From: Prasinococcaceae sp. CCMP 1430
Taxonomy: Eukaryota; Prasinodermophyta; Palmophyllophyceae; Prasinococcales; Prasinococcaceae
Length of the DNA stretch: 45,718 bases
Direction of reading: 5' to 3'
Assembly: GCA_013416795.1 (NCBI GenBank)
Contig: RQSC01001375.1
Coordinates: forward strand, 1-45,718
Shown in pieces: positions 1 to 45,718 of this stretch. Numbering within the stretch: position 1 is the stretch's first letter; each line of letters begins with the position of its first letter. Position numbers and translations under genes: made by a program. The notes under the pieces are model-generated. The model was given only the letters and a program-made list of their open reading frames with translations. It had not been told where the DNA came from and did no database searches.

Positions 1-868
<868 letters not shown>

Positions 869-943
869 CTACGCGGGGGGCGGGGGCGAGGAGAGCGTGA
901 GGGGGAGGGCGCGGCGCGGCAAGGGGCGGCCATCCAAACGTAC
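869..943 (-). other. 75-nt intron-like spacer joining a dynein exon to an ARF1 exon
   Basis: The segment begins GTACGT after the dynein exon and ends CGCGTAG before the ARF1 exon, with a pyrimidine-rich stretch between. It has a complete donor and acceptor, yet the flanking exons belong to unrelated genes. The dynein side is phase 1 and the ARF1 side phase 0, so splicing would put ARF1 out of frame. Confidence 0.7.
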
Positions 944-3750
944 CAGTCAGTGTCACGGTGAAGTCGATGACCGTCACCTTCGCCGACAGCTCGGGCGTAA
1001 AGTGCGGGTTGGGCAGGCGCGTGGTGAAGAACAAGCTGAACGTCTCCGCGTAGTCGACCTCCTTATCGGCGAGCGCGATCTTCCAGCCCTTGCCGCTGCG
1101 CACGAAGCGCTTCTCGAGTACGGGGTCGAGCACGGGGTCGACATCCTCCTCGATGTTGGCGCAGAGCATCGGCTTGCCGTAAGAAAGACAGTCCTCGAGG
1201 TGATTGCGGAACTGGCGCTCGAGGAAGCCCGTCGTTCGCAGCTGGTTCGCCTCCTCCCTCGCCTTAATCCACGCGAGGCCCTGACCCTGCGGGTCGATGA
1301 GCAGCGGCCACCGCGTGGCGCGCGTCACGAGGATGCCGTTCTGCACCGACAAGTCGTCGTTGGGCAGCCCCTGGAGCGACCACTCGCCCACCTCGGACTC
1401 GGTGGCCAGGAACTTGGTCACCTGCAGGTCCTCGGTCACAGGCACGCCGCGCTTCACGCAATCCGCGTAGAAGTCGCGCGTGAGCAGCGTACTGCGGAAT
1501 TCCTTGTTGAAGGGGCCCGCGTACGACACGAAGGCGCTCGCGATGGCCGAGTCGCCGGTGAGGCGCGAGATTTGGGACTCGAACGCCGCGCTCTGCTCCG
1601 TCCAGCGCACCTTCTCGCCCGCCAGCGCGCTGATGAGCGAGTTTGCGCTGTCCATCTTCTTCTGCGTGGCGAGGGCGTCATCCTCCAGGCGCTGCTTCTC
1701 GCGCATGGCCTTGTCGAAGCTGGCCTGCATCTCGTCCAGCTCGTCCTGCACCGCCTTCATCTTGGTCTCCGCCTCATCGAGCTGGCCCTGCGCAATCTTG
1801 AGCTCCGCCTCGGACTCGCGCAGCTTGATGATCTTGGGCTCGACGTCCTTGGCGACGAAGTGGTACGTCGACATGGCGCTCGCCCAGTTACACAGGCCGG
1901 CGACGTTGCCCGAGGCCTTCTTGGCAGCCTCGAAGTTGAAGTCGGGCGCCATAAAGTACGGCTCGAGCAGTTCGCACGTCTCGTCGTTGATCTGCTCCTT
2001 GGGGAAGTTCATCAGGTCCGACAGGAACGACGACTTGGACATCATCGTCGCGGACTCGGCGTAGTTCGCGTCGATCACCTGGTTGCCCTTGACGTCGATG
2101 TAGGCCACGGGCAGCACCTTGCGCATCGACAGCACCAGCACCGCGTCGAAAATGCGCTTGACCACGTCGGGCGGGTTCTTGAGCTGCTTGAGCGTGCCGA
2201 TGTCCTTCTGGGTGATCGACGAGAGTGCCGCCACAGCGGCCTCAAGCGCAGGCTTGGCGGCCGCCAGGTCACGCTCGGCGTCGGCCTTGACCGCGCCGAT
2301 CTCCTCGGCTTGCTCCTGGCACGCGTTCTTCACCTTGGTCACCTTGGCCTTCTCCTTCTCTGCGATGGCCGTCTTGGCCGAGATCTCCTTGAGCAACTCG
2401 GCCGACACGGCCTGCGCCTCCGCGAGCTCGGTGTTCTTGATGGCGAGCTCCTTCTTCATCACGTCGACGTCCGCTGTCGCCTGCACCATCTTCTCGAGGC
2501 CCGAGTTGATCGCGGTGGCCAGCTCGTTGACCTCCTTGAGCTTGGCAGAGTACAGCGACTTGTACCCGTTGATGAAGCTCAGGTACGACTTGGGCGTCAC
2601 GTACACATGGCGGCGGAACGCCTGCAGGTACTCGTCGCACGCGGCGGTCACGAACGAGTGCACCGAGCCCATGTGGTTGACGAGCTCGGCCTTGACCTCT
2701 GGCGTGACGGCCTCGGCCATCTCGAAGTCGCCGATGAATTTGTTGGCGACGGCGGTGAGCGCGTCGAGCGGCCACGGAAGGAACCAGTCGATAGTGCACC
2801 CGTTGATGAGCCCCGGGAACTGCTGGGCGCGGCGTGCAAACTTGTCGCCGACCGGCGAGAAGCACAGCATGACGTGCAGGTTGGCGCGCACGCGCTGGAA
2901 GAAGAAGTCCAGCAGATTGTCGTACGAGTCCACAAAGGACGGGCCAAGCTCCTTCTTGGCGATCGGGCGCATGTCGTTCACCTGGCTGTCGATCTCCTCC
3001 TTGGAGAAGAGGCCGGCGACCTGGCCGGTCATCAGGAACTGGTTGAGGTACTCGAGGAAGGCCTCCTCCTTGATCTCGGCGTCGGTGAAGATCCAGCACA
3101 CCTTCTTCCCCTTGTGGCCCGCAGTCTTGTACAGCGCGCGGATGTCGTCGAAGAGGTTGGCCGTGTTGTAGGTCTTCGTAATGGTCACCTGGAAGGTCTC
3201 CGCGCCTCCGACGTGCGACGCCAACTTTGTGAGGCTTTGCTTGCCCGAGCCGCCGACGCCCACTAGGAGGCCGTTGCCGCCGTCCATGGCCAGCACGCGC
3301 ACGATGCGGCACATGTGCTCAAGCGCGTCGCGGAAGAGCACAAGGTCGAGCTTGTTGACCTTGGACGCCGCGTTGAACGCCGCCTGGCGCTCATCGACGA
3401 TCGCCTTGAGCGAGTCGAGGTCCGTGCACGCCTCGTAGAAGCTCGGGTTGGCATCGATCGTCTCGCCGGTCTCCTCGTCCACCACGGGCGGGCGCAAGAA
3501 GTCAACGAAGTAGTTGGGCTCGCTCGTCTCGGCGGCGAGCTCGCCGCCCCACGCGCCCTTCGTGAGCGACGCAATCGTCTCGTCAAACCAGGCCTTGTCC
3601 GCCTTGGACGAAAGCTTGTCCGAGAACGTCCGCGCGCATTCGTGGCGCCAGAGCGACACAAGGTAGCCCGCTGGCGTGGTCACCTGGGCGCCGAAGCCGG
3701 CCGAGGTGTCCGCGCCCGTGCGGAAGCGGTCGCGCGTGGCCAGGATGACG
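944..3750 (-). CDS. Axonemal outer-arm-type dynein heavy chain, fragment spanning AAA4, stalk and AAA5
   Basis: Dynein heavy chains drive flagellar beating by ATP-dependent sliding along doublet microtubules. One open frame of about 935 codons covers the second half of the motor. It begins with the linker into AAA4 (LWRHECARTFSDKL), then the AAA4 Walker A GVGGSGKQS and FTDAEIKEEAFLEYLN. Next come the stalk helix CC1, the microtubule-binding tip (PYFMAPDFNFEAAKKASGNVAGL region) and CC2. AAA5 follows with LPNDDLSVQNGI and WPLLIDPQGQ, and the exon ends at KVTVIDFTVTLTG. The style (TPKSYLSFINGYKSLY) resembles the gamma/DNAH5-DNAH8 class. The exon ends in phase 1 at 944 with a GTACGT donor. No ATG starts the frame: it stays open to the N at 3751, where family similarity stops. 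The first half of the protein (tail, AAA1-3) and AAA6 plus the C-terminus are absent. This is a fragment by rearrangement or misassembly. Confidence 0.9.
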
Positions 3751-3770
3751 NCGCGGGGCGCTCGGCGCCG

Positions 3771-6700
3771 ATGGCGGGCGCCGGCGTCGCGGGCGGCGAG
3801 GACGACGCGGACGCGATGACGATGATGATGAGCCCGCCACGCGAGCTGGGCTCGACGCTGCCGCCGCCCGTAGCGTCGGAAACCCCGGAGACCCTATCTT
3901 CCAAGGGCAAGGTCGCCACGGGCGACGACTCGCTCGACGCGAGCGACGAGCTCGTGCTCGGCTCCGAGGCCGACATGCTGCAGCGAGCGTCGCGCCGGGG
4001 GCTCTCCTTCGACGACTCGGGCGACGGCGCGGCGCTGAGCGCCGAGGGCGCGGACGCCAGCGGTGGGGATGGCGACGGCTCGCTGCTCGAGCAAGTGGCA
4101 CTCAACGCCAGCGCAGCTGCGGCGGCCGAAGCCGACTCGGCCGAGGTGAGCCTCAGCCTCAGCGCCGAGCTCGCCGGCGGCGAGAGCGCGGCGGCGGGCA
4201 TGGGGGTCGGTGAATCGCTCGTGCTGGACGAGTCGCCCGTGAGGGCGAAGGTGAGGTCCGCGAGGGGCAAGCGCGAAGGCAGCCCGGGCGGGCCGCCGCC
4301 CAAGGCCAAGCCTGCGCCCCGGGGAGGCGCTCGAGGGGGCACGAGCAGCGCCCGCACGAGCCGCGAGGCCCCCGCCACGACCAAATCAGCGGCGAGCAAG
4401 GGTCGCGCTCGCCCGGCATCTGCCTCGAGCGCGTCCGCCTTCCGCAGCAGCGGCGGCCTCAGCACGACGTCCTCCAACGATGCCCTGGCCAGAAGCTTTG
4501 CGGAGCTGCAGGAACAGGTCGCCCATAGCTTCGCAGAGAAGACGGACGCCGGCGCCACCAGAGCGAGCGCGAGGCAGTTCGACGCCGCGCAACGCCAGTG
4601 GGCCAAGCGCGAGGCAGACCTCGAGCGCCAGGTCGAGATGTTTCGGCGCGAGGCCGCCGCGGAGACCGCAAAGGCAAAGAAGGCAATTGACGCGCAGCAG
4701 CGCCGCGCGGTCAAGGAGCGCGCCGATCGCTCGGAGCTCGAGCGACGCAACCGCGAGCTCGCCCGGGAAAAGGCGGAGCTTCTCAAGCAGCTCAGCGAAC
4801 TGCAGAAGGAGCAGCCGCGCGACCGTCTGAAGCGTGCGGCCAACGAGGAGCAGGTCACCCTGGCCGCCACGGAGCTCGAGGAGGTGCGGCGCGGCATCGC
4901 CGAGCAGGAGACGCTCATCGCCGGCTTCCAGCGCGAGAACGAGCGCCTGAGCAAGGAGCTGAAGGAGGCCAAGGCCGCGGCAGAGGATACGTCGACTGCT
5001 TCGGCTGGCCAAGTCGAGGCATTGGAACGTGAGCTCATACGCGCCAGGGACGAGGCCCAGGTGCAGCGCGCGCGCGCGGAAGCGGCGGGCGCCGCTCGCG
5101 AGACCGAGGACGGCGACGACGCGCCCTCTTCCCCTTCCGAGGGGCTCTCGAACGAGCGCGTGCTGTCTGCCGAGGTCGAGCGCCTGCAGACCGAGATCGA
5201 GGCGCACAAGCAGCGTGAGATGGATCTCAAATTCGAATTGGACCGCGCTCGCACCGCTCGCAAGGAACTCGAGCAGCGCTACGAGGGCATCGATCCCCGC
5301 CGCGTTGTGGCCGAGGACGCCGCGCTGGCAGAGGCGCGAGAGACGCTCGCACGCGAGCGCGCGGCGCACGAGAGGCAGCTGAGCGAGCTCGAGGACAAGA
5401 TCAAGTGGTACGCCAACAACCAAGAGCTTATCACTGCCAACGACGAGCAGCTCAAGACGCAGCGCAAACGCATCGCCCAGCTTGAAGAGCAGCTGCAATT
5501 TCACGAGGGCGCGACCGCCTCGAAGCCCGGCACGGGAGCCAGCGCGGGGTCCTCCGACCGCAAGGCGGCTTCCAAGGGCAATGTTGTCGGGCGTGCCAGC
5601 GACAGGCCCAGGGTGAGCGCCGGCGGCGCTGGTGGTGGGGCGGGCGCCAAGCGCGTCAAGGAGCTCGAAGCGCGCGTCCGCGAGCTGGAGATGGCCCTCG
5701 AGGAGCGCGGGTCCTCAAGCATTGCGTCCCTCGTTGCGGCGTCTCGCCCGCGCGTTGAGGAGAGCAGCGAAGTGAAGCGCCTGCATGACAAGATTGGCGG
5801 GCTGGTCGACGAGCTGGAGACCAGCCGTACCGAGTCGCAGCGCAAGCTGCGTGCGCTGCGGCAGGAGTACGATCGCCTGCGAGTCAATTACGACTCGGCA
5901 ATCAACGACTCGAAGAAGAAGGTCGCCGCCGCGGAAAAGCGCGAGGCTGACGTAGCGAAGCGCGGAGGCGCAAATGCCGCCAAAGTGCGTGATCTCGAGA
6001 GGCAGGTCGAGGAGTTGCGGCGTTTCTACAGCCGCAAGTGCCGCGGGCTACAGGAGCAGCTCGACGAGGCGAACAAGACTTTGGGCGTCGAAAAGGAGAA
6101 GGAGGATGCTCGCAAGGCCAAGGCGAAGGAGAACCGCATTGCCAAGCAGATCGAGAAGGAGAGGCAAGAGAGGCTGAACGCGCGCCAGGAAGCACAAAGC
6201 GGCGCTGAGACGGGTGCCGCTGGCGCGCGGCCCCGCGGCGACTCGTTCGACCCGCAGGCGCGGGCCCTCGCCGATGCTGAGAAGCGTCTTAGGTTGGCCT
6301 CGCAGCAGCTAGCGGAACGCGACGCTCAGCTCCTTCAGCTGGAGGGCGAGGCAATGCAGCTGCGGACAGTCGTGCAGAAAGCGAGTACCTTCATGGTCCC
6401 TGATCCAAAGGCGACAGCGGGCGACACCGTCACCTCCGGCACTGAGGCCCTCCGTACGAGCGTCGAGGTCCTCACCCTGCGTGAGGAGCTTTCGCACCTG
6501 ACGGATAGATACAACGAGCTGGTGGAGGCCAGGGCACGCGGGGGAGGGCTGGCGAGCGCGGCACAGGGCGGGCCGGAGCCGGCTAACGGTCGTCAGGCCG
6601 ACGCGCTAGTGGCCTCGCGCGAGGCGGTGCAGCGCCTGTACATGGAGGCGGTGGAAAAGGCCGCATCGCTCAGGCTTCAGCACGCCGAGGAACTCGCAAG

Positions 6701-7256
6701 CGCCAGGCAGGCGCATGCCGCTGAGATGCGAACGGTCGTGGCAGCCGCAGAGGCGCATGCTGAAGAAGCGCGACGAGCGACAACAGCGGCGCAGGCGCAG
6801 GCGTTTGCCTTGCCAGGCGAGGTCGCCCTGCTGCGGCAGCGCGCAGAGAAGGCAGAGCTCGAGCTTAAGCAGGCGCGGGAGCGCATCGAGTCCCTGCAAC
6901 GAGCGTATGAGGCAGCGGCCGCAGCGGCACGGAAGAAGGAGGCGCCTGGGGCGGCGGAGCTCGCCGCGCTGCAGGAGCATGTGGCGCGGCTCGAGGCGCA
7001 GGCGGCGCGCCGCGAGGCGCAGTGGCGTGGTGTGTGCGACGACATCAAACGGATGACCGTTGCTGAGTCCGCGGTCGCCGAGCGCCGTTGGCAGCTGCGT
7101 CTCGAGTCCAAGAACCAAGAGATAGAGCGATTCAAGGCAGAGCTTGACTCGATGCTCGGCGCCGCGGAGCAGTTGCAGGAGCAGCTCGGTACGAGCGGTG
7201 CGAGCGCCGTCGGAGCGGCGGCGGCGTTCGCCGCCGGCGCGGGCGCCGCGAGATAG
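3771..7256 (+). CDS. CEP162: CEP162-like centriole/ciliary transition-zone coiled-coil protein
   Basis: CEP162 sits at distal centriole ends, binds axonemal microtubules and promotes transition-zone assembly. The 1,161-residue single-exon product has a low-complexity acidic and Ala/Ser/Pro-rich first 240 residues, followed by nearly continuous coiled coil. Three segments recall the CEP162 family: EQETLIAGFQRENERL, KIKWYANNQELI, and KELEARVRELEMALEER followed by SIASLVAASRP, which corresponds to the family's NS-PALI-AA signature. ATG 3771 is the first methionine after the N at 3751. A second cluster of methionines lies 15 residues in. The frame is also open upstream through antisense dynein sequence, which I discount. 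The gene converges on the ZC3H3-like gene 80 bp downstream. Family assignment rests on remembered motif similarity. A generic coiled-coil protein is the alternative. Confidence 0.72.
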   Translation: MAGAGVAGGEDDADAMTMMMSPPRELGSTLPPPVASETPETLSSKGKVATGDDSLDASDELVLGSEADMLQRASRRGLSFDDSGDGAALSAEGADASGGDGDGSLLEQVALNASAAAAAEADSAEVSLSLSAELAGGESAAAGMGVGESLVLDESPVRAKVRSARGKREGSPGGPPPKAKPAPRGGARGGTSSARTSREAPATTKSAASKGRARPASASSASAFRSSGGLSTTSSNDALARSFAELQEQVAHSFAEKTDAGATRASARQFDAAQRQWAKREADLERQVEMFRREAAAETAKAKKAIDAQQRRAVKERADRSELERRNRELAREKAELLKQLSELQKEQPRDRLKRAANEEQVTLAATELEEVRRGIAEQETLIAGFQRENERLSKELKEAKAAAEDTSTASAGQVEALERELIRARDEAQVQRARAEAAGAARETEDGDDAPSSPSEGLSNERVLSAEVERLQTEIEAHKQREMDLKFELDRARTARKELEQRYEGIDPRRVVAEDAALAEARETLARERAAHERQLSELEDKIKWYANNQELITANDEQLKTQRKRIAQLEEQLQFHEGATASKPGTGASAGSSDRKAASKGNVVGRASDRPRVSAGGAGGGAGAKRVKELEARVRELEMALEERGSSSIASLVAASRPRVEESSEVKRLHDKIGGLVDELETSRTESQRKLRALRQEYDRLRVNYDSAINDSKKKVAAAEKREADVAKRGGANAAKVRDLERQVEELRRFYSRKCRGLQEQLDEANKTLGVEKEKEDARKAKAKENRIAKQIEKERQERLNARQEAQSGAETGAAGARPRGDSFDPQARALADAEKRLRLASQQLAERDAQLLQLEGEAMQLRTVVQKASTFMVPDPKATAGDTVTSGTEALRTSVEVLTLREELSHLTDRYNELVEARARGGGLASAAQGGPEPANGRQADALVASREAVQRLYMEAVEKAASLRLQHAEELASARQAHAAEMRTVVAAAEAHAEEARRATTAAQAQAFALPGEVALLRQRAEKAELELKQARERIESLQRAYEAAAAAARKKEAPGAAELAALQEHVARLEAQAARREAQWRGVCDDIKRMTVAESAVAERRWQLRLESKNQEIERFKAELDSMLGAAEQLQEQLGTSGASAVGAAAAFAAGAGAAR

Positions 7257-7336
7257 TGACGCGGCGCGCCAAGTCCTGCCTGCTCGACACTGTCACATAA
7301 TCTCTTCAATATTAGAAAGCCGTACATGTACAGGAA
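7257..7336. terminator. Shared 3' region of two convergent genes
   Basis: Only 80 bp separate the stop codons of the CEP162-like and ZC3H3-like genes. The spacer turns AT-rich (ACATAATCTCTTCAATATTAG) and contains a perfect 10-bp palindrome GTACATGTAC at 7322-7331. Both transcripts must end in or across it, so their 3' ends probably overlap. Confidence 0.4.
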
Positions 7337-8572
7337 TCACCCGGGCTGCTCTGAGCCTGAGCCGCAGTCGTCGTAGTCGTCCTCGTCCTCTTCCTTCTGT
7401 GAGCTCTCGCCCAGGATCTGGAGCGCGAATGAGGGCACGGCGGCTTCTTTGGCCGCACCCCCGCCCGCTTCCTGGCCTGCGGTCGCTCGTCGTAGCGTGA
7501 GCTTCCGCTTCCTGCGCAGCGTCGCCCCCGCCATACCACCAGCAGCGCCGCGGCGCTCGCCTGCAACGTTATTATTAATTCCGCCCCCCCAGAGCAGCCC
7601 TCCCTCGCCCGAGTGCGAGAACTCGCACGCGTTGCCTTTCTCGCACCATCCAGCTGCACGAAACGCTGCGCATGGTGCCGCCGCTGCGCCGACGTTCACG
7701 TGCCTGTACAGGCAGTCATCGCCCGCTGCACACGCGCCCGCTAGGAAAAAAGCGCAGTCGGGCATGCGCTCCGGCGAAGGGTCGTGCGAGAGCAAGCAAG
7801 TGTCGGCGGTGGCGGTGCAGCTCCCACGCAGCCATCGCGGGCAGATCGCCACGCGCGCGCGGTCATGCAGCAGCTTGCACGCGCCGCTCGCCTCGCCGGG
7901 GCACGTGCCGCGCTTTGAGAATGTCGCGCACTGCCGCGCAATGAGCGCCCGCCGCCGCACGGGCGCCGGTGCACGCTCCTGCTGCGAGCCGCCTGCCGCC
8001 CGCCCATGCGCCGGCACCGATGCCGGGGCTCCTGACGGCACGCCTGCTGCCCCAGTCGCTTTTGCTGGGCCTGCGGACGCACTCCTCAACCCTGCGGGCT
8101 TGGAGGCGAGCGTGCCCTTGTCCTTGTTCACGCCTGCGCCCGCCACGCGCTTGAGCGCGTTGCCCGACCGGCTCAGCTCAAAGTCGGTGCCAACGCGCTT
8201 GCCTGCACGCGAGCGCGGTTTGCGCGCGGCCGCCGCTGCTGTGGCCGCCTCCGCGGCGGCGGCGGCGGTGTGCCATGCGGCTGCGCGTTCATGGTACGAC
8301 GCGGCGCGCGACCCCCCCCCAGCCCCCCTCCCGCGTCCACGGCTGCGGCCGTATGCCCCGTACCCCCCGCCATACGCATACGTTCCACTGCCGTATGCGC
8401 CGCTGATGCTTGGCGGGTGCCGCCCGCCGCCCCTCCCACGGCCACGGCCGCGGCCGCCGCGGCCGCGGCCGACCGCGCGCGGCGCGTGCGGTGGCACCAC
8501 CTTTTCGCGCACGGACCTTCGCCGCGAGCACGCGGAAAAGTCGCACTGCGTGCTCTTGCGCGTGCACCACAC
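7337..8572 (-). CDS. ZC3H3: CCCH zinc finger protein of the ZC3H3/Yth1 type
   Basis: ZC3H3-like proteins bind RNA and act in mRNA 3'-end processing and export. Four consecutive CCCH fingers are visible: C-x8-C-x7-C-x3-H (CATFSKRGTC), C-x7-C-x6-C-x3-H (CPRWLRGSC), C-x7-C-x5-C-x3-H (CAFFLAGAC) and C-x8-C-x5-C-x3-H (CAAFRAAGWC). The linker SPERMPDC between fingers 2 and 3 matches the family's KMPVC linker. N-terminal to them are an RG-rich stretch (GRGRGGRGRGRGRGGG), an Ala-rich segment and FELSRSGNALKRV, like the YxRxGNxLVR motif before the fingers in plant and animal homologues. The C-terminus is acidic (KEEDEDDYDDCG). No in-frame ATG exists upstream of the fingers. A polypyrimidine tract around 8623-8660 and a CACAG acceptor near 8580 suggest the initiator exon lies further upstream. 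The 5' end given is therefore only the visible limit. Confidence 0.8.
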   Translation of the reverse strand: MWCTRKSTQCDFSACSRRRSVREKVVPPHAPRAVGRGRGGRGRGRGRGGGRHPPSISGAYGSGTYAYGGGYGAYGRSRGRGRGAGGGSRAASYHERAAAWHTAAAAAEAATAAAAARKPRSRAGKRVGTDFELSRSGNALKRVAGAGVNKDKGTLASKPAGLRSASAGPAKATGAAGVPSGAPASVPAHGRAAGGSQQERAPAPVRRRALIARQCATFSKRGTCPGEASGACKLLHDRARVAICPRWLRGSCTATADTCLLSHDPSPERMPDCAFFLAGACAAGDDCLYRHVNVGAAAAPCAAFRAAGWCEKGNACEFSHSGEGGLLWGGGINNNVAGERRGAAGGMAGATLRRKRKLTLRRATAGQEAGGGAAKEAAVPSFALQILGESSQKEEDEDDYDDCGSGSEQPG

Positions 8573-8622
8573 GCTGCACGCTGTGCGCCTGCCGCGCGCC
8601 CGCCCGTGCGCGCGCCCCCACG

Positions 8623-8660
8623 CAGAGAGAGAGGGAGGGAGGGAGGGAGAAAGAGAGCGA
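8623..8660. repeat. Purine tract (GAGAGAGA / GGGA repeats)
   Basis: A near-pure purine run of about 38 bp, built of GA and GGGA units. On the minus strand it reads as a polypyrimidine tract upstream of the ZC3H3-like exon, which supports an intron there. It also lies in the short spacer before the divergent transporter gene. Confidence 0.7.
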
Positions 8661-8801
8661 GGCTGAAAGGCGCGGGTGGGCGACGGGGTTGGTGGGTGGG
8701 CAGATTTGGTCCCGGTCGTGGCCAGGGCTCACGCACTGGCAGCCGCGGCGGGTGGGTCGTGGGGTGGGTGTCGTTGGTGGGGAGCGCGGGAAAGGGCGGG
8801 T

Positions 8802-9914
8802 ATGGCGGCGCTCGCGGGGTGCACCGCGCTGGGCGGCTGCGTGGCGAACTCAGTGGCGCTGGAGGCCGTCGTGCGCGCCGACCGCCGAGCAGGCGAGCTG
8901 CTCAACTGCGGGCGCGCGCTGGTCGTCGGGGGCTTCCACCTTGCAGAGCGCGCGCTCGTGTCGGACCGCTTCCGCGGCCCTCCGCTCGGCGCGGCGGCGG
9001 CGCTCCCTCGCACGATCCCGCTCTGGTATCACGCGCTCATGGCGTTCGTGTTTGTGCCGATGTCATTTCTGAACAACTACGCATTCGCGCTTGGCGTCTC
9101 GCAGCCGTTGCAGATCGTCGTGCGCTCGCTGTCGCCACTCACGACCATGCTCGTCGGCCTCGTGCTGCCCGCGGGCTTGCGCAAGTACTACTCGTGGCAG
9201 CAACAGCTCTGCGTAGTGGCCATCACTGTCGGCGCGGTAGCAACTACCGCAGCAGATGCCGTCGTCCAGCTCACGTCGGCAGGCGGTGAAGCAGAGGACG
9301 ACACCGGTGGTGCTAGCGCGATGGCATTCGACGCCGCAGGGCTCGCGCGTGCGTTCGCTAGCGATGCGGAATTCCGGAGCTGGTGCCTCGGTGTGGCGAT
9401 ACTGGTGCTGGCGGCGCTGGTCACTGCCGGTCTCAATCAGCTGCAGGACTACGGTTTCAGGCACTGGGGAAAGGACTGGCAAGAGAGCGTCGTTTTCGTG
9501 CACATACTCTCGCTGCCCGCATACTGGCTGCAGCGCGGCGAGCTGGCGGAGAGTGCAGCGCGGCTCGCCGCCACGCATCCCGCGCCAGCGTTTGGGCGCT
9601 GGCTCCAGGATATCGGGCTGGGCTGGGCGGCGCCATCTGGCCTCGCTTTCATGGGCCTCGACGCGCTCACCATGCTTGGGTGCCAGCGTGGTGTGCACTC
9701 GCTGCTCGCGAAGAGCGGCGGCCTCACTCTCGCTATCACGCTTGCTGTGCGCAAGGTGTTGTCCCTGCTAATCAGCCTCGTGCTGTACTCGCAGCCGTTC
9801 ACTCTCAACCACTGGGCGGGTACTGCGCTCGTCTTCGCGGGCACAATCGCCTTCACGCAGGTACCGAAGGGCGCTGCGCCGGAGCCCGATGCCGAGGCGA
9901 AAAAGGAGCAATGA
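8802..9914 (+). CDS. SLC35B4: SLC35B4-like nucleotide-sugar transporter
   Basis: This antiporter imports UDP-sugars (UDP-xylose/UDP-GlcNAc class) into Golgi or ER lumen in exchange for UMP. The product has 370 residues with about 8-10 hydrophobic segments. Family landmarks in order are a start helix with ALGGCVANSVALE, IPLWYHALMAFVFVPMSFLNN, the conserved NYAFALGVSQPLQIVVRS, the loop AGLRKYYSWQQ, and near the end TLAVRKVLSLLISLVLY then PFTLNHWAGTALVFAGT. Length matches the family (about 330 residues), with an insert rich in Asp/Gly around residues 155-175. The acidic/lysine tail EAKKEQ resembles an ER/Golgi retrieval end but is not a canonical KKXX. ATG 8802 aligns with the family start. An in-frame ATG at 8676 would add a low-complexity leader. 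The gene converges on the TOG gene 195 bp downstream. Confidence 0.85.
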   Translation: MAALAGCTALGGCVANSVALEAVVRADRRAGELLNCGRALVVGGFHLAERALVSDRFRGPPLGAAAALPRTIPLWYHALMAFVFVPMSFLNNYAFALGVSQPLQIVVRSLSPLTTMLVGLVLPAGLRKYYSWQQQLCVVAITVGAVATTAADAVVQLTSAGGEAEDDTGGASAMAFDAAGLARAFASDAEFRSWCLGVAILVLAALVTAGLNQLQDYGFRHWGKDWQESVVFVHILSLPAYWLQRGELAESAARLAATHPAPAFGRWLQDIGLGWAAPSGLAFMGLDALTMLGCQRGVHSLLAKSGGLTLAITLAVRKVLSLLISLVLYSQPFTLNHWAGTALVFAGTIAFTQVPKGAAPEPDAEAKKEQ

Positions 9915-10109
9915 CAAACTGGGCGGCTCACTCCTCTACATCCCTAGCGCGATCATAATATGGTATAGTGGATGCCTTACGCGCGGGCTGGCCCCGTTCG
10001 CACTTCTCAGCAGTGCCTCTTCTTGCAGCTGGCTTATCTAAGCTAGAGTGGAGAGGGGGTGGAGCTGCTGGGCGTGCGAGCCGCGCTAGCAAGCGCGCTC
10101 CCGCGGAGC

Positions 10110-11210
10110 TCAGCCTGTAGCCTTCAATACGTCGCGAATGGCCACGGGCGACAGGTGCTGTTTGAGAGCCGCCTCCCACGCCTCCCCCTTCGCCTCGGCG
10201 CCCTCGGCGACCGCGGCGCGCAGCATTGGGAGCGTGGCACGCGCGGCGGCGCGTGCGTCGGCGTCCCGGTCCACGAGAAGCTTGGCGGCGGTCGGCAACA
10301 GCGATGGCAGCACCTTCAGAAGCGTTGGCCTGTCTGCCCGCGAGGCCGCAGTCTGCAAGCACTTCGCAGCGCGGGCGCGCACCTTGGGCGCCTTCGCCGC
10401 CGCTGACTTGCCTTCGGAGGAGACGAGCGCCAACTCGGGCGCGGCGCTCTCGGCCATCGCCTTGAGCGCCGCCGCTGCCTCCTCCGCCAGGAAGCGTTTC
10501 GCATGGGCCGCCTTGTTGAGCAGCTCGTCCACGAGCTTGGAGCCCTCCTCGCAGCGCAGCACTGCGCCCGCATGCGACTTGAAGAGGTCCCCCGAGCACA
10601 GGCATGCCACCCTCGAGAGAGTGGACCGCGGGTTCTTCACCAGCTTTGCCACCAGCGGCAGGAGCGTCACAAGCGGCGCCTGCACGCGCTCGCCGTCGTC
10701 CTCCTCTTCCACTTGATCCTCCTCCTCCGCGAGCAGTGCGGGGTGGTGCGCGGCCACCCTTCGCACGTTGGCCAGCGCGTCCGCTGCGCCCATCCAGTCG
10801 CCGTTGACATTCTCTAGCGCTGCTGGCGCCGCGACGAGCCGCTCGGTCGCGACGCCGTCGTCCTCGAACGGCTGGAGCTCCTCCGTAGAGGGATATTCCA
10901 GCTCCCCCTGGCCGGCGATAGCATTCACATTCCAACCCTCTTTAATGGCCTTGGCAAGCTGGGCCTCGCTCATTCCGGACGCATGCGCCGCCTGCGGCGC
11001 CCCCTGCCCTGAGGCGGACGGCACTGCGGACGGTGTGGGTGCAGCGGCGACGACGGTGGCGACGGCGGCAGGCGCCACGGCAGGAGCTGGAAGAGTGGGA
11101 GGCGCTGCTGCCGGCTTGACGTCCCACACGGTCGCGTTGGCCTTACCCGGCTCAGTCGCCAAATTCGCCTTGCTCTTGAATACCCTCGCCTCCGTGCCCG
11201 AGGGGCGCAT
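10110..11210 (-). CDS. TOG/CLASP-N domain protein (TOGARAM-like HEAT array)
   Basis: TOG domains bind tubulin and regulate microtubule growth. The TOGARAM (crescerin) group acts in cilia. In this 366-residue product, residues 1-150 are low-complexity Ala/Pro/Val. A basic start (EARVFKSKANL) precedes them and an acidic segment FEDDGV follows. The last ~210 residues form one TOG-type HEAT array: NGDWMGAADALANVRRVAAHH, then LVAKLVKNPRSTLSRVACLC, GDLFKSHAG, ELLNKAAHAKRFLAEEAAAAL, VRARAAKCLQTA, LPSLLPTAAKLLVDRDADAR and ARATLPMLRAAV. This follows the TOG order of the FAM179/TOGARAM and CLASP families. ATG 11210 is the first in-frame methionine. The frame stays open upstream to about 11525 without an ATG, so an upstream exon is possible. 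A short single-TOG protein is unusual for TOGARAM, so only the domain call is firm. Confidence 0.72.
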   Translation of the reverse strand: MRPSGTEARVFKSKANLATEPGKANATVWDVKPAAAPPTLPAPAVAPAAVATVVAAAPTPSAVPSASGQGAPQAAHASGMSEAQLAKAIKEGWNVNAIAGQGELEYPSTEELQPFEDDGVATERLVAAPAALENVNGDWMGAADALANVRRVAAHHPALLAEEEDQVEEEDDGERVQAPLVTLLPLVAKLVKNPRSTLSRVACLCSGDLFKSHAGAVLRCEEGSKLVDELLNKAAHAKRFLAEEAAAALKAMAESAAPELALVSSEGKSAAAKAPKVRARAAKCLQTAASRADRPTLLKVLPSLLPTAAKLLVDRDADARAAARATLPMLRAAVAEGAEAKGEAWEAALKQHLSPVAIRDVLKATG

Positions 11211-12320
11211 GCTAGCCTTGCCGGGCGGGGCGCGCGCGTCGCACGCGTTCTCCTTCCCCGCGGCCGGTGCGGCGGCGTGCTTCGACGCGGCCGCTTCGGC
11301 GCCGCAGCGGCGCTCCGCGTCGCGACGACCATCCCTCCCGGCGCGTCGGGGAGGCTCAACCCCGCGGCTTCCGCCCGAGCCTCGGCCGCGTCCGCACAGA
11401 AGCGGCGGGGTGGGTGGGTGGGGTCGCGTCCCTCCAGCGGTCGGCGTCGGCCCCTTGCCGCCCGGCGCAGTGTGGCGCGCCGCAGCAGCGCGCGCCTCTC
11501 TTCCCCCCGCGCCTCCGACTAACAACAGCCCCCATCAAACGCCATTGCGCCCTCCTCCCAACCTTCGGGGGCGGCCCCGCATCCGATTTCGAATTTTCCC
11601 CCGTTTTTTTTTTGAGTTTGGATTTCGCGGATACCCACGACGAAAGCGCCACGCCGCGCGGCCGCGGAGCATTGAATCGCCCCTCTTTTCGCGGCGGCAA
11701 CGCGCGCCGAACCCGCGACGCGGAAAAACGGGCGGTGGTCTTCCTCTTCTTTCCTTTCACCCCCCAGAAAAAAAAATCTAAAAAAAAAACTGCCTTTTCG
11801 GAAGAACGAAAGGGAGAGAGAAGGACGGATCGAAAATCAAAAGTGCCTTCGAAGAATGTGACCGTTGCGGCGGCAGCGTCGGTGCGCCGCGCGCCCAGTC
11901 GTTGCCCCGCATTGGCGGCGGCGTGGCCGGCGCCGACGAGGCGCGGGCGGGCGGCCTCGAACGCGGCTTTTGATCCCAGAACGGCGACGCGGCGTGCGCG
12001 TGCGCGCGTGGGTGTGGGGGGCTGCTTTTTTGAGCTCTCTCGGTCGGCCGTGCGACCGTTCGAATGCTCACCCGTCCCTCTTTCTCGGTGAAGAAAGGCT
12101 CCCGTGGGTACGTTATACGTTTCGATGAATCGTACTGTGCGTTGCGTGGCACTGTGGCGCGCGCGTTGCGTTGGCGTCGCGCGCGCCACAGCGCGCGCGG
12201 CGCAGCGCGCAGCGTTGCGTGCGTGCGCCGCCCGATTATTTTTACAAAATGATTTTAGTCCCATTAAAAAAGTAAATTATACAATTTGTGGGGAGAGCCC
12301 GCGCGGCCCGCTCGCGGCCG
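11211..12320. other. Divergent intergenic region between TOG gene and kinesin gene
   Basis: No gene recognised. It contains A-runs at 11765-11791, T-runs near 11605, and an AT-rich island just before the kinesin start (separate entry). Open frames here lack ATG starts or family features. Confidence 0.6.
12232..12288 (+). promoter_or_regulatory. AT-rich island upstream of the kinesin start, candidate core promoter
   Basis: In very GC-rich surroundings, about 57 bp are mostly A and T (from CGATTATTTTTAC to TTATACAATTTG), ending about 33 bp before ATG 12321. AATTATAC is TATA-like. The promoter role is inferred from composition and position only. Confidence 0.35.
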
Positions 12321-15300
12321 ATGGCGGCGGCGGCGGGGACGCGCGCCGATGGCGGCGCGGCGGAGACGGCCGTCTCGGTCGGCGTGCGAATGCGCCCGCT
12401 GTCCGACAAGGAGAAGGCCGCCGCGGGAGGAGGCGGCGGTGCGTGGCAAGTAGACGCTGCGTCGAGCGCGATTGCGCCCGTCGGCGCGGCGGTGGGCGAC
12501 GACAGTGGGCGCTTCGTCTTCGACCGCGTCTTCGGCACCGAGACCGGCACGCGCGAGCTCTACGAGGAGCACGCAGCACCGGTCGTGGCCGCCGCCGTGA
12601 GCGGTTATAACGGCTGCATATTCGCCTACGGCCAGACAGCCTCGGGTAAGACCCACACCATGCGCGGCAGCGAAGCCGACCCGGGCGTCGCCCCGCGCTC
12701 GGTCGCCCAGGTGTTCGAGGCGGCCGCGGCCGACGCGTCACGCGAGTACCTCTTCCGAGTGAGCTACCTCGAGCTGTACAACGAGGTCATCCACGACCTG
12801 CTGCAGCCCCAGAGTAAGAGCAAGCTCGCCGTGCGTGAGACCAGCGAGCGCGGCGTCTTCATCGAGGGACTCGCGGAGGAGATCGTGACGGAGGCCGATC
12901 AGGTCATGCGCCTGATGGACGTCGGCGACAGGAACCGCAAAGTGGGGGAGACCAACATGAACGCCCGCTCGAGCCGTTCGCACTCCATCTTCCGGGTGGT
13001 GATCGAATCCAAGGATTCGAGCGGCGAAGAGGGCACGGACGTGGTGCGTGTCTCCACGCTCTACCTTGTCGATCTCGCGGGCTCGGAGCGCCTTTCCAAG
13101 ACGGGCGCCGAGGGCATCCGCGCGAAGGAGGGAGCCTCTATCAATCGCTCGCTGCTCACCCTCGGCGTGGTCATCAATCGCCTCACTGAGGCCAACGCCC
13201 AAGGCCACGTCCCGTACCGCGATTCGCAGCTCACGCGCATCCTACAGCCCAGCCTTGGCGGCAACTCGCGCACGGCGGTCATTTGCAACGTCACGCCCGC
13301 AGCAGAGCACGCCGACGAGACGCACTCGACGCTGCGTTTCGCTGCGCGCGTCAAGCGCGTGAAAAACCACGCTGTCGTCAACGAGACCGCCAGTGCGGAC
13401 GCCGCATTGCTCAAGCGTCAGGCAAACGAGATCGAGAGGCTGCGCGCGGAGCTTGCTGCGGCGGGCAAAGGTGGAAGTGGATCCGCTTCCTCCGCGGACA
13501 TCGAGGCCGATGTCACTGACCTGCGCCGCAATCTGCTCTCGCAGGAGGCATCGAACATGCACATGTCGCTGCTGCTCGAAGCTGAGAAGGAGGCGAAGGC
13601 TGAGAAGGAGCGCACCATCTCAGAGCAGCAACGCAAGATCGAGAACCTGACAAATCTCATGCTCAGGCCCATCGCCAACCCCGCTGCCGAGAGCGAGGAT
13701 ACGCTTTCGGGCAGCCGCTTCAAAAAGCGCTCTAGCAGACGCGCGACGTGCGCGTTTGTGCCTGGAGCGGGCGGTGCTCCCGCGTTGGGCAGGCCGCTGG
13801 TCACGCTATCGGAGCTCTCGGAGACTCCCAGCGAAGGAAGCAGCGAGCGTGCGGCGTCTCCGCTGTCGTCGCAGGAGGCGCAAGTGCCCGGCGAAGACGC
13901 TGCGGTGACCAGTGCGCGTGCCGCGAGTCCGCCGCTGGACGAGATCTCAAGCGCGCGCCTCGCATTCCTCGAGAACGAGCGCAAGTCGCTCAAGGCCGAG
14001 CTCGAGGAGAGCCGCGCAGCGCTGGAGCGCGAGAGAGAGGCCCTCGAGGCGTCCGAAGCAGAGTGCTCTGGCCTGCAGGCGAGCGTGGCAGAGGCTGAGG
14101 CACGCCTTCAAGAGTGGAAGACGGCCGATGACGAGCTGGATGACGACTGCACCGTGCGAATCGAGCTCCGCACCAGCCTTGAGGCGCAAGAGGCCGAGCT
14201 CAAGCGACTTCGTCCGCTTGAAGCTGAGGTAGAGACGTTGCGCACTGAACTTTCTGAGGGCAACGAGGAGCTTGCGACGCTCAAGGCGCGTCTCGAGGCA
14301 GAAAGTGCGCGCGCCGACGAGGCCGCAGAAGCCGCCGCGCTTGCGGCCAACGCCGCGGAGGAAATTGATGCTTCAGCCAAAGCCGACCTCGATGCTTCAG
14401 CAGCCGAGGTAGCGCGCCTTTCAGCGGTATGTGATGAGACAAAGGTCGCTCTCAAAGCCAGCTCTGACGCGTCGGCTTCGCTCGAGGAGCAGGTCAACAC
14501 GTTGGAGGACAAACTCGCGCGTGCGAACGCGGACGCCGTGGAGGCGACCGCGCGTGCCGAGAGTGCAGAGGCTTCTCTGAAGAGCTTCCAGGAGGCGACG
14601 GAGCTGGAGGGCGACGCCGCGGGCAACGCGCTGCGGCAAGCACTGCGTCAGGTGGACACTGAGCGCGAGCGCGCCGACGCCGCCGAGGGCGAGCTCGAGG
14701 GGCTTCACGACGAGCTGGTGGAGCTGCGCGAGGCGGCGTGCGCGAGGCGCTCCGATGGCGCCAACGTGATCGCCGAGCTCAGTGCATCTGGCGAGCTTGC
14801 ACGGATCGAGGCTGCCAAGGCGCGCGAGAGCGTTGCCATGCTCGAGGAAAAGCTCGATGCCGCAATGCAGGGGCGTGCCGAGGAGAGGCAGGCACGTCTG
14901 CGCGCCGAAGAGAAGCTCGAGGAGATGGAGCAGCTGCGCGAGGACGTGGCAGCGCTCGAGGCCGAGAAATCTGCAGCTGAGTCGGAGCGCGACACTGAAG
15001 CTGACAAGGCCAATTCGGCGGCGCGTGACGCCGAGACTTCACGCGAGGCGCTGGAGAACGCCCGCGCTGAGCTCGCAGAACTTGAAGCGGAGGTCACCAC
15101 GCTGCGGGGCGCCGTGGATGACCATGGCACACCCGAAGATCTGGCGGCCTCGCTTGCAGAGGCGCGCGCGGAGGCCACCGAAGCCTCCGCAGCCGTGGCC
15201 GAGCTCCCTGTGGTGCGGGAATCGCTCGAAGCCACTCAGTCGTCGCTGGATGAGGCCAAAGCGCAACTGTCAGAAGCTACCGCATCGAAAGAGACGCTCG

Positions 15301-17270
15301 AGGCAGCGATTGCGGACAAGACAGCCGACCTTGCCAAGGCACGGGACAAGCTCGAAGGTCTCGACCGCGCGTACAGGTCCAAGAGCGAGGAGCTCGAGCT
15401 CGCACAGAAGCTCCTTGAGGAAGCGTCACAGTTTGCCGAGAAGAAGGCGGAGGAGATACACTCGCTGCATGAGGAGATCATTTCGTCCAAGCGAAAGGCA
15501 TCGATGGAGCGCGCGGAGGCGCGCAAGCGCATGTCTATGGCTGAGCGCAATGAGTTTGCGGCGATGGAGCTGCAGGCTGCCAAGGAGTGCGCTGAGGCCA
15601 AGATTGAGGGACTCGAAGCCCAGCTCGCAGAGGCTGCCAAGCTCAGTGTGGAGGCGAGCGAGCGAGTGGAGGCCGCCGAGAGGCGCGTGGAGGAGCTCGA
15701 GGGCTCCGGCGCGGTCAAGGAGCTCAAGGCTGAGATAGCCGCGCTGCACAAGGCACAGAACACCGCCGGCGGGCCCGTGGTGTCGCTGCGCAAGGAGAAC
15801 AATCGCCTCAAGAGGGAACTGGAAAAGGCCACGCGTGCACGCGACGAGCACCTGGACAAGGTCCGTGATATGATGAAGGACAAGACTAAGGTTGTGTCGG
15901 ACAAGGCCGCCGCCGAAAAGGCGCTGAAGCGCCTCGAAGCACAAATGGCGGCCAAGGAGAAGGCCGACAAGCGCGGGGGCATGGGTGCGCTCAAGGAGCG
16001 CGCGGAGAGGGCAGAAGCGGACGCAAAGAGGCACGCCAAGTCCGAAGCCGCCGCCAAGCAGGCCTTGGAGGTCGCCGAAGCACGCGCGCAGGCTGCCGCG
16101 CAGGCCACTGCCGATGTGGAGGCGCGCATGCAAGAGGCGGAGGTCATGAAGGCGGACCTCGCCAAGGCGCTTGCCGACGAGCGTGAGCGCCGGCAACGCG
16201 TCACCGCTGAGGCGCAGGCCGACGCTGAGGGAGCCTGCGCGCAGCGCGATGAAGCCAAGGCGCTCGCCGATAAGGCCGTGGCCGACGCGGAAGACGCCAA
16301 GGTCAAGGCTGCCGACATGGAGGCCAAGCACGCCGCCATCGAGCTGCAGCTGGAGGCCATGCAAGCGCGCGTGGAAGCGGCGGAGGCAGGCGCGACCGCA
16401 AAGGCCGAGGCGGCGCAGGCGGCAGCTGAAGCCTCGAGTGCCGAGCTGCGCCAGGCGGTTGAGCACGCCTCTGCCGAGGCGGAGAGTGCGCGCGCGCGCG
16501 CGGCCGCCGAGGCAGAAAGCGCGCAGGCGTCGCTTGAAGAGGCTCGGGCGGAGCTCGAGCGGGTGACGCAGCGCGCCGACAGGGCCGAGTGCGCCCTCGA
16601 GCGGAAGGAGGCCGAGGCCGAGGCGGCGCTGGCGCATTCCGGGGAGGCCGTAGCCAAGGCTGAGGCAGAGGCCACAGAGCTCAGGCAGCGCATCGAGTCC
16701 GCTGAGCGCGCGTCAGACAGCATGTCTGCGACGCTCACGGAGGTGAGGGCAGCGCTGGCCGAGGCCGAAACCAAGGCTGCCCAAAGCAACGAGCGCGCCG
16801 CGGACGAGGCCGCGCGTGCCACGGTACTCGCTTCCGAGCTCGAGGCCACGAGCGCGCGCGTCGAAAGCAGCACCAAGCTTGCTGAGAGCGAGGGCGCACG
16901 CGCTGCGGCAGCTGAGGCCGAGATGGTCGCGATGCGTGAGGCGGCCCACGCGGAGGCCTCCGCTTCGGTGCAGGCTGCGCTCACAGCTGCCGAGCAGGAG
17001 GCCGAGCAGGAGCGCACTCGCAGCCGCGTCGTTGAGCTCGAGGAAGCCAACCGGACGTTGCTGGCGAAGCTCACCAAGGCAGACGCAACCGTCGCGAAGG
17101 TAGGCGCACTCAAGCAGCAGTACATTCTCCTCAAGTCGAAGCTCGCGGCATACGAATCTGGCAAGGAGCAGGATGCGGTGCCAAAAGCGAGTAAGGCGCG
17201 CGCCAGCATGCCCGCCTCGACAGCAGCGCGCGGTGTGCTCCAGGCGTCAACGAGCGAGAACGCTCAATAA
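12321..17270 (+). CDS. Kinesin-7 (CENP-E-like) motor with very long coiled coil
   Basis: Kinesin-7 motors walk to microtubule plus ends and act in chromosome congression or cortical transport. The single-exon product has 1,649 residues. The motor domain fills residues ~20-355, with P-loop GQTASGKT (104-111), switch 1 NARSSRSHS (~214-222) and switch 2 DLAGSE (251-256). The neck ALLKRQANEIERLRAEL follows VNETASADA, resembling the VNE...ALLKR neck of CENP-E. Residues ~360-1,600 are heptad-rich, Ala/Glu/Lys-dominated coiled coil. A serine/proline-rich interruption (~465-550) carries likely phosphosites such as KKRSSRR. The C-terminus is short and basic (KASKARASM). ATG 12321 is the first methionine in frame, with an AT-rich island just upstream. 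The stop codon sits inside CAATAAAG, so a canonical AATAAA signal overlaps it. A different N-terminal-motor kinesin class cannot be excluded. Confidence 0.85.
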   Translation: MAAAAGTRADGGAAETAVSVGVRMRPLSDKEKAAAGGGGGAWQVDAASSAIAPVGAAVGDDSGRFVFDRVFGTETGTRELYEEHAAPVVAAAVSGYNGCIFAYGQTASGKTHTMRGSEADPGVAPRSVAQVFEAAAADASREYLFRVSYLELYNEVIHDLLQPQSKSKLAVRETSERGVFIEGLAEEIVTEADQVMRLMDVGDRNRKVGETNMNARSSRSHSIFRVVIESKDSSGEEGTDVVRVSTLYLVDLAGSERLSKTGAEGIRAKEGASINRSLLTLGVVINRLTEANAQGHVPYRDSQLTRILQPSLGGNSRTAVICNVTPAAEHADETHSTLRFAARVKRVKNHAVVNETASADAALLKRQANEIERLRAELAAAGKGGSGSASSADIEADVTDLRRNLLSQEASNMHMSLLLEAEKEAKAEKERTISEQQRKIENLTNLMLRPIANPAAESEDTLSGSRFKKRSSRRATCAFVPGAGGAPALGRPLVTLSELSETPSEGSSERAASPLSSQEAQVPGEDAAVTSARAASPPLDEISSARLAFLENERKSLKAELEESRAALEREREALEASEAECSGLQASVAEAEARLQEWKTADDELDDDCTVRIELRTSLEAQEAELKRLRPLEAEVETLRTELSEGNEELATLKARLEAESARADEAAEAAALAANAAEEIDASAKADLDASAAEVARLSAVCDETKVALKASSDASASLEEQVNTLEDKLARANADAVEATARAESAEASLKSFQEATELEGDAAGNALRQALRQVDTERERADAAEGELEGLHDELVELREAACARRSDGANVIAELSASGELARIEAAKARESVAMLEEKLDAAMQGRAEERQARLRAEEKLEEMEQLREDVAALEAEKSAAESERDTEADKANSAARDAETSREALENARAELAELEAEVTTLRGAVDDHGTPEDLAASLAEARAEATEASAAVAELPVVRESLEATQSSLDEAKAQLSEATASKETLEAAIADKTADLAKARDKLEGLDRAYRSKSEELELAQKLLEEASQFAEKKAEEIHSLHEEIISSKRKASMERAEARKRMSMAERNEFAAMELQAAKECAEAKIEGLEAQLAEAAKLSVEASERVEAAERRVEELEGSGAVKELKAEIAALHKAQNTAGGPVVSLRKENNRLKRELEKATRARDEHLDKVRDMMKDKTKVVSDKAAAEKALKRLEAQMAAKEKADKRGGMGALKERAERAEADAKRHAKSEAAAKQALEVAEARAQAAAQATADVEARMQEAEVMKADLAKALADERERRQRVTAEAQADAEGACAQRDEAKALADKAVADAEDAKVKAADMEAKHAAIELQLEAMQARVEAAEAGATAKAEAAQAAAEASSAELRQAVEHASAEAESARARAAAEAESAQASLEEARAELERVTQRADRAECALERKEAEAEAALAHSGEAVAKAEAEATELRQRIESAERASDSMSATLTEVRAALAEAETKAAQSNERAADEAARATVLASELEATSARVESSTKLAESEGARAAAAEAEMVAMREAAHAEASASVQAALTAAEQEAEQERTRSRVVELEEANRTLLAKLTKADATVAKVGALKQQYILLKSKLAAYESGKEQDAVPKASKARASMPASTAARGVLQASTSENAQ

Positions 17271-17397
17271 AGAAGAATCATGTACAGTGCCCACAAACAA
17301 TGACGTGATTGGACGACTACGCAGGTGCTGGGTAGGCCCTCTAGCTAGCCGTACAAGCGAGCAGGGCACGAGCAGAGCAGCGCGGCAGTCTCGGGGT

Positions 17398-18678
17398 TCA
17401 ATGCCCTCTACGCGGCACGTACTTGCACACGACGTCGTAAAGCCTACCTCCGAGGCTCTCCGCAACTTCTGGGTGCTTCACCATGCCCAGATTGAGCCTG
17501 TCGCACGTTAGCTCCGCATTCAGGTTGGTCTCGATGCCGCGCCCCATGCCCTCGAGCACGACCAGGTCCGCGTCGGCCGCCGCTTCAGCCAGCTCTCGGG
17601 AAATCTTGCTCAGATCGATGACGGGATCGTCCGATCCGGAGTCTACCACCGATAGCATGCCACATTCGAGCAGACGGTGCACTTGCTCATCGTGCACGCG
17701 CGGCAGCGCGAGCTTGAGCTCCGCGGCGGTCATGTCGTTCAGCGAGGGTGTGTGATTGGAAGCGATCACCACCTTGGTGCCGCGACGGGCGAGTGCTCGG
17801 CAAAGCGGGAGCCTGCAGCGGGCAGGGGAATTTCCGGTCAGCGCGCGTACGCCGCACGGAAGAGCAGCCGCGTCCGAATCGTCAAGCTGAAACAGGCGCA
17901 CTAGCAGGCGCGCCAGATCCGCTGGTGCCACGTACATTCCGAGCCACATGTCCGCACCGGCATTGTCTACGAAGACGATCGCCTTCTTCCAGGGCGTAGC
18001 ACTCGAAGTCCACTTTGCCTTGAACTCATCCAGGCAGTCCACGCACCACGGACGCGGCAGTAGCTTGTCACGCGCGGAGGCGAAGCTCATGTTGCCTGCC
18101 TCGTACATATCCACCGTCGCCTTGGCGCCCAGGTCGAAGATGTTCCCCGCGAAGCACCCGCGGAGGAGCGCCTCGCAATGCGCGGCCTCATCGCCCGCGG
18201 CGGCCAATGCGTCAAGCTCCTCAAGAATCCCTGGCAGCAGTACGAGCGCGCGAGCGTCCTCCTCGGCCTTGACGCTCGCGAACGCGTCAGGGAAGCCAGC
18301 CTCACGCAGGCAGCGATCGCGGATCGCGCAGAGCGACAGGCAGTCGCTCTCACCGCTCGACTCGATGCGCTGGAGCTCGCGCTCGAAGCGCGCGCCAAAA
18401 GACTTGGCACGCGTCGCCGCGGGCTTGAGCTCGCCGGTGGTCTCGCAAGCGATCTCACCGGGCTCGAAGGCATCCGGCACGGCGCCCGAGCACTGCCGCG
18501 AGAGCGACGCGCGCTGCGTCATCGACGCGATCGACGCGCGGAAGACCGCCGTCCACGTGCCCAGCGGCAGCTTGCCCGCCGCATAATCGAACGTCGTCGG
18601 CACGTACGCAGCCGCCTCGCGCAGCAGCGGCAGCGGCACACGCCCACGCGCGTCGGCGCTCGCGTCCGCCGCGCACAT
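17398..18678 (-). CDS. DUF89 metal-dependent phosphatase (PANK4 C-terminal / At2g17340 type)
   Basis: DUF89 proteins are Mn/Ni/Co-dependent phosphatases. This branch is linked to damage control of sugar phosphates and phosphopantetheine. The 426-residue product carries the family landmarks in order: FDYAAGKLP near the start, FPDAFASVKAEED, LLPGILEELDALAAAGDE, FAGNIFDLGA, KKAIVFVDNAGADMWLGM (metal site DNAGAD), ARRGTKVVIASNHTPSLNDMT, and DLVVLEGMGRGIETNLNA then CDRLNLGMVKHPEVAESLGG and YDVVCKYVP. Length fits a stand-alone plant-type enzyme without the pantothenate kinase half. ATG 18678 is the first in-frame methionine. The frame extends upstream without ATG. A telomere-like AAAACCCTA lies about 120 bp upstream. 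The gene converges on the kinesin gene with a 127-bp gap. Confidence 0.88.
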   Translation of the reverse strand: MCAADASADARGRVPLPLLREAAAYVPTTFDYAAGKLPLGTWTAVFRASIASMTQRASLSRQCSGAVPDAFEPGEIACETTGELKPAATRAKSFGARFERELQRIESSGESDCLSLCAIRDRCLREAGFPDAFASVKAEEDARALVLLPGILEELDALAAAGDEAAHCEALLRGCFAGNIFDLGAKATVDMYEAGNMSFASARDKLLPRPWCVDCLDEFKAKWTSSATPWKKAIVFVDNAGADMWLGMYVAPADLARLLVRLFQLDDSDAAALPCGVRALTGNSPARCRLPLCRALARRGTKVVIASNHTPSLNDMTAAELKLALPRVHDEQVHRLLECGMLSVVDSGSDDPVIDLSKISRELAEAAADADLVVLEGMGRGIETNLNAELTCDRLNLGMVKHPEVAESLGGRLYDVVCKYVPRRGH

Positions 18679-19179
18679 CCCGAGCGCACTCGCGCACCTC
18701 CCACCCACCCACCCCCTTCGCCAGGCGTCAGCGCGCCTGCGGCCGCCAGTGCGCGCGCAGTGTGGCGCACCTCGGCCCCAAGCCCCCTCCCCCACCCAAA
18801 ACCCTACTACGTAATTCGCGTTTCTGACCCTATATCTCGCTCACGAGCTCCCAGCCTAACCACCACACACCAAGCTTTCATTTTCATGGGCTGCGACCCG
18901 TTTCGGTTCAGCTCGTGAGCTTTCCTGTGGCTTCATTTGTTATATTTTTACATTTTTCATATACACTTGCAAGACGTTGAAGATTCAAGAGCGCGGCGAG
19001 CTGCTGTTGCGCGGGGGCACCACAGGGCGTGCGCGGCGCAGCGGCGGGGGTAGGTAGGTAGGAGGTAGGTGGGGGGCGCGGCGGCGGTGGAGGCTGCGGC
19101 GGTGCCGATGGCGGCCGCGATCGTGCGGGCGTAGCGCGCCCTCCTTGTAACTGTCTGCCTTCTCGACGGTGAGCTTCAG
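18679..19179. other. Divergent intergenic region between DUF89 gene and histidine phosphatase gene
   Basis: No gene. It holds a telomere-like motif at 18798-18806, an AT-rich stretch at 18930-18975 (TTCATTTGTTATATTTTTAC) and a GGTAGGTAGGT run near 19050. The sequence just before ATG 19180 (CTTCTCGACGGTGAGCTTCAG) could be a splice acceptor, which would make the next gene start in an upstream exon. Confidence 0.5.
18798..18806 (-). promoter_or_regulatory. Telomere-like (telo-box) motif upstream of DUF89 gene
   Basis: The plus strand reads AAAACCCTA, so the DUF89 coding strand reads TAGGGTTTT. It lies about 120 bp upstream of that gene's ATG. It is one of five such motifs near starts in this window. 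A regulatory role is inferred by analogy with plant telo-boxes. Confidence 0.4.
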
Positions 19180-20061
19180 ATGGCGCGGTTCGCGCGCGAG
19201 GACCCGCCGCCGCGGCCCGTCCGGCCGGCGCGCATCGTCCTCATCCGCCACGGCGAGTCACTGGGGAACGTCGACGAGTCGGTGTACCAGACGACGCCCG
19301 ACAACCGCGTGCCGCTCACCGCGCGCGGCCGCGAGCAGGCCCGCGCCGCCGGCGAGAAGCTGCGTGAGATCGCCGGCGAGGACGGCCTGTACTACTTCTA
19401 CGTCTCGCCGTACACGCGCACTGAGGAGACCATGTTCGAGGTGTGCAAGGCGCTCGACGTGAGCCGCATCACTGGCGTGCGGGAAGAGCCGCGCATTCGT
19501 GAGCAGGATTTTGGCAACCTGCAGTCGGACGGCTCCGATGGCGGAGCGCCCATGGGGCTGCTCAAGCGGCAGCGATTGGCATTCGGTCGCTTCTTTTTCC
19601 GCTTCCCAGACGGCGAGAGCGCCGCCGATGTGTACGACCGCGTGACTGGCTTCCGGGACACGCTGCTCGCGGACATCAACATGGGCAGGTTCGCGCCCGG
19701 CACAGCCGGCGAGGACGGCGAGGGGAAAGGTGAGCACACTGTGGTTGTGGTAACGCACGGCATATCGCTGCGCGTCTTCCTCATGCGGTGGTACAAGATG
19801 TACGTCAATCAGTTTGAGATGCTGCCCAACCCGCGCAACTGTGAGCTCGTCGTGATGGAGCGCGGCGAGGGCGGGCGGTACAGCCTCATGCCCTTCCACG
19901 GCGAAGAAGAGCTGCGGCGGATGGGTTTTGACGATGCGATGATCGCCGAGCAGAGCTGGCACGCGCGCGGCGATGTGAAGGAGCTCAACCCGAAGGCCGC
20001 AGAGTCGGCCCGCGCGTGGCTCGACAACGTCGAGCGCAAGCTGGCCGCGCAGCGGGACTGA
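19180..20061 (+). CDS. Histidine phosphatase, AT74-like (phosphoglycerate mutase family)
   Basis: The histidine phosphatase superfamily transfers phosphate through a catalytic histidine. Plant AT74/DET-type members have poorly defined substrates. The 293-residue product begins with a short basic leader and the RHG motif IVLIRHGESLGNVDESVY. It continues with NRVPLTARGREQARAAG, FYVSPYTRTEETMFEV, REEPRIREQDFGNLQ, FGRFFFRFPDGESAADVYDR and the second catalytic His in VVVVTHGISLRVFLMRWYK. It ends with VNQFEMLPNPRNCELVVME and GRYSLMPFHGEEELRRMG. The order and wording follow plant AT74 almost throughout, so this is not a glycolytic mutase. An acidic insert (GTAGEDGEGKGE) precedes the second His motif. 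ATG 19180 follows a possible acceptor CTTCAG, so an extra upstream exon is possible. The gene converges on NMNAT 89 bp downstream. Confidence 0.88.
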   Translation: MARFAREDPPPRPVRPARIVLIRHGESLGNVDESVYQTTPDNRVPLTARGREQARAAGEKLREIAGEDGLYYFYVSPYTRTEETMFEVCKALDVSRITGVREEPRIREQDFGNLQSDGSDGGAPMGLLKRQRLAFGRFFFRFPDGESAADVYDRVTGFRDTLLADINMGRFAPGTAGEDGEGKGEHTVVVVTHGISLRVFLMRWYKMYVNQFEMLPNPRNCELVVMERGEGGRYSLMPFHGEEELRRMGFDDAMIAEQSWHARGDVKELNPKAAESARAWLDNVERKLAAQRD

Positions 20062-20150
20062 ATGTGTGAGGCCGCCCTCGCGCCATGCACTAGCTAGACT
20101 ATTGGTGACCATTTGTCGCATCATGATAATATCACGCTCGACCTCGGCAT

Positions 20151-21173
20151 TTACACGCTTTCGGTGAGGCGGCGATACTTGAGCGCGCACGCCTGCTGGT
20201 CGACGTCGTACAGCCCGCGGTCGCACACGTACTCCAGTACGGCAGCGGGCACGGCGTAGCGCGCCGAGCGTCCATTGCCGAGCGCAGCGCGGACCTCCGT
20301 GGAGCTCACATCGGAGCGCGCCCAGTCGTTGACGACGAGCAGCGCCCCCGGCTTGGTCCCAAGGCCGCGCTCGCGCAGGGAGCGCGCTGCCGCGTTCGCG
20401 ACGCCCTCGTCGCCCCGCGTCACGCACACCACACCGTGGTCCTCGCCGAGGATCTCGTGCAGGTGCTCGGGGATCCATACGCCCGGCCGCCCGAACGAGC
20501 TGAGGAGGTCGGCGCCGCACACAAGCACGACTCGCACATCGTCGCCCGCGTTGCGCAGCCGCAGGGCCTCGCGCACGCGCCGCAGCACCGCCAGCGTGCG
20601 CACGTAGGCAGGCTGCTCTGCCTCCCACGCATCGACCATCAGCAGCGGCGAGTCCGCGGCCGCCGCGCGGCACATCGCCACGCGGTGTGCGGCAGGCGCG
20701 AGCGCCTCCTTCCTATAGCCGTCGTTCACCGGCGAAAGGTAAGCGCCGACGACCACAGCGGCGTCAGGGCCGCCCTCGACCGCGTCGCGCGCCGCCTCCA
20801 TCATGCGCAGGTGCGCGGCAGTCGGCGGATTGAACGAGCCGCACGCGAGCAGCACCACCTGCCGCGGAGGCCGGCGCCGCCGCGCCGCGGCCTCGCCGAA
20901 CGGCCATTGCCACGCCGACCCCTTGCCCCCGCCCGCGCCACCTCGTCGCTCGCAGCGCAGCTTGTCAGTTGGCAGCGGCGCCGCCGCCGCCGCTGCCTCC
21001 GCCTTCGTCAGGGCCCGACGCACCGGCGTAGCCGTGCCCGCATCCACGCCTGCCTCCGCCCGCACCGCGCTCGCCCCTGCGGCGGGCGCTTGCCCGTACG
21101 CGGCGGCCATAGCCACCACAGCAGCAGCGGCCACCGGCGCCGCCCTGGCCAGTGCCGGCGCGCGGGCGGCCAT
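20151..21173 (-). CDS. NMNAT: Nicotinamide/nicotinate mononucleotide adenylyltransferase with long N-terminal extension
   Basis: NMNAT joins NMN or NaMN to ATP to make NAD or NaAD, the central step of NAD synthesis. The 340-residue product has a core from about residue 105. It shows CGSFNPPTAAHLRMMEAARD (nucleotidyltransferase TxxH motif), GAYLSPVNDGYRKEAL, RVVLVCGADLLSSFGRPGVW, VVCVTRGDE and the ATP-binding VSSTEVRAAL, followed by YAVPAAVLEYVCDRGLYD. The first ~105 residues are extra: a hydrophobic Ala/Val stretch (residues ~12-27) then an Ala-rich linker, which could be an organelle presequence or a membrane anchor. ATG 21173 is the first methionine in frame. A telomere-like motif lies about 280 bp upstream. 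Eukaryotic NMNAT identity is secure. Localisation is not. Confidence 0.9.
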   Translation of the reverse strand: MAARAPALARAAPVAAAAVVAMAAAYGQAPAAGASAVRAEAGVDAGTATPVRRALTKAEAAAAAAPLPTDKLRCERRGGAGGGKGSAWQWPFGEAAARRRRPPRQVVLLACGSFNPPTAAHLRMMEAARDAVEGGPDAAVVVGAYLSPVNDGYRKEALAPAAHRVAMCRAAAADSPLLMVDAWEAEQPAYVRTLAVLRRVREALRLRNAGDDVRVVLVCGADLLSSFGRPGVWIPEHLHEILGEDHGVVCVTRGDEGVANAAARSLRERGLGTKPGALLVVNDWARSDVSSTEVRAALGNGRSARYAVPAAVLEYVCDRGLYDVDQQACALKYRRLTESV

Positions 21174-21783
21174 GGCGGAGGCGATGCCGCTGCCTCGCAC
21201 GGCGAACGGCCCACGCGCGCGCGAGCACGCCGGCAGCGCGCGCTACGAGGCCCGCGTAGGGAGAGCACGCGCGTGAGTACGCAGGGGCACGAACGAACGG
21301 GCGGGCGTTCGCGCGCGCCTGCGCGTGCGCACGTGCGTGTGTGCGCGCGTGTGCCGCGCGGCGGCGCGCTCGGGGGGCGGGGGGAGGAGCAGCCCGCAGC
21401 GCCGCTGCAGGCCAGGGCGAAGCTGCCGGGTTGGCAGGAAAACGCAAAATAAACCCTACACATTAAACCTTAAACCCGCTACTGGTGTGTCAATGTTCAG
21501 CGACCAAACCCGGCGCGGCGGAGCTCATCGTTGGCGTTCCCCTGACGGCGGATCAAGGTTCCGTCGAGTACGCGCACAAGCATGTGTGCACACACACTGT
21601 ACCTCTGTACCTGGTGCCATCTGAGCTAGCCAGAGCACGATCCAGCGCGCGCGCGCGCGCCCACGCGCGCTGTCTGCATCCGCCGGCCACGGCGCCGCAG
21701 TTGTGGCTACTCACGACCCGGGGCTGCGTGTGTGTGCCAGCTAAATGAGCCTCTCTACTACAGCGCTACTAGGCATCTCAACA
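21174..21783. other. Intergenic region between NMNAT and the giant membrane protein gene
   Basis: No gene recognised. It contains telomere-like motifs at 21451-21477, GC-dinucleotide runs near 21648 and the 3' flank of the giant gene. This is the only place where two well-defined minus-strand genes follow each other. Confidence 0.5.
21451..21477 (-). promoter_or_regulatory. Telomere-like (telo-box) cluster upstream of NMNAT
   Basis: The plus strand shows AAACCCTA at 21451-21458 followed by AAACCTTAAACCC at 21465-21477. The NMNAT coding strand therefore reads GGGTTTAAGGTTT...TAGGGTTT, about 280 bp before its ATG. Confidence 0.4.
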
Positions 21784-24700
21784 CTACTTCGGCACGCAGC
21801 CCTTTTTCTTGCTGAACGAGCACAACTTCTTGGCAGTGCCCTTCTTGCATTGCTTCTTGCCCTTGGCGCGCTTGCACACAACCTTTACCGCCTCCAACAA
21901 CTTCTTGGACGCCTTCTTTCGATCCTTCTTTTTGCTCTTCTTGCTCTTCTCGGCATCCTTGGCTTTCTTGGCCTTCTTGGCCTCCTTGGCCTTCTTCGCC
22001 TTCTTGGCCTTCTTGCTCTTCTTGCTCTTCTTGCTCTTCTTCTTCGGTGCTGGCGTGGGTGTGAGGCGAGGAGAGGGTGGCGGGAGTGTCGGAGGGACGA
22101 GGGGAGGTGCGTCTCTCCCCGGGCAGCTCGGCTGCGTCGGCAGCACCAGGCCGTCGATGTGCACCGGCGGCGGCGCGTCGTTGTACCTGCTCGCCGCCTC
22201 GCACGCAAAGTCGCCGTGGCGCAGCGGCAGCGACAGCCCGTCACGCGCGCCGAGCTCGCACACCTCAGCATCGATTGACAGCCCCGTACGTAGGATGTAA
22301 CAGTCGTTGGCCTCGCAGCCTCCGGGGATATCGTACGCATCGTAGCGGATGAAGACGGTCACCGTGGTGGGCTCGTGTTCGACCCGGGCGAGACGCTCCG
22401 AATTTGCGGAGTGCACGCGCGAGGCGCCCTTGGCGATGTCTTTGCCGGAGGCCCAGCGCGTGTCGTAGTTGCCGTACGTTGACAACGATACACGGGGGCT
22501 GCCAGACGTTGACACAGTCATTCGCGCCTCGGGAATCAGCCTATCCATCGATATGCCCAGATCCACAAAGTCGTATCCGCCCTCGAGGTGAAAGTACGGC
22601 CCAACGTACTGCCCCTCAAAGAGCGGCTCGTTGTGGTGCGTCAGTTCTGGCGCAGGGCTCAGCGAGTCGATCGTCGCCTGGATGTACCTCGGCACAATCT
22701 GGCCATCGCCCTGGCCCCAGCTCACGTTGGCTCCGAAGAGCATCGGGGATTCGCCCTCATTCAATTGGGCGCCCTCCACGCCCTCCGGCACCTGGTGAAG
22801 CTTCACGAGCATCGACTTGTCGTCGTTATCGCCACTCATGTGCACGTCCAGCGACATGTAATCAGCTACCATCATGTAGACCACCTCTATCGCGTCCGAG
22901 TCCCAATAGCCGTCCTGGTGCAGGTTGTCAACCTCTACGCTCAGCGAGTTTTGGCCGTCGACGCCGGGCAGTAGGCAGAAGATGCCGTCCATGCCGCGCG
23001 TCACCGTGGCGCCGCTCGCTAGGGCCATCGAGGAGAAGCTGCCGTCCGCCTTATTGCCACTCTCAGAGTGCACCCATAAATCCATCACCAGCCCATCAGG
23101 GTCCCACGTCGTCGCCATGAGTTGCCAGTCGAACAGCATGTCTTCGCCGACGACGGTGAGGTTGTTGCCCATGGCGTCGTCGCGGCGCAGCCCGCCGAAG
23201 GTGACCCTCGTCGGCGCTCCCTCGTCCACGATGATGTCGCTGGTGATGTCGATGCGCTCGCCCGTGTGGTCGGTCCAAGTCCAAGCCTCGCCAGACTGTC
23301 TGTAGACCACGTTCTTGTCCTCATCTTTGACGACCATGGCCATGGTTCCGTGGTCGTCGCCAAGCGCGCCGTCGGCATGAATGCTCGCCACGAGCGGCAG
23401 ATCCTCGTAGCTCGGCTCATCCTCGCCAAATGAGATAGACAAGGTCGAGGAGGCCGCGAGCAGGCTTGGGTCTGTACGATGTGGCTGGTTGTGAAGTCCA
23501 TCGGCGCGCAGCGCGAGCATGTGCCCAGAGCTCTTCCTTTTGGCACTCTTGCTGTTTCGCCGGAGCGGAGCGGCGAGCAGGTCGTGGACCTCGCCATCCT
23601 TGAATGCATCGGCGTCGTCGTGAAAGGTCGCCGTGAGGGAGCCGCCGTGCGTGGTCGGGCCGGCGTAGCCCGTGCCGGCCATCGCCGCATCAAAGGCGTC
23701 TTTGATCCAGATACGGGCGCTGGCGTCCGCCTTCTCCTCGCCTGCCCTGTCCGCGGGGTCCGACTCGGCTTGGCCGGCGGCGTACAAGACGCGATCGCCC
23801 TCCCACTCGGACTCAAACGCGCCGGCGATGTGCGAGTCGCCTGACGAGGCGTTGCCACTCACCTGTAGTGTAGGCACGCCGTCCACCTCCAACTGGTCGG
23901 TGAAGAGGCCAAAGAGGCCGTGGACCGTCACGCCGTTGTCTGAATCCATCGCATAGCGGCCCATCTCGAAGGTGTACGTGAACAGCGGTTCATCGTCGAG
24001 CTGCATTGCCATAGAGGAGTCCATCATGCCGCAGTCGACGCAGGTGAGCATCTCACTGCCCATGAGCACGCCCATTCTCATTTCCATGGACGGGCGCTGG
24101 CTGCCGTCGAGGTAGACCGCCATGCGCATGTCCATGGAATCGTCGTCGCGCTGGAAAGCCCCTTGCGGCTCAGCAAGTCGCGCGCTGTCCATTACGTTGT
24201 TCGCGCGCAGCTTCTCTTCGCCGTCGTAACTGACCAGGATGTCGGCTTGCATTTCACCGTCACCCATGGCGCCGCGGGTGACGCTACCGAGGCCCACGAA
24301 CAGCGGGGTGCCATCCAGGCGCGCGTCCAGCACGAGGGAGCCCGCCTCTTTGTTGCTTTCCAAGCTGCTGCTGGAGCCCTCCAGCCTCGAGTACAAGGTC
24401 TCCTCGTCGTTGACCCAGAGGTCCATCATCGCGGCCATCGCGTCGTCCGTTCGGGAGGCCACGCCGCCCCAACGTACGTCCGTCTTCTCGGGCGTCGCGC
24501 AAGGACCCTCGTCCCACCAGGATTTGCCGCAGTCATAGTCGTAGTTCTCGATATGCACAGACCACATTGCACTGGCTTCGCTAGCGACAATGGTATTGTT
24601 GTAGCCAAAGTGGAAGCGCTCCTGCCAGCGGCTGTCCGGGAGCACGATGAAGATGTTCGAGCCCGCCTCGTGCGGGCCGTACGCGTGGCCGCCGCCCTGC

Positions 24701-26730
24701 CAAAGTTGCACCCCCATTTCGAACGCTGGGTCCAGGACATCGTCGTAATCCTCGTCGAGGTTCACACGAATCGTCATGTTGACGGCCGCGGCGGAGTCGT
24801 CGGGGCTGAAGCCTTCTGCCACGACCTCAAACTCTTTCTGGCCCTCGATGTGGACCGTCAAGTTGGCGTCCATGTGGCGATCGGCGATCTCGTTAAAAAC
24901 GCGCGCTTCGAAGAGGAGCTCATTGTCGCCCCACTCTGGCTCCTCCTCGTCGACCGTGAGAGATGCGACCATGCTGTAGTCCTCCGGATCCACCAGGGCT
25001 CTCATGTTGGCCTGGTAACCAGCTACGGTGGCTACCGCCAAGTAAGCCCTCTTGCCGTCTTCCGCAATCGACGAGACGCTGTCTAGGCGCATCAGGGTCT
25101 CGTCGCCCTCGGCGGTGTTGTCCTTGACGAAGGCTCCTATCGAAGACTTCTTCTGCTCCTGGGCGCCGAAGTACCCAGCCGTGAGGTCGTGCAGTTCGCC
25201 AAGAAGCGCGCCCATCAGCGATCCTTCTACCAGCTGCGCCACCAGCTCAAACTCTCGCTCGGAAAGTTGCGCAGCGGTACGCTTCCCAGTGAGTTTGCCG
25301 TGGTGCGGATCCTCAGCGGGAGGCTCACTGCAGAGGGCGTCTGAGGCGTAGCCGGCGAACGACACATCGATGGGCCCTTCGTAATCGTCCTCGCGTTCGT
25401 ACGTGTACTCACGCTCGAACCCCCATGCGCCCTCGTCATCGGACGTGTCAGCAGGGGTGGGCGAACGCCAATCGTCGTCCTCATTATCGAACATCTCTGA
25501 CTTGTGGAGCTCGTCCGGCCAAGTCGCCAGGAGTAGCGAACGGCCCGTGTCTGCCGCCGTGCCCGGAGTGGCGCCTCCTTCGGGCGCGATTGGCAGCCCC
25601 CACCGCGCCGCGGCGGTGGCCACAGCGGTGGCCATCGTGGCCACGGGGTTGACGTCGGCGCTGAGCTCGCACAAACTTGCGAGCGTCTTAGCCTTGTCGG
25701 CGCATCCCGCGGACGCCGTCGCGTGCGCCGAGGCAGCAGTGCGCCCTCCGTTCGGGGTCGCGCGCAGCTCGAGCGCCGCGCGCTCCGACGCTAGCTCAAG
25801 CTGTGGCACCGAGGCGCCGCTCGACGTCTCGGCCTCCACTGCGTACGCCAATCGGCCGAACTCGAGGCTGACGACCTCCAGATGCATCGCATCCACGGAG
25901 CGCGGCGGTGGTGGCGGCAGCTCCGCGCGCGCGTCGGCTGAGGTCAAAAAGCCGCTGTCGGCCACCGTGAGGCTGCCGCCGCCGCTCAAACGGCCGGTCG
26001 TGATCGTCGGCGTGTCGAGGCTCACGTCCCGAATGTCGAGAGACCGAAGGCTCATGTCAGAGCCGAGCGCCGAGTCGACCATGCTTTCATACATTGCGTC
26101 CCTTGAGAGCGCATAGCTATGGTGAGTGGCCATGCGCACGGGGGCGCCGTATGGCCCCAGCAGCCGCAGCGCGTGCGTCACGGCGCACTCGGCGAGCACC
26201 GGCGAATCGTGGCTCGCGCTGGTCGCCGCGTCGACCAGCGCCTTGGCGTTTGGCGTGCTCGCGAGCAGCTCGGCGGTGTAGCGTGCCTTCGCACTTGGCA
26301 CAAGTGTGTCCGGCGCAGCCCTTGAGATGCGTCCGACCGCCGAAGCCAGTGGCACGGCCTCCCCGCGCGCACCTTGTGAGGGCGCTTCGCTCAGCGTGCA
26401 CCGAATGCTCTCGACTTCGTACGCCGAGCTGCCGGGAAGCCGCGCATAGTACACGTCGGCGTCCATGCGCAGTCCAACCGAGGTGTTGCCAACCGTCGCG
26501 TGCGAAGATACGAGACGCGCCGAGGCGGTGCGGTAAAGTAGCACCGCGTCGCTGATCGCGAGCGCCACGAGCACAGCCATCAGCGCGCCGACTGTGCAAG
26601 CAGCGCCGCGCCAGCGATGGGCCCTCCAATCGGAAGGACGAGGCGCGGCCTTGGCAGCAGCGCCACCGCAGGCCGCTGCGGGCGTTGCTGCCGCCACCTC
26701 ATGGTCGACCACTTGAACGAGCAACCCCAT
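21784..26730 (-). CDS. Giant type II membrane protein with acidic beta-rich ectodomain and polylysine tail, unknown family
   Basis: I do not recognise a family. The single-exon product has 1,648 residues. Residues 1-42 are cytosolic and end in basic RAHRWRG. One membrane segment follows at ~43-66 (VGALMAVLVALAISDAVLLY), so topology is probably N-in/C-out. Residues ~70-1,460 form a long ectodomain rich in Asp, Glu, Met and Gly, with alternating hydrophobic strands and repeated LDG/DDEPLF/DLWV turns (for example MAVYLDGSQRP, MQLDDEPLFTY, LDARLDGTPLFVG). At least seven N-glycosylation sequons are present (NTS, NLT, NMT, NNT, NAS, NVS types). After a Pro-rich hinge (PTLPPPSPRLTPTPAP) the last ~95 residues are KKSKK/KKAKKAK repeats and a four-cysteine basic end (CKRAKGKKQC ... 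CVPK). An acidic body with a cationic tail suggests a polyampholyte cell-surface or scale/matrix protein. That role is inference. ATG 26730 is the first methionine in frame. Confidence 0.8.
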   Translation of the reverse strand: MGLLVQVVDHEVAAATPAAACGGAAAKAAPRPSDWRAHRWRGAACTVGALMAVLVALAISDAVLLYRTASARLVSSHATVGNTSVGLRMDADVYYARLPGSSAYEVESIRCTLSEAPSQGARGEAVPLASAVGRISRAAPDTLVPSAKARYTAELLASTPNAKALVDAATSASHDSPVLAECAVTHALRLLGPYGAPVRMATHHSYALSRDAMYESMVDSALGSDMSLRSLDIRDVSLDTPTITTGRLSGGGSLTVADSGFLTSADARAELPPPPPRSVDAMHLEVVSLEFGRLAYAVEAETSSGASVPQLELASERAALELRATPNGGRTAASAHATASAGCADKAKTLASLCELSADVNPVATMATAVATAAARWGLPIAPEGGATPGTAADTGRSLLLATWPDELHKSEMFDNEDDDWRSPTPADTSDDEGAWGFEREYTYEREDDYEGPIDVSFAGYASDALCSEPPAEDPHHGKLTGKRTAAQLSEREFELVAQLVEGSLMGALLGELHDLTAGYFGAQEQKKSSIGAFVKDNTAEGDETLMRLDSVSSIAEDGKRAYLAVATVAGYQANMRALVDPEDYSMVASLTVDEEEPEWGDNELLFEARVFNEIADRHMDANLTVHIEGQKEFEVVAEGFSPDDSAAAVNMTIRVNLDEDYDDVLDPAFEMGVQLWQGGGHAYGPHEAGSNIFIVLPDSRWQERFHFGYNNTIVASEASAMWSVHIENYDYDCGKSWWDEGPCATPEKTDVRWGGVASRTDDAMAAMMDLWVNDEETLYSRLEGSSSSLESNKEAGSLVLDARLDGTPLFVGLGSVTRGAMGDGEMQADILVSYDGEEKLRANNVMDSARLAEPQGAFQRDDDSMDMRMAVYLDGSQRPSMEMRMGVLMGSEMLTCVDCGMMDSSMAMQLDDEPLFTYTFEMGRYAMDSDNGVTVHGLFGLFTDQLEVDGVPTLQVSGNASSGDSHIAGAFESEWEGDRVLYAAGQAESDPADRAGEEKADASARIWIKDAFDAAMAGTGYAGPTTHGGSLTATFHDDADAFKDGEVHDLLAAPLRRNSKSAKRKSSGHMLALRADGLHNQPHRTDPSLLAASSTLSISFGEDEPSYEDLPLVASIHADGALGDDHGTMAMVVKDEDKNVVYRQSGEAWTWTDHTGERIDITSDIIVDEGAPTRVTFGGLRRDDAMGNNLTVVGEDMLFDWQLMATTWDPDGLVMDLWVHSESGNKADGSFSSMALASGATVTRGMDGIFCLLPGVDGQNSLSVEVDNLHQDGYWDSDAIEVVYMMVADYMSLDVHMSGDNDDKSMLVKLHQVPEGVEGAQLNEGESPMLFGANVSWGQGDGQIVPRYIQATIDSLSPAPELTHHNEPLFEGQYVGPYFHLEGGYDFVDLGISMDRLIPEARMTVSTSGSPRVSLSTYGNYDTRWASGKDIAKGASRVHSANSERLARVEHEPTTVTVFIRYDAYDIPGGCEANDCYILRTGLSIDAEVCELGARDGLSLPLRHGDFACEAASRYNDAPPPVHIDGLVLPTQPSCPGRDAPPLVPPTLPPPSPRLTPTPAPKKKSKKSKKSKKAKKAKKAKEAKKAKKAKDAEKSKKSKKKDRKKASKKLLEAVKVVCKRAKGKKQCKKGTAKKLCSFSKKKGCVPK
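21930..22050 (-). repeat. Tandem Lys/Ala/Ser coding repeat
   Basis: Short imperfect units (plus strand TTCTTGGCC, TTGCTCTTC) encode KKAKKAKKAKEAKKAKKAKD flanked by KKSKKSKK in the tail of the giant membrane protein. Slippage-prone, so repeat number may vary between alleles. Confidence 0.8.
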
Positions 26731-27152
26731 CGCCGTGCCGCCGCCACGAGCTGCGGCCGCCCGCCCGCGCACTCGCGCAGGCCACCCGCACAGTCAGGCC
26801 GGGCGGCGCGGCTCGCCTGGCGCGCTCGTTCGCGTCCCTCCAACCCCCGCACCCCACCCCCACGCATCCGCCCAAGGGTGGGCCGCTTCGTGGGAGGCTG
26901 CGCGAGTGGCACCGCGCGCCCAGGAAGGTGGGGATAGGTGTGTGTGTGTGGGGGGGGGCGCCCACCACTCGAAGGCGGGCGGGCGAGAGCAGGCGCGGGC
27001 CACTCCACCGCGCGCTTGCCCGCTCGCGCCGCGGGCGGGTGCAGCCCGGGTGGGTAGCTGCAGCAGATTCTGCACGGGAGGCCTGCGGCCACTTTGCGCC
27101 CGGCGCTGGCGAAACCGCGCCCCCGCCCGCGGCTCGGCGCCACTCGCCGCAG
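26731..27152. other. Divergent spacer between giant membrane protein gene and LHC exon
   Basis: GC-rich with a TG/G run at 26938-26957. The first LHC exon with its transit peptide would be expected here, but I could not identify it. In the LHC reading frame stops occur at 26935 and about 27055. Confidence 0.4.
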
Positions 27153-27285
27153 GTCGCCGCAGCTCCCCGGCGACTACGGCTGCGACCCCTTCGGCCTCGC
27201 CAAGGAGGAGAAGAACCTCCTGCGCTACTCCGAGGCAGAGCTCATGCACGCGCGCTGGGCGATGCTCGGCTGGGCCGGCATGATG
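27153..27285 (+). CDS. Light-harvesting chlorophyll-binding protein, orphan exon (helix 1 start)
   Basis: LHC proteins bind chlorophyll and carotenoid in plastid thylakoids. The exon encodes LPGDYGCDPFGLAKEEK, then RYSEAELMHARWAMLGWAGMM, the first transmembrane helix signature (ExxHxRWAMLGxxG) with its chlorophyll-ligand Glu and His. A good donor follows (ATG|GTGCGT, exon end 27285). The acceptor may be at 27152 or at 27162 (both CCGCAG). No transit-peptide exon is found upstream. None of the remaining helices appears in the ~590 bp before the next gene. The only candidate is a weak possible exon at 27416-27471 (starting LPAAGARAESG). So this is a truncated gene, a pseudogene, or a gene collapsed in assembly. 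The pattern resembles LHCB4/5 or LHCA proteins, but too little is present for a class. Confidence 0.75.
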
Positions 27286-27873
27286 GTGCGTGCGGGGGCG
27301 TAGGGGCGCGCGGCGGCGGCGCGTACGGCGGGGCGTACGGCGGCGCGTACGGCGGCCTGCTGTACGCGCAACATGCGTGCATGGGCTCTGTGGCGCACTG
27401 GGTACAGGTCGCCGCAGCTCCCCGCCGCCGGCGCTCGCGCCGAAAGCGGGGGCGGGATTCCTCCGGTGCGCGCGCGCGCGCGCGCGCGCGCGCGCGCGCT
27501 TGCGCTGCGCGCGCTCGGGGAACGGCACCATTCACCTGCATTTTGACCTCTCGAGCCGCAATGAAAAATCACATCCACAGCAGAATGCGAAGCTCTGACC
27601 CCCCTAAGAGGGAGGGTTAAGGTTTTGATGTGATCTCTTGGCGTTGTTTTGGTGTAGGGTTTGTGCTGTGTGGCAGACCGGAGACGCGGTACGAAGCGGG
27701 TGCGGTGGGGGTGCTGGTGAGCGTCACTCGGCGCCGCAGGACTGCCGCGGGGGGCGGGGGAGGGGGGTGGCTGCCGCCGAGAACGGACCGAGCGGGGCGC
27801 GTGGTGGCGCCGAGGCTGACGCTGCGGCCGCCGACACGCGCATGCGGTGGACGCGGGCGCGGGCGCGGGTGCG
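27286..27873. other. Low-complexity spacer downstream of the LHC exon
   Basis: It contains a GGCGTACGGC tandem tract (27324-27358), a GC dinucleotide run (27471-27500), a 19-bp copy of the LHC exon's acceptor region at 27406-27424, and a telomere-like TAGGGTTT at 27655-27662. No continuation of the LHC gene is readable. Confidence 0.5.
27655..27662 (+). promoter_or_regulatory. Telomere-like (telo-box) motif upstream of SWIM gene
   Basis: TAGGGTTT in the coding-strand direction, about 212 bp before ATG 27874. A related GAGGGTTAAGGTTTT lies at about 27611-27625. Confidence 0.4.
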
Positions 27874-28548
27874 ATGAGCGCCATGACAGAGTACGAGCGC
27901 CAGCGAGACGAGATCATCCGCCGCAACCGCGCCAAGCTCGCCGAGCTCGGCATCAAGCTCGCCTCGGAGCGCCTGCGGGCGCTCGCGCCGCCGGCCGCCG
28001 CGCCGAAGCCGAGGGCGGCTGTGGCCGCCGATCGCAAGCGGGCACGCGAGGCAGCCGCGGCCGCCGGCCCGGAGCGCCGCTCGGCGCGCGTGCGGAAGGC
28101 GCGGGGGGAGGTCCTCGAGGGCGAGGAAGCAGAGCTCGTGGAGCTGGAGGAGGATGAGCCGCGCGCTCAGGGCGTCCGCAAGAGTGGTGATAGGGTGGGC
28201 GGGCAGGTAGGCGCATCGCGAGCGGGCCTGTCATGGGAGGAGCGGCTCGCGGAGGTCAAGCTGGACCATTTGATCGACCTGTCTTCCGACGACGCAAAGT
28301 TCGTGATCCTCGGCAGCGCGGGCAAGCACTACGTAGTGACGCTCTCCGACGAGCGCCACACGTGCCAGTGCATGGACTTCCGCACGCGGGGCAAGCAGAG
28401 GCCGTGTAAGCACATTCGAGTGTCGCAGCAAGAGCTGGGGTTGGAGCAGGGTGCGCTGAAGGGCGGCGGCTGGCGTGCCGCCGTCGAGGCGACGCTCAAA
28501 GAGGACCTGGACAGATTGAATGCCGACCAAGAGGCGGTGGCCGCCTGA
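27874..28548 (+). CDS. Small SWIM-type zinc finger protein
   Basis: SWIM domains chelate zinc by a CxC...CxH pattern and mediate DNA or protein contacts. The 224-residue single-exon product starts with TEYERQRDEIIRRNRAKLAELG, a motif seen at the start of several plant and protist nuclear proteins. A basic RSARVRKARGE stretch and an acidic segment (EEAELVELEEDE) follow. The SWIM core is HYVVTLSDERHTCQCMDF then RPCKHIRV, with C-x-C-x12-C-x-H. A short helical tail follows. ATG 27874 is chosen; a second methionine follows three codons later. There is no catalytic domain, so this is an adaptor or DNA-associated protein of unknown function. It converges on the CBL gene 223 bp downstream. Confidence 0.75.
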   Translation: MSAMTEYERQRDEIIRRNRAKLAELGIKLASERLRALAPPAAAPKPRAAVAADRKRAREAAAAAGPERRSARVRKARGEVLEGEEAELVELEEDEPRAQGVRKSGDRVGGQVGASRAGLSWEERLAEVKLDHLIDLSSDDAKFVILGSAGKHYVVTLSDERHTCQCMDFRTRGKQRPCKHIRVSQQELGLEQGALKGGGWRAAVEATLKEDLDRLNADQEAVAA

Positions 28549-28771
28549 CGCAAGCTCGCGCATCGCTGCTGGTGTGAATGCTGTGCTGGCGACTCAGCCC
28601 GTTGGATAATATGTTGTACCCACGAGAGCATGCGCGCGTAGACAATGTGCTCGGCGTGCCGAGAGAGCACGCGTGGCCTTTTGCGTGCGCCGAAACGCGC
28701 CCGCCCGCTGCACTCTCCTCTGGGCCGATCCTCAGTCCGCTTCGGGTCGTTGTCGCACGAGAAGTCGCCTG

Positions 28772-29839
28772 CTATTGATAGCTGCCATTAGGCGACACAG
28801 ATTGCTTGCCGGCGGCGGCTGGCTGGCTGGCGCCGCTGCGAAGCACGTAGACGCTCGTGGTTTCGATGAAGCTTGGGAAAGCGGCTGTTAGCTCTCGAAG
28901 CACGTCGAGAGTCATCGGGGCCAGGATGTGCGGCTGCCTGCTGCAGAGCTGTTGCTCGCGGAAGAGAACGCGGGCAACAGCGCGCGTCAGCGCCGGCGGG
29001 TGTACGCAGACGCGCGCGCAAGATCAGATGGTCGGAGCGGGAGTCATGCGCGCGTGCGGTCGAAGGCGCAAGGCGCGCACCTGCTTCCACTCCTCCATGT
29101 GGATCACGCCGTCACGGGCCAAGTCAGCCTGTTCAAAGGTCTCGTCGACCAGGCTGTCCATGGCCTCCATGGGGAGGGTGAGCCCGCTCTTCTCCTGCAC
29201 GAGGCCTTTAAGCATCGAGCGCACCTCGTCTGGCTCGATGACGCCATTTCCCTTCAGGTCGTACACACTGAACAGGAACTCGCTTTTGCTCTCCTGGTCC
29301 GCTCGGGGGTGAAAGACCTGCAGGCCCCGCACGAAGGCGTCGAACGATAATGTGCCTTCGCTCTTTGAGTCCAGCAGGTCAAACACCCTGTCCGCGAAGA
29401 GGCTCTTTGTACCGCGTGAGTCCGCGCGCGCGCTACCGGGCCTCCCGTTGCTGAGTCGCCCGTTGCCATTGCCGTTGCTCAGCGGCTTCCGCCCTGCGTG
29501 ATGAGCCTCCACCTCGTCGACGGCAGCCAAGGGGGCTCCCGGGCTGTTGGACGACGCCGGCCCGCCCCCCGCTGCCCCTTTGAAGAGCGCCTGCTTGAAC
29601 TCATCGCGGTGCATGAGTCCGTCGACATGAATGGTGTTCGCGGCCGCCTCGTGCATCGTGCGCAGCGCCTCGACCTCGGGCAGCGAGAAGAGCGTCTCGC
29701 GCGAGAGCTTGCGATCCTGTTCGCGCGTCGTGTGCAGCGCGCCGCTCGCACTCGACGCCCGTGCTGCCCTCGCGCTACCTGCACCCGCTGGCTCGCCCAC
29801 AACTGCCGGCCGAGCGCAGCACACGAACCACTTCGCCAT
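28772..29839 (-). CDS. CBL: Calcineurin B-like (CBL) calcium sensor, two exons
   Basis: CBL proteins bind calcium through EF-hands and activate CIPK kinases at membranes. Exon 1 (29839-29081, 253 codons) starts MAKWFVCCARP, whose cysteines could be lipidated; the MGxxx myristoylation start of plant CBLs is absent. Then come FSLPEVEALRTMHEAAA, MHRDEFKQALFK, a ~45-residue Ser/Gly/Asn insert, and FADRVFDLLDSKSEG (degenerate EF2, residue 157; last loop position Ala). FSVYDLKGNGVIEPDEV (EF3, 194) and ADLARDGVIHMEEWKQ (EF4, 239) follow. After a 132-nt GT-AG intron (29080-28949), exon 2 (28948-28772) encodes LCSRQPHILAPMTLDVLREL and TAAFPSF. This is the CBL C-terminus (NPSLIKNMTLPYL...TFPSF in plants). 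Total 311 residues. Exon 2 restores the family tail exactly, so the splice model is well supported. The intact EF3 and EF4 loops should bind calcium. Confidence 0.9.
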
Positions 29840-30051
29840 GACGACAGAGCTGTCCCTCTTCCCGCTTGGGTTGGCCTGCCCCGCGACGCGGAACGGACGC
29901 CGCCGGCCGCCGCGGCCGCCGCAGCCGCTGCCATCCCTGCCGCAGCCACGGGCGTACGCCGCCTGCGCTGTGGCGCCCCGGCGCTCGCACCGCGCCAAAC
30001 CCTCATCAAATTGCACGTTTGAAACTAACCCTGTGCCCATACCTTAATGTG

Positions 30052-30071
30052 AACCCTAACCCCAAACCCTA
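30052..30071 (-). promoter_or_regulatory. Double telomere-like (telo-box) motif upstream of CBL
   Basis: The plus strand reads AACCCTAACCCC then AAACCCTA, so two close copies read TAGGGTTT...TTAGGGTT in the CBL direction, about 213 bp upstream of its ATG. Far too short to be a true interstitial telomere array. Confidence 0.45.
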
Positions 30072-31339
30072 CCAGCGACCACCAACTGTGCGCCGAGCGC
30101 ACCGAGCCCACCACAGTGCGCGCGCGTGAGGGAGAGCGCAGCGCGCGCCCTGTGGGGGCGGTGGCCACACGGCGCGCGCCCGAGGCTGCCCGCGCAGACG
30201 GGGCCTTCCGGTGGGGGAGAGGGACGCGCACCGCTGCGCCCGGTCGTCCGCGCGCTCGTGTGCGTGTGCCGCGCGCCCCTCGCCGCGCGCTGGCCGCGCC
30301 GCTGCCCCGCCTCTGACTGACTGCTATGTGTCGTGCGCTTCCTTCGAGGCGGCGGTGGCGACCCTTCGGAGCACCCACAGCCGCACGTCCGAAATCGAAG
30401 CCGCCTTCCAATGTGCCACAAAAACGAAGGCCAAAATCAAAGTAAAAAAAAAGGGCGATGCGATGCGTTGGGTTTGACGAAGAAGCTTTTCGGGAGGGGC
30501 TGCGCGGCGACGTTCCACGAAGGCAGGGGGGCCGAAAGTGAAGGGTGAAAAGCACAATCAAAATCAAATTAAATCAAAACAAAAACAAAATCATGGGATG
30601 CGATGCTTTCGGTTTGGCGAGGTTTTTTTTTTTGCAACGAGGCGAAGGGAAAGGGGGCGACACAAAAAAAGTGCGCGTGTGCCGGCAGCCCCCGGCGCGC
30701 GCGCGCGCTCCAGCTGGGGCCGGGCGGCGGCGGCTGTGGGACCCGCGGACCACACCACAGCGCTGCTGAGAGCGGGAGCCGCGCGGCGACAGGGACGCTC
30801 GGCGCCTTGGGGTGGGGGCAGGGAGGGGGGTTGGGGGTGGTTGGGCGGAAGCGGGGAAGGGGTCCTGTGGTGGGCGGCGAAGCTGGGACCTGCGGGGCAC
30901 AGCGCGAGCGCGAGCGCGAGCGCGAGCGGCGCGCCCGCGAGGTTGAGGTTGGGGGCTCAGCGTTACGGTATCGGATTTCCTTTTCGCCCGGCGGTCCACA
31001 CGTGGTCCGAGTGCAAAATGACTCCAAAAAACGCAGGTGCGCGCAAAACTTCACCCGTAAAATTCAAACACATCAAAATGCATTGGGTGGCCTCTCCCGG
31101 TTGTTGCCGACGCGGGCCCTCGGGGAATCCGCTGCTTCAATCGGAAGAGGCCGCGACTGTTCGTTTTCGCGTGTTGAGAAATTTAGATCGCTTATGCGCT
31201 GTTTTACACATTCTTTGTGATATATGTGGTTACGGAATTGTGCGATTTCGGCGCGGCCGGGCGGAAGACGGCCCCAACAGCCGGCGCGTGCGCGCGTGGA
31301 CGCGCTGCTGCGGCTGCAAACGAAGGCGGTAATTTCGAT

Positions 31340-31405
31340 GCCCGTGAAACGGTCTGATAATCATATCTGAATATTAAAAGCGCGGTTTGATAGTATTTTA
31401 ATTCG
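31340..31405 (+). promoter_or_regulatory. AT-rich island upstream of CIPK, candidate core promoter
   Basis: Sequence around CTGATAATCATATCTGAATATTAAAAG and TTGATAGTATTTTAATTCG stands out in GC-rich surroundings, ending about 45 bp before the first ATG of the kinase frame. Role inferred from composition and position. Confidence 0.35.
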
Positions 31406-31450
31406 AAATCCGGAGAGCTATGGCGCCCCTCTGCGCGTGCACGCACACGC

Positions 31451-33187
31451 ATGCGGGCGCCACAGTGCGGGCCGCATGCGCCCGTGGGGCCTGGCCGGCG
31501 GGGGAGGGGGATGGCGCGTGGGACGGTGCGAGCGGTGGCGGTGATGCTTGCGGCGTCGGCGGCGGCGATGGTGATGGACCGCGAGGGCTGGCTGGCCGCC
31601 GTGGGCGGCGCGCGCGACGCGCTAAACTTCAACAACAGCGCCACGAGCGGGGAAATCACGCTAGGGCCGCGCGCGCATGCGCGGCTGGGGCGCTTCGAGC
31701 TCGGCCGCACGCTGGGCGAGGGCGCCGCTGGCAAGGTGCGCTACGCCGTGGACTCGCAGGACCCGGCGCGGACGCCGTACGCCATCAAGGTGCTAGACAG
31801 AGAAGCGGTCGACAGGCAGGGCATGATGCCCTGCATCAAGCAGGAGATTCGTGTCATGCGCGCGCTCAGGCACCCGTGCATTGTCAGGCTGCACGAGGTG
31901 CTGGCGAGCCAGAAGAAGATATACCTGGTCATTGAGCTGGTCACCGGCGGCGAGCTGTACGATCGCGTCGCGCACGACGGCCATTTGAATGAGGTCAAGG
32001 TGAGGCGCTACTTGCAACAGCTCGTGGACGCCATCGACTACTGCCACTCAAAGGGAGTGTACCACAGGGACCTCAAGCCCGAGAACATCTTGCTGGATAC
32101 TTCATCCGATACCGTCAAAATCGCCGACTTCGGGCTGGCGGCGGTGGTAGACCCGCACGCGCCCGCGAAGGAGCGCATGCTGCGCACGCTCTGCGGCAGT
32201 CCGAATTACGTCGCCCCGGAGGTCCTGCGCGAGGAGTCGTACGACGGCGCAAAGGCTGACGTGTGGGCTCTGGGCGTGATCGCGTTCATGATGGTGTCTG
32301 GCAGGCTCCCTTTCCATTCCGAAAACATGCCAGAGCTCTACAGGCAGATCAACAAGGCCGAGTATCGCGTGCCAGGCTACGTGAGCAACGGCATGCGCTA
32401 CCTGCTACGGAAGGTATTGGAGCCTGATCCGTCGCTGCGCGCCACAATTGCCGAGGTGCGCAACGACCCGTGGTTCCTCAAAGGCGGCTATGTGCGACGC
32501 GAGCCGCTGCCAGACCCCTCGCAACTCAGGCGACTGCGGTCCCGCCCGCCAGCAGCCACCGCGGGCAGGATCTCGTCGCTCATGCACCAGGTGACCATCA
32601 GCGACGTCCCCCGCGTTGAGGAAGAGAAGTCGACCGCTTGGATATCGGTGGGCGGCCGTGACGGCTCTGCGTCGGACTCCGCAGCGACGAGTGACAGCAG
32701 CGAGCCTGGCACCCCTCGCGTGCGACGCGTCCACTCGCTCAATGCCTTCGAGCTGATCGCCATGGGGAGCATGGGGTTGGATCTGAGCGCAATGTTCGAA
32801 AAGAGAAAGGACGTTGTGGGACGCCACACGCGTTTCTGCGCAGAAGCGGGGGTTGAAGACATTCTGAGCGCCATCACGAGCGCCGCAAGCGACATTGGCG
32901 CGGTGGCGACCGACAGCAGCGACGACGCCGAGGAAGGCGGGGAGGCCGCCGCTGAGCTGCGCCTCGATTGGACGGGTGCGCGTGGCCCCGCTGCCATGCG
33001 CTGCGAGGTCTTCCGCCTCGCACCCGGCATCCACATGTGCGACTGCTGCCGCATTCGCGGCGACGGCTTCGAGGTGCACTCGATGTACACCAAGCTCGTG
33101 GTCGCGCTGGGCGACCTGGTGCTGAAGAACCGAGACGACGTCAGGGCCTTCGACTCGAACGTGCGCGTAGACCGACTGATCTCGTGA
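31451..33187 (+). CDS. CIPK: CBL-interacting protein kinase (CIPK/SnRK3-type) with NAF motif
   Basis: CIPKs are Ser/Thr kinases switched on when calcium-loaded CBL binds their NAF motif. The 578-residue single-exon product has a SNF1-type kinase domain (~77-340): GEGAAGKV, Lys113 in AIKVLDREA, HRDLKPEN at 205-212, Asp226 in DFG, activation loop LRTLCGSPNYVAPE, ALGVIAFMMVSGRLPF. After a Ser/Arg-rich linker comes SLNAFELIAMGSMGLDLSAM (N431-A-F; plant form NAFDIIS...GLDLSGLF). Then RHTRFCAEAG follows, like the protein phosphatase interaction segment. The C-terminus (LRLDWTGARGPAAMRCEVFRL ... KNRDDVRAF) fits the KA1-like tail. The start is uncertain. ATG 31451, 31511, 31568 and 31574 are all in frame, and the first two add a hydrophobic leader unusual for CIPKs. 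Its upstream neighbour, transcribed away from it, encodes the matching CBL sensor. Confidence 0.9.
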   Translation: MRAPQCGPHAPVGPGRRGRGMARGTVRAVAVMLAASAAAMVMDREGWLAAVGGARDALNFNNSATSGEITLGPRAHARLGRFELGRTLGEGAAGKVRYAVDSQDPARTPYAIKVLDREAVDRQGMMPCIKQEIRVMRALRHPCIVRLHEVLASQKKIYLVIELVTGGELYDRVAHDGHLNEVKVRRYLQQLVDAIDYCHSKGVYHRDLKPENILLDTSSDTVKIADFGLAAVVDPHAPAKERMLRTLCGSPNYVAPEVLREESYDGAKADVWALGVIAFMMVSGRLPFHSENMPELYRQINKAEYRVPGYVSNGMRYLLRKVLEPDPSLRATIAEVRNDPWFLKGGYVRREPLPDPSQLRRLRSRPPAATAGRISSLMHQVTISDVPRVEEEKSTAWISVGGRDGSASDSAATSDSSEPGTPRVRRVHSLNAFELIAMGSMGLDLSAMFEKRKDVVGRHTRFCAEAGVEDILSAITSAASDIGAVATDSSDDAEEGGEAAAELRLDWTGARGPAAMRCEVFRLAPGIHMCDCCRIRGDGFEVHSMYTKLVVALGDLVLKNRDDVRAFDSNVRVDRLIS

Positions 33188-33675
33188 TCGACCGCGCGGC
33201 GGCGCTCGGCCGCTCCTCGCGCTAAGTTTGTGAACATGGTCTGATGTAAACGTACTTTTGCGACTACGCCACTGGCGCCATTCTCAACTAGAAGATGGCG
33301 CTCGCCGCGGCAGAACATAGTGGCCGCGCGCCGTGGCCAGCGCTAACCCGTGCACGCGTGCGACGCGCCTTGGCATTCTTCGCAATAGTCATTCAACTGA
33401 AGACACTTTGATCGGCGCGCGGCCCCTTGTGCGCCATCTAGCTAGGTGCTTCTCTGCGCCCGCCCACTTGAATTGTCCTCTCTGCGTTTCGCCATCCCTT
33501 GTCGCTTCATCGCTCGCTCGGCGCTCGTAGCTTTTATCGCCTCTGCCTCTTGGGCACGGCGCCAATGCTAGACTGCTAGTACTTTGCAGTTGGGGCCTGA
33601 CGCTCATGCGCAGCCCATTGGGCTCCTGGCTACGTAAAAGACATACTTGGATCCTCATACTCGCAAACATGCGCG
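33188..33675. other. Convergent spacer between CIPK and the Cys-rich secreted protein gene
   Basis: 488 bp with no gene recognised. Slightly less GC-rich than the flanks. It contains ATCTAGCTAGG near 33438, a short motif also seen in other 3' spacers here (17340, 20090). Confidence 0.5.
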
Positions 33676-36600
33676 CTAGCCCTCCGACGGTTCGGGCTCC
33701 GAATCAGCCTCAGGCTGCTCAGCGTCGAGGTTGGAGTCCTCTGAGTCGAGGTCCCCGGGCTGGGCTTCTGGCTCCGCCTCGGGTGGGGGCGCTTCCTCAG
33801 CGGGCTCCTCTTCGGGCTCCGCCTCAGGTGGGGGCGCTTCCTCAACGGGCACTTCTTCGGGCTCCGCCTCTGGCGGGGCCACAGGCTCAGGAATGGGCTC
33901 GGATGGCGGCGGGGACTCGGGCTGAGGACCAGGTGGTTGTGGTACAGGTCCTTCCGTCGCCGGCACAGGCGCCGTCGTCATCGGCCCTTTCGTCAAAGGT
34001 CCAGGTTCGGGTGCAGTGTCCACTGGGCATGAGTCGACAGCGCAGCAATAGCAGTCGACCTTGCCGTCGCACGTGTCCTGCTGGCACTGGCCCTCGTACC
34101 ACACGCAGCCGTTGGGCACACAGTCAAAACACGAAGTGTAATCCCCACACTTGGGTGGTAACGGGCAGGTGCCTTCGCAGCAGTAGCAGTCGTCTTTGCC
34201 GTCGCACGTGTCCTGCTGGCACTGGCCGTTCCACCACACGCAGGCCTCCTGCGGCGTGCACTCGCCGCACGTCGTGTAGTCGGCGCAGACCGGCGCCGGG
34301 CAGGTGCCTTCGCAGCAGTAGCAGTCGTCTTTGCCGTCGCACGTGTCCTGCTGGCACTGGCCGTTCCACCACACGCAGGCCTCCTGCGGCGTGCACTCGC
34401 CGCACGTCGTGTAGTTGCTGCACGTGTCCGCGACACCACACGTGTTTGGATCGCTCTTGCAGTTCGGACTGTCTGCGCTGCATGGCCCGTCGCTGCACTT
34501 CCCGTCCGTGTAAACGCATCCCGCCCCTGTGCATTCAACGCACCCACTGGCGCCCAATTCGAGACGTGCTGTCAGAATGCTGCATTGGACACCACCGTCG
34601 CACTCCTCAATTGCTTGGTAACACTGTCCCTGCTCGGGCGCACACGGCCCGTCCTGGCAAAGTCCTTGCCACCACGAGCACGCCCCGTCGCCCAGGAAAG
34701 CACAGTCCTCACAAGTCAAGTAGGCCTCGCATCCGCTTGGCATCGGGCAGGTGTCGTAAGTCGTGCTACAACTCGTTTGAGAGGGTGTGCACCCACCCTC
34801 CTGGCAGGTCCCTGTCTCTGCGTCCCAGGAGCACCCGCTGCCTGCATCTTCCTCGCCGGGGTTGAGCTGGCGCACCGACTGTAGGGCCGTGGTACCGACG
34901 CAAGTACGACACTCGGTGCTCTGCGAACACAGAACAGGGCACATGTCGGGAGTGTCGTGGCACTGGACGCCTGTTACGTTGCACTCAGCGCCGGCCCTGC
35001 ACTCTCCAGTCGAAGGATACCAAGCGCATCCCAATGACGAGGCGGCACACGGAGTGCATGACGTATAGTCCTCGCATACGTCCTGCACAGGGCAGGTGCC
35101 AGGTGCCTGGTAGCAGGCCCCATCGTCTGGTCCGCAAGGCCCGCCCTGACACGTCGCGTTGCCTGTCCACTTGCAGCCGAGTCCTGCGCCCACGCACTGG
35201 CCGCAGTCGTAGATCAGAGCACACTCTACGGGGCACGCCACTGGACTTTCGCGGCATTGCACGTCCGGAGGGCAGGGACCTTGCTCACACGCACCGTCCA
35301 CCCATCGGCACCCTTGCTCACTCCCTGCGCAGCTGGGGCAGCTAGTGTGGTCTTCACACGCAACCACCGGGCACGCCATCCAGTCCGTGTAGCATGAGCT
35401 GTCCGACGCGCCACAAGGGGTGGACGAGCAGGTCTCGTTGACGCTGTGCCATGCGCAGCTTGTCGGCAAGGAAGGATCTGTGCACGATCCGCAGTCGTAG
35501 TGCTGGTCACATGGCTTGGCCGGGCACTCGAGGTCCGAGTCAGGACCCACGCAGCCAGGCAGGCCGTCACACTCCAAGCCGGGCTGGCAAGTTTGCGTCT
35601 CGCCGTCGTCTGTGTAGATGCAGCCGTCCAGATTCAAGCAAGTGTCACAGTCAAAGGCTGTGTTGCATGCGATGGCATCTGGGTCGGACGGGGGCCCATA
35701 CGCCGGGCAAAGCGCCGACTCGTCCGTGCACAGGCCCATACTCAGCGCCGTCGCAGAGCACGCGCCCACTTGGCACACACCAGAGATGTAGGAACATCCG
35801 GTGTCGCCGGCGGTGCAGGATTCGCAGTCGGTGTACGATGAGCAGACGCTGTCCGTGCAGACGTCTGCGTAGCAAATTTGCTCGCAAACTGTCTGACATA
35901 TGGTGGTGCAGTCATCATGTGGGCAATACGGACACTCAGCCACACATTTGGTGATGCACTGTGTGGAGCAATGCGGCACGCAGACGACTTCGTAGCAAGT
36001 GACGTCCGGGCACTCCTCGGGCGCGAAATAGCACCCGGAAATTCCTGGTGCGTCCGGTGCGCCCGGTGCCCCTGGTGCGCCTGGTGCGCCCGGTGCCCCT
36101 GGTGCGCCTGGTGCGCCTGGTGCGCCTGGTGCGCCTGGTGCGCCTGGTGCGCCTGGTGCGCCTGGTGCGCCTGGTGCGCCTGGTGTGCCTGGTGTGCCTA
36201 TGGCGCACTCCTCCACCGAGACGCAGCCTGGTGAGTCCTGCGCTATTGAGTATCCGCACCCGGGCGTGCGCACGCACTCGGCGCAATCCAAAACCTGATC
36301 GCAAGGGGGCGGACACGTCGAGGCGCTGTCGTGGCACGACGGCTGCTCGACGCCGCATTCCTGATCCTGACACACGCTCGCGATCCCGTCCCATGAGCAA
36401 TTCGACGAGGCTCTCGCGCACGAGAGGCAGTCCGTCCAGTCACCGCACACGGGCACGGGGCACTCGTCCTCATTGCCGTAGCAGGCGGTCTGGTCACTGC
36501 CACACGGGCCGTCCTGGCACGCGCCGTCATACCACGAGCAGTCAAGCTGCGAGGAGGCGCACGTGTCGCACGCGGTGTAGTCCTGACAGCTCGGTGCGGG

Positions 36601-37878
36601 GCATTCCTGCCCGCTGTCCTTGTCGTAGCATCCTTCCGTGTCCGCGTCGCACGGCCCTGCGCTGCAGATACCCTGATAGTAATTGCAGCCGCAGCAGCCG
36701 ATGGTTGCGTTGGCGCATGAGACGCAGCCGGTGATGTCGCCGCACTCTTTGACATCGCACGCCTGCGGGTCGCTGTAGCAGTCCTGCTCACCTTCAGAGC
36801 ACGCCCCGGCGTCCTGGCAAAGCCCCTGCCGCCATATGCAGGCAGAAGAGTTGCGTGCCGTGGTGCACGTGTAGCAGTCGGTGTGGACGTCGCACCCTTC
36901 TACCGGGCAAGTACCCTCTTCGCTGTAGCAGTCCAAGCCGTTGTCGCATACCCCGGGCTCGCAGGCACCCGACGACCAACGGCAACCCGCCGAGGAGGCC
37001 ACGCACGACTCGCATGCAAGGAAGTCCTTGCACACGTCCGGTTCGCATGTCTCCGGGATCGTGTGGCATTCGGTCTGCGTCGGCTTGCACGGGCCGGGTC
37101 GGCAGGCGCCCTCGAACCACCGGCACAAGAACGGAGTCACGCACGAGCCCGACGACGGCTCAAGGCACGGCACCGACCCGTTGGTGTTCGACGACGCGCA
37201 CGAGAAACAGTCGAGATAGTCGGAGCAGGCGGGCGGCGGGACGGGCGGTGCCTTGGTTGGCGGCTCGCACTCATTCGCATTGAAGGTCGTGTAGCACTCC
37301 TCGCCGACGAGCGGACACCCGACCCTGCACTCTCCGCCTTGCCACCCACACCCAAAAACTGCCGCACAGTCGGCGCACGCCGAGTATTGCGAGCAGTCGA
37401 GGTCCGGCGGGCACGCGCCGTTGTCGAATTGGCACGCTTCAACGTTGCACACGCTGTCACACTCGGAGTCAACCTCCCAGCCGGGCGCGCACCCAGGGGC
37501 GCAGCCATTCACGCATACGTAGCTATCCCATGCACAGGCGGGCGTGTTGCACTCCGGCTGGCACGTCGTATCGAGGCGGTACTCGGGCAGACACCCAATC
37601 TCACAGAGGCACGCGCCGAGGTCATAGCCACATGCGGAGGTGTCGCACGCGGGGTCACAAATCTCGCTGACGAGCAACTCGGTCGTGCACCCACCGCTCA
37701 TGCACTCCGCCAGGTTCTCAGGTGCCGGAGCGCCGGGCGGAACGACGACCGCGTGGGCACACCCTGGAGCGTTCGCCGCCAGCGCGCCCAGCAGTAGCAG
37801 CGCCGCCGCGAGCGGCGACGGTCCCGCCGCGCGCGACCGGATGCTCGCGCCGAGTGGATGCGAGCGCTCTGATGCCAT
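33676..37878 (-). CDS. Secreted LNR - PSI-like repeat - collagen-like Cys-rich protein
   Basis: The 1,400-residue single-exon product starts with a signal peptide (hydrophobic LAAALLLLGALAANAPG at ~24-40). Three Lin-12/Notch-type repeats follow (CDPACDTSACGYDLGAC, CQPECNTPACAWDS, CDSVCNVEACQFDNGAC). Then come about 20 PSI-like modules of ~45 residues, each of the form C-x2-Y/F-x-x-C-x2-C...C-x-W-x5-C-x3-C (for example CQDYTACDTCA, CADYTTCGECT). After the eighth module lies a collagen-like block of about 17 Gly-X-Y triplets, mostly GAP (36040-36203), then a Cys/His/Val-rich stretch (CVPHCSTQCITKC). The C-terminus is Pro/Glu-rich and very acidic (PPPEAEPEEEPAEEA). No membrane segment is visible after the signal, so it is probably secreted or wall/scale-bound. 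ATG 37878 places the signal correctly; ATG 38037 would add 53 residues before it. No homologue with this architecture comes to mind. The function is unknown, with extracellular adhesion or matrix most likely. Confidence 0.85.
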   Translation of the reverse strand: MASERSHPLGASIRSRAAGPSPLAAALLLLGALAANAPGCAHAVVVPPGAPAPENLAECMSGGCTTELLVSEICDPACDTSACGYDLGACLCEIGCLPEYRLDTTCQPECNTPACAWDSYVCVNGCAPGCAPGWEVDSECDSVCNVEACQFDNGACPPDLDCSQYSACADCAAVFGCGWQGGECRVGCPLVGEECYTTFNANECEPPTKAPPVPPPACSDYLDCFSCASSNTNGSVPCLEPSSGSCVTPFLCRWFEGACRPGPCKPTQTECHTIPETCEPDVCKDFLACESCVASSAGCRWSSGACEPGVCDNGLDCYSEEGTCPVEGCDVHTDCYTCTTARNSSACIWRQGLCQDAGACSEGEQDCYSDPQACDVKECGDITGCVSCANATIGCCGCNYYQGICSAGPCDADTEGCYDKDSGQECPAPSCQDYTACDTCASSQLDCSWYDGACQDGPCGSDQTACYGNEDECPVPVCGDWTDCLSCARASSNCSWDGIASVCQDQECGVEQPSCHDSASTCPPPCDQVLDCAECVRTPGCGYSIAQDSPGCVSVEECAIGTPGTPGAPGAPGAPGAPGAPGAPGAPGAPGAPGAPGAPGAPGAPGAPDAPGISGCYFAPEECPDVTCYEVVCVPHCSTQCITKCVAECPYCPHDDCTTICQTVCEQICYADVCTDSVCSSYTDCESCTAGDTGCSYISGVCQVGACSATALSMGLCTDESALCPAYGPPSDPDAIACNTAFDCDTCLNLDGCIYTDDGETQTCQPGLECDGLPGCVGPDSDLECPAKPCDQHYDCGSCTDPSLPTSCAWHSVNETCSSTPCGASDSSCYTDWMACPVVACEDHTSCPSCAGSEQGCRWVDGACEQGPCPPDVQCRESPVACPVECALIYDCGQCVGAGLGCKWTGNATCQGGPCGPDDGACYQAPGTCPVQDVCEDYTSCTPCAASSLGCAWYPSTGECRAGAECNVTGVQCHDTPDMCPVLCSQSTECRTCVGTTALQSVRQLNPGEEDAGSGCSWDAETGTCQEGGCTPSQTSCSTTYDTCPMPSGCEAYLTCEDCAFLGDGACSWWQGLCQDGPCAPEQGQCYQAIEECDGGVQCSILTARLELGASGCVECTGAGCVYTDGKCSDGPCSADSPNCKSDPNTCGVADTCSNYTTCGECTPQEACVWWNGQCQQDTCDGKDDCYCCEGTCPAPVCADYTTCGECTPQEACVWWNGQCQQDTCDGKDDCYCCEGTCPLPPKCGDYTSCFDCVPNGCVWYEGQCQQDTCDGKVDCYCCAVDSCPVDTAPEPGPLTKGPMTTAPVPATEGPVPQPPGPQPESPPPSEPIPEPVAPPEAEPEEVPVEEAPPPEAEPEEEPAEEAPPPEAEPEAQPGDLDSEDSNLDAEQPEADSEPEPSEG
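34163..34415 (-). repeat. Two identical 118-bp copies at 135-bp spacing within the Cys-rich gene
   Basis: 34163-34280 and 34298-34415 are identical by eye. They encode the module CVWWNGQCQQDTCDGK ... CYCCEGTC twice. A diverged third copy lies at about 34030-34150. Identity at silent positions points to recent duplication or gene conversion. Confidence 0.9.
36040..36203 (-). repeat. Collagen-like tandem repeat (9-nt units)
   Basis: The plus strand repeats GGTGCGCCT with GGTGCCCCT and GGTGCGCCC variants. The coding strand gives Gly-Ala-Pro triplets bounded by GTPGTPG and DAPGISG. It stays in frame across the block. Confidence 0.9.
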
Positions 37879-39009
37879 GGGCTCGGCGTCTCTCGGCTCA
37901 AGCACGCGATGTCCCGTTGATGCAGGCTCCGCCGCAGCCGCCGCGCAGCACGTCTGCTTGCTGCGCCCGCTGTGCCGCGCCCCGCTTGGCGCGCCCGTGC
38001 GCGCCGACGGGTGCGCTGCAGCATTGCGTGTGCGCATGCGTTTTCCCTGCGCGCGTCGCGAGCGCGCGCGCAGCAGCAGCGCGTCGCCGCGCGCACCGCT
38101 GACGCACGACCTGCCGTATCAAATCCTAACCACCAGCGCGCGTGCCCGCACAGCGCCGCGCCGAGATTTGCACGCGTGGCGCGCTGCCGGCGGCCCGCCG
38201 CCGCCGCAGCGCTGGCCAATTCAGGGCGCAAGCTCGCACGCATGCTCACGAACGCGCGCGCTCCCGCGCCCGCATGCGCGCACTCACACGTACGCGCACG
38301 CACGCACACCACAGTCACACACGGCGGCGGGCTCTCTCCCATGGGACCCGCCGCCGCCTCTCGTGTCGCGGAGGGCGCACGTTGCAACGTTGCACCCACA
38401 CGTTTGGCCCGCATCGTTGACTGAGCCCTGCGCGCGTCCCCACGTTGGCGGCCGTATCGGGCGCGATTCGCACCGGACAGCGAATTCGCACGAGCGATGT
38501 CAGTCCATCATTATTAGTTAGGGGCGTTGCTCGTACTCGTGGCGCCAAATCCGAATCGAGATTGGACTGCCCCGTTCGAGTTTTCACCTCCGTATCGAGA
38601 TCGTGGGCGTGCAGCTCCTTTCGTTTGATATGGCCATCAAAACGCACGTGCGCGAGCGCGCGCGCGCGCCCGGCGGCTCGGAGCGGCGGGCGGGAGGGGC
38701 GGAATTCGATTTGATGGGGGAGACTTCAAGGTCGCAGTGCGCACGAGGTATGACACGAACCCTAAAACCCGATAAATGCGCGGTGTTTGGTTTCGGTTAC
38801 GATCTTGCATCAAAATGCATAGGGGAGTGCGTCGCGCAGGCAAGGCTAGGTCGCAGTGCTCGCCGCTGCGGGTGTGCCACACCTCCTCCTCCGCAAGCCT
38901 CCCGCCTTCCCTCCCTGGCCTGGGCGCGTCGCGACCGCGCGGCCGCCCTCGCGCCGCGCGCCCCCTCAGGGGGCCTCCGGAGACCTCCGGAGGAGCGCCG
39001 GCCGTGCCC
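37879..39009. other. Divergent region between Cys-rich gene and PRP4 kinase gene
   Basis: No gene recognised. It includes an optional N-terminal extension of the Cys-rich gene (to ATG 38037), a GC-dinucleotide run near 38651, an ATTATTAG stretch near 38511 and a telomere-like motif at 38758-38770. Confidence 0.5.
38758..38770 (+). promoter_or_regulatory. Telomere-like (telo-box) motif upstream of PRP4 kinase
   Basis: AACCCTAAAACCC on the plus strand, 240 bp before ATG 39010. It is inverted relative to the other four, which read TAGGGTTT toward their gene. Confidence 0.35.
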
Positions 39010-41166
39010 ATGGAGGAGGGTGAGATCGGCGGTGAGGGCGAGCGCGGGCGCGAGAGCGAGCGCCGCGGCGGGGAGTACTCGGCGCCGCCGCCGCGCCGGC
39101 GTAGCCCCGGGCGCGGCCGCGACCGCGAGCGTGACTACGGCTACGACCGGCGCGACCGCGGCTTCGATCGCGGCTTCGATCGCGGCTTCGATCGCGGCTT
39201 TGAGCGCGGCAGGGGCCGCGAACGGGACCGCGAACGCGAGCAGCGAGGGGCGCCGCGCACGGTGCGTTTCGCAGACGGCGGTGGTCGCGACGAAGGCGCG
39301 CGCACTGGGCCGCGGCGCGATGCCTCCTCCGCCGGCGCGAGAGAGGAGGCACCGCACGCCCGCGCATCCAGCGGCGGATCCGACTCAGATGATCCTGGCA
39401 GCGGGGGCGCGACGCCGCAATTGCTCGAGGACCAGGCCCTCGAGGAGGAGCGGCAGATCGCCGAGCGGCGGCGGCGGCGCGCGGAGATGATGGAGAGGCA
39501 TCGCGCCGCGCAGGCGGCTGCCGCACCCACAGCGACCGCCACCGGCTCTGCTGCTGCAACGCCGTCCACAACTGCCGGCGACGCGATGGCGCCCGCCGCA
39601 GGCCCAGTCCCCGCCGCTCCCCCCGCTCCCGCCCGCGACCCCGCCCAAGCCCCCCCCCCCACTGCAGGCGCTGCTCCGACCGAACCCGCTCCCTCGTCCG
39701 ACGACGAGGCTGACATGTTCGCCGACGACTTCGAGGAGACGGTCGCCGGTCGCGCAGCGGCCGCGGGCGGCGGGGTGGAGGGCCTGAAAGACTCGTGGGA
39801 TGACGCCGAGGGCTACTACAACTTTCGCGTGGGGGAAATGCTCGATGGACGCTACGAGGTGTACGCCAATTACGGCCGCGGCGTGTTCTCAACGGTGCTG
39901 CGCGCGCGCGATCTGGCCCCTGCCCAGCAGCAGGGGCAGCAGCAGCAGCAGCAAGAGCAGCCATCCGAGGTCGCCATCAAGGTGATCCGCGCGAACGAAA
40001 CGATGCGCAAGGCTGCACAGCTGGAGGTGGCCATCGTGCGCAAATTGGCTGGCGCAGACCCCGAGGGTCGCCGCCACTGCGTGCGGCTCTTGGCGCACTT
40101 TGAGCACCGCGAGCACACTTGCATGGTGTTCGAGCCGCTCGCGCGCAACCTGCGCGAAGTGCTCAAGAAGTTCGGACGCAACATCGGGCTAAACCTCGGC
40201 GCGGTGCGAGCGTACGCGCACCAGCTGCTCATCGCGCTGAAGCACATCTACAATTGCGGCGTCATCCATGCAGGTGCGCGACGCCGGCTGCCTCAGGCCC
40301 GCTGGCGGTGTGCCCGCGGTCCTGGCACCCTGACAGACGCGCAGGCACCCGCACAGGACTCTCGCATCGCTCGAAGCTGACTGTCGCGCCGCTCGCTCTC
40401 GCCAACAGATATCAAACCGGACAACGTGCTCGTCAACGAGCGCCACACCACGCTCAAGCTGTACGTCCGCGCGCGCCAGCGCAGCGCACGCTCTGCACCG
40501 CCGCGCCGCGCCTCATGCGCCGACCGCGCGCGCGAAGCGATGCAGCGCTGACCCCCCCCCCGCTCCTCCTCCGGGCGCCGCAGGGCCGACTTCGGGTCGG
40601 CGATGTTCGCTGGGCAAAACGAGCGCACGCCCTACCTCGCGTCGCGCTTCTACCGCGCGCCGGAGGTCATTTTGGGCATGGCGTACGGCGCGCCGCTCGA
40701 CATCTGGGCGACGGGCGCGTCGCTTTTTGAGCTGTACACGGGGCGCATCCTCTTTCCTGGTGCCAGCAACAACGCCATGCTCAGGCTCATGATTGAGCTC
40801 AAGGGACCGCCCTCCAAACGCATGCTGCGAAGCGGCATCTTCGCGGACAAGCACTTCGACCTCGAGACGGGCGCTTTCGGTGCGGTGGGCGAGGATCCGG
40901 TGACCAAGGAGACCGTGGTACGCATGATGCAGACCGTCAAGCGCAAGGACGACATCGCGCGGCGGATCAAGGCCGGCGGCGGCACGGACGAGGCCTCGCG
41001 CATGAGTCGTGCCTTCGCCGACCTGCTCGAGCGCATGCTCGTGCTCGACCCGGAGAAGCGCATCACGCCCGCCGAGGCGCTCAAGCACCCCTTCATCACG
41101 GGCGACCTCGGAGGAAGCGGCGCACCCGCCGGCGGTGGCGGCGGCGCCGGCGCGCACCACGGGTAG
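39010..41166 (+). CDS. PRPF4B: PRP4-type splicing kinase (PRPF4B), three exons
   Basis: PRP4 kinase phosphorylates tri-snRNP proteins during spliceosome activation. The model joins 39010-40273, 40409-40460 and 40584-41166 (632 residues). The first ~270 residues are Arg/Asp/Glu/Gly-rich with FDRG repeats and an acidic stretch SSDDEADMFADDFEE. The kinase domain starts near residue 275: GEMLDGRYEVYANYGRGVFS, VAIKVIRANETM, FEPLARNLREVLKKFG. The catalytic loop HADIKPDN is split by intron 1 after HA. The PRP4-specific HAD in place of HRD is present. The 52-nt exon 2 encodes IKPDNVLVNERHTTLKL. Exon 3 gives ADFGSAM, TPYLASRFYRAPEVILG, LYTGRILFPGASNN and LDPEKRITPAEALKHPFI. Introns are 135 and 123 nt with GTGCGC/AACAG and GTACGT/CGCAG borders, and phases join correctly. 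A polyglutamine stretch (QQQGQQQQQQEQ) sits in the N-lobe. Confidence 0.92.
39159..39206 (+). repeat. 12-nt tandem repeat encoding FDRG
   Basis: Four units of CGCGGCTTCGAT, the last changed to GCTTTGAG, encode RGFDRGFDRGFDRGFERG in the RS/RD-like leader of the PRP4 kinase. Confidence 0.85.
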
Positions 41167-41622
41167 CTCGGACGGCGGCGCACGTACATTATTATTGCTC
41201 TTTTTTTTCCTGTTCCTTTTTTTTCGCGACGTTCGCGTCTGCCCCGCAGCAGGCGGAACCGCAGGAGCGGCAAAAAGTTTTGCAGGGGCAGGCGGCAGCC
41301 CGGCGTGCATTGAACGACGGGTGCGCTGACCTGGACAGGACTGGCGGTGCTGGCTGGCTGGCCGGTGCGCCTCGCCAGCCAGCCGGCGAGAGGAGCATCT
41401 GCCGTCCGACTGGCGCGAGTACCAGCCGGCGAGAGGAGGAACCTGCTGCCTGGCGCGTATGGAAGGGGCGCGCGTGCGGGCCGGTCTGTCTGTCTGTCTG
41501 TCCGTCTGCCTTTCGTCGTCGGCGGCGGCCGGCGGCGCGTGGCATGCGCGCATGCGCGCGTTCGGGGAACCGCGCGCGCCCACATGGCGTGTGATGGTGG
41601 GAAAGGCGGCACGCACGCCCCC

Positions 41623-41655
<33 letters not shown>

Positions 41656-42042
41656 AGGGCCTAAAATCCCTGCCATATGTTATGTAAGTGCTGCTGCCCG
41701 CAGGAGGAGCAAGGGACACCTCTTCGTTCAACTTGTTGGTGTGTTCATTTGGGGGGGGGGCGGGCGTGGCGGGCGCGTGTGCCAGTGCGCCTTCCTCGGT
41801 CGGGTGCCCGGCGGGCGGGCGCGGGGGCGCGCTCGGCCCGAAGACGCCTACCTCCTGCCTGCGCGCGCGCAGGGGCGCGGGAGCGATCGGGGGCGGCGGC
41901 GCAGGGGAAGGGGTGGGTGGGGGGTGGGGCGGCGAACGGGCCGGTGAGGCGAGGGGGCGCTGGCGCGCGCGGGCGCGGGCCCGGCGGGGAGAGGCACGAG
42001 GCGCAGCGAGACGTGGGCGATCGCGCCCGCCTCGCGCCCAAG
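41167..42042. other. Spacer between PRP4 kinase and PP2C genes, low-complexity rich
   Basis: No gene. It holds T-runs near 41200-41224, a 10-bp-stem hairpin at 41353-41383, a duplicated AGCCGGCGAGAGGAG (41381 and about 41424), a GTCT run near 41485, a 31-base C tract at 41625-41655 and a 16-bp palindrome CCTGCGCGCGCGCAGG at 41858-41873. Confidence 0.6.
41625..41655. repeat. 31-base poly-C tract
   Basis: An uninterrupted run of C. The opposite strand is poly-G and could form a G-quadruplex. Its length is unreliable in most sequencing chemistries. Confidence 0.85.
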
Positions 42043-44503
42043 ATGAGGGCGCAGAAGGTCTCGACGCACAGTGGCACTGGGCCGCCCGTGCCCGACCACG
42101 TGAAGCGGCCTCCCGCCGCCGGCGGTGTCGCGGGCGTCGCGTCCAACATGCCGGGGCTGAGCTCGTCGACGGAACGCCGCCGCAGCGTCGAGCTCGACCT
42201 CAACAAAAAGGTCTCGCGCGACAAACGCATGCTTGAGGTGCTCAATAGCCGCGTGGGGTTACCCAACGCGAAAGCGGAGGACGGCAAAGAATGGCTGGGT
42301 GGCCCAGGTGAGCAGCCGAGCGGCGGCGGCATGCGCGCGCGCGCGCTCCACTCGCGCGACCTCGCTCGTGCGCGTGCGTGCGCCGCCCGCCCCGCCCACG
42401 ACCATCTGCGAGAGCTTGCGGACTGACTCACTCGCGCGTGCGCGCACTCCTCCGCCTCTCTGTCTCTCTGTCTCTTTGTCTCCTCTCCCTTCCTCCCTCC
42501 CTCCATCCCTCCCTCTCTCTCCCTCTCTCTCTCTCGTGTGCGCGCGCTTGGCCCTGTACCCGCCTTCCATCCCCCCCCCCCCCAAAACACACACACACCA
42601 CCGGCTACGTCCTGCTACTATTGCGCACGATCTCACGTGCCCTTCAGGAGACGAGCTGAGCGCGTCGGCGCTGCGCATCAGCCTCGAGCGCCTGAGCCGG
42701 CGGCCCTCCCTGGAACGCAAGTCGTCCGAGCTGCGGTCGCCGCCTTCGCTCGGGGGCTCGGCGCGCACGAGCCGCCGGTCCTCCCTGGAACGCCATTCGC
42801 CGCCTTTGCTCGGGGGCTCAGCGCGCACGAGCCCTTCGGGCTCGGCGCGCACGAGCTTCGACTCGTCGGAGCGGCGGCCGGGTGCGCTGGCAGCCCTCGC
42901 GGCGGCCGGCGCCGCGCAGCGCCTGAGCCGTCGGTCCTCCCTGGAACGCCAGTCTTCCGAGCTGCGGTCGCCGCCTTCGCTCGGGGGCTCGGCGCGCACG
43001 AGCCCTTCGGGCTCGGCGCGCACGAGCTTCGACTCGTCGGAGCGGCGGCCGGGCGCGCTGAAAACCCTCGCGGCAGCGGGCGCCGCGGCGGCGGGCGTGG
43101 GCGACAGCGATACGGACAGGCTGAGCGCCAAGGCGCCCTCCATGAAGGGCCTGGCGAGTTGGCGGCAGAGCGTCGCGCGCGTGCGCCGCCTGTCGGTGGC
43201 GTCCATCCAGAAGGCGCCGTCGCCGAAAGCGGCGGCGGCGTCGGCGGCGGGGGCCGGCGGCGACGGCGCCGACATGGCGTCGTCGCCCGTGCGAAACCCC
43301 GGGGCGCACGGCTACGCCGCGCCGGGCGAGGGGCCGCCCACCGGGGCGAGGCGCTCCGTCGAGAGCATCAGCTACGACCGGAGCGACGAGACGCTGCACA
43401 GCACGCTGGAGGGCTCGGTGGCGGGCGGGCGCATCGGCCTGAGCTGCGCGGTGGTCAGCCGCCGCGGCCAGGAGGCACACTCGTGGAAGAAGAACAACCA
43501 GGACGCCTACCTCGTCGAGTGCGACGGCGCGGCCGCGCTCGTGGGCGCCTTCGACGGCCACGGGAGCAACGGGCACGCCGTGAGCGCCTTCGTGCGCGAC
43601 TACCTGCGCGGGCGCGTGGTGGAGCTCTGCGGCGGCGACGGCCTCGCGCACGAGTGGGAGCCCACCGTCACCTCGCTCTTCGCCCAGTGCGACCAGGAGC
43701 TCAAGCGCTCGACCATCCAGCAGCTCGACGTCAGCGGCACGACGGCCGTCATCGCCGCCCTGCACGACAACCTGCTGCACCTCGCGTGGGTGGGAGACTC
43801 GCGCGCCATGGTCGTGCGCAAGGGCGCGGAGGGCGGGCGCGCCGTCGCGTACGTCACCGAGGACCACAAGCCCGACTCGCTCGAGGAGAGGCAGCGCATC
43901 GTCTCCAACAACGGCAGGGTGGACCACCTGGTGGACGAGCAGGGCCGGAGGGTGGGCCCGCCGCGCGTCTTCCTCAGGTTCGCCTGGACGCCCGGCCTCT
44001 CCACCTCGCGCGCGTTCGGCGACATGCTGGCGCACGAGGTGGGCGTGGTCGCGCAGCCCGACTGCCACACCATCGCGCTGACGGGCGACGAGGAGTACGT
44101 GCTGCTGGCGTCGGACGGCGTGTGGGAGTTCATGGACGAGCAGGCCGTCATCGACGCCATCGCCGGGGAGGGCAGCCTGGAGGGCGCTGCCGACGCGGTG
44201 GTGGCGGAGGCTCGCAAGCGGTGGAACGAGGAGGAGGAGGTGGTGGACGACATCACCGCGGTGATCCTCAAGCTCGGCTTCTCCGACGACTTCAAGGAGT
44301 GGGCCGGGCGAGCCCCCGACGGCGGCGCGCGCGTCGCGGCCGGCGGGGCGGGGGTGGTCGGGGCCAGGCTGAGCGCGCTCAAGCTGGGGGAGAGGAGCGA
44401 CGCGCAGGGGAGCCCCACCGCGTCGCGCCCCGCGCAGCCGGGCTCGCCCATCTGGTCCGAGCTCAAGAGGAATCGGAGGAGCGCGCCGGCGGGGGGCGAG
44501 TGA
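42043..44503 (+). CDS. PP2C-family protein phosphatase with long Ser/Arg-rich leader, two exons
   Basis: PP2C enzymes are Mg/Mn-dependent Ser/Thr phosphatases. Exon 1 (42043-42307) encodes MRAQKVSTHSGTG through ERRRSVELDLNKKVSRDKRM. After a 340-nt intron with a strong polypyrimidine tract (GTGAGC ... CCTTCAG), exon 2 (42648-44503) continues in phase. Total 706 residues. Residues ~95-240 contain repeated RRSSLER...SSELRSPPSLGGSARTS blocks, dense in RxxS-type phosphosites. The catalytic domain (~352-625) shows KKNNQDAYLVE (metal Asp), VGAFDGHGSNGHA, VSGTTAVIAAL, LAWVGDSRAMVV, TEDHKPDSLEE, STSRAFGD, VLLASDGVWEFMDEQ and VDDITAVILKL, so all metal ligands appear present. The C-terminal tail is low complexity. 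The type (KxNQD plus DGHG) resembles protist PP2Cs with N-terminal regulatory regions. Confidence 0.9.
42690..43090 (+). repeat. Internal repeats coding the Ser/Arg-rich leader of PP2C
   Basis: A partial unit (about 42690-42774) and two longer ones (about 42775-42925 and 42926-43090). The last two share a long near-identical run from GCGCACGAGCCCTTCGG to GGAGCGGCGGCCGGG. They encode SLERxSSELRSPPSLGGSARTS and SARTSFDSSERRPGAL. Confidence 0.85.
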
Positions 44504-44751
44504 GCGCGAGCGGGCGCGAGCGAGCGTGGACGGGCGATGGGGGGCGGCGAGAGGCGGCGAGGGAGAGAGCGAGAGGCGCGAGGGGCGCGCCAGAGGCGCG
44601 CCAGAGGCGCGCGCGCGCGCGAGAGAGAGAGAACCTCGTGTGCTGAAAGTTGTCATCGTGCGCCTCGCCACGATCGCGCGCGCGCCGTGCCGTAGCAAGC
44701 AAGAATTTAGTGCGCGGCGCGGCGCGGCGCGGCGCGCGCGCGTCGGCTCAC

Positions 44752-45718
44752 TCACGCGCCGTGGGAGGCCCCGCCGCCGGCGCCGTCCCCAGCGTCGCTC
44801 TCCGAGGCGACGCTCGACGCGACCGCCGCGCTGCCGACGGTCGCCATCGCCATGTCAGCCGCGGTGGCGGGCTCGTCGGCTTGGAGCGCGCCGCGCCCGC
44901 CGGCGACCTCGGGGCCGGGCGCGCTGCCGCCGCGCGTGTCGAGGTCGAGGACCATCGAGGACGGGAACGGCTCGGCGGACGTGGTCCACACGAGCCACGC
45001 GCCCTCCGGAAGCAGCTTCACCTGCTCGGTGGTCTCGATGGCCTCGAAGAAGGACCTGCCCCCGATGGAGTGCCACTGGGCGACGCGCCTGACCTCGCGG
45101 AAGGAGAAGAGGGCGCTGCGCTGCGAGATGGCCGCGCGCAGCGCGTTGAGCTCGTTGGAGCGCAGCTCGACGCTGCGCAGCTCGCCCACGGGGCCGCCGG
45201 GGCTGTCGGCGACCTCCCAGCGCACGGTGCGCAGCGCCTTGCGCACGAGCAGCCCCTTGCGCGCCTCCTGCGCGGCGATGATGCCGCCGCCCGAGGAGGA
45301 CCACAGCGTCTGCAGCGCCACCAGCACGCCGCCCACGGTGAGCCCCGCGGTGGTGGTGATGGCGCCCTGCTCCACCTGCTTTATTCGGGCCTCGAGCTTC
45401 TTCACCACGCCGTCCTCCGCGCGCTTCTCGGCGGCGAGCGCCCGCTCGCGCGCGAGCTCCTCCTTGAGCTTGTCCTCCGTCGCCGACAGGTTGGACGCGC
45501 GGACGTCGGCGAGGCTCTTGAGCCGCTCCACCTCGGCGCGCAGCACGTCGGCCGCCCGCTGGCTCTCGGCCAGCTTCCCCTTGGTCTCGCGCTCGCGCGC
45601 CTCCACCTCTTTGACCTCCGCGCGCAGCTTGCTGCGCCCGAGCACCTGCTCCCACGCCGCGCGGTCCGGCTGGCCGGCCCGGCGCGCGGACACGTCCGGC
45701 CGCCGAGGCAGCGCCGCC
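44752..45718 (-). CDS. Coiled-coil protein with one hydrophobic segment, 5' end beyond window
   Basis: The family is not recognised. The open frame reaches the window edge without an ATG, so the start is missing. The visible ~320 residues begin with a heptad-rich, charged coiled coil of about 105 residues (KLRAEVKEVEARERETKGKL to EARIKQVEQ). A hydrophobic Thr/Gly segment follows (AITTTAGLTVGGVLVALQTLW) that could be one membrane pass. Then comes a mixed ~130-residue globular part (LLVRKALRTVRWEVADSPGG, ALFSFREVRRVAQWHSIGG, FFEAIETTEQVKLLPEG). The end is an Ala/Ser/Gly-rich tail. The gene converges on PP2C 248 bp away. A coil-anchor-globule layout suggests a membrane-tethered organelle protein, which is inference. 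Confidence 0.6.
   Translation of the reverse strand, partial: AALPRRPDVSARRAGQPDRAAWEQVLGRSKLRAEVKEVEARERETKGKLAESQRAADVLRAEVERLKSLADVRASNLSATEDKLKEELARERALAAEKRAEDGVVKKLEARIKQVEQGAITTTAGLTVGGVLVALQTLWSSSGGGIIAAQEARKGLLVRKALRTVRWEVADSPGGPVGELRSVELRSNELNALRAAISQRSALFSFREVRRVAQWHSIGGRSFFEAIETTEQVKLLPEGAWLVWTTSAEPFPSSMVLDLDTRGGSAPGPEVAGGRGALQADEPATAADMAMATVGSAAVASSVASESDAGDGAGGGASHGA

Follow-up and report, generated by a model that had tools for sequence, protein, structure and literature searches.

In Arabidopsis, the land-plant network of CBL sensors and CIPK kinases counts 10 CBLs and 26 CIPKs; according to PMC4030171, it is believed to derive from one original pair. Green algae with these genes have, as a published norm, a single CBL and a single CIPK, as given in the accessible portions of two papers (PMC4030171, PMC4990929). 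The pairs of Ostreococcus, Bathycoccus and Klebsormidium described there resemble the pair reported here in the presence of one CBL and one CIPK per species, in the invariant NAF motif and in the same order of domains. Adjacency of the two genes is not mentioned in those portions of the papers. In the alga studied here, CBL and CIPK lie next to each other in divergent orientation, and EF1 and EF2 of the CBL are separated by a long insertion. Land plants are not the only organisms with a small module of this kind: Trichomonas vaginalis has a CBL-CIPK system in which sensor and kinase work together and for which the interaction was tested; four CBLs are reported there, and linkage of the genes is not mentioned in the accessible text (PMC4990929).

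A search of the full-text literature, with most subscription journals lying outside its scope, returned no report of CBL–CIPK gene linkage in the text it covered. To our knowledge, no CIPK of Arabidopsis adjoins a CBL, judging by the gene numbers. No relatives of CBL or CIPK were found in the scanned collections of genome contigs and viral contigs, which do not include algal genomes.

Organisation of the locus

The window, which is the whole analysed stretch of 45,718 nucleotides, constitutes contig 50 in full. It belongs to a gapped assembly of 24.5 Mb in 145 contigs, and this assembly was the one searched. The light-harvesting model has 22 matches in the assembly, so the source organism is photosynthetic; these genes, together with an SnRK1-like kinase bearing a UBA-like segment, indicate a green alga. 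The locus comprises the following parts.

28772–29839, minus strand: CBL gene, two exons, 311 aa
29840–31510, no strand assigned: shared intergenic region of the divergent CBL/CIPK pair, in which the searches picked up neither a coding ORF nor a tRNA or known RNA family
31511–33187, plus strand: CIPK coding sequence, intronless, 558 aa; best match AtCIPK23, then CIPK24

In the sequence-only reading, a two-exon CBL gene on the minus strand and a CIPK gene on the plus strand were described as divergent and about 1.6 kb apart, and both the coordinates and the splice signals confirm this. The genes are immediate neighbours: the ORF codon scores and the Pfam, tRNA and Rfam searches detected no gene between them. 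Two ORFs of 244 aa and 205 aa were considered as a hidden intergenic gene and rejected, having negative codon scores; the 244-aa ORF, the only intergenic ORF scanned against Pfam, gave no match. The intergenic DNA is single-copy in the assembly, apart from one 64-bp copy. The gap of 1.6 kb is not unusually short for the gene density of this genome and, although the genes are divergent, their start codons lie 1.67 kb apart, compared with the usual distance of less than 1 kb for pairs sharing a bidirectional promoter. The CBL and CIPK proteins themselves are ordinary members of known families, and it is their placing side by side that is unusual.

The CBL gene and its product

The gene model and the motifs of the encoded protein are listed below, starting with the exon–intron structure.

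29081–29839, minus strand: exon 1, from ATG (MAKWFVCC) through EEWKQ; four EF-hands, Pfam EF-hand families
28949–29080, minus strand: intron of 132 nt with GT..AG borders; contains an in-frame stop
28772–28948, minus strand: exon 2, C-terminal segment with the MTL..FPSF motif and a 31-residue tail; gapless against the C-termini of AtCBL2/CBL4
29600–29641, minus strand: EF1, long CBL-type loop ANTIHVDGLMHRDE, 14 residues, gapless against CBL2
29417–29578, minus strand: low-complexity insertion between EF1 and EF2, in frame and stop-free
29336–29371, minus strand: EF2 loop DSKSEGTLSFDA, without the terminal acidic ligand
29225–29260, minus strand: EF3 loop DLKGNGVIEPDE, canonical; Pfam EF-hand_1/6 at residues 189–212
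29090–29125, minus strand: EF4 loop DLARDGVIHMEE, terminal E kept; Pfam EF-hand_5 at residues 231–254
28868–28879, minus strand: FPSF motif, located by alignment with AtCBL2/CBL4

The best solved relatives of the CBL are AtCBL2 (E 2e-42) and CBL4/SOS3 (E 1e-37), with calcineurin B and neuronal sensors scoring well below both. The identity to Arabidopsis CBL2/CBL4 amounts to 42–45% across the aligned core, and from LFADR on the alignment contains a single one-residue gap. The protein resembles CBL2 and CBL4 (SOS3) in the order of its EF-hands, the long EF1 loop, the LFADR segment and the MTL..FPSF tail. The four EF-hands show the CNB/NCS arrangement, as found by Pfam for EF3 and EF4 and by alignment to AtCBL2/CBL4 for all four. 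The EF1 loop exceeds 12 residues, its first ligand position is A in place of the S found in plants, and the loop is succeeded by the invariant F; a long EF1 loop with an invariant F after it is described as a CBL feature in the accessible part of PMC4990929. The alignment with AtCBL2/CBL4 bears out the earlier claim that the EF3 and EF4 loops are intact, and the family C-terminus, claimed as well, is present in exon 2 as MTLDVLRELTAAFPSF, the MTL..FPSF segment characteristic of CBLs. In plants, the FPSF motif is the site phosphorylated by CIPKs. The alignment continues without gaps over the intron, with EEWKQ joined to LCSRQP and on to MTLDVLRELTAAFPSF, which supports the splice sites. Retention of the intron would remove the C-terminal segment.

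Unlike in Arabidopsis CBL2 and CBL4, EF2 is degraded, and the N-terminus, MAKWFVCC, is not like that of the plant proteins. This N-terminus contains two cysteines that might be acylated. The largest difference in spacing lies between the EF1 and EF2 loops, which are 76 residues apart versus 23 in CBL2 and in land plants, giving 53 extra residues. This value is far outside the range of 19–24 residues published for CBLs, as stated in the accessible part of PMC4990929; the EF1–EF2 spacing is a variable trait of the CBL family and not a defining one. The codon-usage score does not rise above zero in either the insertion or exon 2, and the core exon scores as coding. In view of its poor codon score, part of the insertion could be an unrecognised intron. 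The degradation of EF2 and the absence of the usual first S in EF1 suggest that the Ca2+ affinity of this CBL may differ.

The CIPK gene and its product

The CIPK frame is open from 31451 to 33187 (578 aa), and the in-frame ATG at 31451 is a possible start. By codon score, the stretch 31451–31510 appears non-coding and coding sequence sets in at 31511, which makes 31511 the likelier start. Three regions were delimited in the product.

31694–32476, plus strand: protein kinase domain, Pfam Pkinase 225.7 bits; AIK, YHRDLKPEN, DFG and the activation segment LRTLCGSPNYVAPE
32741–32806, plus strand: NAF motif NAFELIAMGSMGLDLSAMFEKR, the CBL docking site; Pfam NAF and alignment with CIPK23
32816–33127, plus strand: C-terminal region, made up of the phosphatase-interaction segment VGRHTRF.. 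and a KA1-like part; collinear with CIPK23 311–441

The NAF motif noticed from the letters of the kinase gene is real, since the Pfam NAF model (PF03822) matches at 41 bits with a cut-off of 25; its earlier numbering, with the asparagine as N431, fits the start at 31451. The NAF motif is followed by a phosphatase-interaction segment and a C-terminal region, as is typical of CIPKs. Among SnRKs, the kinase domain is nearest to the CIPKs (SnRK3). The best solved relatives are CIPK23 (E 1e-104) and CIPK24/SOS2 (E 7e-99); the top three PDB matches belong to CIPK23 (two sequences) and CIPK24, and AMPK/SNF1 types are more than 110 bits behind when the whole protein is compared. From the catalytic motifs and the activation segment through the NAF motif to the C-terminal region, the protein is collinear with CIPK23, with 45% identity over the aligned stretches. 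As in Arabidopsis CIPK23 and CIPK24 (SOS2), the kinase domain, the NAF motif and the phosphatase-interaction plus C-terminal region are collinear; the algal protein differs from them in that its N-terminus is extended by about 50 residues and more sequence links the kinase domain to the NAF motif.

Search for further family members

Across the 24.5 Mb and 145 contigs of the assembly, the NAF model matches once only, at the CIPK described above, and a kinase query over the same gapped assembly likewise brought up no second CIPK. The next closest kinase (43%) has the look of an SnRK1-type protein with a UBA-like segment. Two protein queries over the same gapped assembly found no second CBL. The next match to them is an EF-hand protein with canonical loops and 28–30% identity. 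The DNA pattern for the CBL hallmark FADRVFD occurs in this gene and at one other site in the assembly; the latter (C52) is spurious, and its frame is devoid of any CBL-like context.

In this gapped assembly, some stretches of which lay outside the search, the CBL and the CIPK are thus the sole ones found, and they adjoin each other. The sequence-only reading had allowed that many other CBL or CIPK genes might pair better, and the search for such genes revealed no rival partner for either protein in the assembly, which answers this objection. Assuming about 7,000 genes, a count borrowed from Prasinoderma as a guide, the chance adjacency of one given pair is approximately 2/7,000, or about 3 in 10,000. 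A genome contains many dedicated partner pairs, so that some adjacency is to be expected and the figure alone is no proof of selection.

A shared upstream element

The repeat search revealed an inverted pair of 33-nt sequences, one copy upstream of each gene.

29946–29978, minus strand: CBL copy of the 33-nt element, starting 139 nt before the CBL ATG
31455–31487, plus strand: CIPK copy of the 33-nt element, starting 56 nt before the ATG at 31511

The copies are identical at 28 of 33 positions and have the same sense relative to each gene, and the ungapped similarity falls sharply to background on both sides. No further copies were found in the assembly at up to 3 mismatches. Matches of 28/33 between random pairs of 400-bp stretches occurred in 0 of 1,968 and in 2 of 5,899 trials, and the same geometry, slid along the contig, was found only at the place between CBL and CIPK.

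The core of the element, GCGCCACA[GC]YGC (also given as GCCACA[GC]NGC), lies 52–266 nt upstream of five gene starts in the window, on the same strand as the gene.

Distance of the core upstream of the gene start: kinesin, 136 nt; ARMT1-like gene, 88 nt; CLASP-like ORF, 266 nt; CBL, 135 nt; CIPK, 52 nt

The 18-mer of the core has 46 genome-wide matches at one mismatch versus 2 for the reversed control, a contrast that the background of GC runs may inflate; a comparison of sense and antisense ORFs at 18 other loci gave 5 against 3, with no clear preference. In our interpretation, the core is a promoter word in general use in this genome, with only the right-hand part of the element being specific to the pair. 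The 33-nt element looked pair-specific at first and was considered as proof of co-regulation, but its core then turned up repeatedly upstream of unrelated genes, which lowers the claim of co-regulation.

Co-regulation or chance neighbourhood

We lean slightly towards the view that the adjacency arose by chance: the genome is compact, and two ordinary genes of one pathway would have come to lie next to each other, each with a promoter of its own that uses the general promoter word. This explanation competes with co-regulation only and leaves the sensor-kinase module as it is. It agrees with the occurrence of the core upstream of five window genes, beyond the CBL–CIPK pair, and with the 46 matches against 2 in the genome; besides, among the many dedicated partner pairs of a genome one adjacent pair is expected somewhere, and divergent neighbours do arise at random. 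It fits less well with the low figure of about 2 in 7,000 for this particular pair and with the full 33-nt element being common to CBL and CIPK only. Alternatively, the divergent pair may be one regulatory unit, where the shared intergenic DNA with its pair-specific element would set both transcripts and keep sensor and kinase in step. Both partners are single-copy and divergent, and the element stands in the same sense near both starts, is unique in the assembly and is not explained by longer homology; however, a bidirectional promoter would rarely span as much as 1.67 kb, the general word makes up half of the element, and the element was met by looking, without a prior hypothesis. We consider such a unit possible but somewhat doubtful, and it is only tentatively suggested that the head-to-head placing ties the expression of CBL and CIPK together. 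The idea of a cognate pair is very likely right, with a genuine CBL, a genuine CIPK and no rivals, while that of one co-regulated locus is weakened by the ordinary gap and by the presence of the element core at unrelated genes.

It is also conceivable, though unlikely, that the paired 33-nt elements are the remnant of a small local inverted duplication without any regulatory role. The copies do flank the intergenic region as inverted repeats, and among GC-matched 33-mers from the contig, 2.2% recur elsewhere in it with a match of the same quality; yet both copies are near a start codon and in the sense of the gene, and no other such pair appears when the same geometry is moved along the contig. 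Decay or loss of function of the CBL, with its insertion, its degraded EF2 and an intron whose retention removes the tail, seems very improbable. The loss of the last acidic residue of EF2, the 53 extra residues and the codon scores of the insertion and exon 2 would be in line with decay, but the frame is open throughout, EF3, EF4 and the MTL..FPSF segment are kept, the core exon scores as coding, and the partner kinase is fully intact.

Proposed mechanism and significance

Irrespective of how the adjacency arose, it is highly probable that the CBL and the CIPK of this locus, the sole ones found, work as one cognate Ca2+ sensor-kinase module. Both products belong to their families, their motifs are intact, the genes adjoin, and the assembly yielded no second member of either family. 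The binding of CBL to CIPK, the activation of the kinase and its targeting to a membrane are inferred from the plant families. By this analogy, Ca2+ would load the EF-hands of the CBL, most clearly EF3 and EF4 and probably EF1. The loaded CBL would grip the NAF helix of the kinase, and autoinhibition by the C-terminal region would be released. The CBL may also carry the kinase to a membrane; a clear N-myristoylation signal is absent at either possible CBL start, which makes membrane targeting less certain. The CIPK would be switched on by phosphorylation of its activation segment, and the active kinase may phosphorylate the serine of the CBL FPSF motif as well as membrane transporters. Several genes of the Na+/H+ exchanger family are present in the assembly, and their products are possible candidate targets of the CIPK; no SOS1-like member was recognised among them.

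If the adjacency is due to chance, the locus is of value only as an unambiguous pairing of one sensor, itself an unusual CBL, with one kinase. A more far-reaching history, which we consider improbable, is that the ancestral one-to-one module was a linked, co-regulated locus with a pair-specific upstream element, as it would still be in this early-branching green alga, and that land plants received the module only after the two genes had become separated and their families had grown. The locus nevertheless offers a testable idea, namely whether the ancestral CBL–CIPK pair was once one locus. It is very likely that the two genes are a cognate pair forming a canonical Ca2+ sensor–kinase module with an unusual linkage, and the sole CBL and CIPK found, standing head to head, provide a clean system for the minimal module, free of partner ambiguity.

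Recurrent upstream word

Five gene starts in the window are preceded, at a distance of 52-266 nt and on the gene's own strand, by the word GCCACA[GC]NGC. Its copies are located at the following positions:

11476, minus strand
12185, plus strand
18766, minus strand
29974, minus strand
31459, plus strand

With one mismatch allowed, a longer form of the word, an 18-mer, has 46 matches genome-wide versus 2 for its reversed control, a contrast that the background of GC runs may inflate. GCCACA[GC]NGC appears to serve this alga as a general promoter element. The region between the CBL and CIPK genes also contains a 64-bp stretch (30119-30182), a copy of which, 98% identical, is found in another contig of the same assembly (contig 71:354693-354756).

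Surroundings of the CBL and CIPK genes

The following features were detected around the pair:

27160-27300, plus strand: light-harvesting-protein exon (PF00504 positions 8-54)
27874-28548, plus strand: small protein, convergent neighbour of the CBL gene
33676-38037, minus strand: long ORF, convergent neighbour of the CIPK gene

The small protein contains a SWIM-like zinc finger scoring under the Pfam cut-off. In the long ORF a cysteine-rich unit is repeated and a collagen-like stretch is present; no Pfam families beyond these were found in it. No further exons matching the light-harvesting protein were found in the contig, and the exon may be a fragment of a gene. Beside it lies a short piece that recurs at about 27405.

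CBL relative and intron

The closest other relative of CBL in the assembly is L004, an EF-hand protein which possesses several canonical loops:

contig 21, about 18677-19219, minus strand: L004

The CBL intron (28949-29080, minus strand) has a length divisible by three and contains an in-frame stop. If the intron were retained, the C-terminal FPSF segment would be lost.
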